Shown here: piece by piece, positions 1 to 64,000 of the stretch
Position numbering within the stretch: the stretch's first letter is position 1
Layout: each line of letters opens with the position of its first letter
Assembly: GCF_009711045.1 (NCBI RefSeq)
Contig: NZ_WMJX01000005.1
Coordinates: 62,001 to 126,000, forward strand
Length of the DNA: 64,000 nt
Source: Myroides albus
GTDB taxonomy: Bacteria; Bacteroidota; Bacteroidia; Flavobacteriales; Flavobacteriaceae
Direction of reading: 5' to 3'
Notes under the pieces: model-generated
What the model saw: only the letters and a program-made list of their open reading frames with translations
Told to the model about the DNA's origin: nothing
Databases searched by the model: none
Made by a program: the position numbers and the translations under genes

Positions 1-284
1 CTTCAGGATACAATGTACACGAGCGTTTAGCTAAGTTACCTTTCTGGGATGACTATAAAGACTTGTTGAAATCTAACGTAGCAGATATGAAGAATATCGG
101 TGGACGTTTTGCTGGTACTATCACAGCAGGTAAGTTCTTAGAACACTTCGCAAAAGCACCTTATGTACATATCGATATCGCTGGTCCAGCATGGATGGAT
201 GCACCAAGAGATTACAAAGGTAATGGTGGTACAGGAAGTGGAGTACGTACTCTAGTTGACTTCTTGACTAACTACAAAGGATAA
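1..284 (+). CDS. pepA: Leucyl aminopeptidase (peptidase M17), C-terminal part
   Basis: The gene enters from the left edge and the reading frame starts at base 3, so only about 93 C-terminal residues are present. The segment carries the end of the M17 catalytic domain: a GGRFAGTITAGKFL stretch, then HIDIAGPAWMD and GTGSGVRTL, which match the conserved end of leucyl aminopeptidases. The family are cytosolic hexameric enzymes with two metal ions that release N-terminal amino acids from peptides. The metal-binding and catalytic residues lie upstream of the window and cannot be checked. A strong hairpin terminator follows 21 bases after the stop. The symbol pepA follows family usage. Confidence 0.9.
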   Translation, partial: SGYNVHERLAKLPFWDDYKDLLKSNVADMKNIGGRFAGTITAGKFLEHFAKAPYVHIDIAGPAWMDAPRDYKGNGGTGSGVRTLVDFLTNYKG

Positions 285-305
285 TATCTGATTAGGATAT
301 AAAGT

Positions 306-335
306 AAAAGGCGTTCGAAAGAACGCCTTTTTTTG
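306..335 (+). terminator. Rho-independent terminator after pepA
   Basis: The arms AAAAGGCGTTC and GAACGCCTTTT close on a GAAA tetraloop and are followed by a run of T. It ends the pepA transcript and also lies at the 3' end of the opposing lipoprotein gene. Confidence 0.9.
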
Positions 336-336
336 T

Positions 337-1227
337 TTATTTTTTCACAAGAACTTTAATTGTTTTGTAAGTGTATTTTATCTCCGATACTTTACCTCTA
401 TTATTTACTGTGCTTATTACAGTCGAAGTTTCTAGATAATCATCCTTATCATATGTGTTTTGATGAGTAAACTTATCATTGTAAGTTTGGTCTGAAGGCT
501 TATAATCAAAGGTAGTTCCTGTTACGTTGTGAGGACTACGAATTAAAAACTGCTCTTCAGTTTCAAAAAATTCTATTGAATAGGCTTGATCGCTTATATT
601 CATATTAGTATAAGGGGATTTTTTGTCGTCATAAGTGATAAGTTCTATTATTCCATTACTATTAACTTCAATAAGATTTCCTCTATCGTCATATTTGTAA
701 GTCGTTTCTTGATCAGTTTTGTCTGTGGAATTTTTTGTTCGAATTAGCTGTCCTTTTGGATTGTAATAGAATGAGTATAATGATTTATTTCCTTCAGTTT
801 CATTTGTAATTGCATCTGCTTTAACTATTCTATTATTTTCATAAATGTACTGTAAATCCCAATATTCGTATTTTTTATCAGTAGTGTAGGTTTCTAATGT
901 CATAGCAAAAGGGAGATTATTCTCATATGTGTATGTAAGTATTTCTTTTTCTACTTCATTTTTTCCATCAAAGGATTTAGTGATTTCCTCTGTATTATTA
1001 ACAGTACCATCTTCATTGTAAAAGAATGTAATAGTGATATCTTCAATGTGTTTTTCATTATCATATGAAGAGTATACGAAGTTGTCTATTACTTTTAATT
1101 CTTTGATCTCTATACCTGGATCTACTTCTTCTTTGCCTGGTTCTGTAATAGAATTGTCATCAGAGGAACAGTTTACCGCAAACATACCTACTAGGCATAG
1201 TGCTAGTATTCTTAAATTGTTTTTCAT
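337..1227 (-). CDS. YD-like lipoprotein, unknown function
   Basis: This encodes about 296 residues. The start at 1227 was preferred to an ATG six codons upstream because it gives a compact lipoprotein signal (MKNNLRILALCLVGMFAVNC) with Cys-Ser-Ser-Asp-Asp after the lipobox, typical of exported Bacteroidota lipoproteins. The body consists of short repeated beta-strand units such as YDDRGNLIEVN and YNPKGQLIRT, which resemble degenerate YD/RHS repeats. The same style of repeat is seen in the tandem family at 5.1-8.1 kb. It is probably anchored in the outer membrane. No catalytic motif is recognisable and the function is unknown. Confidence 0.8.
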   Translation of the reverse strand: MKNNLRILALCLVGMFAVNCSSDDNSITEPGKEEVDPGIEIKELKVIDNFVYSSYDNEKHIEDITITFFYNEDGTVNNTEEITKSFDGKNEVEKEILTYTYENNLPFAMTLETYTTDKKYEYWDLQYIYENNRIVKADAITNETEGNKSLYSFYYNPKGQLIRTKNSTDKTDQETTYKYDDRGNLIEVNSNGIIELITYDDKKSPYTNMNISDQAYSIEFFETEEQFLIRSPHNVTGTTFDYKPSDQTYNDKFTHQNTYDKDDYLETSTVISTVNNRGKVSEIKYTYKTIKVLVKK

Positions 1228-1351
1228 ATTTAAATTTTTTAACAAAATTAACTAAAATATCCTTATTGTCAAAAGAAGGGTAAATTTTGTATCTATAAGC
1301 CGAGTTCAGTGTATTTATCATATTTTTGTCATCTTATAAAAAATTATAACA

Positions 1352-1864
1352 ATGATTAACTTAGCAGAAACAACCACGTTTATACCTGTAGATAAAGATA
1401 ATATACACTTAATTCTTCCTTTAGCAGAGAAGATATGGGAGGATACTTACCTTCATATTATCGGGCAAGAACAGATAGACTATATGCTACCGATGATGTA
1501 TAGTGACGAGCGTATCTTAGGTGAACTAAAAGAAGGGTACCAATGGGAACTGTTAATGCAAGGGGATGAGTTATTAGGCTACACGAACTATAAGCTTATG
1601 GAGGACAATCGTGTGTTTCTTTCTAAGTTGTATACTAATGTGTATAAACAGGAAAAAGGCTTGGGGCATTTTATGTTTCAGCATGTAGTAGACTATGCTA
1701 AACGAGAGGGAGCTACTGCTGTATATCTTACAGTAAATAAAAATAACCAACGCGCTATAGATTTCTATATCCGCAATAATATGAAGTGTATAGAGTCTAA
1801 GACTTTTGATATCGGTTGTGGATATGTAATGGATGATTATATCTATCAGTTAGATTTATTATAA
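1352..1864 (+). CDS. GNAT family N-acetyltransferase
   Basis: The 170-residue protein has the size and pattern of a single GNAT domain. Residues 90-106 (LSKLYTNVYKQEKGLGH) form beta-4 and the acetyl-CoA pyrophosphate-binding loop, with QEKGLG in place of the consensus Q/RxxGxG/A. NQRAIDFYIRNNM at about 132-144 matches the motif B helix, where a Tyr normally acts as general acid. It should transfer an acetyl group from acetyl-CoA to an amine in the cytosol; the substrate cannot be read from sequence. It is transcribed alone and followed by a terminator. Confidence 0.88.
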   Translation: MINLAETTTFIPVDKDNIHLILPLAEKIWEDTYLHIIGQEQIDYMLPMMYSDERILGELKEGYQWELLMQGDELLGYTNYKLMEDNRVFLSKLYTNVYKQEKGLGHFMFQHVVDYAKREGATAVYLTVNKNNQRAIDFYIRNNMKCIESKTFDIGCGYVMDDYIYQLDLL

Positions 1865-1866
1865 CA

Positions 1867-1895
1867 AAAAAGGTTAGCCATTGGCTAACCTTTTT
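1867..1895 (+). terminator. Rho-independent terminator
   Basis: AGGTTAGCC and GGCTAACCT form a stem with a three-base loop, flanked by A and T runs, directly after the acetyltransferase stop. Confidence 0.9.
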
Positions 1896-1998
1896 CTATT
1901 TTACCACTGTTTTATTTGTTTATCGAAAAGAGTTAAAAGGATCTACATGTGATAAAAGATTGTTGGTTTATTATTTTTATTTAGTTTAAATAATTTAT

Positions 1999-2006
1999 TA
2001 TCTTCG
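1999..2006 (+). promoter_or_regulatory. Possible -7 element of the HugZ-like gene
   Basis: TATCTTCG differs by one base from the Bacteroidota -7 consensus TAnnTTTG and lies 22 bases before the start codon. The same octamer precedes the S46 peptidase gene at 35409. No clear TTTG -33 box is seen. Confidence 0.45.
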
Positions 2007-2028
2007 CTTGAAATTAAAACATTAAACT

Positions 2029-2577
2029 ATGAGATCATCAACAATAAATCCTGATTTCGATCAACATAAAGTAAAGCCTAAAGCTCCTAAAATAGAAGAA
2101 TTAGTAAACTCTGTAAAGTCAGTAATGCTTGCGACGATTAATGAGGATGGTACTCCTTTAGTAAGTACAGCTCCTTATTCAAGAGTTGGCAATGAATTTC
2201 AGGTTTTGGTTTCCTTCATGGCCAAACACACTAAGAACTTGAGAGATAGAAAAACGGTATCTATCATGTTCGTTGAAGATGAGAGTACATCTAAGCAGTT
2301 GTACGCTCGCCACCGTTTAACAATAGACTCAGAAGCAGTTTTAGTGGAAAAAACAAATCCTCTATATGATAAAGCTATTCAAGATCTTAGAACAAGACAT
2401 GGTAAAGTAGTAGAAGTCCTTGATAATTTGGAAGACTTTATTATGTTTAATTTTAAGGTAATTAAAGGATCTTATGTGAATGGATTCGGTAGTGCATACT
2501 TCGTAGATGAGAATTTAGAAGTGATGGAGCACAGAAGAGGTGCTCATGGTCAACATAATATTGATGTGAAAAAATAG
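2029..2577 (+). CDS. hugZ: HugZ/HutZ-type heme utilization protein (PNPOx-like split barrel)
   Basis: This encodes 182 residues. Residues 25-140 form a pyridoxamine-5'-phosphate-oxidase-like split barrel (VMLATINEDGTPLVSTAPY is typical of its first strands). The C-terminal GFGSAYFVD at 152-160 and a His-rich tail (H168, H173, H176) are marks of the HugZ/HutZ family, where a C-terminal His binds heme iron. Family members bind and degrade heme to release iron in the cytosol. The gene stands alone, so a link to a heme receptor cannot be shown here. A plain flavoprotein role is the alternative, but the GFG motif favours HugZ. Confidence 0.82.
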   Translation: MRSSTINPDFDQHKVKPKAPKIEELVNSVKSVMLATINEDGTPLVSTAPYSRVGNEFQVLVSFMAKHTKNLRDRKTVSIMFVEDESTSKQLYARHRLTIDSEAVLVEKTNPLYDKAIQDLRTRHGKVVEVLDNLEDFIMFNFKVIKGSYVNGFGSAYFVDENLEVMEHRRGAHGQHNIDVKK

Positions 2578-2597
2578 ACAATATTTAGTTAGAATAT

Positions 2598-2637
2598 AAA
2601 AGGTCTTTATGCGTCTTGTCATAAAGGCCTTTTTTTG
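2598..2637 (+). terminator. Terminator after hugZ
   Basis: AAAGGTCTTTATG pairs with CATAAAGGCCTTT with one mismatch and is followed by seven T. The T tract supplies the TTTG of the next promoter, so terminator and promoter overlap. Confidence 0.85.
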
Positions 2638-2663
2638 TTTTGTCGTAAAATAATGTAGTTTTG
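2634..2663 (+). promoter_or_regulatory. Promoter of the zinc-ribbon gene
   Basis: TTTG (2634-2637) and TAGTTTTG (2656-2663) are 18 bases apart, a full match to the Bacteroidota -33/-7 consensus. The start codon lies 20 bases after the -7 box. Confidence 0.7.
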
Positions 2664-2683
2664 AAGGAATTTAAAAAATAAGT

Positions 2684-2998
2684 ATGTCATCAGAAAAAGT
2701 TCATATTCGCTGCTCTCATTGTGGAACGTTTAGTGTAAATGCGGAATACTGTACGCATTGTGGACAGGCGCTGAATATTGTAAAACAACGAGAGGAAAGG
2801 AGAAAAGATGACGAGAGGGACCGCATTGCTAAAGCCTTAGCGGAGGAGCCTTCTGCAATAGAAAAGTTTTTACTCAAGATGACTAAGCACCCCTGGTTTG
2901 TGATACGCGTATTTTTTAAATTGATATATGGGATATGGTTTGTTGTGATGGCTATTGCAATGTTCTTGGCTTGGTTAATCGGTATGATTGTAGCATGA
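2684..2998 (+). CDS. Small zinc-ribbon membrane protein
   Basis: The protein has 104 residues. Four cysteines in two CxxC pairs (C10/C13 and C23/C26, in CSHCG and CTHCG) form a zinc ribbon at the N-terminus. A strongly charged linker (residues 32-55, rich in Arg, Glu, Asp) follows, then a hydrophobic C-terminal segment from about 75 to 104 that should cross the membrane. The ribbon would face the cytosol. The stop codon overlaps the start of the next gene (ATGA), so the two are translationally coupled. No specific function is known to me. Confidence 0.75.
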   Translation: MSSEKVHIRCSHCGTFSVNAEYCTHCGQALNIVKQREERRKDDERDRIAKALAEEPSAIEKFLLKMTKHPWFVIRVFFKLIYGIWFVVMAIAMFLAWLIGMIVA

Positions 2999-3351
2999 GT
3001 GTATTAAAGAGTTGGTTTTTTATCTTGATAGTGCTTATTGGATCTAGTGTATATACTTTACAAAGAATTGGTGTCGTCCTACCAGTGTTTGTAAACAATT
3101 ACTTGAATGATATACTTTCTATCCCTATTGTTTTATCAATTATTCTCATCGTCGTTAGATTGATTAGAGGCAACTCCTTTCAGTTGTCACTTTGGATGAT
3201 TATTAGTGTAGTACTTTATTTTAGTTTTTATTTTGAATACTATATTCCCCAATTTAACCCTCGCTACACTGCAGATATTTTAGATGTAGGCTGTTATCTG
3301 TTAGGGGGAATTACTTTTTATTTTGCACAGCGTTATTGTATACCTACTTAA
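2995..3351 (+). CDS. Small integral membrane protein, VanZ-like pattern
   Basis: This encodes 118 residues, starting at the ATG that overlaps the zinc-ribbon stop (ATGA). An in-frame ATG 60 bases upstream is rejected because it would bury the start inside the preceding gene. Four hydrophobic segments are visible (about 5-25, 40-57, 65-85, 96-113). The segments NNYLNDILSIPIVL and RYTADILDVGCYLLGG recall small Flavobacteriia membrane proteins sometimes labelled 'magnesium citrate secondary transporter', a name I do not consider proven. It is likely co-translated with the zinc-ribbon protein and may form a complex with it. Confidence 0.7.
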   Translation: MSVLKSWFFILIVLIGSSVYTLQRIGVVLPVFVNNYLNDILSIPIVLSIILIVVRLIRGNSFQLSLWMIISVVLYFSFYFEYYIPQFNPRYTADILDVGCYLLGGITFYFAQRYCIPT

Positions 3352-3497
3352 ATTTATTTTGAGTGCTATTTCTGTTGATTGAAATAAAGAAAATAACAAG
3401 TGTATGAACAACAAAAAAAGAAATACCTTTAGCCTTGAAATTTTGACTAAGTCGAGTAGTCAATCTTAAAGTTTAATATCAATAGCTAAAGTGACGT

Positions 3498-3851
3498 ATG
3501 ATAAAAGTATTTTATACTGATTATTATGAGAATATTGCCGAAGAAAACCTTGAGTTATCTTTAGACGAATGTGTGGAAATATTCGAAGAAACAATTCATC
3601 TCGTGGATAATTTTGTTGGAATTCAAGTAGGAAAACACACCATGATGTTTCACCGTGATGAAGAACAAATTTTAGTTGAGGTGCTCAATCCTCCTACTTT
3701 GGTAAATCCACAGATGTATGCAAGCAAAGAACAATGTCTTACAATAATTCAAGAGATTTACGCTAAAGAGCAACTCTTTGTTTATCCTCAAATGAAGTTA
3801 GTTGATGTTAGAAAAGAGAGTCTAAACGATGTGTTAGAAAGAGGGGAGTAA
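3498..3851 (+). CDS. Hypothetical cytosolic protein
   Basis: This is a 117-residue acidic soluble protein without a signal peptide or membrane segment. It has a regular alpha/beta pattern (LSLDECVEIFEETIHLVDNFVGIQVG) but I recognise no family. The 147 bases before it hold no clear promoter; an upstream 21-codon frame at 3403-3468 is probably chance. A long bidirectional hairpin terminator follows. Small acidic proteins of this size are sometimes immunity proteins, but no toxin gene is adjacent, so no function is assigned. Confidence 0.6.
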   Translation: MIKVFYTDYYENIAEENLELSLDECVEIFEETIHLVDNFVGIQVGKHTMMFHRDEEQILVEVLNPPTLVNPQMYASKEQCLTIIQEIYAKEQLFVYPQMKLVDVRKESLNDVLERGE

Positions 3852-3896
3852 ATAGGGTTTTTATCTTTTCGCAAGGTAATACGCGATTTTAAATAA

Positions 3897-3955
3897 AAAA
3901 ATGACAGTTAACAACTTTTATATCATGTAGATATAATTTGTTAACTGTCATTTTT
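3897..3955. terminator. Bidirectional terminator hairpin
   Basis: An 18-bp perfect inverted repeat (AAAAATGACAGTTAACAA at 3897-3914 against 3938-3955) encloses a second small stem (TATATC/GATATA). A and T runs on both sides let it serve both convergent genes, the unknown gene and the EamA transporter. Confidence 0.85.
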
Positions 3956-3960
3956 GAATA

Positions 3961-4863
3961 TTAAGCCTGTTGGTTTTTATTGCTTAAGATGACTAAAGTC
4001 ACGGCTCCAAGAACGAAAAGTAGTCCAGTAGCAGACATCCAGTCGAAGTGCTCTGCGAAGAATAAGGTACCTACTAGTACAGCTACTACTGGTTCCATAG
4101 ATCCTAAGATAGAGGTAACGGTGCTACCTGCGTGCTTCACTGCTAGTACTAGACATAAGTCAGAAATGAAGGTAGCGAATACTCCTAATAGGATAAGATT
4201 AATCCAATCACTCGTTAGTGTCACCGTCTGTATTCCTGTCGTGAAAAGACAGTAGAATAAGAAGATTAAACACCCCATTAACAATACATAGAAGGTCAAT
4301 GAATCAAAGTTCATCTCTGATATTCTAGATTTATTTAAGCCTACGATATACAGTCCATAAGTGAATATTGTCAGGGCAGAGAGTACTAGACCTGTGATCA
4401 GTGAAGGTGAAGCCTCACCGTGTATACACATCATACCCACTCCCACTAGAGATAGAATAGATGCTACCAAGAGTGCGATAGACTTCTTCTCCTTATAGAA
4501 CATAATCATGACTATACTGACGAATATTGGGTATAAGAAGTGTACAGTAGTGGCTAGTCCACTATCTATATACTCATACGCATCGACTAAGAATTTGGCT
4601 GTTGCGGCATACAATAACGCCAAGAAAAAGACGACTGCTAGATCTTTAATAGAAATTTTTAAGCTTGTTTTTTTGTACAAACATACTGCGCCCATAGTCA
4701 CAGATGAAAATAAGAATCGATAAAATAGAATGGTCGGTATGCCTATAGCAACCACTCCTTCTGGTCGCAAGTTCGGCAGTATCAATGGTAAGGAGAACAA
4801 AGGCACCAAACCAAATGTACCCGAAGAAATCAATGCGAATAGAATTCCTTTAAGGTTTTTCAT
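3961..4863 (-). CDS. EamA/DMT family transporter
   Basis: The 300-residue protein has ten predicted membrane helices in two halves of five, the arrangement of EamA drug/metabolite transporters. The second half ends with a family-like segment (ATFISDLCLVLAVKHAGST, then ILGSMEPVVAVLVG at about residues 253-266), where the Glu-Pro pair is typical of EamA repeats. It should move small metabolites or amino acids out across the inner membrane; the substrate is not readable. A TACCTTTG promoter box lies 33 bases upstream of the start. It is monocistronic. Confidence 0.9.
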   Translation of the reverse strand: MKNLKGILFALISSGTFGLVPLFSLPLILPNLRPEGVVAIGIPTILFYRFLFSSVTMGAVCLYKKTSLKISIKDLAVVFFLALLYAATAKFLVDAYEYIDSGLATTVHFLYPIFVSIVMIMFYKEKKSIALLVASILSLVGVGMMCIHGEASPSLITGLVLSALTIFTYGLYIVGLNKSRISEMNFDSLTFYVLLMGCLIFLFYCLFTTGIQTVTLTSDWINLILLGVFATFISDLCLVLAVKHAGSTVTSILGSMEPVVAVLVGTLFFAEHFDWMSATGLLFVLGAVTLVILSNKNQQA

Positions 4864-4895
4864 TGTTTTAAAAATCTTTTAATTAAAAATCTGCG

Positions 4896-4903
4896 CAAAG
4901 GTA
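4896..4903 (-). promoter_or_regulatory. -7 promoter element of the EamA gene
   Basis: On the minus strand the sequence reads TACCTTTG, a perfect TAnnTTTG match, 33 bases upstream of the start codon. A weak -33 box (TTTT) lies 19 bases further upstream. Confidence 0.6.
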
Positions 4904-5085
4904 CATTTTCGAGACGGAGTATAAAAGTAGGTGGTATATTATTGTTAATCTCTTGTTTTACTTGGGATAGGACCGTTTATTTTGATAAGAGATTTGGTAG
5001 AGAAAAATTAAGATGATAACGTTTTTCGTAATAATTTTAGAATAAGATAATGAAGGAATAGCGTATCTTTAACATAAAATTCGAT

Positions 5086-5796
5086 ATGAGGAATATGTTG
5101 ATATTGGCCTTTATACTTATTTCTGTCTCTTGTTTAGGGCAAATACCTACAGATTGGCAAGTGGATGGGGTAAAGGGAAAGGTGAAGAATATGGAAATAG
5201 TTATGAATGGGGTAGGTGAAAGTGCATACTTTAAAGAAGTAAATGTTTATAATGAAGAGGGGTATTATCTATCTAAAAAAATGTCAGTTTCTGATGATAA
5301 AGCACCTGATGTTACTATGTTTTTAAATATGATGGAGAACTATGAACCATATAAAGGTAATAAAAGAAGTACGACAAGCTTTTTAGGTGATAAAGTAGAG
5401 ATAGCTAAGGGGACAGAAGAGTGGCAGTCAGATAGTGTTCGCCTTAATATTAGTAATGGCATTTCGTGGGGAGAAAGTAGTGAAGAAAAAGAAGTTTTGA
5501 TTAACATAACTACTGAAACATTTAATGAAAAAGGACTTTTAGTAAAAAGTTTGTACGAAGATGAATTTAGAAGTTCAACCGATTTGCCAGGTAAAAGATT
5601 AGAGACAGTTAATACGTTCAATACAGAAGGATATTTAATTAGTTTTAGAGTAAATGATTTAAATAAAAATACATCTACAGAGTTGAAAGTGGTAAATGTA
5701 GAACTAGATATTAAGGGAAATGTAATAGTACAAAAGCATTACGAGGATGATGTATTAGTGCTTAATAAAACCTTCACCTACGAATATTACGATTAA
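5086..5796 (+). CDS. Tandem YD-like secreted protein, copy 1
   Basis: This 236-residue protein is the first of four intact tandem paralogs. It begins with a signal sequence ending near SVSCLGQ; Cys16 may be lipidated, although the lipobox is poor, so plain secretion is possible. The family signature follows: a short GVKGKVKNM motif at about residues 28-36, then repeating strands with a VYNEEGYYLSKK pattern, an EPYKGNKR block near residue 87, and the family's C-terminal ending YEYY plus an acidic residue. It is probably an envelope protein of beta-repeat type. The function is unknown; the duplication suggests diversification. Confidence 0.75.
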   Translation: MRNMLILAFILISVSCLGQIPTDWQVDGVKGKVKNMEIVMNGVGESAYFKEVNVYNEEGYYLSKKMSVSDDKAPDVTMFLNMMENYEPYKGNKRSTTSFLGDKVEIAKGTEEWQSDSVRLNISNGISWGESSEEKEVLINITTETFNEKGLLVKSLYEDEFRSSTDLPGKRLETVNTFNTEGYLISFRVNDLNKNTSTELKVVNVELDIKGNVIVQKHYEDDVLVLNKTFTYEYYD

Positions 5797-5819
5797 TAAA
5801 AAAGGCTAAAGTAAAGGAA

Positions 5820-6509
5820 ATGAAAAAGTGTTTACTGTTTATGCTAGTGTTAGTACTAACGAGTTGTACTAAAGATACCATTACCCCTATACCTGATACG
5901 CAGTTAGAAGGGTTAAATGGAAAGGTGAAGAGTAGAGTGGCTAATAGTTTCGTTGCTTTATTAGGAGCAGCAAGTAAGCAAATCACTCTGTATGATGAGC
6001 AAGGATATAAGATATCAGAAGAGGTGCTCTTAGATGAGACTAAGACAGGAGAATATTCTTTATTGGCTAGAATGGAATATACATCTTATCAAGATAGTAC
6101 TAGAATTAGTAAAACGTATGGGGCAGATCATAAGTTATATGATGTGACAACAACTAAGTGGCTTACTAGGGATGAGTATATGACAACGATAGATAATGAA
6201 GAAGAAAAAGGACAGATACATAAGGAGGTAGTAAAGACAGATGATAAGGGGAGACAATCCTATAAGGTAGTATTAAGAGAGTATATAGGTAAAAGTCAGG
6301 TGGATACTATATCTAGGAATATATTCGAGTATGATGAGAAGGGGTATAAAGTGTTGGAGAAATCAAGTTTTATGACTGAGTCTTATGGTAAGATTAAAGT
6401 AACTAATTTAACATTCGATAAGTATGCTAATGTAACAAGACAAAAAATATCTAGTGAGGACATAGATGCTAATTATGAATTAGAGTATACCTATGAATAT
6501 TATGAATAA
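5820..6509 (+). CDS. Tandem YD-like lipoprotein, copy 2
   Basis: This 229-residue protein starts 23 bases after copy 1. The signal MKKCLLFMLVLVLTSC contains a good lipobox (LTSC), so the mature N-terminus is probably lipidated Cys16. It shares GLNGKVKSRV after the signal, repeated units such as YDEKGYKVLEK and YDEQGYKISEE, and the C-terminal YTYEYYE with its neighbours. The end of the gene overlaps the start of copy 3. It is likely in one transcript with copies 1 and 3. No enzymatic motif is visible. Confidence 0.75.
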   Translation: MKKCLLFMLVLVLTSCTKDTITPIPDTQLEGLNGKVKSRVANSFVALLGAASKQITLYDEQGYKISEEVLLDETKTGEYSLLARMEYTSYQDSTRISKTYGADHKLYDVTTTKWLTRDEYMTTIDNEEEKGQIHKEVVKTDDKGRQSYKVVLREYIGKSQVDTISRNIFEYDEKGYKVLEKSSFMTESYGKIKVTNLTFDKYANVTRQKISSEDIDANYELEYTYEYYE

Positions 6510-7164
6510 GATAGTAACGTTACTGTGTATAATGCTGTTTGCGTCTGCACAGGCACAACCACTCACGGATTGGCAGTTGATGAACCTGAAGGGTAAGGTC
6601 AAAAGACTTAAAGTACATACTTATACTGATAGATCAAATATTAAATGGGGTGATGATACAGATTATAACTTTGATGATAAGGGGTATATACAATCTGTAA
6701 CAGCATATAGTATAGGTGAGAGTACGGGGCTAAAAATTATTAAAAAGAGTTTAGTCTATGGTGCCTATGAGAATCAAAAAAGAGAGATTAAAGGAATTAG
6801 CGGTTTTACCAATAGAGATTATCATGAAGTACAGGAATGGTTATACCCTACTGAGTATCGCAGTACTATTTATGCAGTTTTTCCATCGAATAATAATAAA
6901 ACTATATTGGGCAGATGTGATGCTGAAGGTAGACTGATTTATGAAACGAATAAGACGCATGATATGGGTAGCGAAGAAATGTATGAATATAGTGAAGAAG
7001 GACAGCTCGTGTGTATAGTCATTACCACTGATGATTTATTCGTTCAGTATACTGAGGTAGCACAAGGAGCATTAGATGCTATGGGCAATCCTATGGAGAC
7101 AGTCTATAATCACCGAGATGGTTTTATAACTACGATAACTTATACCTATGAATATTATGAATAA
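6502..7164 (+). CDS. Tandem YD-like secreted protein, copy 3
   Basis: About 220 residues. The ATG at 6502 overlaps the end of copy 2 by eight bases and gives the signal peptide MNKIVTLLCIMLFASAQA with a signal peptidase I site (ASAQA). An ATG three codons upstream (6493) is the alternative. Unlike copies 2 and 4 it lacks a lipobox, so the paralogs differ in how they are anchored. The family motifs NLKGKVKRLK, FDDKGYIQSV and the C-terminal YTYEYYE are present. The same 28-base junction sequence around its start is repeated at its own end, where a degraded extra copy begins. Confidence 0.73.
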   Translation: MNKIVTLLCIMLFASAQAQPLTDWQLMNLKGKVKRLKVHTYTDRSNIKWGDDTDYNFDDKGYIQSVTAYSIGESTGLKIIKKSLVYGAYENQKREIKGISGFTNRDYHEVQEWLYPTEYRSTIYAVFPSNNNKTILGRCDAEGRLIYETNKTHDMGSEEMYEYSEEGQLVCIVITTDDLFVQYTEVAQGALDAMGNPMETVYNHRDGFITTITYTYEYYE

Positions 7165-7274
7165 GATAATACCGCTTTTGTGTATACTGGTATGTATAGT
7201 TAACAGATATAAGCACAGTACCTATAGACTTACAATTATCAGGTATAAAAGATAAAGTAAAGTCTATGCTATAG
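7157..7274 (+). pseudogene. Degraded fifth copy of the tandem family
   Basis: The 28 bases spanning the copy 2/copy 3 junction (TATACCTATGAATATTATGA onward) recur exactly from 7141. The ATG at 7157 opens a signal-like MNKIIPLLCILVCIV but the frame stops at 7253. In the next frame 7212-7274 reads STVPIDLQLSGIKDKVKSML and stop, which is the family's conserved post-signal segment. This indicates a duplicated paralog broken by a frameshift and truncated. Confidence 0.75.
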
Positions 7275-7306
7275 TTAAGAATTTTACCAGTGGGTATAAA
7301 TCACGG

Positions 7307-7374
7307 CCCCCTAAATCTAAAAAGGGAAATGAAGTGCTAAATCGAAGATATGGAATATATAAGATCTTAGGGGG
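7307..7374. repeat. Inverted CCCCCTAA...TTAGGGGG element
   Basis: Arms CCCCCTAA (7307-7314) and TTAGGGGG (7367-7374) enclose 52 bases in a very AT-rich setting, downstream of the paralog relic. G-rich blocks of the GGGGGATTTA type are known to me as dispersed intergenic repeats in Flavobacteriia, so this may be a degraded copy of such an element. Confidence 0.4.
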
Positions 7375-7453
7375 ATTTATTTGTCTATTAAAGTATTTTT
7401 TTATTTGGAGTAAAAGTGTTAATTTTCTATGTTAAAAATAATATATAAAAGAT

Positions 7454-8134
7454 ATGAAGAAGTTAGTGTTATTGTTGTTGTTAATATCGGTGGCCAGTTG
7501 TAAGACGGAAGATAGTAAGGTTCAAAATGATTTACAAGTAGAAGGATTACAAGGGAAAGTCAAAACGTATACAAAAATAACTACAGATTTACAGAAGTTT
7601 GAAACTCAAAAAAGTGTTTACCACTTTAATACAGATGGGTTTATTACAAGTGTAGAAGGCTATTTAGTTGTTCAAGAACCAGAGGTTGGAAACGTTGATT
7701 TGTCCGTTTCAAAGATTGATTACGAACCATATAAAGGAAACAAAAGAGAACTGAAAGTAAAAGGGATAGAGGGTGTTTCTCCGATTATATCTACAGAGGA
7801 ATGGAATTCAAATAACCAGTTAATCACCTATCAAAAGAATGGAGATTTTATATCTAATAAAATACATTCTTTCAACGATAAAGGACAATTGCTATCTATT
7901 GAAAGTAATGGAACTGTCTCTGATATAGCGTTTAACATAGTGGAAAGTTATTATTATAATGATGATAATACAATCCAGAAAGTGATCAGAGAGGATAGAG
8001 ATAGTGAACAAAAGCGAGAACAAACCTATAAAGTATGGGGCAAGGATAAAGAGGGGAATCCTGCTGTGTTAGAAAAATCAGTAAAGGATCTTGTCGTATC
8101 AAGAGTTCTCTATGAATATGAATATTACGAATAG
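7454..8134 (+). CDS. Tandem YD-like lipoprotein, copy 4
   Basis: This is the last intact member, 226 residues. The signal MKKLVLLLLLISVASC carries a clear lipobox (VASC). It shows the same plan: GLQGKVKTYTK after the signal, YEPYKGNKRELK near the middle (nearly identical to the EPYKGNKR block of copy 1), FNDKGQLLSIE repeats and a C-terminal YEYEYYE. It is separated from copy 3 by the pseudogene and the G-rich element, so it probably has its own transcript. A terminator follows at once. Confidence 0.75.
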   Translation: MKKLVLLLLLISVASCKTEDSKVQNDLQVEGLQGKVKTYTKITTDLQKFETQKSVYHFNTDGFITSVEGYLVVQEPEVGNVDLSVSKIDYEPYKGNKRELKVKGIEGVSPIISTEEWNSNNQLITYQKNGDFISNKIHSFNDKGQLLSIESNGTVSDIAFNIVESYYYNDDNTIQKVIREDRDSEQKREQTYKVWGKDKEGNPAVLEKSVKDLVVSRVLYEYEYYE

Positions 8135-8138
8135 ATAT

Positions 8139-8162
8139 AAGGTGCTTGAAGCACCTTTTTTT
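8139..8162 (+). terminator. Terminator of the tandem family
   Basis: AAGGTGC / GCACCTT stem with a TTGAA loop and seven T, four bases after the stop of copy 4. Confidence 0.88.
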
Positions 8163-8274
8163 ATGTGAATTTGTTAAAGATTGTCACTTTTTATAGATAA
8201 GTGAGTAGTTCTGTTGTACTTAAGGTACTAATTGTGTATTTTGCTGGCCTATAATTTTATTAAAACTAACCAAA

Positions 8275-9831
8275 ATGAGAATTAACAAGGCTATAAAAGT
8301 AGGAGTACTTGGAGTAACTTTATTTTCAAGTTCATTTATTTTTTCGCAAACAACACAAGACCCAATTGTAGAAGCAATTGTCAAAGAAGGGACAGCTAAT
8401 TCCCAATTAAAGAATTATGCATTTGAACTAATGGACGTCATTGGGCCTCGCTTAGTGGGAACACCACAAATGATGCAAGCACATAATTGGGTAAAAGACC
8501 AATATATCGCTATGGGATTAGAAGCTCGTAATGAAGAATATGGAACTTGGAAAGGATGGGAAAGAGGTACTACTCAGATTACGATGACCTCTCCAAGGTT
8601 AAAAAGCCTTGAAGGAACGCAGTTAGCATGGAGCCCCGCAACTAAAAAGCAAGGAGTTGAGGCAGAAGTAGTTTTACTTGTGGATGCAAAGAACACTACA
8701 GAGTTTAACTCTTGGTTATCTACGATTAAAGGCAAGTTTGTCATGATCTCAATGCATCAGGAGAGTGGAAGACCAGACTATCAGTGGAAGGAGTACGCTA
8801 CAGAAGAATCTTATACAAAAATGACAGTAGCAAGAACCGCAGCATCAAAGGCATGGTCTCAACGCCTTAAGAATACTGGGTTTACTGAAAAGGAATTACC
8901 TAAAGTATTAGAAGATGCAGGTGCTGTAGGAGTAATAAAGTCATCTTGGAGTGGGGTAATGGGAGCGAATAAAATATTCGGAACAGATACTAATAAAATT
9001 CCAGTAGTAGATTTGTCATTAGAAGATTATGGACTACTCTACAGATTGGCGGAGAATGGAATTACTCCAAAGGTAAATATCAATGCGCAGTCTAAGGATC
9101 TTGGAACTGCCAAAACGTATAATACCATAGCAGAGTTTAAAGGAAGTGAAAAAGCAGATGAATATGTTGTTCTTTCTGCACATTTAGATAGTTGGGATGG
9201 TGGAACAGGAGCAACTGATAACGGCACTGGAATTATCACGATGATGGAAGCAGTTCGTATTTTGAAAACAGTTTTGCCGAATCCTAAGCGTACCATTTTG
9301 ATTGGAAACTGGGGAAGTGAGGAGCAAGGATTGAATGGATCTCGTGCATTTGTTGCAGATCACCCAGAACTGCACGACAAGATTCAAGTAGTTTTTAATC
9401 AAGATAATGGTACTGGACGTATTGCAAATATTTCGGGACAGGGATTCTTACATGCTTATCAATATCTATCAGATTGGTTATATGCAGTACCTACTTCGTT
9501 TAAGCAAGATCTTAAAACACATTTTCCTGGTTCTCCTTCTGGAGGAGGGTCTGATCACGTTTCATTTGTGAGTAAAGACATACCAGGTTTTATGTTGAGT
9601 TCATTGAGTTGGGGATACGGACAATATACTTGGCATACCAATAGAGATACTGCAGATAAAATCGTGTATGACGATATACAAAATAATGCTATCTTGATAG
9701 CTATATTAGCCTATAAGGCGAGCGAACAAGAAGAATTAGTTTCAAGAGAAAAGGTTGTTCTTCCTTTAAATGAAAAAGGTGAACGTCAACAATGGCCTGT
9801 TTCTAAGGGACCAAAACGCAAACAAGAGTAA
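8275..9831 (+). CDS. Secreted M28 family metallopeptidase
   Basis: This encodes 518 residues with a signal peptide (about 1-24, ending FSQ). A PA-like insert lies at about 130-260, followed by the M28 catalytic domain from about 285. The two-zinc centre is complete: His303 and Asp305 in SAHLDSWDGG, bridging Asp315, Glu349/Glu350 in WGSEEQG (general base and ligand), Asp377 in FNQDNG and His454 in WHTNRDTAD. The plan resembles carboxypeptidase Q/aminopeptidase proteins. It should cleave small peptides in the periplasm or outside the cell. The C-terminal tail is basic. It is transcribed alone with its own terminator. Confidence 0.92.
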   Translation: MRINKAIKVGVLGVTLFSSSFIFSQTTQDPIVEAIVKEGTANSQLKNYAFELMDVIGPRLVGTPQMMQAHNWVKDQYIAMGLEARNEEYGTWKGWERGTTQITMTSPRLKSLEGTQLAWSPATKKQGVEAEVVLLVDAKNTTEFNSWLSTIKGKFVMISMHQESGRPDYQWKEYATEESYTKMTVARTAASKAWSQRLKNTGFTEKELPKVLEDAGAVGVIKSSWSGVMGANKIFGTDTNKIPVVDLSLEDYGLLYRLAENGITPKVNINAQSKDLGTAKTYNTIAEFKGSEKADEYVVLSAHLDSWDGGTGATDNGTGIITMMEAVRILKTVLPNPKRTILIGNWGSEEQGLNGSRAFVADHPELHDKIQVVFNQDNGTGRIANISGQGFLHAYQYLSDWLYAVPTSFKQDLKTHFPGSPSGGGSDHVSFVSKDIPGFMLSSLSWGYGQYTWHTNRDTADKIVYDDIQNNAILIAILAYKASEQEELVSREKVVLPLNEKGERQQWPVSKGPKRKQE

Positions 9832-9833
9832 AG

Positions 9834-9865
9834 AAAAGGGATACTGAACTCAGTATCCCTTTTTT
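9834..9865 (+). terminator. Terminator after the M28 peptidase
   Basis: GGGATACTGA pairs with TCAGTATCCC, preceded by A and followed by six T. Confidence 0.9.
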
Positions 9866-9992
9866 AGTTTTATTAGAAAGTAGCCGTATTTGATCTCTTT
9901 TGGATACTTTTACTTGATGATGTGTTAAAATGTGTTCTGTTTAAGAGGTATTGTGAATTTATTTTTTTTATTTTGTGTTAAAATGAGATAAT

Positions 9993-10382
9993 ATGAAAAA
10001 AATAGCTTTGGTTTTAACAGTGGTATTAAGTAGTTTGGCTTTTAGCTGTTCTTCTGATGACGGTGGAATGACAGTAAACGATAAAGATGTAACTGCGGAT
10101 TTTATTAATACTCATATGGTAGATAAATCTGGAAAAGAGTATACCAGTTTTAATTATAAAGTCGTGTCTACAGCAAATTTAGCACTGGATGGACGATTGG
10201 AATTAACGACAGTAAAGAATGAAGTATTTAAGTCTGACTATTTTCAGATTAGACCTAATGGCAACGTAGTTGTACCTGTTTTGGTTGAAGGTAAAGTAGG
10301 AGGTGAAGAATACATTAAAAGTAAAAAAGTATATGTAAGTCCAGCTAAGCCTATCACAGATCCGATTTATCCTAAGTTATAG
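9993..10382 (+). CDS. Small lipoprotein, unknown function
   Basis: The protein has 129 residues with a lipoprotein signal MKKIALVLTVVLSSLAFSC followed by Ser-Ser-Asp-Asp-Gly-Gly, consistent with surface export in Bacteroidota. The mature part of about 110 residues is rich in strands (FNYKVVSTANLALDGRLELTTV) and probably forms one small beta domain. I recognise no family. No neighbour in an operon helps; a two-way terminator lies about 80 bases downstream. Confidence 0.7.
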   Translation: MKKIALVLTVVLSSLAFSCSSDDGGMTVNDKDVTADFINTHMVDKSGKEYTSFNYKVVSTANLALDGRLELTTVKNEVFKSDYFQIRPNGNVVVPVLVEGKVGGEEYIKSKKVYVSPAKPITDPIYPKL

Positions 10383-10707
10383 GTAAACTTGGTTTGCAAA
10401 GATGGCTATTTTACTGTAAGGTAACATAATATGCAACAATTGTAAAATAGATAAATGAAAAAGAGGGCATCTAAATTTTAGATACCCTCTTTTCTTTTGG
10501 ACAGTGATATATTGCCTTAATTATCTTAAGCTTCGATTATGTGTTAGCCCATTAGGAGAAGATGATTTTGATTTAAAGCTCATTTATTAGTTTGTTAATA
10601 TTACTATAGTGCGCTTATTATCAATAAATGCAAACTCCATGATGCATATAATGACCTTTTGTTTATGGGTTTATCGTATAATCGAGAATGATCTCTTTTT
10701 GTATAGC
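10383..10707. other. Intergenic stretch with one terminator
   Basis: The 325 bases between the convergent small lipoprotein and phosphodiesterase genes hold one hairpin terminator (10459-10493) and otherwise plain AT-rich sequence. I see no gene, RNA or repeat. Confidence 0.6.
10459..10493. terminator. Bidirectional terminator
   Basis: GAGGGCATCTAAA pairs with TTTAGATACCCTC with one C/A mismatch; A and T runs flank both sides, so it can end both convergent genes. Confidence 0.8.
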
Positions 10708-11691
10708 TTATTTAAAAGCATCTTTTATTACTTTTCCTTTTGCGTATTCTAAAGGAAATTCTAATAATTCAGCTACAGTGCTTGCTACGTCAATTTGCTC
10801 GTAGTTTCCAGTTGAAATAGTAGCGTTTTGTTTAAAATCAGGTCCCATAGCAAAAAACTCTATATGACGACATCCTGTACAATCATCTCCGTGATCTTTA
10901 AAACCTGTTTTGTGCCCGTCAATGTGTCTTCCATGGTCATTAGATACGATTAATGTTGTTTTGTCTTTGTATTGAGGTAGTGCTTGGATATAGTCCCAAA
11001 TATCCTTAATTGATTGGTCAGTAATTTGAATAGATTCGATGTACTTCTTCCAATTATTTCCGTGTCCATAAGAATCGACATCCTTTAGGTTAACTACGAT
11101 TAGATTTGGAGAATGTTTAACCATGACATCTCTTAAGTTATTCATGGTAACCATATCTTCTCTATATCCTGTTCCGTTACCTGCTATACCAGCATCCGTT
11201 GCAGGCATATATTTATTGTTCCACTCTTGTTGTTTGCTATTGTTTAGTACAGCTAATTTATCTTTAGAAACGATTACCCATGCTTTTAGGGAGTCTGCTT
11301 TGCTGTGTTTTAACCACTGTTGTAGAACAGAAGGATAAGTAGGTAATTCTTTACCATTGTTACTTATAGTATCGTACACTCCCGTTATAAGTGCAGTATG
11401 CCCCGCATTCGTATTCGTCATACCATTGTTTTGGAAGTTGTTGATAAACACCCCTTGCTTGAGTAGTTCTACGCGATTTGGGATGTATTGTTGTTTTTCT
11501 TCTAACCATGTCTCAGACATTCTTGGCCCGTCAATTGAAAGAATAATCACATTTTCTGTTTTGTACTTTTTGCCTGGTTCTTCTGGTTTCTCGATTGGTT
11601 TTTCGTTGTCAGTGATTTTAGTGCTGTTGTCGTCACTTGAGCATGCCATCAAGGTAAAAAGTGCTGAAAATAGAATAATTGTTTTTTTCAT
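10708..11691 (-). CDS. Alkaline-phosphatase-superfamily lipoprotein (phosphodiesterase/sulfatase-like)
   Basis: This 327-residue lipoprotein has the signal MKKTIILFSALFTLMAC followed by SSDDNS and a Lys/Glu/Pro-rich linker to about residue 45. The catalytic domain shows the superfamily's metal sites: Asp54 in ILSIDG, the putative nucleophile Thr94 in NTNAGHTALITG, Asp206 and His210 in DVDSYGH, Asp252-His253 in NDHGRH, and a His near 267 in FKDHG. Such enzymes hydrolyse phosphate or sulfate esters using two metal ions. CTGC at 271-274 could form a disulfide. The location is probably the outer membrane. The exact substrate is unknown. Confidence 0.85.
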   Translation of the reverse strand: MKKTIILFSALFTLMACSSDDNSTKITDNEKPIEKPEEPGKKYKTENVIILSIDGPRMSETWLEEKQQYIPNRVELLKQGVFINNFQNNGMTNTNAGHTALITGVYDTISNNGKELPTYPSVLQQWLKHSKADSLKAWVIVSKDKLAVLNNSKQQEWNNKYMPATDAGIAGNGTGYREDMVTMNNLRDVMVKHSPNLIVVNLKDVDSYGHGNNWKKYIESIQITDQSIKDIWDYIQALPQYKDKTTLIVSNDHGRHIDGHKTGFKDHGDDCTGCRHIEFFAMGPDFKQNATISTGNYEQIDVASTVAELLEFPLEYAKGKVIKDAFK

Positions 11692-11981
11692 TTTTTATAA
11701 TTTTTGTTTCATCAAAGTAACCAAGTATAAATGTGAATAAAGAGATTTTAGTATTATCAAATTGTGAAGTATTAGTTGGGAAAAAAGGGGTATTGTTTCT
11801 AAATTATTAATAGATCTCTTGTATTTAATAAGGGGATATTAAGAGATGCGAGTATATTATTTAAAGGTGTTAAACCACAATTCTTTTCGACAAATCTCGT
11901 TTTCTTTTTGAAGAAGTGATGAGATATTGGTAATGTCATTTCTTATTATAGTAACTTTATAGAATATTATAAAAAAGAATT

Positions 11982-14900
11982 ATGAAGAATATAGGGATGT
12001 ATTTAATGCTTTTTGCTCCTATTATTACATTTGGACAGGGGGGAAGTAATAATGAGCTTTCTAAACTTTGGAAGAACGTTCTGGATAAAGAGCGCAATTA
12101 TGAAGTTAAAGAAATGAGGTCTGAAGTAGAACAGATTATTGACTTATCTCGTAAACAAAAAGACCAAGCAAGTCTTTTGAAAGCGATGTTTTATAAGGCG
12201 AAAATCATGATTACTACGGAGGCTGAACAAGATTATAATGTCAACGTAATAATGGATTCTTTTGAAGACGAACGCAAAAGTGCAAGTGGTATTTATGCTG
12301 CAGTTATAGATGCGTATATAGCTAAACTTTACGTTATCTATAAAAGTGAAAATCTCTATACAATTTCTAATAGGACAGCATTAGCAGATAAAAATGACAA
12401 TAGCGATATTCGCTTTGCTACTATAGAGATGTTAGATCTCCAAATAAACAAGTACTATAAGAGTGCAATCGCCTTGAGTAAGCAATATCCATTTACTTTA
12501 GTAGAGGATTGGCAATTATTGTTTTTATACGACAAGAAGTCTTCTATTGACTTATCCTATTTTTCAGTTTACGAAGCTATTCGTTTAGACTATGCTAATT
12601 TCTTAAAGTTTAGTTATGACTATACTTTAAGTGAAAAAGACATTGAGGCTAAAACGTTAGAAGGAGAAAAATATGAAAAAGAAGTAATCAGTGATTTGCA
12701 GAAGAGAAATCAAAAAGATTTGGTACTTTATGTCAGCTTGTATCAAGTTCAGAATAATCATCGTTTGACTTCAGTGGATAAAAAGGCACTTTATGAACAA
12801 TTGCTGAAGGAGAACGCAACTCATGTCGCAGTCAATAAAGTGTACGCTCAGTTTCTTTACGATAATTTTTCTCAGTATTCTGTGACAAATGACTTTAAAG
12901 TTGAAGGACAAGAAGTATTGGCTTTTGCAGATAAAGCTTTGTCTACGCTAAAGGGAAAAATCACAGTTGAAGAAGAAAAGTTCTTTACAAGTATTAAACA
13001 GAATATAAGTAATGCCAAAATTGCAATAAGAACTTCAACTTATGCACTAGAGAATAAACACATTCCCCTATTTGTAGAGTACAAAAATACAGATAAGGTA
13101 TATGTACATATTTATGCCAATGAAAATAAGAACAATAGCAACGAGTTCGAATTTGATCTACATCAGAAAGAGGGGTATTCATATTTAACAACGCAAAGTA
13201 CGCGTGTAGATTCGTATGAATTGTCATTAAAGAAATATGATGACTATAAGACACATGCATCACACGTCGCTCTTCATGCTCTAACAGCAGGTAAGTATTT
13301 CATCGTTGTGAGTTCTTCTCCATTTGATAAGTTAATCGACGGAAAAGACAACGTAGAATACATTCCTGTAAATGTAACTGATAAAGTTATTGTCTTTGGG
13401 AAAAAGTCGTTGCGTGCCTATAATAGAGTAACAGGTGAACCATTGGCAAACGCTCGTATTAAAGTGGCAAATTCGAGAAGTGATAAGGATGATAAGAACT
13501 ATTGGGAAACAATTATAGTGACCGATAGTAAGGGGGAGCATGACTTGTCGTTAGATAAACAAACAGGAAATAGAAATTTCTCTTTTGAAGGCGATAATAT
13601 TATTTATTCAAATAGATATTATAAGAATGACTACTTAAATGAAATAGAAGATAAAAAGTATTCTTTGGCAAAGACTTTTTCTGATAGAGCAATTTACAGA
13701 CCAGGTCAAATAGTATATTTTAAAAGCATATTGACCTCTCTTGTAGGGGTGAAAGAAAAGATAGAACCAAATAAGCAAGTAGAGGTTATATTGAAGGACG
13801 TTGACAACAATTCAGTAGCGACACTTAAGTTGACTTCTAATGAGTTTGGTTCAATTCAAGGATCTTTCGTATTGCCTAACAGTGGAAGATTGGGCAGATA
13901 TAGTATTGAAGTACAAGGGGCAAATGGAGTACAGTATTTGAGCGTAGAAGAATACAAGCGTCCAAAGTTTGAGGTAAAAGTAGACAAGGTTAAAAAACCA
14001 TATCAAATTAATGATAAAGTTACGGTGACGGGAGAAGCAATCGCTTTTTCAGGAGTGAAAATCAGCAATGCTAAAGTTGTCTATCGCATTGATCGATCTA
14101 TAGAGTACACTTTTATGCCATGGTATAAGCGAATGTCTATACCTTATTATCCTATAGAGCAAATTAAACAAGGCGAAACAGTTACAGATCAGGACGGAAA
14201 GTTTACTGTTGACTTTAAAGCTATTCCGGAGAAAGAAGAAGTAGATAAAGACAGCACGCAAACTTATCTATATACCGTCAATGTTGATGTTGTGGATGAA
14301 ACAGGAGAAACACATTCTGTTTCAAGTATAGTAAGAGTAGGTAATAAATCAGTTATGCTTGATTTTGGTTTAGGAAATGTATTAACTCCAGAGGATTTAG
14401 CTCGTTTTACAATATCAACTAAGACTTTAAATCAGGAAGACTACCCTACAACAGGGGAGGTTGCCTTGTATGAGCTGAAATCCCTATATCCTACACGTGT
14501 CCTAAACAAAAAGCATTATCAGTTAAGTGACGAAGAAGTATATTCTTATAGTGAATTTGTGAAACTGTTTCCTTATTTGCCATATGGTAATGAATTGGAT
14601 AAGAAAAAGTGGAAAGAGGGAAAGGCAATCTTTACAAGAGGATTTAATACCAAGGAATCAAAGGAAATTACTTGGAAAGAATCGAATACAATTAAGTCAG
14701 GGTCTTATGTCTTAAAAGGTAAAGTAATCGGAGCAAATGGCGAATTGATAGAAGTTGATCAGCTTGTGCAGGTGGTCAATAAGTTAGATACTACTTCACC
14801 ATTAAGTGATTTAATTCAAGTAGAAGAAACGCAAGGTACTTATACAAACGGAGGCTCAGCCATTTTTAAGTTGAGAGCTGCCATTAATCAGACAAAAGTA

Positions 14901-17900
14901 TTGGTGGAGCTTTATGCATTGGGCGAGCGTAGATCAAGTAAATTGGTTGTGATTGACAAGGGAATTACGAATATAGAACTGCCAATTAAGAAAGAATACA
15001 AAGGAGAAGCAATCGTTTACTTTACAGCAGTTAAAGATAATTTATATCAAACGGAGTCTATCAGTATTACTGTGCCACAAGATAGAGAAAGTATCTCGAT
15101 CGAAATGGGAACGTTCAGGGATAAGTTGGCACCAGGTCAGCAAGAATCATGGAGTTTGACCATAAAAGGAGAACAAAAAGATAAAGTATTTGCTGAGGTT
15201 TTAGCATCTATGTATGATAAATCGTTAGACGAGTTTACTTTTCACTCCATGAATCATAGTTTTGTGAAAAGAAAAGAATATTATGATAATAGTAACTACT
15301 ACTCATTTAGGAAAGTATTTGATAATATAAATTATCCTACAACTATCTTATATACTATTGATAGTTATGAATCTTATTATATACCTGAATTAATAAAACT
15401 AAACACTTTTGGTTTTTCGTATAATTATTACTCTATTGCTGAGGGGAATAACATTTCTTCTGATGCTATCTTAGCTTCTGCGCCACCAAGTCCTGTTAAG
15501 GGGGGAGCTGTTATGGCTTCCGCTATGGCTGAACCAGGTATTGGAAGAGTAAGACCAAAAGGTGCAAAAGGTGTAGGTCCTTCACTTGAAGCAGGAGAAT
15601 TATATGTTGTAGATGGAGAAGTAAGAACAGAGTTGCCTGCAGCAAATTTAATTGCAGAAATGAATGTCTTAGAAGGAAATGAAGCTACTGCTTTGTATGG
15701 TAGTAGAGCAGCAAATGGTGTAATCTTAGTTACTACGAAAGAAGCAGCTCTACAAGAGTTAGCGCAAATTGAAAGTAGAAGTAATCTGAATGAAACGGCA
15801 TTTTTCTATCCACAACTTAAAACAGATAAAGATGGGAATATTGTGTTTGAGTTTAAGGCACCAGAGGCTTTAACTCAGTGGAAGTTTATGGCTTTTGCAC
15901 ATACGAAAGACTTGAAGAGTGCCTATATTGAGAAAATAGTCCAAACGCAGAAAGAGCTAATGGTTATTCCTCATACACCGCGTTTCTTGAGACAAGGAGA
16001 TAAATTGAATATTTCAGCTAAAGTGGCTAATTTAAGTGGTAAGGATCTGAATGGAACAGTAGCTTTAATGTTTTTCGATGCTGTGACAATGCAGCCAATA
16101 GATGAAACTTTTGCTAATAGCGAGAATCTAAAAGCATTTGCAACAAAAAAAGGAGAATCTGCTGTAGTAGAATGGGCTATCAGTGTTCCTGAAACCACAC
16201 AAGCAGTTGTATATAGAGTTGTAGCTAAATCAGGTGAGTATTCAGATGGTGAAGAATCTGTATTACCTGTATTAACTAATAATATATTACTAACAGAGGT
16301 GATGCCTATTTACGTGAAAGAAGGACAAGATAAACACTTTAATTTCGATCGCTTAGAAAGTGGCAGAACCAATACAACGCAAGATTATAGATTGACTTTT
16401 GAGATGACTACAAATCCGCTGTGGAATGCTGTATTCTCCTTGCCAAGTCTGAGGGATAATGACGTAAAAAATACAGATGGCATATTCCGTCAACTTTATG
16501 CCAATGTTATCTCTACAGGGATTATAAATAGCAATCCTAAAATCAAAAGAGTATTTGATCAATGGAATAAGTCAGGTGAAATTACATCGCGTTTAAGTAA
16601 GAATGAAGAACTACGCTCAATATTGTTAGCAGAAACACCTTGGTTAGTTCAAGCAGAGAAAGAGGAAGATAGAATGAAACGCATTGCTTTGTTATTCGAT
16701 TTGAATGAGATGCAATTAGACCGTAAAGATAAGTTTACTAAGTTAGCTCAACTGCAAAACAATGATGGAGGTTTCCCTTGGTTTGCAGGAAGTGATTCAA
16801 ACTTGTTCATTACGCAATCTATCGTAGAAGGTTTTGGAACCTTAAAAAAGATGGGAATGTTATCAGGTGATTTGGGCTTTGATTATAAAACGATGTTGTC
16901 TAATGCTATTCAGTATATTGATGGAGAACAATTCAAGAGTTACCAACGTCAAATGAAAAACAAGAAAGAAAACTATGCTCCTATAAATGCACAGTATTTA
17001 TACGTTCGTTCGTTCTTTATTGACGATATCAAAATCAAGGAGGAATATACAACGATGTTTAATTACTACTTGAAAAATGCTGAAGATGCAGATGTTGCTG
17101 AAGATGTCTATACAAGAGGGGTACATGCCATTATTGCTAACCGCTATGGGAAGACCAGTAAAGCAAATAAGTTGTTGAAGTCTATCTTTAGTCAAGCAGT
17201 GGAAACGGATGAAATGGGTACCTATTGGAAGAACAATAAATCAGGGTATTTATGGTATCAATTGCCTATAGTAAATCAAGTTTTATTACTTGAGGCAGCT
17301 AATGAGATTAACCCGACCAAGTATGAGAAAGAAATCGAGAATATGAAAGTATGGTTGTTGAAGAACAAACAAACAAATGGATGGTCTTCTGATCATGCAA
17401 CAGCTAAAGCAATTTACGCTTTAATGGGAATTGGCAAGTCATGGATTGATGCAGAGCAAGGAGTTAGTATTAAGATAGGAGGGGAACCTTTAGATATTGT
17501 AAAAGAAGAACAATTAACGAATGGATATGTTAAACAAGCTTGGTCAAAAGGAGAGATTAATCCATTGATGAAGTCGGTTGAAGTAAAGAAAACTTCTCCA
17601 GGGATAGCCTATGGGGCAATGTATTGGCAATATTTTGAAAATATAGATAAGATAACTTCTTCGAGTACAGGAGTCCGTTTTAATAAACAATTATTTATCA
17701 AGGTAAATACTGATAAAGGAGAAGTGTTACAAGAAATCACAGCTGCTACTCCTGTTAAAGTAGGGGATAAAATTACAGTACGCTTAGAAATTGAGATAGA
17801 TAGGGATATGGATTATGTTCATATCAAAGATATGAGAGCAAGTGGATTTGAACCTACAACGGTATTGTCTGGATATAGATGGGGTAGAGAATTGTCGTAC

Positions 17901-18089
17901 TACGAAGAAACAAGAGATGCTTCAACGAACTTTTTTATCTCAAGAATGCAAAGGGGAACCTATGTTTTTGAGTATGATTTGAGAGCGAGTTCAAAAGGAT
18001 CATTCTCTAATGGCATTACTACAATGCAAAGTATGTATGCTCCTGAGATGAGTGCACATAGTGAGGGAATTAACGTAGAGATTAAATAA
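11982..18089 (+). CDS. Alpha-2-macroglobulin family protein with TonB plug-like insert
   Basis: This encodes 2035 residues with a signal peptide (about 1-19). The N-terminal third is helical, then MG domains follow: an MG2-like region near residues 480-620 contains DRAIYRPGQIVYFKSI, the hallmark of the family. Residues about 1205-1260 carry LYVVDGEV, then ALYGSRAANGVILVTTKEA, the SusC/RagA plug signature, inserted before the central A2M domain (from about 1275, ALTQWKFMAFAHTKD). The helical thioester domain is present (residues ~1490-1790), but the usual CxEQ motif is replaced: LPSLRDNDVKNTDGIFRQLYAN. Family proteins trap proteases in the periplasm; this one cannot do so through a thioester. 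It is monocistronic with a strong terminator. Confidence 0.88.
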   Translation: MKNIGMYLMLFAPIITFGQGGSNNELSKLWKNVLDKERNYEVKEMRSEVEQIIDLSRKQKDQASLLKAMFYKAKIMITTEAEQDYNVNVIMDSFEDERKSASGIYAAVIDAYIAKLYVIYKSENLYTISNRTALADKNDNSDIRFATIEMLDLQINKYYKSAIALSKQYPFTLVEDWQLLFLYDKKSSIDLSYFSVYEAIRLDYANFLKFSYDYTLSEKDIEAKTLEGEKYEKEVISDLQKRNQKDLVLYVSLYQVQNNHRLTSVDKKALYEQLLKENATHVAVNKVYAQFLYDNFSQYSVTNDFKVEGQEVLAFADKALSTLKGKITVEEEKFFTSIKQNISNAKIAIRTSTYALENKHIPLFVEYKNTDKVYVHIYANENKNNSNEFEFDLHQKEGYSYLTTQSTRVDSYELSLKKYDDYKTHASHVALHALTAGKYFIVVSSSPFDKLIDGKDNVEYIPVNVTDKVIVFGKKSLRAYNRVTGEPLANARIKVANSRSDKDDKNYWETIIVTDSKGEHDLSLDKQTGNRNFSFEGDNIIYSNRYYKNDYLNEIEDKKYSLAKTFSDRAIYRPGQIVYFKSILTSLVGVKEKIEPNKQVEVILKDVDNNSVATLKLTSNEFGSIQGSFVLPNSGRLGRYSIEVQGANGVQYLSVEEYKRPKFEVKVDKVKKPYQINDKVTVTGEAIAFSGVKISNAKVVYRIDRSIEYTFMPWYKRMSIPYYPIEQIKQGETVTDQDGKFTVDFKAIPEKEEVDKDSTQTYLYTVNVDVVDETGETHSVSSIVRVGNKSVMLDFGLGNVLTPEDLARFTISTKTLNQEDYPTTGEVALYELKSLYPTRVLNKKHYQLSDEEVYSYSEFVKLFPYLPYGNELDKKKWKEGKAIFTRGFNTKESKEITWKESNTIKSGSYVLKGKVIGANGELIEVDQLVQVVNKLDTTSPLSDLIQVEETQGTYTNGGSAIFKLRAAINQTKVLVELYALGERRSSKLVVIDKGITNIELPIKKEYKGEAIVYFTAVKDNLYQTESISITVPQDRESISIEMGTFRDKLAPGQQESWSLTIKGEQKDKVFAEVLASMYDKSLDEFTFHSMNHSFVKRKEYYDNSNYYSFRKVFDNINYPTTILYTIDSYESYYIPELIKLNTFGFSYNYYSIAEGNNISSDAILASAPPSPVKGGAVMASAMAEPGIGRVRPKGAKGVGPSLEAGELYVVDGEVRTELPAANLIAEMNVLEGNEATALYGSRAANGVILVTTKEAALQELAQIESRSNLNETAFFYPQLKTDKDGNIVFEFKAPEALTQWKFMAFAHTKDLKSAYIEKIVQTQKELMVIPHTPRFLRQGDKLNISAKVANLSGKDLNGTVALMFFDAVTMQPIDETFANSENLKAFATKKGESAVVEWAISVPETTQAVVYRVVAKSGEYSDGEESVLPVLTNNILLTEVMPIYVKEGQDKHFNFDRLESGRTNTTQDYRLTFEMTTNPLWNAVFSLPSLRDNDVKNTDGIFRQLYANVISTGIINSNPKIKRVFDQWNKSGEITSRLSKNEELRSILLAETPWLVQAEKEEDRMKRIALLFDLNEMQLDRKDKFTKLAQLQNNDGGFPWFAGSDSNLFITQSIVEGFGTLKKMGMLSGDLGFDYKTMLSNAIQYIDGEQFKSYQRQMKNKKENYAPINAQYLYVRSFFIDDIKIKEEYTTMFNYYLKNAEDADVAEDVYTRGVHAIIANRYGKTSKANKLLKSIFSQAVETDEMGTYWKNNKSGYLWYQLPIVNQVLLLEAANEINPTKYEKEIENMKVWLLKNKQTNGWSSDHATAKAIYALMGIGKSWIDAEQGVSIKIGGEPLDIVKEEQLTNGYVKQAWSKGEINPLMKSVEVKKTSPGIAYGAMYWQYFENIDKITSSSTGVRFNKQLFIKVNTDKGEVLQEITAATPVKVGDKITVRLEIEIDRDMDYVHIKDMRASGFEPTTVLSGYRWGRELSYYEETRDASTNFFISRMQRGTYVFEYDLRASSKGSFSNGITTMQSMYAPEMSAHSEGINVEIK

Positions 18090-18110
18090 GATTATTACTG
18101 TTTAATATAG

Positions 18111-18147
18111 AAAAAAGGAGACTTACATCGTAAGTCTCCTTTTTTTA
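18111..18147 (+). terminator. Terminator after the A2M gene
   Basis: AAAAGGAGACTTAC and GTAAGTCTCCTTTT form a 14-bp stem around ATC, followed by T. Confidence 0.92.
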
Positions 18148-18197
18148 TGCGATTTGCTTCTTGTTGTAGGTTAAGTGTTTAAGGAGATTGTTGGTCG

Positions 18198-18205
18198 TAA
18201 ATTTG
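18198..18205 (+). promoter_or_regulatory. -7 promoter element of the pirin gene
   Basis: TAAATTTG matches TAnnTTTG and lies 21 bases before the start codon. A possible weak -33 box (TTTA) precedes it by about 16 bases. Confidence 0.55.
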
Positions 18206-18226
18206 TAATACAAAAAACAAAGAGAT

Positions 18227-19105
18227 ATGAAAACAAAAAGCATAGAACAAATCGTAGCACCGCAACCAGCTCACTTTGTAGGAGATGGTTTTAGAGTACA
18301 TAATTTTATTCCAAGCATGCCTGGAATGAGTATGAAGCGAATGGATCCATTCATTATGTTAGATTACAATTCTAAGTATGAGTTTGGACCATCAGAAATT
18401 CCGAGAGGTGTAGGTGTTCACCCTCATAAAGGATTCGAAACAGTAACGATCGCTTATAAAGGACGTGTAGAACACGGTGATAGCAGTGGAGGTGGAGGTA
18501 TTATTGGAGAAGGTGATGTGCAATGGATGACTGCTGCTTCTGGAGTATTGCACAAAGAGTTTCACGAAACAGAATGGAGTAAAACTGGGGGACTGTTTCA
18601 GATGGTACAGTTATGGGTTAACCTTCCAGCAAAGGATAAAAAAGGTCCTGCTAAATATCAGGCGATAGAGCATTCAGATATGAAAAAGTACGCTCTAAAA
18701 GATGGTCTTGGATTTGTAGAAGTTATTGCTGGAGAATACGAGGAGACAAAAGGTCCTGCATCTACATTTACTCCAATTCACTTATCAAATTTAAAAGGTA
18801 AGGTTGGGGCAAAGGCTCATTATACTTTTCCAGATCACTATAATACTGTATTGTTAGTAATCGAAGGAGAAATAATTGTCAACGGGGAATATGCTGTTCC
18901 AACCGATCACGTTGTTGTTATGCAACACGATGGTGAGAATTTTGATGTAGAAGTTAGCAAAGATGCAGTTGTGCTTGTCATGGCAGGTGAACCAATTAAC
19001 GAACCAATCGAGCACTATGGTCCTTTTGTAATGAATACAAGAGAAGAGTTGATAGAAGCCGTAAATGATTTCAACGCTGGTAAATTTGGGGATTTAGAGG
19101 ATTAA
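18227..19105 (+). CDS. Pirin family protein (bicupin)
   Basis: The 292 residues form two cupin halves. The N-terminal half holds the complete metal site of pirins: His65 and His67 in GVHPHKGFET, and His109 and Glu111 in LHKEFHETE, with the same spacing as in human pirin. PFIMLDYNSKYEFGP is the typical pirin entry motif. The C-terminal cupin (about 180-292) has the usual APEPINEPI-like end, here AGEPINEPIEHYGPFVMNT. Some bacterial pirins act as quercetin dioxygenases; others have regulatory roles, and the sequence does not decide. It is cytosolic and monocistronic. Confidence 0.93.
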   Translation: MKTKSIEQIVAPQPAHFVGDGFRVHNFIPSMPGMSMKRMDPFIMLDYNSKYEFGPSEIPRGVGVHPHKGFETVTIAYKGRVEHGDSSGGGGIIGEGDVQWMTAASGVLHKEFHETEWSKTGGLFQMVQLWVNLPAKDKKGPAKYQAIEHSDMKKYALKDGLGFVEVIAGEYEETKGPASTFTPIHLSNLKGKVGAKAHYTFPDHYNTVLLVIEGEIIVNGEYAVPTDHVVVMQHDGENFDVEVSKDAVVLVMAGEPINEPIEHYGPFVMNTREELIEAVNDFNAGKFGDLED

Positions 19106-19144
19106 TGAATTTGAGTACTCAATTTATGGTTGTTTTGTTTGAAT

Positions 19145-19180
19145 AAATGGAGAGGTAGAGTAATCATCTCTCCATTTTTA
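19145..19180 (+). terminator. Terminator after the pirin gene
   Basis: AAATGGAGAG and CTCTCCATTT form a 10-bp stem with a 13-base loop, followed by more T. Confidence 0.8.
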
Positions 19181-19254
19181 TTTTCGAATTAGCTGTTTAT
19201 AGCTATTGTCTCATGGATAGGTTATGATTTACATTTGTTTTTTAAATTAGATAT

Positions 19255-19803
19255 ATGAGACACTTAGGATTAACCTTATTGATGTTATCACTTTTCACTG
19301 TTGGTTGTAAAGACAAAGCAGTAAAAGTTGCTGTAATTGAAAAAGAGAGTAAAGTTGAGGTAATACAAGAACAAGTAAAAACAAATGAACTGAGGTTAGC
19401 CGTAGAGGATATGGAAGCCTATATGGACTCAGAAGATAAAATGATGGCTTCTTTAGGAGATGCAGATCAATTGCGTTTACAGAAAGCTATACAGATTATT
19501 GGAAATTACAATATTGTCTATAGTGAAGATGACGGTATAGATAATGATAAAACCGATGCTGTTTTTTTAAAGTTGGTAGGCGGTAAGATATTTAGTGAAG
19601 TCTGTGAATTAGCAGAGGGATATTTGCGTGAAGATAAGCAAAGAGAATTAGATCGCATTCAAGCACTTTTGGGCAGTATTAAAACCCCAGAGGTAGATTC
19701 TGAAGTAGAGCGCTTTAATGAGGCACAACAAAATCTAAAAGAGGCAGATAAGATGCCAATTACTTTGGATGATTATGAGTATAATGAAGAATGTTTTTTA
19801 TAG
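19255..19803 (+). CDS. Lipoprotein, unknown function
   Basis: This encodes 182 residues with the signal MRHLGLTLLMLSLFTVGC and lipobox TVGC, followed by KDKA. The mature part is acidic and mostly helical (ELRLAVEDMEAYMDSEDKMMASLGDADQLRLQKAIQII), and could form a small helical bundle. No known domain is recognised. The positive residue after Cys, rather than the usual Ser/Asp surface export pattern, suggests retention on the periplasmic face; this is an inference. A bidirectional terminator lies about 90 bases downstream. Confidence 0.68.
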   Translation: MRHLGLTLLMLSLFTVGCKDKAVKVAVIEKESKVEVIQEQVKTNELRLAVEDMEAYMDSEDKMMASLGDADQLRLQKAIQIIGNYNIVYSEDDGIDNDKTDAVFLKLVGGKIFSEVCELAEGYLREDKQRELDRIQALLGSIKTPEVDSEVERFNEAQQNLKEADKMPITLDDYEYNEECFL

Positions 19804-19892
19804 TTTACAATTGATGGTTAGTAATTTGCTTTAGAGACGGCAATAGATTGCCTCTGCTATCTAATAACTACAATATAGGTTATCTTCTATAT

Positions 19893-19936
19893 AAAACAAC
19901 TAAGCCCATTGCACTGCAATGGGCTTAGTTGTTTTG
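19893..19936. terminator. Bidirectional terminator
   Basis: A near-perfect 20-bp inverted repeat (AACTAAGCCCATTGC against GCAATGGGCTTAGTT, with A/T flanks) between convergent genes. Confidence 0.9.
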
Positions 19937-19943
19937 TGATTAT

Positions 19944-19990
19944 AGTTAAACGGTCTACAGCTGTTAACTGTAAACCGTCCACCGTTAACT
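19944..19990. repeat. Palindromic intergenic element
   Basis: AGTTAAACGGTCTACAG (19944-19960) is mirrored by CTGTAAACCGT (19968-19978) and again by ACCGTTAACT (19981-19990). The nested inverted arms lie just beyond the M3 peptidase stop codon. It resembles short dispersed palindromic elements (REP-like) but copy number cannot be judged here. Confidence 0.5.
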
Positions 19991-22017
19991 TATAACAATC
20001 CCGCTCTTTCTAATAAAGCATCAGGAGTAGGTTCTTGACCTCTGAAATTTTTGTATAATGTCATTGGGTGATCAGTTCCCCCTTGAGATAAAACATAATC
20101 TTTAAACTTAGTAGCTACTTCTTTATTGAAGATGCCATTAGCCTTAAAGTATGCGAATGCATCAGCATCTAATACCTCTGCCCATTTATAGCTGTAGTAT
20201 CCAGATGAGTAACCACCTTGGAAGATATGGGAGAATGAAGTACTCATTGCATTCTCTTTTACATCAGGATATTGTTGTGTAGAAGCAAATTGTTTTGTTT
20301 CGAAGTCTTTTAGACTTGTGATAGCAGTAGGGTCTTGACCATGCCATCCCATATCTAATAGACCGAAGCTCAATTGACGTACTGTAGCTATTCCTTCTAA
20401 GAAGCTCGCACTCTCTTTGATCTTTGCTATTAATTCCATAGGGATAGTTTCACCAGTTTGGTAATGTTTAGCGAATAGCTCTAAAGCTTCTTTTTCATAA
20501 CACCAGTTCTCCATCACTTGACTTGGCAATTCTACGAAGTCCCAATATACATTAGTTCCAGATAACGATGGATAAGTTGTATTTGCTAACATACCATGTA
20601 ATGCATGTCCAAACTCGTGGAATAGCGTTGTTACTTCGTTAAATGTAAGTAATGAAGGCTTAGTAGCAGTTGGTTTAGTGAAGTTACACACGATAGAGAT
20701 ATGCGGTCTTTCATTGATGCCGTCTTTGATATATTGGTTTTTGAATGAAGTCATCCAAGCACCGTTTCTCTTTCCTTTGCGTGGGAAGAAGTCTGTATAG
20801 AACACAGCTATAAAATCTCCTTGCTCATTCGTTACCTCGAATGTACGCACATCTGCGTGGTACTTCTCTATAGTCTGTACTTCTGTAAACACTAATCCGT
20901 ATAGCTTATTCGCTACTTGGTAAGCACCGTCTAATACATTCTCTAATTGAAAGTAAGGTTTAAGTAATTCGTCATCTAAGCTAAAGCGCTCTTGTTTTAA
21001 CTTCTCAGAGTAGTATGAACCATCCCATTTTTGCAATACATCAATGTTGTCTATCTTCTTTGCAAAAGCAGTTAATTCAGCAAACTCTTTATCAGCTGCA
21101 GGCTTAGCCTTCGCTAACAACTCCTCTAAGAAAGCATTTACCTTATCAGGGCTCTGTGCCATGCGCTCTTCTAATACGAAGTGTGCATGTGTAGCATATC
21201 CTAATAGATTAGCTCTTTCGTGACGTAGGTTCACAATCTTTAAAACATTAGCTTCATTGTTGTGTTCGTTGTCTTGAAAGGCTTTCTTACCAGCTGCAAT
21301 AGCCATCTCCTTGCGCAATTCACGATTATCAGCATAGGTCATAAAGGGGATATAACTTGGATAGTCTAATGTGAATACCCACCCCTCTTTACCTTCTTGT
21401 TCAGCTAAAGCTCTTGCTTCTTCTACAGCACCTTCAGGAAGACCAGCTAGGTCTTTTTCCTCCGTAAGGTGTAGTTGGTATTTATGCGTTTCTGCTAATA
21501 CGTTTTCTCCAAACTTCAACGCAGTTGTAGATAACTCTGCATCTATTGCTCTTAATCTTTCTTTTTTATCTTCTGATAACAATGCACCATTGCGGACAAA
21601 GCTTTTATAATTCTTTGTCAATAAGGTTTCTTGTTCTATAGTAAGGTTCAGTGTCTCTTTTTGTTCATAAACTGCTTTTACGCGTTTAAACAATTCCTCG
21701 TTTAAAGAGATATCATTGCTCAATGCTGATAGCATAGGAGCAACTTCTTGTGCTATTTTCTGCATCTCATCATTTGTCTCAGCTGAGTTCAGGTTAAAGA
21801 AGATATTAGACAATATATCTAATTCCATCCCTGAGTACGCTAAAGCCTCTAAGGTATTTTCAAAGGTAGGTGTTGCAGCGTTAGCAGTAATAGCGTCTAT
21901 CTCTGCTTTTGTATTTTGTATTGCTTTTTGGAAAGCAGGTATATAGTCTTCCGTTTTAATTTGAGTGAATGGAGCTGTTCCATGGACTGTGTTAAATGGA
22001 TTGTTCAATGCCGACAT
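19990..22017 (-). CDS. M3 family oligopeptidase (Dcp/OpdA type)
   Basis: The 675-residue protein has no signal peptide, so it is cytosolic. The zinc site is complete: HEFGH at residues 467-471 with the third ligand Glu496 in FVELPSQ. The sequence is M3 throughout, opening NPFNTVHGTAPFTQIKTEDY as in Dcp and oligopeptidase A. Members degrade short peptides up to about 20 residues, including signal peptide remnants (OpdA) or by removing C-terminal dipeptides (Dcp); the two are hard to separate here. It is monocistronic, with a TACTTTTA -7-like box on the minus strand about 40 bases upstream. Confidence 0.93.
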   Translation of the reverse strand: MSALNNPFNTVHGTAPFTQIKTEDYIPAFQKAIQNTKAEIDAITANAATPTFENTLEALAYSGMELDILSNIFFNLNSAETNDEMQKIAQEVAPMLSALSNDISLNEELFKRVKAVYEQKETLNLTIEQETLLTKNYKSFVRNGALLSEDKKERLRAIDAELSTTALKFGENVLAETHKYQLHLTEEKDLAGLPEGAVEEARALAEQEGKEGWVFTLDYPSYIPFMTYADNRELRKEMAIAAGKKAFQDNEHNNEANVLKIVNLRHERANLLGYATHAHFVLEERMAQSPDKVNAFLEELLAKAKPAADKEFAELTAFAKKIDNIDVLQKWDGSYYSEKLKQERFSLDDELLKPYFQLENVLDGAYQVANKLYGLVFTEVQTIEKYHADVRTFEVTNEQGDFIAVFYTDFFPRKGKRNGAWMTSFKNQYIKDGINERPHISIVCNFTKPTATKPSLLTFNEVTTLFHEFGHALHGMLANTTYPSLSGTNVYWDFVELPSQVMENWCYEKEALELFAKHYQTGETIPMELIAKIKESASFLEGIATVRQLSFGLLDMGWHGQDPTAITSLKDFETKQFASTQQYPDVKENAMSTSFSHIFQGGYSSGYYSYKWAEVLDADAFAYFKANGIFNKEVATKFKDYVLSQGGTDHPMTLYKNFRGQEPTPDALLERAGLL

Positions 22018-22248
22018 ATCTTGTATAATTAATTTTTATTTAAAGTATAAAAGTACGTTATTTTCAAGGAATTTGTTGTTAAATCTATATCAATGTTTCT
22101 GTAGTTTGGCTTGTATGAGAAGCCTTTAGTTTTTTATGATAGGTAAGATTGTATATTGATAATATCTTCTTTTGCTTTAGAATTGTCAAAAAACAGCAGA
22201 AGTGTTTGTTAAGTCTTTATTTGTAAAGGTTCTCTGTTTAAAAAATGA

Positions 22249-22256
22249 TAGATTTG
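22249..22256 (+). promoter_or_regulatory. -7 promoter element of the acyl-CoA dehydrogenase-like gene
   Basis: TAGATTTG matches TAnnTTTG 26 bases before the start codon. A TTTG at 22220-22223 is a possible -33 box but the 25-base spacing is long. Confidence 0.5.
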
Positions 22257-22282
22257 TATTCAATCAAAAAACATGATAACAA

Positions 22283-23347
22283 ATGAGTAATAAAATATCT
22301 TTGGAGGATAGGAATATCTTGCGAAAATTTGTTCCTCAAGCTGAGCAACAAGGATACTTGACAAAAGAACAATTGGCAATCCTGTATGAATATAATTTGT
22401 TTAATCTTTTTGTACCTAAGGAGTTTAATGGATTAGAATTAGACTTTATAGAAGCTCTGGAGGTAGAGGAAGAGTTAGCTACTATTGATGGTAGTCTTGG
22501 GTGGACTGTGACATTGTGTAGTGGCGCAAATATGTTTGTAGGGTATTTAGATAGTAGTTTTAGCCAAACTCTTTTTAGCAATCCCAAAGTGTGTTTAGCA
22601 GGAAGTGGTAAAGTGGGAGGAGTAGCAATTGAAATAGAGGAAGGGTATATCGTAACAGGACATTGGAAAGTCGCAACTGGATTGCACCACAGTACTGGTT
22701 TTACTGCGAACTGTCGTATTGAGCGCAATGGTACATTCGTGACAGATGCTGATGGGAATCCAATCTACAAGTCTTTTTGCTTTTTACCTGAAGAAATTGA
22801 AGTTGTCAAAGAATGGGATACAATAGGGTTAATCTCTACGGGTAGTGATTCATTTAACGTAAAAGGAGTTAGGGTTGGTAGGGAACGTGCTTTCTCTATT
22901 GCTAAAGAAACTAAGGTTATCAACAATGATGTTTTTAGCTTTCCCTTTTTGCCCTTTGCTAAGTTTACTTTAGCTGTAAATCACATTGGGATGCAAGCTC
23001 ATTTTATTGAATTGGCAGAAAATTACTTTGACAGTTTATCTAATAAGGAATATATCATAAAGCACAAGAGTATTATTGAGAATATGAAATCTTCTTTTTT
23101 GAACCGCAAGATTATGTTTTATCAGAAGGCGCATGAAAGTTGGGAAGTAGTAAAGGAAGGTGGTGATATTTCATGTAAAATGTCAGAAGAAATTGACAAG
23201 GTATGTGAACGCATTGTCTTTAAAGGGCGTGAAGATGTAATGAATTGTTTACCGTATTTGGGCTTGGACGTAATTAATAAGAACTCAGAAATTAATAGAG
23301 TTTTTAGGGATTTGATCGCAGCAGGTCAACACAGCCTGTTTCTTTAA
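22283..23347 (+). CDS. Acyl-CoA dehydrogenase-like flavoprotein
   Basis: The 354-residue protein belongs to the acyl-CoA dehydrogenase fold. The N-terminal helical domain (about 1-90) contains LFNLFVPKEFNGLELDFIEALEVEEELATIDGSLGW, the middle beta domain (about 95-200) contains GHWKVATGLHHSTGF, and a helical C-terminal domain follows. This pattern, including the 'DGSLGW' step, is closest to the flavin-dependent monooxygenase branch (HsaA/DszC-like), which uses reduced FMN, rather than fatty-acid oxidation enzymes. It is cytosolic and transcribed alone, so the substrate is unknown. Confidence 0.78.
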   Translation: MSNKISLEDRNILRKFVPQAEQQGYLTKEQLAILYEYNLFNLFVPKEFNGLELDFIEALEVEEELATIDGSLGWTVTLCSGANMFVGYLDSSFSQTLFSNPKVCLAGSGKVGGVAIEIEEGYIVTGHWKVATGLHHSTGFTANCRIERNGTFVTDADGNPIYKSFCFLPEEIEVVKEWDTIGLISTGSDSFNVKGVRVGRERAFSIAKETKVINNDVFSFPFLPFAKFTLAVNHIGMQAHFIELAENYFDSLSNKEYIIKHKSIIENMKSSFLNRKIMFYQKAHESWEVVKEGGDISCKMSEEIDKVCERIVFKGREDVMNCLPYLGLDVINKNSEINRVFRDLIAAGQHSLFL

Positions 23348-23359
23348 TTACGATTTTCA

Positions 23360-23372
23360 AATTACGAATTAC
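23360..23372. repeat. Left inverted repeat of the S23 gene unit
   Basis: AATTACGAATTAC here is repeated in exact reverse complement at 24065-24077, on the other side of the four-helix-bundle gene. Confidence 0.6.
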
Positions 23373-23620
23373 AAATGGTTTGCCTACGGCATTAAGTATA
23401 TATATCACTTCTAATCTATATCTAATATTTTGGGGTGTACGCTATATATTCAATAATAGAGATCGATGAGTATATTCATCGATTATGTATTTTTGAGGGT
23501 AATGAAAGATCACATCCTTATGTTTAATTACTTCAAAATAAGAATGACATTTTTTAGATGAGGTATATTGATGTAAATGAAGTGTTTTTTATTGAAAAGA
23601 ATAACTTTGAGTTGTAAATA

Positions 23621-23989
23621 TTATTTGGCACTTTTTAGTTTAGCTTTAAGTGATATTTGGATGCTACCTATGAGTTTTAGTAATTCTTCAATATCTTTTA
23701 ATAAACTGTTTTTTTCTTTAGGTGTAAAGTAATCTGTTTCTGCTAAAAGGCATATCCAATAATGGGTTTCACGAGCTTCTTTATAAGCAATAGATAATTT
23801 AGAAAGAAAGTCTTTTTCACTTTGCGCACCAATAGTTTCTTCTATGTTAGCACCAATAGAAGTGCCTGAACGAAGTAATTGTTTGCTTAATATGTACTCC
23901 TTCTTTTCAGTTGTTAAATGTTGGTAAACTTTAATGATTCTTACAGCGAATTTGAAGCTCTTAATCTGTATAATATTGTCTTCTTTCAT
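23621..23989 (-). CDS. Four-helix bundle protein (S23 / 23S rRNA intervening-sequence family)
   Basis: This 122-residue all-helical protein has the S23 family marks: KSFKFAVRIIKVYQHL at the start, the conserved LLRSGTSIGANIEE at about 40-53, and YKEARETHYWICLLAETDYF at about 69-88. The family was first seen inside 23S rRNA intervening sequences and is related to the Avd proteins of diversity-generating retroelements, but no reverse transcriptase or template repeat is near. The gene sits between purE and an unrelated gene, with AATTACGAATTAC inverted repeats on both sides and a large palindrome upstream, suggesting a dispersed unit. Its molecular role is unknown. Confidence 0.88.
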   Translation of the reverse strand: MKEDNIIQIKSFKFAVRIIKVYQHLTTEKKEYILSKQLLRSGTSIGANIEETIGAQSEKDFLSKLSIAYKEARETHYWICLLAETDYFTPKEKNSLLKDIEELLKLIGSIQISLKAKLKSAK

Positions 23990-24028
23990 GCTTTTGATTA
24001 AGCTATAGAGGATTGTTTTATTTTAAGT

Positions 24029-24097
24029 ATTACGGCGCTCTTCATATTAACTGCGATTACCTACGTAATTCGTAATTAGCTCGAAGAGCGCCGTAAT
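24029..24097. repeat. Large palindrome beside the S23 gene
   Basis: A perfect 15-bp inverted repeat, ATTACGGCGCTCTTC (24029-24043) and its complement (24083-24097), encloses 39 bases. The loop holds the reverse copy of AATTACGAATTAC (24065-24077) found on the far side of the S23 gene. It ends seven bases before the purE stop codon, so it may also act as the purKE terminator. Its GC-rich core contrasts with the surroundings. Confidence 0.75.
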
Positions 24098-24103
24098 TTG
24101 TAA

Positions 24104-24583
24104 TTATTTAATTGACTCTGCTGCTTTAAGCACCGCTTCTCTTAATCCATTTTTATAATCTACCATCTTATTGAGAAGGTCTTCATTTTGACTACCTAAT
24201 ATCTGTATTGCCAGAAGACCTGCATTTTTAGCACCATTAAGGGCTACTGTAGCTACTGGTACACCTCCAGGCATCTGTAAGATAGATAGTACGCTATCCC
24301 ATCCATCGATAGAGTTGCTCGATTTAACAGGTACTCCAATCACAGGAAGTGGAGACATTGAAGCTACCATACCAGGTAAGTGTGCTGCTCCTCCTGCTCC
24401 TGCGATGATCACATTAACACCGCGCTTATGAGCATTAGAAGAAAAGTCTACAAGTTTCTCAGGTGTTCTATGAGCAGATACGATATCCACTTCTACTTCT
24501 ACACCGAATTCTTTAATAATATTGATTGCATCTTGCATGACAGGCATATCCGATATGCTGCCCATTACTACTGCTATTTTCAT
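24104..24583 (-). CDS. purE: N5-carboxyaminoimidazole ribonucleotide mutase PurE
   Basis: The 159-residue protein matches class I PurE along its whole length: MGSISDMPVM at the phosphate-binding N-terminus, the catalytic SAHRTPEKL at about 40-48 (His41-type acid/base), GAGGAAHLPGM and PVKSSNSIDGWDSVLSILQMPGGVPVAT. It moves the carboxyl group of N5-CAIR to carbon 4 in de novo purine synthesis. The gene begins five bases after the purK stop, so they form an operon, and PurK makes its substrate. A large palindrome follows the stop. Confidence 0.97.
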   Translation of the reverse strand: MKIAVVMGSISDMPVMQDAINIIKEFGVEVEVDIVSAHRTPEKLVDFSSNAHKRGVNVIIAGAGGAAHLPGMVASMSPLPVIGVPVKSSNSIDGWDSVLSILQMPGGVPVATVALNGAKNAGLLAIQILGSQNEDLLNKMVDYKNGLREAVLKAAESIK

Positions 24584-24588
24584 AAGAT

Positions 24589-25743
24589 TTATTTGCTGAT
24601 TACTTTAATAGTTTCTTTTACTTGCTGAGCTATTTCTCTCGCTTTAGTCATATCACTATTGACAATTGTTACGTGTCCCATTTTTCTAAAAGGACGAGTT
24701 TCGCGTTTACCATAGATATGAGGAGTCACACCCTCTATCGCTAAGATATCTTCCATTCCTTCATAGTACACTTGTCCAGTATATCCTTCAGCGCCTACTA
24801 AGTTTACCATGATACCAGCCACTTTGCTATCCGTATTCCCTAAAGGTAAATCTAAAATAGCACGGATGTGTTGTTCGAATTGGGAAGTATAACTCGCCTC
24901 TATAGAGTAGTGTCCAGAGTTATGAGGGCGAGGAGCCACTTCATTCACTAATACATCGTCATCTTGCGTTTGGAACATCTCCACAGCTAATAAACCTACA
25001 TGATTAAATTTCTCAGAAACTTGTAGCGCAATAGCCCTTGCCTTATCCGCTACAGCGCTATCGATACGCGCAGGACAGATCACATATTCTACTTGGTTAG
25101 CTTCTGGGTGGAACTCCATTTCTACTACAGGGTATGTTTTGATTTCTCCAGAAGCAGAACGGGCTACGATCACAGCTAATTCGTTTTTAAAAGGAACCAT
25201 TACTTCTGCGATACACTCTACATTAGGTAGTACATCTAAGTCAGTAATCGAGCGAACTACTTTTACTCCATTGCCATCATACCCAAACTGAGCTGACTTC
25301 CATACGAATGGCATCGTTACTTCATTAGCTGTAGCTGCTGTTTTTAGAGCTTCTATATCTGAGAATCTCTTATAAGGAGCAGTTGGGATATTATGAGTAG
25401 TATAGAAATCTTTTTGATTTCCTTTATTTTGGATTAATCGAAGTGTCTTAGGAGAAGGGAATACTTTAAGCCCTTCTTCTTCTAACTTATCAAGTGCATC
25501 TAAGTTGACATTTTCTATTTCGATCGTTAAGACATCCACTGTTTTACCAAAGCGATAAACAGTTTCAAAATCCATTAAATCCCCTTGGAAGAACTGATGT
25601 GCTCCATACTGAGAAGGGGCATCTTTGCTGGGATCTAGTACATTGGTAGCGATGTCAAATTTACGAGTGTCATATAGGAGCATTTTACCTAATTGACCTC
25701 CTCCTAATATTCCCAAACGGAAATCAGTAGAAAAGTAATTCAT
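24589..25743 (-). CDS. purK: 5-(carboxyamino)imidazole ribonucleotide synthase PurK
   Basis: The 384-residue protein is an ATP-grasp enzyme. LGILGGGQLGKMLLYDTRKF at the start is the PurK signature of the N-terminal preATP-grasp domain. The ATP-grasp part contains FVWKSAQFGYDGNGV, AEVMVPFKNELAVIVARS and the metal-binding NEVAPRPHNSGHYSIE. It carboxylates AIR with ATP and bicarbonate to N5-CAIR, which PurE then rearranges. It leads the purKE operon and has a TATCTTTG box 25 bases upstream of its start. Confidence 0.97.
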   Translation of the reverse strand: MNYFSTDFRLGILGGGQLGKMLLYDTRKFDIATNVLDPSKDAPSQYGAHQFFQGDLMDFETVYRFGKTVDVLTIEIENVNLDALDKLEEEGLKVFPSPKTLRLIQNKGNQKDFYTTHNIPTAPYKRFSDIEALKTAATANEVTMPFVWKSAQFGYDGNGVKVVRSITDLDVLPNVECIAEVMVPFKNELAVIVARSASGEIKTYPVVEMEFHPEANQVEYVICPARIDSAVADKARAIALQVSEKFNHVGLLAVEMFQTQDDDVLVNEVAPRPHNSGHYSIEASYTSQFEQHIRAILDLPLGNTDSKVAGIMVNLVGAEGYTGQVYYEGMEDILAIEGVTPHIYGKRETRPFRKMGHVTIVNSDMTKAREIAQQVKETIKVISK

Positions 25744-25767
25744 TGTGTAGTTGTATTGTTATTAAGG

Positions 25768-25775
25768 CAAAGATA
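25768..25775 (-). promoter_or_regulatory. -7 promoter element of purKE
   Basis: The minus strand reads TATCTTTG, a perfect TAnnTTTG, ending 25 bases before the purK start codon. No clear -33 box and no purine riboswitch-like structure are visible. Confidence 0.6.
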
Positions 25776-26140
25776 ATTTAAAAAAATATAAAATGAATCA
25801 TATTGCTATTCGTCTTGTATTGCTTAACTCAATCTAATTGTTGTTCAAGAGAATTTGTTGTTTTTGAAATCAGAATTATTGGTAAAGAATAGGTCTTTTT
25901 AAGGCTTAAGTACTAAGATGTTGAGGTTTAAGTCCTGAATATAGTGTGTTTTTCATTTGAGTTTAATGCGAGTTCGATATTAGAATGGCAATTAGACTAT
26001 CGCCTTCGATTTAGTAATTTATATGTATTTATTCACTATAGAAGATTATCTCTTTTTTATCTATTGACGAAATTACCGAAAATGATGATCAAGTTGTCGA
26101 ATTTTAAAAAGCAGATTAATCTATTTTATTCGAGGGGTTA

Positions 26141-26245
26141 GCTTGCACTTTCTTGGAGATTGCTTGCGCTTTTCTTGGAGTTTTCTGGCTTAGAGAGCCT
26201 TTTTGTCGAAGAAAGGTGCAAGAAAGCCCCAAGAAATGTGCTTGC
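26141..26245. repeat. Cluster of direct and inverted CTTGCACTTTCTTGG units
   Basis: Direct copies GCTTGCACTTTCTTGGAG (26141-26158) and GCTTGCGCTTTTCTTGGAG (26162-26180) are followed by inverted copies GAAGAAAGGTGCAAG (26208-26222) and CCCCAAGAAATGTGC (about 26227-26241). The region is richer in GC than its surroundings and can fold into a large imperfect hairpin. Confidence 0.6.
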
Positions 26246-26463
26246 ATCTCGCTACAAAGCTATAGGAAGATTGTCAATTAATATCAGGTAGTAATTAACT
26301 GCTGACTTAGATCGAATTCAGGTTTTTTAACAGAAGGAGGGAGGTCATTTATACAATCTATTTATTAGTTGATTGTTTTGTTTTAGGCAAATGTATTTCT
26401 CTTTTAAACGATAAGTAGTCATTGCTGTATTTATGCCTTATTTGCATAAGTTCTTCACAGCAG

Positions 26464-26519
26464 CTTCAACATTTTTCCGAGATAATACTACTTGAAGGAG
26501 GGGGGAAGAAATGTTGAAG
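26464..26519. repeat. 11-bp inverted repeat
   Basis: CTTCAACATTT (26464-26474) and AAATGTTGAAG (26509-26519) enclose 34 bases that contain GGAGGGGGGAAG. No T tract follows, so it is not a standard terminator. Confidence 0.55.
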
Positions 26520-26885
26520 GAGTATTAAGGAGATTTTGAATATAATAAGCATAGGTGTAGTGGTTGATGATGTTGTTTTAGTTTTACTGCTTGTATTGGC
26601 TGTTTGACTTGTATCTGAATAATTCTTATCAATCTTTTGATCTTGTGGTTGATGATGCCATGAGGTGTCAGTAAAAACACATTCGACAAATGGTTTGAAG
26701 TACGGTCCTTGTATTCGTTTGGTTAATTTTATGATATTGTGTTTTTTTGTTTTATTTAAGTGTAGTTTTTTATATTTATAATATTTATGTCTTATTTTTA
26801 TAAGATATATTTTCATATTTTACAGATGTATTGGTTATTATTCTTTTTTAAGATATTGTTTTGCTAATAAAAAGTTAATTTCTGT

Positions 26886-26917
26886 TTTGATTTTAATAAT
26901 AAATTGCGCTATATTTG
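26886..26917 (+). promoter_or_regulatory. Promoter of candidate small RNA
   Basis: TTTG (26886-26889) and TATATTTG (26910-26917) are separated by 20 bases, a full match to the Bacteroidota -33/-7 promoter consensus. Confidence 0.65.
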
Positions 26918-26922
26918 AAAGG

Positions 26923-27050
26923 ATAGAAATTACAATAATGTTTTTGTAAGATATTTAAAAGTAATCTCAACGATAAGACTCTACTTTGGTTTTAGAGTTA
27001 GATTGAATTAGTTTGTTTTAGACGTAGCGTTGTGAAGCGCTACGTTTTTT
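26923..27050 (+). ncRNA. Candidate ~125-nt small RNA upstream of hpt
   Basis: A consensus promoter ends at 26917, and a strong GC-rich terminator hairpin with six T ends at 27050, giving a transcript of about 125 bases. The longest frame with ATG inside is three codons, so it is not a peptide gene. Before the terminator the sequence ACTCTA (26978-26983) pairs with TAGAGT (26993-26998) around a nine-base loop. I recognise no known family: it lacks RNase P, tmRNA and SRP RNA signatures, and is shorter than typical 6S RNA. An hpt leader is the alternative, but hpt has its own -7 box downstream of the terminator. Confidence 0.45.
27021..27050 (+). terminator. Terminator of candidate small RNA
   Basis: ACGTAGCG (27022-27029) and CGCTACGT (27038-27045) form a perfect stem with an eight-base loop, followed by T6. 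No gene stop codon is nearby on the plus strand, which implies a non-coding transcript ends here. Confidence 0.85.
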
Positions 27051-27188
27051 GTTTCTATTTTTTTGAATAATTGATAAATTTGAATGTTTTTATTTTAGAG
27101 AAAACGGAGTTTAAAGAGGAATAATAAGATTATTTATGTGTTTATGTAATTCCTTTGTTAATAAACTGATATAGGTTTTTTCTTTTTG

Positions 27189-27196
27189 TATATTTG
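27189..27196 (+). promoter_or_regulatory. -7 promoter element of hpt
   Basis: TATATTTG matches TAnnTTTG 23 bases before the hpt start codon. No correctly spaced -33 TTTG is seen. Confidence 0.55.
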
Positions 27197-27219
27197 CAAA
27201 TTATCAATAACACAACACA

Positions 27220-27753
27220 ATGGAAATACAAGTTTTAGACAAAACGTTTGTGCCGTTTATATCAGCAGAGCGTATCCAAAATCGATTAGAAGAAATTGCA
27301 ACTCAAATAGAAAGAGATATGCAAGGAGACATTCCTGTATTTATTGGAGTTCTTAATGGATCTTTTATGGTATTTAGTGACTTGATAAAAAAGTATAAGG
27401 GAGACTGTGAGATGAGCTTTGTGAAAATGGCATCTTATATTGGAACTCAATCTAGCAATCAAGTGAATCAGTTACTTGGTTTAGATATAGACGTGACTGA
27501 TCGTACAGTTGTAATCATTGAAGATATTGTAGATACAGGTAATACATTAGTAGCTTTAAAAAAGCTATTTGATCAACAACGTCCGAAACAAGTTAAAATA
27601 TGCACACTTTGTCTGAAGCCAGAGGCATATAAAAAGGATATTCCTTTAGACTATGTCGCTTTTGAAATAGAAAATAAATTTATCGTAGGGTATGGTATGG
27701 ACTATGATAAATTCGGTAGAAATATACCAGAGATATACCAAATTAAAGAATAA
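27220..27753 (+). CDS. hpt: Hypoxanthine phosphoribosyltransferase
   Basis: The 177-residue protein is a type I phosphoribosyltransferase. VVIIEDIVDTGNTL at about 91-104 is the PRPP-binding motif, GVLNGSFMVFSDL at about 43-55 provides the pyrophosphate loop, and FEIENKFIVGYGMDYD near 150 is the purine-contacting hood region of HPRT. It salvages hypoxanthine and guanine to IMP and GMP in the cytosol. It precedes adk by 29 bases, so both nucleotide genes are likely co-transcribed. Confidence 0.95.
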   Translation: MEIQVLDKTFVPFISAERIQNRLEEIATQIERDMQGDIPVFIGVLNGSFMVFSDLIKKYKGDCEMSFVKMASYIGTQSSNQVNQLLGLDIDVTDRTVVIIEDIVDTGNTLVALKKLFDQQRPKQVKICTLCLKPEAYKKDIPLDYVAFEIENKFIVGYGMDYDKFGRNIPEIYQIKE

Positions 27754-27782
27754 TAATACACTAACAGGATAAACAATACATA

Positions 27783-28358
27783 ATGATTGCAATCGTTTTA
27801 TTTGGAAAGCCAGGTGCAGGAAAAGGAACACAGGCTGAATTTCTTAAAGAAAAATATAACTTAACTCACATTTCAACAGGTGACGTGTTTCGTTACAATT
27901 TGAAAAATGGAACAGAGTTAGGTAATCAAGCTAAAGTATTTATTGATAAAGGGGAACTAGTTCCTGATTCAATTACGATCAATATGTTAGCTGATGAAGT
28001 AGCTAAGAATATGGATAAAGCTGGGTTTTTATTTGACGGATTCCCAAGAACGATAAAACAAGCAGAAGCTTTAGAAGCATTGTTGGAGGAGAAAGGTATT
28101 GACTTTGTAGGTACAATTGGTCTTGATGCTAATGATGAGGTATTAGTAGCGAGAATCTTAGAAAGAGGTAAGACAAGTGGTAGAGCTGATGACCAAGATG
28201 AAACTAAAATCAGAAACCGCTATAAAGAATACAATGAGAAAACAGCACCTCTTATTGAGTTCTATAATAATAAAAATCAATATGCTGCTGTTGACGGGAT
28301 TGGATCAATAGAAGAAGTGACTGAGCGTCTAAGTAAAGTTATAGATACTTTAGTATAA
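27783..28358 (+). CDS. adk: Adenylate kinase
   Basis: This encodes 191 residues. The P-loop GKPGAGKGTQ is at about 7-16, THISTGDVFRYNL contacts AMP, LFDGFPRTIKQAEAL is the conserved Asp-Gly-Phe-Pro-Arg motif at about 82-96, and the short LID (ERGKTSGRADDQDETKIRNR) lacks the zinc-binding insert, consistent with the ~190-residue short form common in Bacteroidota. It interconverts ATP plus AMP and two ADP. It forms a small operon with hpt upstream. Confidence 0.97.
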   Translation: MIAIVLFGKPGAGKGTQAEFLKEKYNLTHISTGDVFRYNLKNGTELGNQAKVFIDKGELVPDSITINMLADEVAKNMDKAGFLFDGFPRTIKQAEALEALLEEKGIDFVGTIGLDANDEVLVARILERGKTSGRADDQDETKIRNRYKEYNEKTAPLIEFYNNKNQYAAVDGIGSIEEVTERLSKVIDTLV

Positions 28359-28363
28359 GCACT

Positions 28364-28390
28364 TTTGTATTTGAAAAAATACTATTTTTG
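28364..28390 (+). promoter_or_regulatory. Promoter of obgE
   Basis: TTTG (28364-28367) and TATTTTTG (28383-28390) are 15 bases apart, slightly short but otherwise consensus. The obgE start lies 50 bases downstream. Confidence 0.55.
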
Positions 28391-28440
28391 CAGCCCAAAA
28401 CTTTTTACATATTGTAAAGAGTAATAATAATAAAAGAAAG

Positions 28441-29445
28441 ATGACTGAAGGGAATTTTGTCGATTATGTAAAAATATATGTTGCCTCTGGAAAAGGAGGT
28501 AGAGGATCTACACACTTACACCGCGAAAAATTTATTGAAAAAGGAGGACCTGATGGAGGTGATGGAGGTCGAGGTGGACATGTTTATATTGTAGGTAATG
28601 AAGGTCTTTGGACTTTGTTTCACTTAAAATTCATGCGCCATATTAAAGCAGGACATGGAGGTGATGGTGGTAGTTCAAGAAGTACTGGTGCTGATGGTGA
28701 AGATAGAATTATCGAAGTACCTCTTGGAACAGTTGTAAAAGATAAAGAGACAGGAGAAGTTCTATTTGAAATTACAGAACACGGAGAAAAACAAATTGTA
28801 GCTTTAGGAGGTAAAGGTGGTTTAGGTAACTGGCACTTTAGATCTTCTACTAATCAAACACCGCGATATGCTCAGCCAGGATTATCTGGACAAGAGTTAG
28901 ATGTGATTTTAGAGTTAAAAGTGTTAGCAGATGTTGGACTAGTTGGATTTCCAAATGCAGGAAAATCTACACTTCTATCTGTTTTAACCTCTGCAAAACC
29001 TAAAATTGCGGATTATCCGTTTACAACTTTGAAGCCTAATTTAGGTATTGTGGCTTATCGCGATTTTAAATCTTTTGTGATTGCAGATATACCTGGTATT
29101 ATTGAGGGTGCTGCTGAAGGAAAAGGTTTAGGACATTACTTTTTAAGACATATAGAACGCAACTCAACTTTGCTTTTTATGGTGCCGGCAGATGCTGATG
29201 ATATCAAGAAAGAGTATGAAATTTTAGTTGATGAATTGCGTAGATATAACCCAGAAATGTTAGATAAAGATCGTCTTTTGGTTGTTACTAAGTGTGATAT
29301 GCTGGATGATGAATTGAAATCTGAGTTAAAAGAACAACTTGATTCTGAATTAAGCGGAGTACCGTATATGTTTATTTCTTCTGTGGCTCAGCAAGGGCTT
29401 ACAGAATTAAAAGATAAACTATGGGAAATGTTGAATAAAAAATAG
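28441..29445 (+). CDS. obgE: Obg family GTPase
   Basis: This encodes 334 residues. The glycine-rich Obg fold occupies about 1-158 ([30 protein letters not shown]). The GTPase domain follows with G1 GFPNAGKST at about 165-173, G3 DIPG in [19 protein letters not shown]4 TKCD and G5 SSVA. The variable C-terminal OCT domain is absent, as in many Bacteroidota. The protein binds the 50S subunit and acts in ribosome assembly and stress response. It has its own promoter although it follows adk closely. Confidence 0.97.
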
Positions 29446-29605
29446 TTAATTAAGGATATTCTATTTTAATCCTTAGAGCCAAGAAAAAGTGTAGAAAAAT
29501 TAGCGTTAATTATTGTTCTACGGCAAGTTGCAGTCATATTTTTATTTTTTTTTGTCTATATTTACCACTAAACTGGAAATATGTAATTAGAGAAATATAA
29601 CTTAT

Positions 29606-31924
29606 ATGCTAACATTAATTTTTCTCACTTTTGTACTTGCTTTTATAGTACTATTTTTGAAAGAGTTCGTAAGAACTAAATATGTTGCAATAATATCCCT
29701 ACTTCCATTTTCAATTTTTTTATATCTATTATCTTTTTTACCAACAATAAAAGATGGTACAAGTAGCCTAATTTATACGACTGACTGGGTTCCTTCATTG
29801 GGAATTAGTTTGGATTTTAAATTTGACGGATTATCTGTTCTTTTTGGGTTATTGATTTCAGGAATTGGAACATTGGTATATTTATATGCAATTTCTTATC
29901 TAAAGGGGCATCCGCTCTTACATCGCTTTTTATGCTACCTCACTATATTTATGGGGGCCATGTTAGGTGTTGTTACTTCAGATAACCTTATCACACTGTT
30001 TATCTTTTGGGAATTAACGAGTATTAGTTCCTTTTTCTTGATAGGATTTAACAATGAGGAAGAAGAATCCCGTAAAAGTGCTTTATGGGCTTTTTCAATC
30101 ACTGGTTTAGGAGGTTTTTTCCTTTTGTCTTTTGGGATAATTGTTGGAACTATTACAGGAACTTACTCTATAAGTGAGTTGCTAAACCACAGTGATGTAT
30201 TAAAAGATAGTCCATACTATTTATTAATCATCTTATTTTTGTTTGTGGCTGCTTTTACAAAGTCAGCTCAATTCCCTTTTCACTTTTGGTTACCTGGAGC
30301 AATGAAGGCTCCGACACCTGTATCTGCTTATTTGCACTCCGCTACAATGGTGAAGGCAGGAGTGTTTTTAGTGGCGAGGTTTACTCCTATTTTAGGAGGG
30401 GAGTTTTACTGGAATACAATTTTACTTGTGGTAGGAGGAGTGACTATGTTGTTTGGTGCTTTTCACAGCGTGTTCCGAAAGGATATGAAGGGTATTTTAG
30501 CTTATTCGACTATATCTGCTTTAGGTTTGTTGATGTTTCTATTGGGAATCGGAACAGAATTAGCAATGTATGCTATGGCGGTATTTGTGTTAGCGCACGC
30601 GTTGTATAAAGCTGCCTTTTTCTTAATCACAGGTATTGTTGATCACGCGTTACACACAAGAGATATCAATGAGTTGAGTGGACTGCGTAAGCACTTTCCT
30701 TTGCTTGCAGTAACAGCTGTTATTGCAGCTTTATCATGTGCGGGAATTCCTTTGACTTTTGGTTTTATTGGTAAGGAACTCATTTATGAAAGTGGATTGC
30801 ACTTTTCGGATGACAGTTGGATATTGCTCATTACTGGAGCACTCTTTATTACCAATGTATTTTTGACTGCATCAGGTTTTTTAATTGGGTTTAAACCCTT
30901 TTTTGGCAAAGGTATGAAGAAGGTGCGCATTGCTCATAAGCCAGATTGGATGTTATTGACTCCTACGATAGTATTGAGTTTCTTTACTTTGTTATTGGGT
31001 ATTTTTCCGATTATCGCCTATAAGGAGATTATACTTGCTGTTTTTGCTTCTCTTAATAGAGAAGTAGTTGAGATGCCTTTAAAGATTTGGCATGGTGTTA
31101 ATAGTAGTTTGCTATTAAGCGGATGTACGATACTATTAGGAAGCATTATTTATTTTGTATTCAAAAAGTGGAAGAATCCGATGTGTTTTGTCCAGCGTTT
31201 TGATCGATTAGCTCCTCAGCATATTTTTTCTATACTGGCAGAAAAGTTCAGGTTACTCGCTTATAAGTATACTTTTATCTTTCACAGTAGTTATCTGAGA
31301 TCGTATTTGGCTGTAATTATTGTTTTTTTCATCGGCTTGGTAGGATATAAATTGTTTACAGACGTGCCTTTGCGAGTGAATACAACAGGGCTATCGGAGT
31401 TTAGGATCTATGAGTTAGTTGTATTTTTGATAACGGTAGTGGCTGTAATATTTGCTATTAATACTTCTTCGCGATTGACTGCTATTGCAGCTACAGGAGT
31501 TGTAGGATATTGTATTTGTTTGATATTTGTCTTTTACGGTGCTCCAGATCTTGGTATGACACAGTTTGCAATCGATACGTTGACAACTGTTTTGTTTGTA
31601 TTGGTCTTGTTCAAGCTTCCGCCATTTCTAAGATTCAATAATCGAAGATTACAGATTCGTGATGCTGTTATTTCTATCTCATTTGGAGTGTTAATCTCTA
31701 TTATCACTCTTCAAGCACTTGTCTCTCCAGCAGATAAGGATATAAGTAGGTTTTATGCCGAGAATGCTTATGTACTTGCGAAAGGGAAGAATGTAGTAAA
31801 TGTTATTTTAGTTGATTTTAGGGGGTTTGATACAATGATTGAAACTATTGTGTTGTCAATCGCTGCATTAGGGGTTTTCAGTATGTTAAAATATAAAGAA
31901 GATGAAGAAGAACTCGAGAATTAG
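29606..31924 (+). CDS. mnhA: Na+/H+ antiporter subunit A (MrpA/MnhA)
   Basis: The 772-residue multi-span protein opens the Mrp operon. The NuoL/NuoM-like core holds LITLFIFWELTSISSFFLIGF at about 130-150 (with the conserved Glu), KSAQFPFHFWLPGAMKAPTPVSAYLHSATMVKAG at about 219-252 and the broken-helix Lys/His sites. The C-terminal 200 residues form the MrpA-specific extension (DUF4040, APDLGMTQFAIDTLTTVLFVLVLF). Its length matches stand-alone MrpA without a fused MrpB. A TATATTTA -7-like box lies about 42 bases upstream. It overlaps mnhB by 23 bases. Confidence 0.95.
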   Translation: MLTLIFLTFVLAFIVLFLKEFVRTKYVAIISLLPFSIFLYLLSFLPTIKDGTSSLIYTTDWVPSLGISLDFKFDGLSVLFGLLISGIGTLVYLYAISYLKGHPLLHRFLCYLTIFMGAMLGVVTSDNLITLFIFWELTSISSFFLIGFNNEEEESRKSALWAFSITGLGGFFLLSFGIIVGTITGTYSISELLNHSDVLKDSPYYLLIILFLFVAAFTKSAQFPFHFWLPGAMKAPTPVSAYLHSATMVKAGVFLVARFTPILGGEFYWNTILLVVGGVTMLFGAFHSVFRKDMKGILAYSTISALGLLMFLLGIGTELAMYAMAVFVLAHALYKAAFFLITGIVDHALHTRDINELSGLRKHFPLLAVTAVIAALSCAGIPLTFGFIGKELIYESGLHFSDDSWILLITGALFITNVFLTASGFLIGFKPFFGKGMKKVRIAHKPDWMLLTPTIVLSFFTLLLGIFPIIAYKEIILAVFASLNREVVEMPLKIWHGVNSSLLLSGCTILLGSIIYFVFKKWKNPMCFVQRFDRLAPQHIFSILAEKFRLLAYKYTFIFHSSYLRSYLAVIIVFFIGLVGYKLFTDVPLRVNTTGLSEFRIYELVVFLITVVAVIFAINTSSRLTAIAATGVVGYCICLIFVFYGAPDLGMTQFAIDTLTTVLFVLVLFKLPPFLRFNNRRLQIRDAVISISFGVLISIITLQALVSPADKDISRFYAENAYVLAKGKNVVNVILVDFRGFDTMIETIVLSIAALGVFSMLKYKEDEEELEN

Positions 31925-32345
31925 AAAGAGAAGGTTAGACACTACGATTTTGCGAACGGCAACCAACTATTTGTTACCGCTCTTGCTGTTGTTTTCTTTG
32001 TTTGTATTACTTAGAGGACATTACCTTTCGGGTGGTGGATTTGTAGGAGGGTTGATCGCATCTATTGCTTTTGTTTTACACTCTTTTGCATATAGTACAA
32101 GACGCACACTGAGATTGTTTCAAGTGTCGCCTTTATTGTTAATACCTATAGGACTAACGTTGTCATTTGTCAGTGGCTTTTTACCAGTTATTTTGGGTTC
32201 TCCTTTTTTGACCGGTATTTGGTTTGCTGATTCAGTGGCTGTAATTGGTTCTGTAGGAACAGCACTTTTTTTTGATATAGGAGTGTATTTAGTAGTAATT
32301 GGAGTAGTATTGACAATATTGTTTACTATTTCAGAAAATGTATAA
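31902..32345 (+). CDS. mnhB: Na+/H+ antiporter subunit B (MrpB/MnhB)
   Basis: The 147-residue membrane protein starts inside the end of mnhA. RGHYLSGGGFVGGLIASIAFVLHSFAY at about 38-64 is the conserved MnhB core (GH-x-PGGGF-x-GG in other members), and the four hydrophobic helices match the family. A basic N-terminus (MKKNSRIRKRR) precedes the first helix. It is required for antiport by the Mrp complex, in which all subunits assemble in the inner membrane. Confidence 0.93.
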   Translation: MKKNSRIRKRRLDTTILRTATNYLLPLLLLFSLFVLLRGHYLSGGGFVGGLIASIAFVLHSFAYSTRRTLRLFQVSPLLLIPIGLTLSFVSGFLPVILGSPFLTGIWFADSVAVIGSVGTALFFDIGVYLVVIGVVLTILFTISENV

Positions 32346-32356
32346 GAGAGAAGAAT

Positions 32357-32710
32357 ATGGAATTACTTTTAGTAGCATTAGTAGGTATTTTATATTCAGC
32401 AGGAATATACTTAATACTTAGAAGGAGTATGGTGAAATTACTTTTGGGGTTTATGATGCTTGGAAATGGAGCTAATATTCTCATTTTCTTGATGGGAGAA
32501 CTGACCAAAGGTAGAGCGCCAATTATAGATGGGGATAGTATTCATTTTACGGATGTGTATGCAGATCCTGTACCACAAGCGTTAATCTTAACGGCTATTG
32601 TGATTAGTTTTGGATTAACAGCTTTTGCAATTATTCTATTGAAGAAAGTTCACGCAACAACAGGTACTGATGATCTCGATTCTCTTAATGTACAAGATTT
32701 AGATATATGA
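32357..32710 (+). CDS. mnhC: Na+/H+ antiporter subunit C (MrpC/MnhC)
   Basis: The 117-residue protein is homologous to NuoK. It has three helices; GIYLILRRSMVKLLLGFMMLGNGANILIFLMG at about 17-48 and DPVPQALILTAIVISFGLTAFAIILL at about 71-96 are family segments, including the conserved DPLPQALVLTAIVI-type motif. It ends four bases inside mnhD (ATGA overlap), indicating translational coupling. Confidence 0.95.
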   Translation: MELLLVALVGILYSAGIYLILRRSMVKLLLGFMMLGNGANILIFLMGELTKGRAPIIDGDSIHFTDVYADPVPQALILTAIVISFGLTAFAIILLKKVHATTGTDDLDSLNVQDLDI

Positions 32711-34218
32711 TTTCGAACTTTATTTTAGCACCTATACTTGCACATATGTTAACTGCTATTGTCTTGATGTTCTTTTGGAAGAATGTGCAAGCGCAGAAGA
32801 CAATTAGCGTTATTGGAAACTGTATTGCTTTCCTGGTTAGCTTGAGATTGTTTGCATTGGTATGGGAGAATGGAAATATGACAATGCAAATGGGAGGTTG
32901 GCAAGCTCCATTTGGAATCACTTTTGTTAGTGATACGCTTAGTGCAACAATGGTTGTACTAACTGCTATTGTATCTTTGGCTGTAGGTGTATATTCTACA
33001 GCAGCAACAAATATTAGTAGGATAAGATATGGGCACTTTTTTATTTTCCATTTTCTTATTATGGGATTAATGGGAGCCTTTTTGACAGGTGATATCTTTA
33101 ATCTCTATGTTTGGTTTGAAGTTGTGATTATATCTTCATTTGTGTTGTTAACCTTAGGAGGTAAGAAAAGGCAAATGGAAGGGGCTGTAAAGTATGTAAC
33201 CATGAATATGTTGGCCTCCTCTATATTTTTGACTGCTATCGGGATTTTATATGGAATCACGGGTAGTTTGAATATTGCGGATTTGCCAGAGCACGTAGCA
33301 GCGGTAGAAAACAGGGGATTGGTGACAGTAACTGCTTTATTGTTCTTCGTTGGGTTTGGTATTAAATCTGCGGTGTTCCCTATGTATTTCTGGTTGCCAT
33401 CATCCTATCATACTCCCCCTTCAGCGATTGGTGCTGTATTCGGTGGGTTATTGACAAAGATGGGGGTTTACTCTATGTTGCGTATTTTTACTGTTGTCTT
33501 TGAACCAGATGATTTTATCCTTGGTGTGTTTATTGTTATTGCAATTTTAACGATGATTAGTGGCGCATTAGGAGTAATCAATAAAAGGAATATGCGTCGT
33601 ATATTTTCCTATTTCATTGTATGTCATATAGGGTATCTGATTGCTGGTATTGGTATCTATACGGAGTTGGCTTTAGTAGGAGTAGTGTTTTACTTGATTC
33701 ACGATGTGATTGTCAAGAGTAATTTATTCATGATGAGTGGAATCATTCAAAAGATTCGAATGACCCAAGATGTGTACCGCTTAGGTGGTTTCTATAAAGA
33801 TTACCCAAGGTTATCACTTGTTTTTGCTGTTATCTTGTTTTCACTTGCAGGTATTCCACCTTTATCAGGTTTTTGGCCCAAGATAATGTTGTTTCAAGAA
33901 GCATTTAAACAGGAGAGTTATGTGTTGTTGGCGACGTTGATTTTTGCCAGTTTTATTACCTTGTTTATTGTAGCCCGTATATGGTCTGAAGTTTTTTGGA
34001 AAGATCTGCCAAAACCTAATGCAGAAGAGATTGACCACTTTGCTACTTTTCACAAGAGAGGAAAGATTGCCTTGGTTTTACCTGTAGTAGGATTGGCGAT
34101 GGTATCTTTGTTTATAGGTTTGAAGGCATCATTCGTTTTCGAAATAACCGAACGCATTGCTTATGAATTAAAGAATCCAAGTATTTATATAGAATCAGTG
34201 ATGCATCACTTAAAATAG
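32707..34218 (+). CDS. mnhD: Na+/H+ antiporter subunit D (MrpD/MnhD)
   Basis: The 503-residue protein is the second NuoM-like channel subunit. GDIFNLYVWFEVVIISSFVLLTLGG at about 120-144 carries the key Glu, and GFGIKSAVFPMYFWLPSSYHTPPSAIGAVFGGLLTKMGVYSMLR at about 217-260 carries the conserved Lys residues of the proton path. About 14 helices are visible. It overlaps mnhC by four bases and is followed by mnhE after seven. Confidence 0.95.
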   Translation: MISNFILAPILAHMLTAIVLMFFWKNVQAQKTISVIGNCIAFLVSLRLFALVWENGNMTMQMGGWQAPFGITFVSDTLSATMVVLTAIVSLAVGVYSTAATNISRIRYGHFFIFHFLIMGLMGAFLTGDIFNLYVWFEVVIISSFVLLTLGGKKRQMEGAVKYVTMNMLASSIFLTAIGILYGITGSLNIADLPEHVAAVENRGLVTVTALLFFVGFGIKSAVFPMYFWLPSSYHTPPSAIGAVFGGLLTKMGVYSMLRIFTVVFEPDDFILGVFIVIAILTMISGALGVINKRNMRRIFSYFIVCHIGYLIAGIGIYTELALVGVVFYLIHDVIVKSNLFMMSGIIQKIRMTQDVYRLGGFYKDYPRLSLVFAVILFSLAGIPPLSGFWPKIMLFQEAFKQESYVLLATLIFASFITLFIVARIWSEVFWKDLPKPNAEEIDHFATFHKRGKIALVLPVVGLAMVSLFIGLKASFVFEITERIAYELKNPSIYIESVMHHLK

Positions 34219-34225
34219 GGAGAGT

Positions 34226-34708
34226 ATGTTAAAGTATTTTTTATTAAACTTATTACTGGCATTTGTTTGGGTTGCTCTAACGGGACAGCTGAACTACTCT
34301 AACTTTATATTTGGTTCCGTAGCAGGTTTCTTTATTTTGTGGATGCTGACGCGTAGATCCAATATGGCAGAGAAAGAGTATTTCTATCGCGTACCTAAAA
34401 TATTAGTTTTCATTCTGTATTTTTTATATGATATGATGGAAGCAAATTTAAGAGTAGCTATTGATGTAATGACACCGAATTTCCACACAACTCCAGGTAT
34501 TATTAAGTATCAACTGGATGCCAAAACGGATTTTGAGATTACAATGCTGACAAATATTATTGCACTAACGCCTGGTACAATGGTAATGGATATTGCAGAT
34601 GATAAGAGCTATGTGTATATACATACGATGTATTTGAAAGACAAGAAAAAGTTCGTCAAGAATATGAAAGAACGTACGGAAACTAAATTATTAGAGATAT
34701 TGCGATGA
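34226..34708 (+). CDS. mnhE: Na+/H+ antiporter subunit E (MrpE/MnhE)
   Basis: This 160-residue protein has two to three N-terminal helices followed by a soluble domain of about 90 residues, as in MnhE. Family motifs include LLNLLLAFVWVALTGQ at the start, MMEANLRVAIDVM at about 71-83, and NIIALTPGTMVMDIADDKSYVYIHTM at about 111-136. It supports assembly and activity of the Mrp complex. It overlaps mnhF by four bases. Confidence 0.94.
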   Translation: MLKYFLLNLLLAFVWVALTGQLNYSNFIFGSVAGFFILWMLTRRSNMAEKEYFYRVPKILVFILYFLYDMMEANLRVAIDVMTPNFHTTPGIIKYQLDAKTDFEITMLTNIIALTPGTMVMDIADDKSYVYIHTMYLKDKKKFVKNMKERTETKLLEILR

Positions 34709-34980
34709 CAGTAGATGATTATTTATTATATGTTATAATGCCTATTATCAGTTTGTCTTTGATATTTATTTTTATCAGATTTATTAAAGGACCAACTGTT
34801 GCAGATCGCGTAGTCGCTTTAGACTTATTGATTACGGTGGGTGTAGGAGTGATAGGTTTATTCAGTTTGATTGCTGATAACCCTATATTTTTGGATGTGG
34901 CTATCATTTTGGCTCTAATTGCCTTTTTAAGTACAGTAGCCTTTGCATTTTATTTAGTTAAAAGAAATAGAGATGATTGA
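34705..34980 (+). CDS. mnhF: Na+/H+ antiporter subunit F (MrpF/MnhF)
   Basis: The 91-residue protein has three helices with the conserved cytosolic turn IKGPTVADRVVALDLL at about 28-43, the signature of MnhF. Family members have also been linked to sodium/cholate efflux. It overlaps both mnhE and mnhG, so the three are translationally coupled. Confidence 0.94.
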   Translation: MTVDDYLLYVIMPIISLSLIFIFIRFIKGPTVADRVVALDLLITVGVGVIGLFSLIADNPIFLDVAIILALIAFLSTVAFAFYLVKRNRDD

Positions 34981-35344
34981 TATTTTTATAATGATACTTT
35001 GTACGGTAGGGGCTATCTTCGTGTTGATCGCTTCGATAGGAATTGTGAGGATGCCTGATTTTTACACCAGGTTATCTATCACTATTAAAGCTGCGACCTT
35101 GGGTATAGGATGTATTTTAGCAGGTGCTGCAATTCATTTTTCTGAGTTTTCTACTACTACAAAAGTGTTGGCTATTATATTTTTCTTGTTTATTACATCT
35201 CCAGTAGCTGCATTTCTTATTGCGAGAACGGCCTATATTACTGGAATTAAATTATGGGATAAATCTGTAGTCGACGAACTACAAGATCGCTATGATAATA
35301 ACAATAACATACCGAATAAGGGGTGTAAAGAAGACGAGGAGTAA
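34973..35344 (+). CDS. mnhG: Na+/H+ antiporter subunit G (MrpG/MnhG)
   Basis: The 123-residue protein closes the Mrp operon. GIVRMPDFYTRLSITIKAATLG at about 23-44 is the MnhG signature (R-x-PD-x-Y-x-R). Three helices and an acidic C-terminal tail (NKGCKEDEE) are visible. The complete A-G order shows the antiporter can be functional; it expels Na+ in exchange for protons, useful at high salt or alkaline pH. No hairpin terminator follows before the S46 gene. Confidence 0.95.
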   Translation: MIDIFIMILCTVGAIFVLIASIGIVRMPDFYTRLSITIKAATLGIGCILAGAAIHFSEFSTTTKVLAIIFFLFITSPVAAFLIARTAYITGIKLWDKSVVDELQDRYDNNNNIPNKGCKEDEE

Positions 35345-35408
35345 AGAGTCTTGTTTAGTAGCGTTTGAATTATTTTTTTTATTGTGAAGAAATCTATTGA
35401 ATTACTTT

Positions 35409-35416
35409 TATCTTCG
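35409..35416 (+). promoter_or_regulatory. -7 promoter element of the S46 peptidase gene
   Basis: TATCTTCG, one base off TAnnTTTG, lies 22 bases before the ATG at 35439. It sits downstream of an earlier in-frame ATG at 35397, which supports the later start. Confidence 0.5.
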
Positions 35417-35438
35417 CAATCTAACATCTATAACAATT

Positions 35439-37592
35439 ATGAAAAAAATCGTGTTATTTTTATCAGCATTATTATTTGTATTACCTGTAAAGGTTAAGGC
35501 TGATGAAGGAATGTGGTTCTTGATGTTTCTTGAGCGTTTGAATCAACGTGACATGGAAAAAATGGGACTACAATTAACTGCTGAAGAAATCTATAGTATT
35601 AACAATCATTCATTAAAAGATGCTATTGTGCAATTTGATGGAGGTTGTACAGCGGAAATCGTATCAAGTCAAGGTTTAGTTTTAACAAACCACCACTGTG
35701 GATATGATAAAATTGCTAATCTATCTACGCCTGAAGATGATATTCTAACAAATGGATTTTGGGCAAAGGATAAGCAATCTGAAAGAGAGGCAAAGGGACT
35801 ATCTGTTCGCTTCTTTGTTCGTATGGATAACGTTACAGACCGTATTTTATCTGTAGTTGATGACAAGATGTCTGAATTAGATAGAGAAAAAGCAATTAAC
35901 AAGGAGATTGCTAAGATTCAAAAAGAGAATGATGAAGGCGGAAAATACACTGTTTCTGTTCGTTCTTTTTTTCAAGGAAATGAATTTTACTACTTTGTTT
36001 ACCAAGATTACACTGACGTTCGTTTAGTAGGTACACCTCCAAATAGTATTGGAAAATACGGTGGTGATACTGATAACTGGGAATGGCCAAGACATACAGG
36101 TGACTTCTCTATTTTTAGAGTATATACTGATAAAGAGGGGAACCCTGCGCCATATTCACCAGAGAATATTCCAATGGCTCCTAAGCACTATTTACCTGTT
36201 TCTACAGCTGGTATTAAAGAGGGAGATTTCTCTATGATCCTTGGATATCCAGGACGTACAAATCGTTGGATGCCTGCTCAAGGTGTTGAACAAAATATCA
36301 AGTTTGCGTATCCTGCTTGGGTTGAAGGGTCTAAGTTAGGTATGGATGTAATGAAAAAGTATATGTCTGAAAATGACGAAGTACGTTTGAATTATGCCTC
36401 TAAATATGCTGGTGTTGCAAACTATTGGAAAAATAGACAAGGGATGATTGATGCCTTAACACAGCATCAAACTGTAGCAGTAAAAACGGAGAATGAAAAG
36501 GCATTTGACAGTTGGGCTAACAAAGAAGAAAATAAAGCAAAATATGGCGATGTAATAAATGATATCAATGCGTATTATGCTGCGACTAATGAAAAAGCAC
36601 GTCATGATAATTATTTGATCTCTATGATGAGAACATCTTCTATGGTGGCTATTCCATACAGATTGGCTGGTGGAGTTGAGAAATTTGCCTTAGGAAAAAA
36701 ATCTACTCGCGATGAAATGCGTGGAGAGTTTGAAGATTTTGCATCAAATTTATATAAAGGTAAATATGAACCTTTAGAAAGAGAAATGTTGGCAAAACAA
36801 TTAGAACTTTACGTTTCTAAATCCGAAGGATATGAGATTGCACCTTATGTAGCTCAGATTCAAAAGGAGTATAAGGGCGATTTTACAAAGTTTGTCAATG
36901 AAGCATTTTCAAAGAGTATTTTTGCTAATATCAATACATTAAAGGCATTTTTAGATAAACCAAAAGGTGTCGTTATTTCAAGAGATCCGTTGTTTAAATT
37001 GTCTTTGGCTTTAATGGAGAAAAGCAGACATAAAACAGAGGAATTAGCTAAGTTAGAGGACAAGTATCAAAAGGCATTTAGATTATTAGTTGACGGATTG
37101 CAAAAGAGTAATCCTGATAAAAAGTATTACCCAGATGCAAACTCAACCCTGCGTTTAACTTACGGTACTGTTAAAGATTTACCAAGAGGAAAGAAGGTGA
37201 ATGATGCAGCGGAAAATTGGTTTACTACTTTGAAGGGAACAGTTGCTAAACACATACCAGGCGATGAGGAATTTGAAAATCCTCAAAAGTTAATTGATTT
37301 GTACAATGCAAAAGATTATGGACCTTATGCGGATAAAGCGGGACATCTACCAGTTAACTTCCTAACTAATCACGATATTACAGGAGGTAATTCAGGATCT
37401 CCAGTGTTAAATGCAAAAGGAGAATTGATTGGTTTAGCTTTTGATGGTAACATTGAAGCTATGGCAGGAGATGTTATTTACGACCCAGAACTACAAAGAA
37501 CAATCAATGTGGATATTCGCTATGTACTTTTTATCATTGATAAATTTGCTGGAGCTAAACACATCGTTGATGAAATGACAATAGTAAAGTAA
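35439..37592 (+). CDS. dpp7: S46 family dipeptidyl-peptidase, DPP7 type
   Basis: This encodes 717 residues. The start at 35439 gives a clean signal peptide (MKKIVLFLSALLFVLPVKVKA); an in-frame ATG at 35397 lies upstream of the promoter box. The S46 triad is visible: His86 in TNHHCGYD, the Asp of HTGDFSIFRVY, and the Ser of TGGNSGSP. Eighteen residues after that Ser the sequence is AFDGN with Gly, as in DPP7; DPP11 has Arg at this position and prefers acidic residues. It should therefore remove dipeptides with hydrophobic P1 residues in the periplasm. The specificity call is inference from one residue. Confidence 0.9.
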   Translation: MKKIVLFLSALLFVLPVKVKADEGMWFLMFLERLNQRDMEKMGLQLTAEEIYSINNHSLKDAIVQFDGGCTAEIVSSQGLVLTNHHCGYDKIANLSTPEDDILTNGFWAKDKQSEREAKGLSVRFFVRMDNVTDRILSVVDDKMSELDREKAINKEIAKIQKENDEGGKYTVSVRSFFQGNEFYYFVYQDYTDVRLVGTPPNSIGKYGGDTDNWEWPRHTGDFSIFRVYTDKEGNPAPYSPENIPMAPKHYLPVSTAGIKEGDFSMILGYPGRTNRWMPAQGVEQNIKFAYPAWVEGSKLGMDVMKKYMSENDEVRLNYASKYAGVANYWKNRQGMIDALTQHQTVAVKTENEKAFDSWANKEENKAKYGDVINDINAYYAATNEKARHDNYLISMMRTSSMVAIPYRLAGGVEKFALGKKSTRDEMRGEFEDFASNLYKGKYEPLEREMLAKQLELYVSKSEGYEIAPYVAQIQKEYKGDFTKFVNEAFSKSIFANINTLKAFLDKPKGVVISRDPLFKLSLALMEKSRHKTEELAKLEDKYQKAFRLLVDGLQKSNPDKKYYPDANSTLRLTYGTVKDLPRGKKVNDAAENWFTTLKGTVAKHIPGDEEFENPQKLIDLYNAKDYGPYADKAGHLPVNFLTNHDITGGNSGSPVLNAKGELIGLAFDGNIEAMAGDVIYDPELQRTINVDIRYVLFIIDKFAGAKHIVDEMTIVK

Positions 37593-37622
37593 TTTGATTT
37601 ACAGAAAAATATTTATCTTAAG

Positions 37623-37650
37623 AGCACCTGATTTCAGGTGCTTTTTTTTG
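37623..37650 (+). terminator. Terminator after the S46 peptidase
   Basis: AGCACCTGA and TCAGGTGCT pair in a 9-bp stem followed by eight T. Confidence 0.92.
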
Positions 37651-37682
37651 CATCTTTGTACCGTGTAACCTAAGTTTAAGGT

Positions 37683-38696
37683 ATGAAATTCATCTTTTTT
37701 TTATCCTCTTTTATTTTATTGATCAGTTGTAGTAAGCAACCCAATAAATTAGAAGGTGAAACCAAGCTCTCTTACTACTATTGGAAGACTACTTTCGAAT
37801 TAGATAGTATAGAGAAACAATCTATTCAAGAGCTTAATGTCACTAAATTGTATATGCGTTACTTTGACGTTGCAATGCAAAATGACGTGGCAATACCTAT
37901 AAGTCCTATCCTATTTAAAGAGAAAGTGAGTGAAGGTATTTCGATCGTCCCTGTGGTTTATATTAAAAATGAAGTGATGCTTCGAAATAATATTAATCTT
38001 CAGGCGTTAGCACAGAAGATCGTTCACTTCATTAAGCAGGTGAATGAGCGGAATGCACTCTCCATTACAGAAGTACAACTTGACTGTGATTGGTCATTAC
38101 AATCTCGAGAAAACTTTTTTACTTTAATAGAAGAAATTAAGAGAATAGAACAGTGGAAAGTTTCGTCTACTATTCGCTTACACCAGATTAAATATGCTGA
38201 GAAAACAGGAATACCCAATGTTGATCATGGTGTCTTGATGTATTACAATATGGGTAGTATAGCTGCGGATAGCCTTAACTCAATCTACGATAGGAATATT
38301 GCAAATAAGTACATCGCTTATATCAAAGGATATCCTCTGCGCCTAAACTATGCTTTGCCAATCTATTCTTGGTTGATTCAGAGTAGAAAAGGTAAAGTTG
38401 TTCGGATGATTAGCCGCATACGCTTAGAAGATGTGTCAGCAAATGACGCTTTTAAATTAGTGAATGCTAAGCAGTTTGAAGTGGTCAAAACAGGGGATTA
38501 TTTCGGACAGTTTTTTAGACAAGGTGATCTTATTAAGATTGAAAGTATTACTTCAGAACAGTTGTTAGAAATGAAAAAGGACCTATTAAAGGTGAGTAAT
38601 GCTTGTCCCAATGAAATTATATTATACGATTTGAATTCAAAAAATATAAACTCTTATGAAAAAGAAGTATTTAAAGAACTTATTACTTGCAAGTAG
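37683..38696 (+). CDS. Lipoprotein paired with the next gene, TIM-barrel-like
   Basis: The 337-residue protein has a lipoprotein signal MKFIFFLSSFILLISC followed by SKQPN. The body alternates strands and helices (VTKLYMRYFDVA, GISIVPVVYIKN, EVQLDCDWSLQSRENFFTLIEEI, GVLMYYNMGS), which looks like a TIM-barrel, similar to glycoside-hydrolase-like families such as DUF3142. The Asp-Cys-Asp-Trp motif near residue 138 may be the active or ligand site. Its last 41 bases overlap the start of the following gene, so the two are made together. The function is not known to me. Confidence 0.7.
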   Translation: MKFIFFLSSFILLISCSKQPNKLEGETKLSYYYWKTTFELDSIEKQSIQELNVTKLYMRYFDVAMQNDVAIPISPILFKEKVSEGISIVPVVYIKNEVMLRNNINLQALAQKIVHFIKQVNERNALSITEVQLDCDWSLQSRENFFTLIEEIKRIEQWKVSSTIRLHQIKYAEKTGIPNVDHGVLMYYNMGSIAADSLNSIYDRNIANKYIAYIKGYPLRLNYALPIYSWLIQSRKGKVVRMISRIRLEDVSANDAFKLVNAKQFEVVKTGDYFGQFFRQGDLIKIESITSEQLLEMKKDLLKVSNACPNEIILYDLNSKNINSYEKEVFKELITCK

Positions 38697-40980
38697 CTTC
38701 TCTGCAGTTGTAGGTGTAGGTATTTATAGTTATGCTTGTGCAGATGGGTATTGGAGTTACGCTATGACTTCCTCTTTTACGCCTGAAGCATTCGTTGATA
38801 AATCTTATCAACCCATGTTTTTTGCTCCTTACGAACGGTTTTACAATAATCAATATATTTCGAATACGGATGTTTTTCACAATAATATTGTAGAAGATTG
38901 GAGTGTGTATTTAGGAAATAAGGTTTCTAAAGAAGCTATTGCTTATTACCTATTGGATGATTCAGATAGTGAGAATAATAGTCGATTACTGTATTTAGAT
39001 TTGAATAAGAAAAAGAATAAATCAGGTAAATACGGTTTAGATTTAAAAGATGAAAGAGTAATGAATTTTGTTACTTTTTTGAATATTGCAAAACGGATAG
39101 ATGCCTATAGTAGTCGTACATATGATTATTGGAATTATTCAGAGTATGTAGAAATTCCTGTGGACAATGATATTGTGACTTTATCACAGCAATTCTACGA
39201 TAAAATGAATAAGTCAGATAAGTTTTTTAGTAACCGCATGTGGTTTCAAGTGCTAAAAGCAAAGTTTTATTCGGGTAATCGTCAGTCTGTCATAAGCTAT
39301 TTTGAGCGTACAGCACATAAACAAGAAAAGAACACATTGTATTATAGAGGACTTGGCTATGTGGCAGGTGCTTATTATCAAGCTGGAAATTATGAAACCT
39401 CTAATCTATTGTATGCTGAAATTTACAATGCTGAACCTCAATTACGTCAAATAGCCACTTATAATTTTAAACCATTAGATAACACTGCTATCCAAAGGAT
39501 AGTAGAAATGACAGATGATGTTAATGTACAAACTGCTATTTGGGCTATCATGGGGTATTATAAAGATGAGATTAGCAGCATGAAACAAATTTATGCTATT
39601 GATCCGAGTAGTCCACATATTGATTATTTGTTAACGAGATGGGTTAATGTACAAGAGCAGGAAGTCAATATTCCTACGGAGCATAGGTTTAAATCTAAAG
39701 CAGATTATTTTAAATCTGTCGAAGGAAAGATTGATCAAAGTACATATCAATGGATAAGGGATGTTAGCAATAAAAAACAGAAACTACACAATCCTGTGTT
39801 GTGGAAATTAACGCTGGCCTATTTAGATATTTTTCAAGGAAACTTTAGCAGTGCATCAAAGTATTTGGAGGATGCTAAAGCGTTAGTGAAAAGTGATGAT
39901 GTAATGATTCAAGATCAGATACGTTTATTTTCTTTAATCAATGCTGTTTCTCAAGTTGAAAAAGTGGATTCAAAGGTGGAGGCACGTCTTTTAACTGAAA
40001 TGCAATGGTTGTTTCAAAATTTGAATACGCGTGATTATTCAGATCCTTTTAGATATGAATATGCAGCACATTGGGTGAAACGCTTTCTTTCAACAGTGTA
40101 TAAAGAGAATAATAATACTATTATGGCTGAAGTATTAGTTTCAGAAGGACCTTCTTATTACAGTAATTTGAAGCAATCTCGTGAAATGGAAGAGTACCTA
40201 TTGAGCAAGAATAAAAGTGCTTTCGAACAATTGTTTGTTGATAGTTATGGGTTTAATCTAAGTGATATTTATGAAAGTCGTGCGCTGTATTTTTTCTATC
40301 AAGATAAAATTGAGGAAGCTATTGTTGAAATGGAGAAAGCACAGCCTGTCAAGAGAAAAAATGCTTATTTTTCTAATGAATATGAGACCTTATTATATAA
40401 GGATACTGAATTATTAGGAAATCCATTTAACGGAAATATCAAAGATTGTAACGATTGTGATCATCAAGCAAAACAAAGAGTGAAGTATACCAAGCTTTCT
40501 TTCTTGAAAAAAATCAAGGAAATGAAAGATAAGATTGCAAAGGGAGAAGATGTTTATAATAATGCTCTTTTATTAGGTAATGCGTTTTACAATACGACTT
40601 ACTTTGGAAATGCAAGGGTGTTTTATTACAATAGTATCCTAAACGAATATGGCAGTAACTCTATTAGTAGTAACAATAAAGCTATCTTATTAAGTATGAA
40701 GTTAGCTGAAAAATACTATGCAATTGCCCAAAAACAGGCTACTACAAGAGAACAAAAAGCGAAGTTAGCCTATTTCGAAGCAAAAATTGAGCGAAACAAT
40801 TTTTATGTAAAAGAATACCATAGCAAGGATTATTATTACGGCGCGTGGGGGGATGATATTATGTTTAAAAAGTGGAAGGGATTCGCTAAATTGAAAGAAC
40901 AGTATAGCGACACGAATTTCTACCAAGAAGTAATTCAGGAATGCGAATACTTTGATCGTTATCAGGCAAGTAGAAGATAA
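38656..40980 (+). CDS. Large secreted repeat protein paired with the preceding lipoprotein
   Basis: This encodes 774 residues with a signal peptide ending near SYACA/DGYW (about residue 29). The mature protein begins with an aromatic-rich domain (YWSYAMTSSFTPEAFVDKSYQPMFF), followed by many helical pairs of TPR or Sel1 type, for example LYYRGLGYVAGAYYQAGNYETSNLLYAEIY, and SRALYFFYQDKIEEAIVEMEKAQ. CNDCDHQ near 597 may bind metal or form a disulfide. It overlaps the lipoprotein gene by 41 bases in another frame. I take it as a periplasmic or surface scaffold; the function is unknown. Confidence 0.72.
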   Translation: MKKKYLKNLLLASSFSAVVGVGIYSYACADGYWSYAMTSSFTPEAFVDKSYQPMFFAPYERFYNNQYISNTDVFHNNIVEDWSVYLGNKVSKEAIAYYLLDDSDSENNSRLLYLDLNKKKNKSGKYGLDLKDERVMNFVTFLNIAKRIDAYSSRTYDYWNYSEYVEIPVDNDIVTLSQQFYDKMNKSDKFFSNRMWFQVLKAKFYSGNRQSVISYFERTAHKQEKNTLYYRGLGYVAGAYYQAGNYETSNLLYAEIYNAEPQLRQIATYNFKPLDNTAIQRIVEMTDDVNVQTAIWAIMGYYKDEISSMKQIYAIDPSSPHIDYLLTRWVNVQEQEVNIPTEHRFKSKADYFKSVEGKIDQSTYQWIRDVSNKKQKLHNPVLWKLTLAYLDIFQGNFSSASKYLEDAKALVKSDDVMIQDQIRLFSLINAVSQVEKVDSKVEARLLTEMQWLFQNLNTRDYSDPFRYEYAAHWVKRFLSTVYKENNNTIMAEVLVSEGPSYYSNLKQSREMEEYLLSKNKSAFEQLFVDSYGFNLSDIYESRALYFFYQDKIEEAIVEMEKAQPVKRKNAYFSNEYETLLYKDTELLGNPFNGNIKDCNDCDHQAKQRVKYTKLSFLKKIKEMKDKIAKGEDVYNNALLLGNAFYNTTYFGNARVFYYNSILNEYGSNSISSNNKAILLSMKLAEKYYAIAQKQATTREQKAKLAYFEAKIERNNFYVKEYHSKDYYYGAWGDDIMFKKWKGFAKLKEQYSDTNFYQEVIQECEYFDRYQASRR

Positions 40981-41035
40981 TGTTTTTTATTTATAGGGTA
41001 AATAGTATTTATTATCTGTATTTACATGTGTTACT

Positions 41036-41416
41036 TTACCCAAGGAGTAAGGGAAAGAATGCATACGCAAATAAGAGTGTAAGCACCGTTATATCTAATA
41101 TAAAAACTTTTTTACTCGTGAACCATTGCAAGACAATTGTGCTGAGTATTCTCGTAACAAAGGCATAGATGAAGAATGTAAATATGCGTTGACTATATGG
41201 ATTAATGTATATGGTCTGGCTATACCCCTTTTGCATAATTGAGATAAAGTCTCTCGTCAAACCTCTACTTCTACAATATTGGATAGGCATTCCTTCACAA
41301 GAGGAACGTATATGGATTCCACTTATGTCTGTAAAAGCTAAGATGCTGATATAGCCAAATAAGATTGCAAGTAAGGCAGCGAATATACTATTGATCAGTA
41401 CGTATTCTCTCTTCAA
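41036..41416 (-). CDS. DUF2752-like membrane protein
   Basis: This encodes about 126 residues from a TTG codon at 41416, 15 bases after the stop of the upstream gene. A longer frame from a TTG at 41461 only adds a basic tail that is the shadow of the neighbour's acidic C-terminus. Three helices are visible. CRSRGLTRDFISIMQKG near the middle and INPYSQ match the DUF2752 pattern CPxCGLTRaf...Np, but the second Cys of the CxxC is replaced by Arg. It pairs with the DUF4190-like gene, an arrangement common in Bacteroidota. The function is unknown. Confidence 0.62.
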   Translation of the reverse strand: MKREYVLINSIFAALLAILFGYISILAFTDISGIHIRSSCEGMPIQYCRSRGLTRDFISIMQKGYSQTIYINPYSQRIFTFFIYAFVTRILSTIVLQWFTSKKVFILDITVLTLLFAYAFFPLLLG

Positions 41417-41430
41417 GATATTAATTGTAT

Positions 41431-41865
41431 TTAATCGTCTTCTTCTGTATCTTCTGTCCAAATGTATTCTGTATCTTCTTGTATGCTATCCGTTTGATAT
41501 TCATCTTGATATAGTGTATTGTCGTAGTATGAGTTTGTATTATCTATATCTCTGGCAACAGAAGTTAATGCCGCAGCAAATATGGTATGCCAGACAATAC
41601 AAATAAGCATTCCTACACTGCCAACGACTGTGGCTGCGATAGCAAACCCCTTAGGAGTACGGTTTTTTGTAGTCTTGCTAATCGCTACGATTCCAAGTAT
41701 TAATGAAGGAATTAAAAACAACAGAGCAAACCAGTAAAAACATGGGATAAAAGAGGTGATTAAACCTATAATACCCAGTACTAAACTGATAATCTCTAAA
41801 GTGTAGTCAGGTGATCTTTGGGGATACTGGTTGTTATTTTGGTATTCGAAATTTTGATTTTCCAT
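41431..41865 (-). CDS. DUF4190-like membrane protein
   Basis: The 144-residue protein has a polar Asn/Gln-rich N-terminus (about 1-20), two membrane hairpins (LEIISLVLGIIGLITSFIPCFYWFALLFLIPSLILGIVAIS at about 23-64, and GFAIAATVVGSVGMLICIVWHTIFAAAL at about 73-100), and a long acidic tail ending EDTEEDD. The hydrophobic core with GIVAISKTTKNR-x-x-KGFAIAATVVG is typical of DUF4190. It precedes the DUF2752-like gene by 15 bases, so they should be co-expressed. The function is unknown. Confidence 0.75.
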   Translation of the reverse strand: MENQNFEYQNNNQYPQRSPDYTLEIISLVLGIIGLITSFIPCFYWFALLFLIPSLILGIVAISKTTKNRTPKGFAIAATVVGSVGMLICIVWHTIFAAALTSVARDIDNTNSYYDNTLYQDEYQTDSIQEDTEYIWTEDTEEDD

Positions 41866-42033
41866 AGTTTTAAATTTTTGTTAAAATTAAACAATAAAAT
41901 TGATTTTCATTCTACTGCATTTTTATTTCTAAAAAGCGTAATTTATACCGAAATAGTATACTTCATTTCAAAAAGTGTTCATGTTCAAGTTTAAAGTATT
42001 AATTTTACATTTCAAGTTTAAAAAATATATAAA

Positions 42034-43392
42034 ATGCGTGTACATTTTATCGCAATAGGAGGGAGTGCAATGCACAATTTAGCTTTGGCATTACACGATA
42101 AAGGTGATCAAGTGACAGGTAGTGATGATGCTATCTTTGAGCCATCTAAATCAAGATTACAAGAGAAGGGACTTTTACCTGAAAAGGAGGGATGGTTTGA
42201 GGAAAAGATAACAGGTGATATCGATGCTGTTATTTTGGGAATGCATGCTAAGAACGACAATCCTGAATTGATTAAAGCAAAAGAATTGGGTTTAAAAATT
42301 TACTCTTACCCAGAATTTATATATGAACACTCAAAGAATAAAACAAGAGTTGTAATTGGTGGATCTCATGGGAAGACGACGATTACTTCAATGGTTTTAC
42401 ACGTAATGCATTATCACGATAGAGAAGTTGATTATTTAGTTGGAGCACAGTTAGAAGGTTTTGACAGGATGGTGAATTTAACAGCGGAAAATGACTTTAT
42501 GTTGATTGAAGGTGATGAGTATTTATCTTCTGCTTTAGATCTTAGACCTAAATTTCATTTGTATCAACCTAATATTGCTTTGTTGAGTGGAATCGCTTGG
42601 GACCATATCAATGTGTTTCCTACATTTGAAAATTATGTAGAGCAGTTTAAGATTTTTATTGATAAGATTGTCAATGGTGGAATACTTGTGTACAATGAAG
42701 AAGACCCTATTGTTGAAAAACTTGTCGAAGAAACAGCTAATCCCATTCGAAAGATAGCTTATAATACTCCTGCTTATTCGATTGAGAATGGAATTACTTA
42801 TCTTGAAACTTCAGAGGGACCTATGCCACTTGAAGTTTTTGGAGCACATAACTTAAGTAATTTGAATGGAGCCAAGTGGGTATGTCAAAATATGGGAATA
42901 GATGAAGATGACTTTTATGAAGCAATAGCTACCTTTAAAGGTGCTTCTAAGCGATTAGAAAAGCTATTCGACAAGGGAGGGGCTATCGTCTATAAGGATT
43001 TTGCTCATTCACCAAGCAAGGTGATTGCAACCACAGAAGCTGTAAAATTGCAATACCCAAATAAGAAAGTTATTGCATGTCTTGAACTACATACTTACAG
43101 TAGTTTGAATGTTGACTTTTTGCAACAGTATAAAGGAGCCTTAGATAAAGCAGACGAAGCAGTTGTGTTTTATTCTTTGGATGCATTGAAGATCAAACGT
43201 ATGCAAGAGATTTCCTCTGATCAAATGCTAAGTGCTTTTGCAAAAGAGGGATTGAAAACTTATACTAATGCTGAAAGTTTTAAATCTTACCTTTATGCTT
43301 TGGATTTATCTGATACTGTATTGTTATTTATGAGTTCAGGTAACTATGGAGGGTTAAATATGGAAACCTTTATTTCAGAAAGATTACAATAA
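42034..43392 (+). CDS. mpl: Mur ligase, Mpl type (murein tripeptide ligase)
   Basis: The 452-residue protein has the three Mur ligase domains. The N-terminal Rossmann domain contains FIAIGGSAMHNLALALHDKGDQVTGSDD, the central ATPase carries GGSHGKTTITSMV at about 109-121, and the C-terminal ligase domain contains KDFAHSPSKVIATTEAVKLQYP. The 'GGSAMHNLA' start and 'FAHSPSKV' instead of MurC's 'YGHHP' point to Mpl, which attaches recycled L-Ala-gamma-D-Glu-mDAP to UDP-MurNAc. MurC is the main alternative. It is cytosolic and monocistronic with a terminator. Confidence 0.88.
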   Translation: MRVHFIAIGGSAMHNLALALHDKGDQVTGSDDAIFEPSKSRLQEKGLLPEKEGWFEEKITGDIDAVILGMHAKNDNPELIKAKELGLKIYSYPEFIYEHSKNKTRVVIGGSHGKTTITSMVLHVMHYHDREVDYLVGAQLEGFDRMVNLTAENDFMLIEGDEYLSSALDLRPKFHLYQPNIALLSGIAWDHINVFPTFENYVEQFKIFIDKIVNGGILVYNEEDPIVEKLVEETANPIRKIAYNTPAYSIENGITYLETSEGPMPLEVFGAHNLSNLNGAKWVCQNMGIDEDDFYEAIATFKGASKRLEKLFDKGGAIVYKDFAHSPSKVIATTEAVKLQYPNKKVIACLELHTYSSLNVDFLQQYKGALDKADEAVVFYSLDALKIKRMQEISSDQMLSAFAKEGLKTYTNAESFKSYLYALDLSDTVLLFMSSGNYGGLNMETFISERLQ

Positions 43393-43417
43393 TTTTATTT
43401 TAAAAGTATAAATACTT

Positions 43418-43453
43418 AAAGCTTCTAATTGAATTCTATTAGAAGCTTTTTTT
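43418..43453 (+). terminator. Terminator after mpl
   Basis: AAAGCTTCTAAT and ATTAGAAGCTTT pair in a 12-bp perfect stem, followed by T. Confidence 0.92.
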
Positions 43454-43520
43454 ATAACGATCCGCAAGTTTTAACAGGCTTGATTTTTGTTGCTCTTGTA
43501 CAAGTGTTAATCTAATATGT

Positions 43521-44213
43521 ATGGAGCAAACTAATTTTACTATTAAACATTGGGCAGAAGATGATAGACCAAGAGAAAAATTGATTCTCAAAGGTAAGGC
43601 TTCTTTGAGTGATGCAGAACTTCTCGCTATTCTGATTGGATCGGGAAGTAAGCAGGAAACAGCAGTGGAATTATCAAAGCGATTATTGCAATTCTATAGC
43701 AATAACTTAGCTTTACTCGCAAGACAAGGAGTAAAGCAATTAACCACCTTTAAAGGGATAGGAGAAGCTAAAGCTGTTTCTATTATAGCGGCCTTAGAAA
43801 TTGGTCAAAGAAGAAGATCTGCAGATCAGCTGACTCAGGATCAAATTACTTGTAGTCAAGATGTATTTGAAATTATGCAACCTGTTTTAGGTGATTTAGA
43901 TCATGAAGAATTTTGGGTTTTACTTTTGAGTAATTCGAATAAGGTTAATCACAAATTATCTTTGAGTAAAGGAGGAATGACGGGAACAGTTGTCGATGTT
44001 CGCATTCTTTTTAAGTCGGCTTTAGACTATCGCGCAACAGGATTGATTCTTGTTCATAATCATCCTTCGGGTAAGCTAAAACCAAGTGAGGCAGATATTG
44101 CGATTACCAAGAAGATTAAGGAAGGTGGGAAAATCATGGATATCTCTTTGTTGGACCATGTGATTATAACAGAACACAGCTATTATAGCTTTGCGGATGA
44201 AGGTTTAATGTAA
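43521..44213 (+). CDS. radC: RadC family JAB-domain protein
   Basis: The 230-residue protein has a helix-hairpin-helix region (about 25-85, with LLAILIGSGSKQETAVELSKRLL and LTTFKGIGEAKAVSIIAALEIGQRR) and a C-terminal JAB/MPN+ domain (about 103-230). The zinc motif HNHPSGKLKPSEAD is complete (His-x-His, Ser, Asp). The family name suggests DNA repair, but that role has been questioned; the biochemical role is unsettled. This chromosomal copy lacks any mobile element context. Confidence 0.94.
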   Translation: MEQTNFTIKHWAEDDRPREKLILKGKASLSDAELLAILIGSGSKQETAVELSKRLLQFYSNNLALLARQGVKQLTTFKGIGEAKAVSIIAALEIGQRRRSADQLTQDQITCSQDVFEIMQPVLGDLDHEEFWVLLLSNSNKVNHKLSLSKGGMTGTVVDVRILFKSALDYRATGLILVHNHPSGKLKPSEADIAITKKIKEGGKIMDISLLDHVIITEHSYYSFADEGLM

Positions 44214-44243
44214 CTTGTACAAACAGTATTTAATTTTAAGTCT

Positions 44244-44251
44244 TACTTTTG
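44244..44251 (+). promoter_or_regulatory. -7 promoter element of the YjjG-type gene
   Basis: TACTTTTG matches TAnnTTTG 22 bases before the start codon. The leader can form a short TTATT/AATAA hairpin. Confidence 0.55.
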
Positions 44252-44273
44252 CAGTTATTAAAAATAACGAGTT

Positions 44274-44969
44274 ATGAATTATCCTTTTAAGGACAAGACA
44301 GATATATTTTTTGATTTAGATCATACATTATGGGATTTTGAACGCAATTCGGCTTTGGCTTTTGAACAAGTTATCGACGAGATGAAATTTCCCTTTTCTA
44401 TTGAAGACTTTCTGAAGTTTTATGTAGATATCAATGCAACATACTGGGATAAATACAGTCTTAATCAAGTGTCACAAGAGGAATTGAGAATTGGCAGAAT
44501 ACGCGATACGTTTGACCAATTAGGTTATTCAACTACGACTACAAAACAACTTGAAATGGGAGATAAGTATTTGAACTATTTACCTAATTACAATTATTTG
44601 TTTGATGGGGCTATCGATCTCTTAGACTATTTACAAGAGTCCTATCGTCTACATATAATTACAAATGGGTTTAATGAAGTTCAGAACAGAAAATTAATAA
44701 ACTCTGGTATCTATGATTACTTCCAGACAATTACAAACTCTGAGAATGCTGGGGTTAAGAAACCGGATCCTAAAATATTTCAATACGCGTTATCTCAAGC
44801 ACAGGTTCACGTTGGCAAGACTGTCATGGTAGGAGATAATCTCTTAGCAGATATCGAAGGAGCAAGGAGTGTTGGTATGGATGCTATTTACTATCATCCT
44901 CAAGAAGTTGTTAGTGATAAATCTCTTGTCCAAGTGCAAGAGTTACTACAAATAAAAAACCTGCTTTAA
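44274..44969 (+). CDS. yjjG: YjjG family HAD nucleotidase
   Basis: The 231-residue protein is a HAD hydrolase with a helical cap. The nucleophile motif is FFDLDHTLWDF (Asp14 and Asp16), motif II is ITNGFNEVQNRK near residue 125, motif III Lys is in AGVKKPDPKIFQYAL, and motif IV is MVGDNLLADIEGARSVGMD. These segments are typical of the YjjG noncanonical pyrimidine nucleotidases, which remove phosphate from dUMP, dTMP and damaged pyrimidine nucleotides. It is cytosolic. The stop codon lies inside the loop of the terminator hairpin. Confidence 0.9.
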   Translation: MNYPFKDKTDIFFDLDHTLWDFERNSALAFEQVIDEMKFPFSIEDFLKFYVDINATYWDKYSLNQVSQEELRIGRIRDTFDQLGYSTTTTKQLEMGDKYLNYLPNYNYLFDGAIDLLDYLQESYRLHIITNGFNEVQNRKLINSGIYDYFQTITNSENAGVKKPDPKIFQYALSQAQVHVGKTVMVGDNLLADIEGARSVGMDAIYYHPQEVVSDKSLVQVQELLQIKNLL

Positions 44970-44981
44970 CAGCAGGTTTTT
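44955..44981. terminator. Bidirectional terminator overlapping the yjjG stop
   Basis: AAAAACCTGCT and AGCAGGTTTTT form an 11-bp stem whose five-base loop contains the TAA stop of the yjjG-type gene. It also lies just past the 3' end of the opposing rarA gene. Confidence 0.85.
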
Positions 44982-44994
44982 GGTTCTATATATA

Positions 44995-46281
44995 TTAGTA
45001 TTCATATTTGATCTCCCATCTGTTTTTCAGAAATTCACGTGTACTCTTTTCTCTTGCATTATCTCCTGGTTCATAAAATACTGTACCACTTAAATCATCT
45101 GGCAAGTATTCTTGAGTGATGAAGCTGTTATTAAAGTTATGCGGATAGTCATACTCCTCCCCATAACCAAGCTCTTTCATTAATTTTGTAGGAGCGTTTC
45201 GCAAGTGGATTGGAACAGAGAGGTCTCCAAACTGTTTGACTGCTTGTTGTGCTTTGCCAATCGCCATATAAGAGGAATTGCTCTTGGGAGAAGTAGCCAG
45301 GTAAATAGTACATTGACTCAGTAATATTCTACTTTCTGGATAACCAATGACAGATACAGCCTGGAATACATTAGTTGCCATAATCAGTGCAGTCGGATTA
45401 GCTAATCCTATATCTTCAGATGCGTGAATTACTAAGCGTCTTGCTATAAACTTCAAATCTTCACCTCCTTCAATCATCCTGGCTAACCAATATACAGCAC
45501 CATTGGGATCACTTCCTCTTATGGATTTGATAAAAGCAGAAACTATATCATAGTGTTGTTCTCCTGTCTTGTCGTATAGTACAGTATTTTGTTGTACTAC
45601 TTTGAGCACCATCTCATTATTGATTTCTATATAGTCACCACCTGTAGCATTGATGATAAGTTCAAAAGTGTTTAGCAGCTTCCTACCATCTCCTCCCGAA
45701 AGCCTAAAGAGAGCTTCGGTTTCTTTTAATACTATCTTTTTTGTTTTTAACACCTCGTCTTGGGTAATTGCTCTTTCTAACAAGGCTTGTAAGTCGTCTT
45801 TGCTAAAAGCATTCAAGGTATAGACTTGGCATCTGGAAAGCAGTGCAGGGATAACTTCAAAACTTGGATTTTCAGTAGTAGCACCTATTAAAGTAACCCA
45901 TCCTCGTTCGACAGCAGCAAGTAGTGAATCTTGTTGTGACTTGCTGAAACGGTGAATCTCGTCAATGAATAAGATTGGATTTTTCGTCGTGAATAATCCT
46001 GTGTTTTGCTTGGCTTTCTCAATTACTTCTCGAACATCTTTTACTCCTGAATTGATTGCACTTAGCACATAGAAAGGACGTTCGCTTTGTTTAGCAAGTA
46101 TTTCTGCCAATGTGGTTTTACCTGTACCTGGAGGTCCCCAAAAAATTAGGGACGGTATAAAGCCCATTTTCAATTGGTTTGTTAGTATTCCATTTTCACC
46201 TACCAAGTGAGCTTGGCTGACGTAATCTTCTAAGTGATTTGGTCTTACTCTTTCTGCTAATGGTGCATCCATCATAATCAT
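44995..46281 (-). CDS. rarA: Replication-associated recombination protein A (RarA/MgsA)
   Basis: About 428 residues from the ATG at 46281. A longer frame beginning at 46335 would start upstream of the TATTTTTG promoter box at 46302-46309, so it is rejected. [20 protein letters not shown] is the typical start. The AAA+ core has Walker [10 protein letters not shown], Walker [17 protein letters not shown], sensor [11 protein letters not shown] and the C-terminal tetramerisation part with [13 protein letters not shown]. The protein acts at stalled replication forks. It is cytosolic and monocistronic. Confidence 0.95.
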
Positions 46282-46301
46282 ATTCTTAGTAATTGTAGAA
46301 A

Positions 46302-46309
46302 CAAAAATA
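46302..46309 (-). promoter_or_regulatory. -7 promoter element of rarA
   Basis: The minus strand reads TATTTTTG, a perfect TAnnTTTG, 21 bases upstream of the rarA ATG at 46281. It decides the start codon choice. Confidence 0.6.
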
Positions 46310-46410
46310 CAATGCTTTTTGAAACTTCCTTTCATTCTTGAAAAGACTTTGTTCGATTAATTAAAGTACTGCGGTTAGTAGCCGGAGTTTTGAATGGATT
46401 TTATGAATAA

Positions 46411-47187
46411 ATGTCTTACATTAGTTTTATGAAGAAAGTGCCTGCCTTTTCAATAAACATCATTTTATTGCCCCTATTTTATGTTTTATTCATATGGGGT
46501 GCCTTTTGGTGTGATTGGACTTACTTCTTAGAATTGTATGAATATGGTGTGTATCCAAGGACTTGGTCTGGGTTAAGGGGAATCTTTTTTAGTCCTTTTA
46601 TTCATGGAGGGTTAAAGCATTTGTACAATAATTCGGGTGCATTGTTTATTCTACTTATCATCCTGCAGTATTTCTATAAGAGGCAAACGTGGAAAGTTGT
46701 TGTTTTGGGTATTCTGCTGTCGGGATTTGGTACTTGGTTGTTTGCAAGACCAAGTTATCACATTGGAGCAAGTGGTCTTGTTTATGTGCTCGTCAGTTTT
46801 ATTTTTTTTAAGGGGATGCAGACGCGTTATTATAGATTAATGGCTGTGTCGTTAGTCATTGTAGTCTTGTATGGAGGAACTGTCTGGTATATGTTTCCAT
46901 CTGTAGAAGAAGGGATTTCTTGGGAAGGTCACTTGAGTGGATTTATCGCAGGTTTAATTCTTAGCTATGTGATTGAAGAACCTGAAATACCTGAGAAATA
47001 CTATAAGTACGATTGGCAAAAACCTAGTTATGATGCCTCGCAAGATCCCTTTATGCAGTGTTTTGATGAAAATGGTAATTTTATTGTAATCCCGAAGGAA
47101 AAACCTATTGATTATTCTAACTGTTATCGACCTACTTTACCCATAGTTTACGTGGATTACCTTCAGAAGTATAGGGAGTATAAATAA
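46411..47187 (+). CDS. Rhomboid family intramembrane serine protease
   Basis: The 258-residue protein has about six helices. The catalytic dyad is Ser121 in GASGLVYVL and His174 in EGHLSGFIAG; HLYNN at 70-74 gives the conserved loop region near the oxyanion hole (His and Asn). A soluble tail of about 70 residues follows (PEIPEKYYKYDWQKPSYD). It should cut single-pass membrane proteins within the membrane; the substrate is unknown. An alternative start is the ATG at 46429, six codons downstream. It converges with the kinase-like gene. Confidence 0.9.
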   Translation: MSYISFMKKVPAFSINIILLPLFYVLFIWGAFWCDWTYFLELYEYGVYPRTWSGLRGIFFSPFIHGGLKHLYNNSGALFILLIILQYFYKRQTWKVVVLGILLSGFGTWLFARPSYHIGASGLVYVLVSFIFFKGMQTRYYRLMAVSLVIVVLYGGTVWYMFPSVEEGISWEGHLSGFIAGLILSYVIEEPEIPEKYYKYDWQKPSYDASQDPFMQCFDENGNFIVIPKEKPIDYSNCYRPTLPIVYVDYLQKYREYK

Positions 47188-47188
47188 A

Positions 47189-47210
47189 AAGCGTCTTCTA
47201 AAAGACGCTT
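47189..47210 (-). terminator. Terminator overlapping the end of the kinase-like gene
   Basis: AAGCGTCTT and AAGACGCTT form a 9-bp stem; on the minus strand it is followed by five T. Its loop contains the TAG stop codon of the minus-strand gene. It is also six bases from... the rhomboid gene end, but no T run follows on the plus strand. Confidence 0.75.
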
Positions 47211-48247
47211 CTGTAATTCTTAATTGTAAACTTTATTGCCGTTTCAAGTATCTCTCCCATATTGTTACAATACTTAAAAGCTTTTTCATGAACAAAGTCA
47301 TACATCTCCATTTTTAATTGGTCAATGTGCTCTTTAGGAGCTATTGTATCTTGTTTCATGACATTGAGTATGTCTTGAATCCTGTCTTGATTACTTATAA
47401 CCCTTCTCACTAATACTGAGCGAATCTCTTTTCTATATTGTTCTATAGAAATATCTTTAAACTTATCTAATACTAATTGTACGATTGTGTTATTCTCTTT
47501 AAAGAATTGAGGTAGATAGAACTTTAGATTGCCCTCATAACATTGTTGATCAAAGTCAATTGGTCGTATGCGATAGACAACGTGATCAAAATCGTGAGTG
47601 GGAATAATGACATAATTGTACGAACGCATATCACCTAATAATCCAATTAGACAACGCTCGTTGAACTTTACGTATTCCTTTGCGATTTGTGATTTTTCTA
47701 ACTCAGTACATTGAGGCAAATACTCTTTGATGAACACATCTCCTGGTATTCCCATGATGTGTTCTTCAATCAATGTATCTTTGTGTACAAGGTAGTTTAC
47801 GGTATTTGGAGACATCATTTCTTCTAATTCTAATCCGTAGATACGAGAGGCATCTGCTTTTTTGACGTAGAAATTAGTATAGATGTCATTTAATTTGTTT
47901 CTAATTTTAATGCGGAACGGTTGTGAGTTTCCAAAAGAACAAAAGTCTATGGTATCGACCACCAAGTGCTCTAATAGGGTCACATCTCCATCAGAATGAA
48001 GTAAAGTGTACACTTTCGCAAGATTGGCTTCGATTTCTGCATATTCATGTTCTGGATAATAAACTCTGTACCACAGCGTGTCATTACCAAATTTATCTTC
48101 CACGCTTACATAGCCACTAAAGCGCAACAAGTCCTCATATAAAATACTAATCTTTGTAGTACGTTTATACTTTTTAAGGTACCTCGCTAAATCATCTGAT
48201 ACAGGATAGCTTGGTTTGCGCATTTGTCTTTTAGCGGGTTGTTCCAT
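47198..48247 (-). CDS. Conserved protein with protein-kinase-like motifs
   Basis: About 349 residues from the ATG at 48247, four bases after the rlmB stop; an ATG 60 bases upstream lies within rlmB. I recall close relatives in the same place in other Flavobacteriia, always called hypothetical. The sequence shows a possible atypical kinase or APH layout: FYVKKAD (Lys129/130), GLELEEMM (Glu140/142), LIEEHIMGIPGD as hinge, GDMRSYNYVI (Asp206, Asn211) as catalytic loop and RPIDFDQ (Asp231/233) as metal site. This is my inference. It is cytosolic and probably co-transcribed with rlmB. Confidence 0.7.
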   Translation of the reverse strand: MEQPAKRQMRKPSYPVSDDLARYLKKYKRTTKISILYEDLLRFSGYVSVEDKFGNDTLWYRVYYPEHEYAEIEANLAKVYTLLHSDGDVTLLEHLVVDTIDFCSFGNSQPFRIKIRNKLNDIYTNFYVKKADASRIYGLELEEMMSPNTVNYLVHKDTLIEEHIMGIPGDVFIKEYLPQCTELEKSQIAKEYVKFNERCLIGLLGDMRSYNYVIIPTHDFDHVVYRIRPIDFDQQCYEGNLKFYLPQFFKENNTIVQLVLDKFKDISIEQYRKEIRSVLVRRVISNQDRIQDILNVMKQDTIAPKEHIDQLKMEMYDFVHEKAFKYCNNMGEILETAIKFTIKNYRSVF

Positions 48248-48251
48248 TTGT

Positions 48252-48986
48252 CTATCTTCTTTGACGAATTGCTTCATATAAGAATGCTCCACATGCCACA
48301 GAAACATTTAATGAATCTATTGTGCTAAACATAGGTAATTTTGCTTTCTCATCTATGATTTTAAGTACAGAGGGGTTAATACCTTTATCTTCACTACCCA
48401 TAATGATTGCTAAAGGAGTATTAAGATCTATATCGTAGATTTCTTTTTCTGCTTTTTCTGTCGCTCCTAATGTAATAACTCCAGAACCTTGTAAATAAAA
48501 GACAGCGTCTTTGATGTGGTCTACTTTACAAATAGGTATATTAAACACTGCTCCTGCAGAAGTCTTTACCGTATCACCATTCACAGGTGCTGCACCATTT
48601 TTAGAAACAATGATTCCATCTGCACCACAGCATACAGCTGTACGGATAATCGCTCCAAAGTTACGAGCATCTGATATTTGGTCTAAAATAACAAATAGAG
48701 GTTTCTCTTTTTCTGCTAATACACCTTCTACTAATGTTTCTAACGAGACAAAAGAAATGGGAGCAATACTTGCTATTGCGCCTTGGTGATTCTTTTTTGT
48801 TAATCGATTTAGTTTTTCAATTGGAACATATGAGAAATTAATGTTGTTCTTTTTAAGTGCTTTAAGCAGCTCATTCATTAATTCTCCACTTGCTTCTTTT
48901 TGAATAAAAACTTTGTCGATATCTTTTCCTGCCTCTATGGCTTCGATAATTGCACGAATACCAAATATTTGATTGTCCTGTTCCAT
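48252..48986 (-). CDS. rlmB: 23S rRNA 2'-O-methyltransferase RlmB (TrmH/SpoU family)
   Basis: The 244-residue protein has an N-terminal substrate-binding domain (about 1-75; GIRAIIEAIEAGKDIDKVFI) and a SPOUT knot domain. The three SpoU motifs are present: ARNFGAIIRTAVCCGADGII, IIMGSEDKGINPSVL and LNVSVACGAFLYEAIRQR. It should methylate the ribose of a 23S rRNA guanosine (G2251 in E. coli) with S-adenosylmethionine. A TACATTTG promoter box ends only four bases before the start codon, hinting at a leaderless mRNA. It is followed directly by the kinase-like gene. Confidence 0.93.
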   Translation of the reverse strand: MEQDNQIFGIRAIIEAIEAGKDIDKVFIQKEASGELMNELLKALKKNNINFSYVPIEKLNRLTKKNHQGAIASIAPISFVSLETLVEGVLAEKEKPLFVILDQISDARNFGAIIRTAVCCGADGIIVSKNGAAPVNGDTVKTSAGAVFNIPICKVDHIKDAVFYLQGSGVITLGATEKAEKEIYDIDLNTPLAIIMGSEDKGINPSVLKIIDEKAKLPMFSTIDSLNVSVACGAFLYEAIRQRR

Positions 48987-49438
48987 GGTGCAAATGTAAT
49001 ATAAAATGTTAGGTTATATGACTGTACAATTACTGAAGTTAAAACTTAGTAATATACGACTACAAAATTACTGCGTATATATAGGATAATCAAGTGAAAA
49101 AAGAGGATGCGTATAGAGCGCCTTTTAATTCGATTACTTGTCTGCTCTTGCAACTTTTTGAGATTATTATCCTTTGAGCGGTATACAGTTACTAAAACTG
49201 AAAAAATAGTCAATTAACTAATTATACTGTTTGTAGAGAAATGCAATATAAAATCATCGATAAAGAGATATACACTGTACGTGTTATCAATAATTAATAT
49301 AATGATTTTATTAGTTGAAATAGTATCGTGAAGGAATAAGTAAAATAGATTATCGATAATATCTTAATATATTTACTACTGAAACTATTCAATGTCTTGT
49401 ACATAGACTAGATGCAGTATGATTGTTTGCATGTGTTT
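48987..49438. other. Intergenic stretch with weak inverted repeat
   Basis: The 452 bases between rlmB and the AraC gene hold the rlmB promoter and AT-rich sequence. AGGATAATC (49083-49091) is partly mirrored by GATTATTATCCT (49162-49173). No gene, clear terminator or consensus promoter-terminator pair is seen. Confidence 0.5.
48991..48998 (-). promoter_or_regulatory. -7 promoter element of rlmB, immediately before the ATG
   Basis: The minus strand reads TACATTTG, a perfect TAnnTTTG, separated from the rlmB ATG by four bases, so transcription would begin at or next to the start codon. No good -33 box is seen. Confidence 0.45.
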
Positions 49439-50293
49439 TTACTTTTCCCTGTGTAAGTTTCTATATTGTGTTGGGCTTAATTGTGTATGCTTTTTAAAGA
49501 ATTTAGATAGATGACTCTCGTCATTGAAGTCTAATTCAAAGGCGATTTCCTTTAATCGCATTGTACTGTACTTCAGTCTTGTTTCTACTAGTTTTAGTTT
49601 GTAGTTTAAGATATAGTCTTGTAGGGATATACCTATTTGCTTTTTGAAGTATTCTCCGAAGTAGTTTTTTGAAATTCCAAAGGTGTTTGCTAAGACCTCT
49701 ATGGATAGTTTCTCTCTATCCTTAATATTCTTTTGTACATAGGTGATGATACTCATGACATCTTGTACTTTCTTGTTTTCGTTTACTTGTTTGTAGTCAC
49801 ACTGTATAAGATTGCGTGCAATAAGATTGAGCAAAATAGACACACTCTGTCTGATAATTAAATAATCCAGTGCTTGCTGTTGGTACTCTCTCTGTATATT
49901 TCTAAGCAGGTGCTCTGCAAATGTTTCGTCTTCTTTGCTATGGAAGACACATCCTCCTTTTGCGTGATAGTTGTGGGTGATATAGGTTAGCTTGTTGATA
50001 TTATCACAAGTCTCGATGCGGTCTGCCTCCATGCGTATCTGTGTGATGAAGGTTTGAGGGCATTCGATGACTAGTAGGGTACATTCTTTACTCAAGAAGA
50101 GGTAATGCGTATTAAAAGGAATAACGTATAGTTTTCCTTTTTGGAAAGGTACTTCATGGGATTCATATACACTGACTCCTTTGCCCTGTAGGATATAAAC
50201 AAGCAGCAATTGGGAAGTGGATTGTATTTCTACACTATCTTCATGTAGAGTAATCTCTCGTATAGCTATTGATTCAAGTGTGTCGTAACGCAT
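49439..50293 (-). CDS. AraC family transcriptional regulator
   Basis: The 284-residue protein has an N-terminal cupin-like sensor domain (about 20-110; LLVYILQGKGVSVYESHEVPFQKGKLYVIPFNTHY) and a C-terminal AraC DNA-binding domain (about 185-282) with two helix-turn-helix motifs: LSIEVLANTFGISKNYFGEYFKKQIG and LKEIAFELDFNDESHLSKFFKKHTQLSPTQYR. It is divergent from an MFS exporter 40 bases away, so it most likely controls that gene and perhaps itself. The ligand is unknown. Confidence 0.92.
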   Translation of the reverse strand: MRYDTLESIAIREITLHEDSVEIQSTSQLLLVYILQGKGVSVYESHEVPFQKGKLYVIPFNTHYLFLSKECTLLVIECPQTFITQIRMEADRIETCDNINKLTYITHNYHAKGGCVFHSKEDETFAEHLLRNIQREYQQQALDYLIIRQSVSILLNLIARNLIQCDYKQVNENKKVQDVMSIITYVQKNIKDREKLSIEVLANTFGISKNYFGEYFKKQIGISLQDYILNYKLKLVETRLKYSTMRLKEIAFELDFNDESHLSKFFKKHTQLSPTQYRNLHREK

Positions 50294-50320
50294 ATTTCCG
50301 TACTAGAAAAACCTTTTATA

Positions 50321-50338
50321 GTACAATTAATTTTGTAC
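50321..50338 (+). promoter_or_regulatory. MFS promoter with overlapping palindrome
   Basis: TAATTTTG (50328-50335) is a perfect -7 box. It is embedded in the inverted repeat GTACAA-N6-TTGTAC (50321-50326 and 50333-50338), which could be an operator in the divergent AraC/MFS intergenic region. The promoter lies downstream of an ATG at 50333, fixing the MFS start at 50372. Confidence 0.5.
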
Positions 50339-50371
50339 TTAAGGTGCTTTCTTTGCAAAGGAATAAAAAAA

Positions 50372-51760
50372 ATGAATATGAGTGCGTATAAAAATAGATG
50401 GAGTGTATTGCGCTATTTAGTAATCGGTGCTTTTCTTTCTCCTTTAGACTATTTTATTGTGAATATGGCTTTACCTGCAATAAAGGATTCTTTTGAAGCA
50501 ACAGAAAATCAATTGCAAATGGTTATTGCTATTTATGGACTGACGTATGCTGCCTTAGTGGTGTGTAGTGGTAAGTTGGGGGATATATATGGTAGACGTA
50601 CCATTTTTACTACTGGGCTTTGGATATTTCTATTGTCTTCTATAGCGTGTGCTTTTTCCCCTACGATTAGTTTACTTATCTTTTCTAGGTTTCTACAAGG
50701 TATAGGAGCATCGCTATTGGCTCCTCAGGTATTAGCATCTATTCGACTCCTATTTGATGATTCAGAGCGAGCAAAGGCATTAGGCTTTTTTGGTTCTGTA
50801 TTTGGATTAGCTGCTATTGTAGGACAATTGTTAGGAGGTGTATTATTGAGTGTTCATTTGTGGGGAATGACTTGGGAGATTATCTTCTTGGTTAATGTAC
50901 CAGTGGCAGCAGTTTGTTTATATGGGATATATACGCATATGTCTAAAGAAACATTAAAGAAACAGCCCTTAGATATAGGTGGTGTATTGTTAGTAATAGG
51001 AGCACTACTGTGTTTTATTACACCTTTAATATATGGGCGCGCTTATCAATGGGCTTGGTGGATTTTTGCGATTATTGGATTGAGCATTGTTCTATTGATT
51101 GGCTTTGTGCAATATGAATGTTATCGAGAACGACACGCTTACCCTGTATTGTTGTCTATGAAATTGTTTGACAATAAAGGTTTTGCTTTTAGCTTACCTA
51201 TTATCTTGTTCTATAATTTTACAGCTGGACTCTTTGTTTGTTATCCTTATTATTTACAATCCTATTTGGATTGGGGAGTATTAGCGTCTGGATTGGCTAT
51301 TGTTCCTTATGGAGTAGGATTTTTCTTTGGGCCAATCTTATTTGCGAAAGGAGGGAGAAAGAGTGGGTTTTGGATTAAGTTAGGTTTAGGGTTGTTGCTT
51401 GTTTCATTTATCCTCTTGGGAGGATTGTTTAGTAAGTATGAAACACCAACATTAGGAATGCATTTGATTTTCTTATTTGCTGGATTTGGACACGGAATCA
51501 TTATGCCTGTGATGATGAAAGAGAGTATTCGATACATTGAAGTGGATCAAGTAGGACAAGCATCTGGAATAGTAAGTACTGTCATTCAAGTGGGAAGTGT
51601 CTTGGGTGGGGCTATTATAGGAACATTGTTTTTCAGTTTAAAAAGTGTATGTGGCTATTCTCAGGCTTTTGCAATTGCTTTAATAGGTTTAGGTGTAGTA
51701 CAATTAATAGGTATAGTATTTTATAGCATGTTGAATAGAGAAGTTAATAAAAGTAAATAA
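50372..51760 (+). CDS. MFS transporter, DHA2 (14-helix drug efflux) type
   Basis: About 462 residues from the ATG at 50372. An earlier frame from 50333 begins inside the promoter -7 box and is rejected. The start is followed by LRYLVIGAFLSPLDYFIVNMALPAI, then GKLGDIYGRRTIF (motif A, loop 2-3) at about 68-80 and FLQGIGASLLAPQVLASI (motif C-like region). Around 13-14 helices are visible, matching EmrB/QacA-type proton-driven exporters. It is divergent from the AraC regulator and followed two bases later by an NTF2-like gene, so it is likely induced by the exported compound. Confidence 0.88.
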   Translation: MNMSAYKNRWSVLRYLVIGAFLSPLDYFIVNMALPAIKDSFEATENQLQMVIAIYGLTYAALVVCSGKLGDIYGRRTIFTTGLWIFLLSSIACAFSPTISLLIFSRFLQGIGASLLAPQVLASIRLLFDDSERAKALGFFGSVFGLAAIVGQLLGGVLLSVHLWGMTWEIIFLVNVPVAAVCLYGIYTHMSKETLKKQPLDIGGVLLVIGALLCFITPLIYGRAYQWAWWIFAIIGLSIVLLIGFVQYECYRERHAYPVLLSMKLFDNKGFAFSLPIILFYNFTAGLFVCYPYYLQSYLDWGVLASGLAIVPYGVGFFFGPILFAKGGRKSGFWIKLGLGLLLVSFILLGGLFSKYETPTLGMHLIFLFAGFGHGIIMPVMMKESIRYIEVDQVGQASGIVSTVIQVGSVLGGAIIGTLFFSLKSVCGYSQAFAIALIGLGVVQLIGIVFYSMLNREVNKSK

Positions 51761-51762
51761 TT

Positions 51763-52161
51763 ATGTATACAACAAAAGAAATAGGGTTAGGGGTACAACA
51801 AGTGCAAGACTTTTGTAAAAACATAGAGATGTGGTTCTGTGGAGAGTTAGCTAATCAAGATGAAGTATTAGGCCGTATAACAAGTACATTCGATCAGTCA
51901 TTTGTTATGGTCAATGGAGATGAAAAGCAAATGGACTACGCAGCGTTTGTACAATGGTTGCCTTCTGTTTATGGAAAGTTTCCAGGAAGAAAAGTGTTTT
52001 TAGAAGATGTAAAAGCTAGTGCTACATTCTCACATATACTTGTTCAGTATAAAGAAATTCAAGTAACAGGAAAGGATAGAAATGAGCGAAAATCTTCTGC
52101 GGTATTTAGAATTATTGAGGGTAAAGCTTTGTGGTATCACTTAGTGGAAGTATGGCTATAA
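51763..52161 (+). CDS. NTF2-like (SnoaL/DUF4440-type) protein
   Basis: The 132-residue protein has the size and pattern of a cone-shaped NTF2 fold: an N-terminal helix (VQDFCKNIEMWFCGELANQDEVLGRITSTFDQSFVMVNGDEKQMDYAAFVQWL) followed by strands (FSHILVQYKEIQVTGKDRNERKSSAVFRII) and a C-terminal WYHLVEVWL strand. Such proteins bind or convert small molecules, and many have no known activity. It begins two bases after the MFS stop and shares its transcript. A terminator follows. Confidence 0.75.
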   Translation: MYTTKEIGLGVQQVQDFCKNIEMWFCGELANQDEVLGRITSTFDQSFVMVNGDEKQMDYAAFVQWLPSVYGKFPGRKVFLEDVKASATFSHILVQYKEIQVTGKDRNERKSSAVFRIIEGKALWYHLVEVWL

Positions 52162-52190
52162 TCTTAATGCTTGTGTAAGTTTATCAATCG

Positions 52191-52234
52191 GAAACCTATT
52201 TATACTATTTTGTATGGATAGGTTTTCTTTTTTA
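52191..52234 (+). terminator. Terminator of the MFS/NTF2-like unit
   Basis: GAAACCTAT (52191-52199) pairs with ATAGGTTTTC (52218-52227); a T-rich tract follows. Confidence 0.75.
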
Positions 52235-52476
52235 CAAAAGAGTAACTATATGTATCTATATAATTACGCGGTGAGAACGTATTCTTTTGTATAAAAGTGC
52301 TATAGAATTGCTTGAAACGCAATAATATTGAATTTGGTTGCTTTGCATATAATGATTTAAATGAAGGTGTTTGATAATATTAGTTTAGGAGAAAGCTAAT
52401 TTTTAATAGCAAAGCGCAATGAAATAAAATGATTTAAAAAAAAAGTTTAATATGATTGAAAATTAATGAATTGAGT

Positions 52477-52507
52477 TTTGAATAATTCAAAAAAGTTTTT
52501 ACATTTG
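52477..52507 (+). promoter_or_regulatory. Promoter of the str ribosomal operon
   Basis: TTTG (52477-52480), 19 bases, TACATTTG (52500-52507): an ideal Bacteroidota promoter. The expected leader of about 50 bases starts with CCCCGTATAGTGTGCGGG, which can fold into a small hairpin right at the 5' end. Confidence 0.8.
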
Positions 52508-52560
52508 CAACCCCGTATAGTGTGCGGGAAAATTATTTGTGGAAATTATTAATAAACATT

Positions 52561-52941
52561 ATGCCAACAATTCAACAATTAGTAAGAACAGGGAGAACCC
52601 AATTGACTAAGAAGAGTAAATCGGTTGCTTTGGATTCTTGTCCTCAAAGAAGAGGAGTTTGTACGCGTGTTTATACTACTACACCTAAAAAACCAAACTC
52701 TGCAATGCGTAAAGTTGCAAGGGTACGTTTAACAAATGGTAATGAAGTAAACGCTTACATCCCAGGAGAAGGACACAATTTACAAGAGCACTCGATAGTA
52801 TTAGTTAGAGGTGGAAGGGTAAAAGACTTACCAGGTGTTAGATACCACATCGTACGTGGAGCTTTGGATACTGCTGGAGTAAACGGTAGAACTCAAAGAA
52901 GATCTAAATATGGTGCTAAACGCCCTAAAGACAAAAAGTAA
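52561..52941 (+). CDS. rpsL: 30S ribosomal protein S12
   Basis: The 126-residue protein starts at [12 protein letters not shown]; a longer frame from 52522 lies in the leader. The decoding-centre loops [13 protein letters not shown] and [13 protein letters not shown] carry lysines at the positions linked to streptomycin sensitivity, so the sequence is wild type there. It leads the str operon directly behind a consensus promoter. Confidence 0.98.
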
Positions 52942-52967
52942 TCGTATAAACGTTTAAGAAGGAAGAC

Positions 52968-53444
52968 ATGAGAAAAAGACAGGCTAAAAAGAGACCTCTT
53001 TTACCGGATCCGCAATTTAATGATCAATTAGTTACGCGTTTTGTGAATAACTTAATGTGGGATGGTAAAAAGTCTACAGCTTTTAAAGTGTTCTATGATG
53101 CTTTAGCTATCGTAGAGGAGAAAAAACAAGACGAGGAGAAAACTTCATTAGAAGTTTGGAAAGATGCATTGACAAATGTTATGCCTCACGTAGAAGTACG
53201 TTCTCGTCGTGTTGGAGGGGCAACTTTCCAAATTCCAATGCAAATTCGTCCGGATAGAAAGATTTCTATGGCGATGAAATGGATGATTTTGTATGCGAGA
53301 AAAAGAAATGAAAAGTCAATGGCTGCAAAATTAGCTTCTGAAATCTTAGCTGCTGCTAAAGAAGAAGGTGCTGCAGTTAAAAAGAGAATGGATACTCACA
53401 AAATGGCTGAGGCAAATAAAGCATTCTCTCACTTTAGATTTTAA
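52968..53444 (+). CDS. rpsG: 30S ribosomal protein S7
   Basis: The 158-residue protein is of normal length for S7. [22 protein letters not shown] and the conserved [18 protein letters not shown] are recognisable, as is the beta-hairpin [15 protein letters not shown]. It binds the 3' major domain of 16S rRNA and starts head assembly. It lies 26 bases after rpsL. Confidence 0.98.
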
Positions 53445-53465
53445 TCCATACAGAAACTATATACA

Positions 53466-55601
53466 ATGGCAAGAGATTTAAAATATACAAGAAACATTGG
53501 TATCGCTGCTCACATCGATGCTGGTAAAACAACTACGACAGAGCGTATTTTGTTCTATACAGGTAAAAACCACAAAATGGGAGAGACTCACGAAGGATCT
53601 TCTACAATGGACTGGATGGAGCAAGAGGCTGAAAGAGGTATTACTATTACATCAGCAGCTACTACTTGTACTTGGAATTTCCCTACAACTCAAGGAGCTG
53701 TGATTCCTGAGTCTATGGAATATCACTTCAACATTATCGATACTCCGGGACACGTTGACTTTACAGTTGAAGTTAACCGTTCATTACGTGTATTAGATGG
53801 ATTAGTTTTCTTATTTAGTGCTGTTGATGGTGTTGAGCCTCAATCAGAAACTAACTGGAGATTAGCTGATAACTATAAAGTTCCTCGTATGGGATTTGTT
53901 AATAAGATGGACCGTCAAGGTGCTAACTTCTTAGCAGTATGTCAGCAAGTAAAAGATATGTTGAAATCTAATGCAGTGCCGATTGTTTTACCAATTGGTG
54001 ATGAAGCTGATTTCAAAGGTATCGTTGATTTAGTGAAAAACCGTGCAATCGTATGGCATGATGAGAATCATGGTTCTACTTTTGATGTTGTTGAGATCCC
54101 AGCGGATATGTTGGATGAAGTTAAGCAATACAGAGGTCAGTTAATCGAAGAGATTGCTGCATACGATGAAAATTTATTAGAAAAATACATGGAGGATGAA
54201 AACTCTATCACTGAGGATGAGATTCACGTTGCTTTACGTGCTGCTACTCTTGATATGAGCATCATTCCTATGACTTGTGGATCTTCTTTCAAAAACAAAG
54301 GAGTTCAGTTTATGTTAGATGCTGTTTGTCGTTACTTACCTTCTCCAATGGATAAGGAAGCTATCGAAGGAACTAATCCTGATACAGAAGAGCCAATCTT
54401 ACGTAAGCCTTCAGTTACTGAGCCGTTTGCTGCATTAGCGTTTAAAATTGCTACTGACCCATTCGTAGGTCGTTTAGCTTTCTTTAGAGCTTATTCAGGA
54501 CACTTAGATGCTGGTTCTTATGTATTGAATACTCGTTCTGGAAACAAAGAGCGTATTTCTCGTATCTACCAAATGCACGCTAACAAACAAAACCCAGTTG
54601 AATATATTGAGGCTGGAGATATTGGAGCTGCTGTAGGATTTAAAGATATCAAAACTGGAGATACTTTATGTGATGAGAAGAATCCTATCGTATTAGAAAG
54701 TATGATATTCCCAGACCCTGTAATCGGTATCGCTATTGAACCAAAAACAAAAGCGGATATGGATAAAATGGGTACTGCTTTAGCTAAATTAGCTGAGGAA
54801 GATCCTACTTTTACAGTTAAAACTGACCAAGCGTCTGGACAAACTGTAATCTCTGGTATGGGTGAATTACACTTAGACGTTCTTATTGACCGTATGAGAC
54901 GTGAGTTCAAAGTTGAAGTTAACCAAGGTGAGCCTCAAGTTGAGTACAAAGAAGCTCTTACTCGTTTCGCTGATCATAGAGAAGCTTATAAAAAGCAATC
55001 TGGTGGACGTGGTAAATTCGCGGATATCGTATTCAAAATGGGACCTGCTGATGACGTAGATGGAAAACCATTCGTTGGATTACAATTCGTAAACGAAGTT
55101 AAAGGTGGTAACGTTCCTAAAGAATATATCCCTTCTGTAGAGAAAGGATTTAGAGAGGCAATGAAACAAGGTCCTTTAGCTGGATTCGAAATGGATTCAA
55201 TGAAAGTAACTTTAGTGGATGGTTCTTACCACGCGGTTGACTCGGATGCATTATCTTTCGAATTAGCTGCTAAGATGGGGTATAAAGCTGCTGCTAAAGC
55301 TGCTGGAGCTATCATTTTAGAGCCTATCATGAAATTAGAGGTATTGACTCCTGAAGAAAACATGGGTGATATCGTTGGAGATTTGAACCGTCGTCGTGGA
55401 CAAATCAACAGTATGGATGATAGAAATGGTGCTAAAGTTGTTAAGGCTTCTGTTCCATTATCAGAAATGTTCGGTTATGTTACTACATTGAGAACATTAT
55501 CGTCTGGTAGAGCAACTTCTGTAATGGAGTTCTCTCACTACTCTGAGACGCCATCAAACATTTCAGAAGCAGTAATCACTAAAGCAAAAGGTAACGCTTA
55601 A
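53466..55601 (+). CDS. fusA: Translation elongation factor G
   Basis: The 711-residue protein shows all five EF-G domains. The G-domain motifs are [15 protein letters not shown] (G1), the switch I segment with [19 protein letters not shown] (G3) and NKMDRQGAN (G4). Domain III has [19 protein letters not shown], domain [18 protein letters not shown], and domain V the [18 protein letters not shown] end. It drives ribosomal translocation with GTP. Being next to rpsG and in the str operon, it is the housekeeping copy rather than EF-G2. tuf does not follow, unlike in E. coli. Confidence 0.98.
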
Positions 55602-55613
55602 TTTTAGAGTAAA

Positions 55614-55919
55614 ATGAGTCAAAAAATCAGAATAAAATTAAAATCTTACGATCATATGTTGGTTGATAAATCAGCAGAGAAAATCGTAAAAACTGTAAAA
55701 AGTACAGGTGCTGTTGTAACAGGTCCAATTCCGTTACCAACTCACAAAAAAATCTTTACTGTTCTTCGTTCTCCTCACGTGAACAAAAAAGCAAGAGAGC
55801 AGTTTGAATTAAGTTCATACAAAAGATTGTTAGATATTTATTCATCATCTTCAAAAACAATTGATGCTTTAATGAAATTAGAGTTACCAAGTGGAGTTGA
55901 AGTTGAAATCAAAGTGTGA
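55614..55919 (+). CDS. rpsJ: 30S ribosomal protein S10
   Basis: The 101-residue protein is a full-length S10 ([52 protein letters not shown]). Its extended loop contacts the 30S head and NusG family proteins in antitermination. It follows fusA by 12 bases and so belongs to the str part; a strong hairpin separates it from rplC. Confidence 0.98.
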
Positions 55920-55955
55920 TAATAACTAACTTTTCTTAACTGAAAATAATATTCT

Positions 55956-55990
55956 AGCTAAGTATTAAGAGTTGCTCTTAATACTTAGCT
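55956..55990 (+). promoter_or_regulatory. Strong hairpin between rpsJ and rplC
   Basis: A perfect 16-bp stem (AGCTAAGTATTAAGAG at 55956-55971 against 55975-55990) with a three-base TTG loop lies in the 113-base rpsJ-rplC gap. Only CTTTAAA follows, so it is not a classical terminator. It could be an attenuator, a protein-binding site or an RNA-processing site. Confidence 0.6.
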
Positions 55991-56032
55991 CTTTAAATGA
56001 ATAAAACAATTTATAATTAATAATTAATATTT

Positions 56033-56650
56033 ATGTCTGGGTTAATTGGTAAAAAAATCGGCATGACTAGTATTTTCGATGAGAATGGAAAAAACATTCC
56101 ATGTACAGTAATCGAAGTAAGTCCTAATGTCGTTACCCAAGTCAGAACCAATGAGGTTGACGGGTATGAAGCGTTACAACTTGGTTTCGATGACAAATCA
56201 GATAAACATGCTACTAAAGCTGAGTTAGGTCACTTTAAAAAAGCTGGTACATCTGCTAAAAGAAAAGTTGTTGAAATTAAGGATTTTGCTGGAGAGTATA
56301 AACTAGGTGATGCAATCACTGTAGATTTGTTCTTAGAAGGTGAGTTTGTTGACGTACAAGGTGTTTCTAAAGGTAAAGGATTCCAAGGGGTTGTTAAACG
56401 TCACGGTTTTGGTGGGGTAGGACAAGTTACTCACGGTCAAAAAAACCGTTTAAGAGCGCCAGGATCTGTAGGTGCATCTTCTTATCCTTCTAGAGTATTC
56501 AAAGGAATGCGTATGGCAGGAAGAACAGGAGGAGTAAATGTAACAGTACAAAACCTTAGAGTTTTAAAAGTAGTTGCTGATAAGAATCTACTTGTTGTTA
56601 AGGGAGCAGTTCCAGGACACAAAAACTCTTATGTAATCATTCAGAAGTAA
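56033..56650 (+). CDS. rplC: 50S ribosomal protein L3
   Basis: The 205-residue protein is a normal L3: [19 protein letters not shown] at the start, and [24 protein letters not shown] as the central extension reaching the peptidyl-transferase centre. It starts the S10-type block after an unusual 113-base gap with a strong hairpin and overlaps rplD by one base. Confidence 0.97.
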
Positions 56651-57279
56651 TGGAAGTAAAAGTTTTAGATATCACAGGAAAAGATACTGGTAGAAAAGTT
56701 GAACTTTTAGATTCAGTATTCGGTATAGAGCCAAACAATCACGCAGTATATCTTGATGTTAAACAATATTTAGCAAATCAAAGACAAGGAACTCACAAGG
56801 CTAAAGAAAGAGCTGAGATTTCTGGAAGTACTCGCAAGATTAAAAAACAAAAAGGAACTGGTACTGCAAGAGCAGGAAGTATTAAATCTCCAGTATTCCG
56901 CGGAGGAGGTAGAGTTTTCGGACCAAGACCAAGAACTTACTCTTTAAAATTGAATAAAAGTTTAAAACGATTAGCAAGAAAATCTGCTTTCTCAATTAAA
57001 GCAAAAGAATCAAATTTAATCGTTGTTGAAAACTTTAACTTTGAAGCTCCAAGCACTAAAGATTTTATCAAAGTGTTGAGTGGTTTAGGGTTGGAAAATA
57101 AAAAATCTCTATTTGTGTTTGGTGAATCAAATAAAAATGTATATTTGTCATCACGCAATTTAGAGAAGGCTGCTGTTGTAACTACTTCAGAATTAAGCAC
57201 TTACGGTATTTTAAATGCTGGTAGTTTAGTGTTAACTGAGGGTTCTGTAGCTGGAATTGTCGAAAATTTAAGTAAATAA
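56650..57279 (+). CDS. rplD: 50S ribosomal protein L4
   Basis: The 209-residue protein carries the L4 tunnel loop ([23 protein letters not shown], where Lys and Gly line the exit tunnel). No change is obvious at macrolide-related positions. In E. coli L4 represses its own operon by binding the leader; whether the rpsJ-rplC hairpin serves this here is unknown. Confidence 0.97.
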
Positions 57280-57286
57280 TAGGAAG

Positions 57287-57577
57287 ATGAGTGTTTTAAT
57301 TAAGCCTATAATTACAGAAAAAATAACTAAAGACGGCGAAATATTCGGTCGTTTTGGTTTTGTAGTTGATAGAAGAGCTAACAAAATTGAGATCAAAAAA
57401 GCAGTAGAAGCTGCTTATGGAGTTACTGTTGTTAGTGTAAATACTATGAACTATGCTGCTAAGCGTTCTGTTAAGTACACTAAAAGTGGAATGATCAACG
57501 CTAAAACTAATGCTTACAAGAAAGCAATAGTTGAATTGAAAGAAGGAGAGAGTATAGACTTTTATTCAAATATCTAA
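57287..57577 (+). CDS. rplW: 50S ribosomal protein L23
   Basis: The 96-residue protein (IKPIITEKITKDGE; GFVVDRRANKIEIKKAVEAAYGVTV) is a standard L23, which lies at the tunnel exit and docks trigger factor and SRP. It follows rplD by seven bases. Confidence 0.97.
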   Translation: MSVLIKPIITEKITKDGEIFGRFGFVVDRRANKIEIKKAVEAAYGVTVVSVNTMNYAAKRSVKYTKSGMINAKTNAYKKAIVELKEGESIDFYSNI

Positions 57578-57583
57578 TAAATA

Positions 57584-58408
57584 ATGTCAGTTAGAAAATT
57601 AAAACCTATTACCCCAGGTCAGCGTTTTAGAGTTGTGAATAGTTTTGACGCTATAACAACTGATAAGCCGGAGCGTAGTTTACTAGCACCGAAAAAAAAA
57701 TCTGGAGGTAGAAATAGTCAAGGGAAAATGACCATGCGCTACACAGGTGGTGGTCATAAACAAAGATACCGTGTGGTAGATTTTAAAAGAACTAAAGTTG
57801 GAATTCCAGCTACTGTTAAAACTATCGAGTATGATCCAAACCGTACAGCATTCATCGCTTTGATTGCTTACGCAGATGGAGCTAAATCATACGTAATTGC
57901 ACAAAGCGGTATGAAAGTTGGTCAAACTGTAGTTTCAGGACCAGAAGCATCACCAGAAGTTGGGAATGCGATGCCTTTAAGAAATATTCCTTTAGGAACT
58001 GTTATTTCTTGTATCGAATTACGTCCAGGACAAGGTGCTGTTATTGCTCGTTCAGCAGGTACATTTGCACAATTAGTTGCTAGAGATGGTAAATATGCTA
58101 CTATTAAAATGCCTTCAGGAGAAATCCGTTTAATTTTATTAGAGTGTGTAGCTACTATCGGAGCTGTGTCTAATCACGATCACCAATTAATCGTTTCAGG
58201 TAAAGCTGGTAGATCTAGATGGTTAGGTAGAAGACCAAGAACAAGAGCTGTAGCGATGAACCCAGTAGATCACCCAATGGGAGGTGGAGAAGGTCGTTCT
58301 TCAGGAGGACACCCACGTTCAAGAAACGGGATGCCTGCTAAAGGTTACAGAACTCGTTCAAAAGTTAAAGCGAGTAATAAGTATATTGTTGAACGTAGAA
58401 AGAAATAA
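57584..58408 (+). CDS. rplB: 50S ribosomal protein L2
   Basis: The 274-residue protein is a full L2 ([22 protein letters not shown] near the start). The C-terminal [22 protein letters not shown] contains the conserved His needed for peptidyl transfer. It lies six bases after rplW. Confidence 0.98.
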
Positions 58409-58419
58409 AAGATTAAGAC

Positions 58420-58698
58420 ATGGCACGTTCGTTAAAAAAAGGACCTTATGTTCACTTTAGATTAGAGAAGAAAGTTCAACAAAACGTAGAGAGTGGAAAA
58501 AATGGAGTTATCAAGACTTGGTCAAGAGCTTCTATGATTACTCCAGACTTCGTTGGACAAACTATCGCAGTGCACAATGGTCGTCAATTTGTTCCTGTAT
58601 ATGTAACAGAGAACATGGTAGGACATAAATTAGGAGAATTTTCACCAACAAGATCTTTTAGAGGTCACGCTGGTGCAAAGAATAAAGGTAAAAAATAA
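58420..58698 (+). CDS. rpsS: 30S ribosomal protein S19
   Basis: The 92-residue protein has the S19 signature ([36 protein letters not shown]). It binds the 30S head next to S13. The gene order rplB-rpsS-rplV is standard. Confidence 0.98.
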
Positions 58699-58707
58699 TA
58701 AGAAGCT

Positions 58708-59118
58708 ATGGGAGTTCGTAAAAGAGAGAGAGCTGAGCAGATTAAAGAGGCTAACAAGCAAGTTGCTTTCGCTAAGCTAAATAATTGCCCTACTTCTCCA
58801 AGAAAAATGCGCTTAGTAGCGGATTTAGTTAGAGGACAGAAAGTAGAAAAAGCTCTAAATATATTAAGATTCAGTTCAAAAGAAGCTTCTCGTAATTTAG
58901 AGAAATTGCTTTTATCTGCAATCGCTAACTGGCAAGCGAAGAACAGTGATTCAAATATTGAAGAAGCTGGTTTAATCGTTAAAGAAATCAGAGTTGATGG
59001 TGGTATGATGTTAAAAAGATTACGTCCTGCACCTCAAGGAAGAGCACATAGAATAAGAAAACGTTCTAATCACGTAACAATCGTGTTAGGATCTAATAAT
59101 AACACACAAAGCAATTAA
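58708..59118 (+). CDS. rplV: 50S ribosomal protein L22
   Basis: The 136 residues include an N-terminal extension of about 20 charged residues compared with E. coli L22 (110), usual in Bacteroidota. The core [29 protein letters not shown] and the tunnel hairpin [22 protein letters not shown] are intact. Confidence 0.97.
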
Positions 59119-59126
59119 TAAGCAGT

Positions 59127-59846
59127 ATGGGACAAAAGACTAATCCAATCGGGAATCGCCTTGGTATTATTAGAGGATGGGACTCAAACTGGTATGGTGG
59201 AAATGACTACGGTGATAAAATCGCTGAAGATCACAAAATCAGAAAGTATATCCATGCTCGTTTATCAAAAGCTAGTGTTTCTAAAGTAATCATCGAAAGA
59301 ACTTTGAAACTTGTAACCGTTACTATCACTACTGCAAGACCTGGTATTATTATCGGGAAAGGTGGACAAGAGGTAGACAAGCTAAAAGAAGAGTTAAAAA
59401 AGATTACTGATAAAGAAGTTCAGATTAACATTTTTGAAATCAAACGTCCTGAATTAGACGGATATCTTGTGGCTGCAAGTATCGCTCGTCAAATTGAGAA
59501 CAGAATTTCTTACCGTCGTGCGATTCGTATGGCTATGGCTGCTGCGATGAGAATGAACGCTGAAGGAATTAAAGTTATGATTTCTGGTCGTTTGAATGGT
59601 GCTGAAATGGCACGTTCTGAAACTTTTAAAGAAGGACGTATTCCTTTATCAACTTTCAGAGCTGACATCGATTACGCACTTGCTGAAGCTCACACTACTT
59701 ATGGTAGAATGGGAATTAAAGTGTGGATCATGAAAGGTGAAGTTTATGGAAAAAGAGATCTTTCTCCGTTAGCTGGAATGGATAAAAAACAATCTAAATC
59801 AGCAGGATCTCCAAAAGGTAAAACTAACCAACGCAAAAGAAAGTAA
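59127..59846 (+). CDS. rpsC: 30S ribosomal protein S3
   Basis: The 239-residue protein has [25 protein letters not shown] at the start, a KH domain with [19 protein letters not shown], and the C-terminal domain with [30 protein letters not shown]. It sits at the mRNA entry site and has helicase function. Confidence 0.98.
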
Positions 59847-59864
59847 TTTTTAAACTGAAGAAAA

Positions 59865-60284
59865 ATGTTACAGCCTAAAAGAACAAAATACCGTAAGGTA
59901 CAGAAAGGTAAAATGAAAGGGATTTCTCAAAGAGGGCATGAACTTTCAAATGGTATGTTTGGAATCAAATCGATGGACACTTCATTTATTACTTCTCGTC
60001 AAATTGAGGCAGCTCGTATTGCAGCTACTCGTTTCATGAAACGTGAAGGACAGTTGTGGATCAAGATTTTCCCAGATAAACCAATTACTAAAAAGCCTCT
60101 TGAAGTACGTATGGGTAAAGGTAAAGGTGCAGTAGAGTACTGGGTTGCTGTGGTAAAACCAGGAAGAATTATGTTCGAAGTTGGTGGAGTGCCAATTTCA
60201 GTTGCTAAAGAAGCATTGCGTTTAGCAGCACAAAAACTTCCAGTTAGAACTAAATTTGTAATCGCTAGAGATTTCGAAGCATAA
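59865..60284 (+). CDS. rplP: 50S ribosomal protein L16
   Basis: The 139-residue protein ([45 protein letters not shown]) is a typical L16, which organises the A-site side of the 50S subunit. Confidence 0.98.
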
Positions 60285-60297
60285 TCTAAAATTTATC

Positions 60298-60489
60298 ATG
60301 AAACAATCAGAAATAGTAAGTCTATCTGTAGCTGAATTACAAGATCAACTAACGCAGTTGACAAGCGCATATAATAACTTAAGATCTGCACACGCGATTT
60401 CTCCAATTGAGAATCCTCTTCAAATCAGAACGGTTAGAAGAAGCATCGCTAGAGTTAAGACAGAGTTAAGTAAAAGAGAGTTACAATAA
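60298..60489 (+). CDS. rpmC: 50S ribosomal protein L29
   Basis: The 63-residue helical hairpin ([39 protein letters not shown]) is a standard L29 near the tunnel exit, between rplP and rpsQ as usual. Confidence 0.97.
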
Positions 60490-60506
60490 TTGTATTCTGC
60501 CGAAAG

Positions 60507-60764
60507 ATGGAAAATAGAAAAGAAAGAAAAGAAAGAATAGGTGTTGTTACTAGCAACAAAATGGAGAAATCTATTGTTGTGTCTGAAGTAAAGAGAGTAA
60601 AACACCCTTTATACGGAAAGTTCGTGTTGAAAACTAAGAAATATGTTGCACACGACGAAACAAATGACTGCAACATTGGTGATACAGTTAGAATTATGGA
60701 GACTCGTCCATTATCTAAATCTAAATGTTGGAGATTAGTTGAAATCATTGAAAGAGCGAAATAA
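60507..60764 (+). CDS. rpsQ: 30S ribosomal protein S17
   Basis: The 85-residue OB-fold protein ([51 protein letters not shown]) is a normal S17 and contacts 16S rRNA helices in the body. Confidence 0.97.
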
Positions 60765-60766
60765 TT

Positions 60767-61135
60767 ATGGTACAACAGGAATCTAGACTTAAAGTAGCAG
60801 ATAACACGGGAGCAAAAGAAGTTTTGACAATCCGCGTGTTAGGAGGAACGAAACGTCGTTATGCCTCTGTAGGAGATAAAATTGTAGTTTCAATCAAAGA
60901 AGCAACTCCAAACGGAAACGTTAAGAAAGGTGCTGTTTCAACTGCAGTTGTTGTTCGTACCAAAAAAGAAGTGAGAAGAGCCGATGGATCTTACATCAGA
61001 TTTGATGATAACGCATGTGTATTATTGAATGCTGCAGGTGAGATGAGAGGAACTCGTGTTTTTGGTCCAGTAGCGAGAGAACTTCGTGAAAAACAATTCA
61101 TGAAAATTGTATCATTAGCACCAGAGGTGTTATAA
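60767..61135 (+). CDS. rplN: 50S ribosomal protein L14
   Basis: The 122-residue protein ([54 protein letters not shown]) matches L14 along its length. It starts the spc-type block two bases after rpsQ. Confidence 0.98.
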
Positions 61136-61147
61136 TTCTTTCAAAAG

Positions 61148-61465
61148 ATGACTAAGCTAAAGATAAAAACAGGAGATACAGTACGTGTAATTGCTGGAGA
61201 CCATAAAGGTTTAGAAGGTAAGGTAGTACGTGTATTACGTGAAAAAAACAAAGCTATTGTTGAAGGGTTAAACATCATTTCTAAGCATGTTAAGCCTAGT
61301 GCTACTAACCCTCAAGGTGGAATTGTTAAAAAAGAAGCTCCAATCCACATCTCTAACTTAGCGATCGTAGATCCTAAGACTAACGAAGTTACAAGAGTAG
61401 CTATCGAGAAAGATGAGAACGGAAAAAATGTTAGAGTTTCTAAAAAATCAAAACAAGTATTATAG
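61148..61465 (+). CDS. rplX: 50S ribosomal protein L24
   Basis: The 105-residue protein has the KOW motif ([23 protein letters not shown]) at residues 7-29. It starts 50S assembly with L4 and others. Confidence 0.97.
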
Positions 61466-61467
61466 TT

Positions 61468-62019
61468 ATGGCTTATATACCAAGACTTAAAGAAGAGTAT
61501 AAAAGCAGAGTAATCTCTGCTCTTACTGAGGAATTTGGTTACAAAAACGTTATGCAAGTTCCAAAACTTGAGAAAATCGTTGTTAGCCGTGGTGTTGGAG
61601 CAGCTGTATCTGATAAAAAATTAGTTGATTACGCAGTTGAGGAATTGACTAAAATTACAGGACAAAAAGCTGTTGCTACTATCTCAAAGAAAGACGTTGC
61701 TACGTTTAAATTGAGAAAAGGTATGCCAATTGGAGCTAAAGTAACTTTACGTGGAGAGAAAATGTATGAGTTCTTAGATCGTTTAGTAACTTCTGCTTTA
61801 CCACGTGTTAGAGATTTCCAAGGAATTAAATCTGACGGATTTGACGGAAGAGGAAATTATAACTTAGGTGTTACTGAGCAGATTATTTTCCCTGAAATCA
61901 ATATTGATAAAGTAAACAAAATCGCTGGTTTTGATATCACTTTTGTAACATCTGCTAATACAGATAAAGAAGCGAAATCTTTACTTGCTGAATTAGGATT
62001 ACCTTTTAAAAAGAATTAA
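61468..62019 (+). CDS. rplE: 50S ribosomal protein L5
   Basis: The 183-residue protein ([64 protein letters not shown]) is a normal L5, which binds 5S rRNA in the central protuberance. It lies two bases after rplX. Confidence 0.98.
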
Positions 62020-62021
62020 GT

Positions 62022-62291
62022 ATGGCTAAAGAATCAATGAAAGCCCGTGAGGTAAAAAGACAAGCATTAGTAGATAAATATGCTGATAAGAGAAAAGCTC
62101 TTTTAGAAGCTGGAGACTACGAAGGGTTACAAAAATTGCCTAAAAATGCTTCTCCAGTACGTTTACACAACAGATGTAAATTAACAGGAAGACCAAGAGG
62201 GTATATGCGTCAGTTCGGTATTTCTCGTGTTACTTTCCGTGAAATGGCAAATAATGGATTGATACCAGGAGTTAAAAAGGCAAGTTGGTAA
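62022..62291 (+). CDS. rpsN: 30S ribosomal protein S14, zinc-free type
   Basis: The 89-residue protein lacks the CxxC pairs of zinc-binding S14; only one Cys is present ([21 protein letters not shown]). It is thus the zinc-independent (C-minus) form, with the shorter N-terminal part (about 89 residues) seen in Bacteroidota. Confidence 0.97.
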
Positions 62292-62313
62292 TTAAGATTT
62301 AAAGGTAAAAACA

Positions 62314-62712
62314 ATGTATACAGATCCAATAGCAGATTTCCTTACAAGAATTAGAAATGCTGTGCGTGCAAACCACAAAGTAGTTGAGATTCCAGCATCT
62401 AACTTTAAGAAAGAAATCACGAAAATTTTATTCGATCAAGGATATATCTTAAGCTATAAATTTGATGATAGTTCAGTTCAAGGAACAATCAAAATAGCTT
62501 TAAAATATGATAAGGACACTAAAGAGTCTGTAATTAGAGATATCCAAAGAATTAGTAAACCAGGTTTGCGTAAATACGCTTCTGCAGCTGACCTTCCTAG
62601 AATCTTAAATGGTTTAGGAATCGCTATTATTTCAACATCAAGAGGATTGATGACTGGAAAACAAGCGAAACAACTTAATGTTGGTGGAGAAGTAGTTTGT
62701 TACGTATACTAA
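62314..62712 (+). CDS. rpsH: 30S ribosomal protein S8
   Basis: The 132-residue protein ([54 protein letters not shown]) is a full S8. In E. coli S8 represses the spc operon through an mRNA site near rplE; no copy of that site was searched for here. Confidence 0.98.
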
Positions 62713-62729
62713 TTTAAAAAGACTAAGAG

Positions 62730-63272
62730 ATGTCAAGAATAGGAAAAAGTCCAATAGCAATCCCTGCTGGTGTAACGGTTGACGTTAAAGAAGGAGAGAT
62801 CGTTGTTAAAGGTAAATTAGGAGAGCTTACTCAGAAATTTGATACAGTTAGTGTTAAAGTTGAAGAAAATAATGTAATTGTTGAGCGTTCATCTGACGAT
62901 AAAGATGAGAGAGCAAAACACGGTTTATACCGTAGTTTAATTAACAATATGATTACAGGTGTATCTGAAGGATTTACAATCACTTTGGAATTGGTAGGGG
63001 TAGGATATCGTGCTTCTAACCAAGGTCAAAAGTTAGATTTAGCTTTAGGTTTTTCACACAATATCGTAATAGATGTTGCTTCAGAAGTAAAAGTGGAAAC
63101 TATATCTGAAAAAGGGAAAAACCCACTAGTGAAATTGACTTCACATGACAAACAATTAGTAGGTCAAGTGGCAGCTAAAATCCGTTCATTCCGTAAACCA
63201 GAACCTTACAAAGGAAAAGGTATCAAGTTTGTGGGTGAAGAGTTAAGAAGAAAAGCAGGTAAATCAGCTTAA
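62730..63272 (+). CDS. rplF: 50S ribosomal protein L6
   Basis: The 180-residue protein ([62 protein letters not shown]) shows both L6 repeats. It sits near the sarcin-ricin loop. Confidence 0.98.
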
Positions 63273-63283
63273 AAATTAAGACT

Positions 63284-63634
63284 ATGTCATTAACAAAATC
63301 TGAAAGAAGACAACGTATAAAATTCAGAATTAGAAAGGTGGTTACTGGAACTACAGCAAAACCAAGACTTTCTGTATTCAGAAGTAATAAAGAGATCTAT
63401 GCGCAAATCATAGATGACGTGAATGGAGTAACTCTAGCTTCAGCATCTTCAAGAGAAGCTGGTATAACAAGAGGAACCAATATTGAAACTGCTGCATCGG
63501 TTGGGAAACTAATTGCAGAAAAAGCTTTAAAAGCTGGTATAGAAAATGTATCTTTCGACAGAAATGGTTATTTATACCACGGACGTGTTCAATCATTAGC
63601 GAACGGTGCTAGAGAAGCTGGATTAAAATTCTAA
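63284..63634 (+). CDS. rplR: 50S ribosomal protein L18
   Basis: The 116-residue protein ([61 protein letters not shown]) is a normal L18, the 5S rRNA-binding partner of L5. Confidence 0.98.
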
Positions 63635-63640
63635 TTAGTT

Positions 63641-64000
63641 ATGTATCAAAATTATAAAAACGTAGAATTTGTAAAACCAAGTGGTCTTGATTTAAAAGAC
63701 CGTTTGGTTAGTGTTAATCGTGTAACTAAAGTAACTAAAGGTGGGCGTGCTTTCGGATTCTCAGCTGTAGTTGTAGTAGGTGACGAGAACGGTGTAGTGG
63801 GTCATGGTTTAGGTAAATCAAAAGATGTTTCTGAAGCAATCGCTAAAGCGGTGGAAGATGCTAAGAAAAACTTAGTAAGAATTCCTTTGAATGGTCATAC
63901 TATTCCTCACGAACAAAAAGGTAAATTCAGTGGAGCAAGAGTATTATTGATGCCTGCATCTTTGGGTACTGGAGTAATTGCTGGAGGTTCTGTGAGAGCA
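63641..64000 (+). CDS. rpsE: 30S ribosomal protein S5, N-terminal part
   Basis: The gene starts at the ATG at 63641, six bases after rplR, and runs off the window after 120 codons (about 70% of the usual length). The double-stranded-RNA-binding-like N-terminal domain contains [20 protein letters not shown], then [19 protein letters not shown] and [20 protein letters not shown]. The loop linked to spectinomycin resistance (near TKGGRAFGF) looks unaltered. Confidence 0.97.

Follow-up and report, generated by a model that had tools for sequence, protein, structure and literature searches.

The window analysed here is a 64,000-nucleotide stretch of the Myroides albus genome in which the divergent genes purK and hpt are separated by a gap of 1.5 kb. 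Within this gap, an original prediction made from the sequence alone had placed a small RNA with its own promoter and terminator. The elements of the locus, including those delimited by the comparisons described below, are as follows.

24589 to 25743, minus strand: purK, the divergent upstream neighbour and a synteny marker
26886 to 26917, plus strand: promoter, with TTTG at 26886-26889, a 20-nt spacer and TATATTTG at 26910-26917
26922 to 26961, plus strand: 5' part of the RNA (predicted start near 26922), containing a small local hairpin; its sequence and length vary
26957 to 27050, plus strand: conserved RNA core, the basis of the search models R1 and R2
26962 to 27005, plus strand: conserved hairpin of 15 pairs, left arm 26962-26979, right arm 26989-27005
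27006 to 27019, plus strand: linker AATTAGTTTGTTTT, single-stranded, invariant in 14 of 14 species, the proposed pairing region
27020 to 27050, plus strand: intrinsic terminator, a 12-pair stem (27020-27047) and a T run
27220 to 27753, plus strand: hpt, the neighbour on the downstream side; its -7 box, separate from that of the RNA, is at 27189-27196

The promoter that had been claimed, namely TTTG, 20 bases and a -7 box, is present at these positions, and the claimed terminator hairpin with its T run corresponds to the 12-pair stem. The upstream TTTG is the second element of the Bacteroidota promoter form. The box itself, TAnnTTTG, is given as the primary sigma-factor box of F. psychrophilum in the available text of PMC9723704. 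The window contains six occurrences of the pattern TTTG-N19..21-TAnnTTTG, with 1.8 expected and a count of six reached by 2 of 100 shuffles, so a single match is weak evidence. The scan that detects the terminator gives two terminator-like sites in 4 kb against 1.5 in shuffles. The region folds significantly better than shuffles only when the terminator is included (z -3.1, compared with z -0.9 when it is left out). Taken alone, the window makes a modest case for an RNA gene; the unit rises above chance because 14 genomes conserve its promoter position, core and terminator.

The RNA is single copy in its own genome (E≤0.001). A DNA search of 101 genomes of the genus, its own included, matched 30 at E≤0.01. 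Besides its own, only two matches were strong (87-88% identity), and both of these sit in the gap between divergently oriented purK and hpt; the remaining matches are short, with E values of 1.2e-5 or worse. The covariance model R1, built from three sequences and run against 398 genomes of the genus as drawn by the search tool, matched strongly in 14 (E≤1.0e-14, own included). At every one of these 14 loci the RNA is flanked by hpt, purK and adk and thus lies in the purK/hpt gap. Weak R1 matches fall at ten places, in nine further genomes and at one place in G336; none of the ten lies beside purK, hpt or adk, and they are mostly at the level expected by chance for 398 genomes. The best of them, in G070 (C10:29398-29484; L049 1501-1587), has an E value of 4.8e-5 and is better than chance would give, with about 0.02 such matches expected over about 384 genomes; this non-syntenic place coincides with a terminator region that directly follows an open frame, and has GTTAGAGTTAG...AATTAGTTTGTTT in common with the core.

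Beyond the genus set, a second covariance model run against 397 family genomes matched its own genome and 23 others at E≤0.1, the best of these others at 8.4e-4, all within chance. Among 80 named hpt loci R1 is strong in three, from Myroides marinus, Myroides sp. WP-1 and Myroides sp. N17-2, which are the only loci titled Myroides; the other 77 show no R1 match better than E 0.49. Fewer than 120 bases upstream of hpt are available in L114 and L133, too short to show the RNA, and L066, with 532, is partial. Run on seven of these genomes in full, R2 is strong in the three Myroides, finds nothing up to E=1 in F. psychrophilum, F. johnsoniae (strain CI04) or F. saliperosum, and reaches E 0.55 at best in HSC-61S13.

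Each of the 14 syntenic loci has the box TATATTTG upstream of the core and keeps the RNA's own promoter and own terminator together. Of the 102 core columns, 65 are identical in every one of the 14 species, compared with 1 of 79 fourfold-degenerate columns of hpt and adk in the same species, and pairwise identity to the window's species at fourfold sites is 0.33-0.48. Alignment of the gap across relatives, a check that the original prediction had proposed, confirmed that the promoter-terminator unit is conserved. Using 16 RNA-bearing loci, three of which duplicate or extend the 14-genome set, the gap aligns as three islands, namely the end adjoining purK (9 of 16 loci) and, in all 16 loci, both the core at 26957-27050 and the hpt promoter, with two further short stray matches at E 0.007.

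The predicted RNA is about 129 nt long in the window and 129-157 nt across the 14 species. Its longest ATG frame in the window has three codons, in agreement with the original claim that no frame exceeds this length. The longest ATG frames across the 14 species range from 0 to 26 codons, and no reading frame common to all 14 was found; three loci (L042, L046 and L047) carry 21-codon frames with similar ends that read through the conserved core. The second hairpin that had been described, ACTCTA/TAGAGT, exists as letters in the window; it recurs in this form in only 2 of the 14 species (the window's and that of L041), and the conserved element is instead the longer hairpin at 26962-27005. Over the 14 species 99.5% of the cells of this longer hairpin are paired. 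Its changes are one-sided, with one pair broken in one species, and no two-sided covariation was found in it among the 14 species. In the terminator stem two pairs have changed on both sides with pairing kept, once each, and the stem is preserved in all 14 species around a loop that varies. The covariation that had been proposed as a check thus appears in the terminator and is absent from the conserved hairpin; its support for the fold is consistent but thin because the letters are too conserved. The 5' part of 40-62 nt is variable in letters and length, yet its folding z score is negative in 14 of 14 species (mean -1.4; below -1 in 9 of 14).

The promoter spacer carries a further element. In 12 of the 14 species an AGTTAA-N4/5-TTAAC palindrome stands directly before TATATTTG, and in those 12 genomes the combination of palindrome and box occurs once per genome, at the RNA. 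Without the -7 box, the palindrome form is found at 13 places, 11 of them at the RNA gene. Among the 14 genomes compared, it is absent from the window's own species and from G336. The simple reading of the palindrome is that the RNA promoter has a dedicated regulator.

These comparisons leave us confident that the locus holds a real, conserved, non-coding unit. The original inference of a separate small RNA, possibly unrelated to hpt, is supported by the promoter box, core and terminator at 14 of 14 syntenic loci, and the unit very probably represents a regulatory RNA not yet described. The explanation we favour, and consider somewhat better than an even bet, is a small RNA specific to the Myroides clade, encoded by an independent gene, that acts in trans by pairing its linker with mRNA leaders. 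Its transcription would fall to RNA polymerase with the Bacteroidota primary sigma factor and, in most species, would be controlled by a regulator that recognises the palindrome AGTTAA-N4/5-TTAACT within the promoter spacer. The linker AAUUAGUUUGUUUU would then block translation, without Hfq, by base-pairing with mRNA leaders immediately before their start codons. A single-copy, syntenic RNA that is near-invariant despite near-saturated silent sites offers a testable entry into post-transcriptional control without Hfq. To our knowledge, few small RNAs have been characterised in Flavobacteriia. At the level of titles and abstract openings, no literature on Myroides small RNAs or small RNA-target pairs was found, one query being loose and its leading results not concerned with Myroides.

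Candidate targets were sought as complements of the linker. Perfect 14-nt complements revealed no target gene in common across the 14 genomes, in which the perfect complement of GAATTAGTTTGTTT occurs at five places besides the RNA (G157, G122, G258 and two in G336). A 14-nt complement of the linker region, AGCAAACAAACTAATTCAAAATATG, is intergenic at G157:C1:971412 (L176) and G122:C1:3834493 (L177), the only shared pair, with no clear gene after it. With one mismatch allowed, nine genomes hold 189 near-complements, the RNA itself included, against 228 for the reversed control, and thus show no excess. From six of these nine genomes 100 sites were fetched, one G218 place being left out; in G170 and G258 three places were looked at, and G336 lies outside the fetched sites. 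Among the 100, a single leader site, TAAAACAAACTAATA, recurs at one gene in three species: it stands about 10-24 nt ahead of the start of POT-A, a POT-family transporter gene whose product matches Pfam PF00854 and MFS_1. The other orthologous near-complements lie inside open frames.

POT-A orthologues of G157, G330, G192 and G336 were recovered by gene neighbourhood. When up to two bases past the linker are counted as well, the POT-A leader is complementary over 12-15 contiguous nt in five of seven species, namely 15 in G122, 14 in G000, G218 and G192, and 12 in G330. The remaining two reach 9 nt; in G157 the complement is broken by a 1-nt deletion, and in G336 it extends into the ATG. Since G192 and G218 are close relatives, the independent support is smaller than the species count. 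Seven stretches (L347, L348, L341, L334, L351, L370 and L350) show a cluster of up to four POT-family transporter genes. Where leaders in the cluster were compared, only that of the first copy, POT-A, contains the stretch complementary to the linker. Of the leader blocks common to four species in this cluster, the 13-nt POT-A block is the longest except for one of 20 nt, which is probably a coding overlap.

Ranked by pairing energy among 319 sampled leaders, POT-A leaders occupy positions 2, 3, 4, 13 and 15; positions 15 (G330) and 13 (G157) belong to orthologues chosen independently of the pattern. Rank 1 is held by another G157 gene, the product of which we take to be DoxD-like, and its weaker G122 orthologue stands at rank 7. 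In G057, which represents a further lineage, none of 18 near-complement sites lies before a POT gene. At the place guessed from synteny, POT-A was not found in G057, G075, G258 or G359, and the stretches L333, L345 and L346 hold no POT-A. One target may tentatively be the POT-A leader, paired over the complement about 10-24 nt before the ATG; judged from these sequence comparisons, we regard POT-A as a possible, on balance doubtful, target. The full chain, in which a Myroides-specific small RNA with a palindrome-controlled promoter shuts off POT peptide uptake through its terminator-adjacent linker, with no Hfq or RRM chaperone found, would be a speculative reading that we put forward with low confidence. 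If the POT link were true, it would tie a small RNA to peptide feeding.

The 3' module of enterobacterial Hfq-binding small RNAs consists of a hairpin, a U-rich linker and a terminator with a T tail. The Myroides RNA resembles it in all three parts and differs in its host, in whose genome no Hfq was found up to E=0.1 by a search that detects Hfq in 5 of 14 control genomes; an Hfq-dependent small RNA was set aside for this reason. An RRM protein binding UUAG repeats was likewise rejected. No RRM_1 was found in the genome at E≤0.001 by a search that detects the family in 2 of 14 controls, Bacteroides ihuae among them, and the 25 6-mers most enriched ahead of terminators in 815 kb of sampled DNA include none with TTAG. 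The enriched 6-mers there are A-rich ones; sequences with two or more TTAG make up a raw share of 3%.

In the accessible part of PMC11697453, FopS and GibS are described as Bacteroides small RNAs and RbpB partners whose hosts are without classical chaperones, and GibS as pairing with translation initiation regions. On that description, the Myroides RNA resembles them in having a single-stranded region proposed for pairing and an intrinsic terminator. It differs from FopS, which has its pairing region at the 5' end and is present in 14 copies, in being single copy with a proposed pairing region adjacent to the terminator, and from the RbpB-associated small RNAs as there described in that no RRM_1 protein was found in its host.

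Linker pairing with mRNAs has one sizeable competitor, which we consider unlikely, namely that the RNA binds a protein through an invariant hairpin-linker-terminator module, as a sponge or a ribonucleoprotein component, and pairs with no mRNA. The two invariant runs formed by the right arm of the hairpin and the linker, 14 and 20 nt long and one base apart, exceed the usual pairing seed, and the lack of a genome-wide excess of linker complements points the same way. The two protein families tested, RRM_1 and Hfq, are on the other hand not found in the genome, and the sequences before terminators show no TTAG 6-mer in their top 25.

That the unit has no RNA function, being a conserved DNA element or a chance promoter and terminator, is very improbable. 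Lone promoter and terminator matches of this form do arise by chance, and the two-sided covariation is slight; however, the invariance spans the transcribed hairpin, linker and terminator, pairing in the hairpin persists despite changes, the terminator stem outlasts its variable loop, and the 5' parts of all 14 species fold better than the shuffle mean.

Still less credible is a prematurely terminated hpt leader, that is, an attenuator that would let RNA polymerase through to hpt under certain conditions. Attenuation is common among purine genes, the RNA lies on the same strand as hpt, and its terminator ends only about 170 nt before that gene. Against this, hpt has a conserved -7 box of its own, as had been claimed: TATATTTG stands at 27189-27196, within the hpt promoter that forms a separate conserved island in the gap alignment. 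Nothing upstream pairs with the left arm of the terminator in the predicted folds, the terminator is kept in 14 of 14 species, and the stretch from the terminator to the hpt promoter aligns throughout only with L041 and L047, the only loci to align throughout from core to hpt.

The original prediction recognised no RNA family, and Rfam 15 agrees, with no match at the RNA locus at gathering. Ten matches lie below gathering up to E=10, the best being the L20 leader (E 0.1; 19.5 of 58.7 bits) and SpF39 (E 0.16; 26.2 of 60 bits), and the Bacteroides small RNA BTnc060 scores 14.8 of 228.9 bits (E 4.1); by our reading these rest mainly on the terminator and AT-rich filler. 6S-Flavo (RF01685), like the present RNA a short intergenic RNA of flavobacteria, was tried and set aside, as its four places up to E=10 in the genome include none at this locus. 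The 6S-Flavo of the Myroides genome lies on another contig (G000 C142:91876-91982; L002) at 84.4 bits against a gathering score of 85, just far enough under it that automatic annotation could miss the gene. Rfp18 of F. psychrophilum is described, in the available text of PMC9723704, as strongly structured with a third stem-loop, predicted to pair with mRNA, widely conserved between species of Flavobacterium and required for two metalloprotease mRNAs to reach their normal levels. As so described, it is likewise a Flavobacteriaceae small RNA with strong predicted structure, and the Myroides RNA also has about three hairpins; the latter was found only in the Myroides clade and is set apart by that description and by the absence of an R2 match in F. 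psychrophilum. The least probable alternative is that the RNA belongs, in highly diverged form, to a known family, namely 6S RNA or Rfp18, for all that the hairpin number recalls Rfp18 as partially described: 6S-Flavo lies elsewhere, R2 finds nothing in F. psychrophilum up to E=1, Rfp18 is by that account widely conserved in its genus while R1 is strong in only 14 of 398 genomes, and no Rfam family reaches gathering.

The rest of the gap differs between lineages. In the Flavobacterium loci read, it is filled by an uncharacterised minus-strand open reading frame, 209 codons long in L065 and without a Pfam family, with a homologue in 33 of the 80 named hpt loci, HSC-61S13 included, and in neither the 14 RNA loci nor the window. 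The carriers looked at are L061, L064, L065, L067, L072 and L080, the L067 copy having two stops inside the matched part. Judging by this distribution, the RNA may have arisen where the gap frame was lost in the Myroides line, in which case the locus may show the birth of an RNA gene. Elsewhere in the gap, at 26460-26524, where no relative aligned in the comparison of 16 RNA-bearing loci, the arms CTTCAACATTT/AAATGTTGAAG of a long inverted repeat enclose a purine-rich loop in the window; either strand of this repeat gives a better fold than shuffles do (z -3.1 and -4.0).
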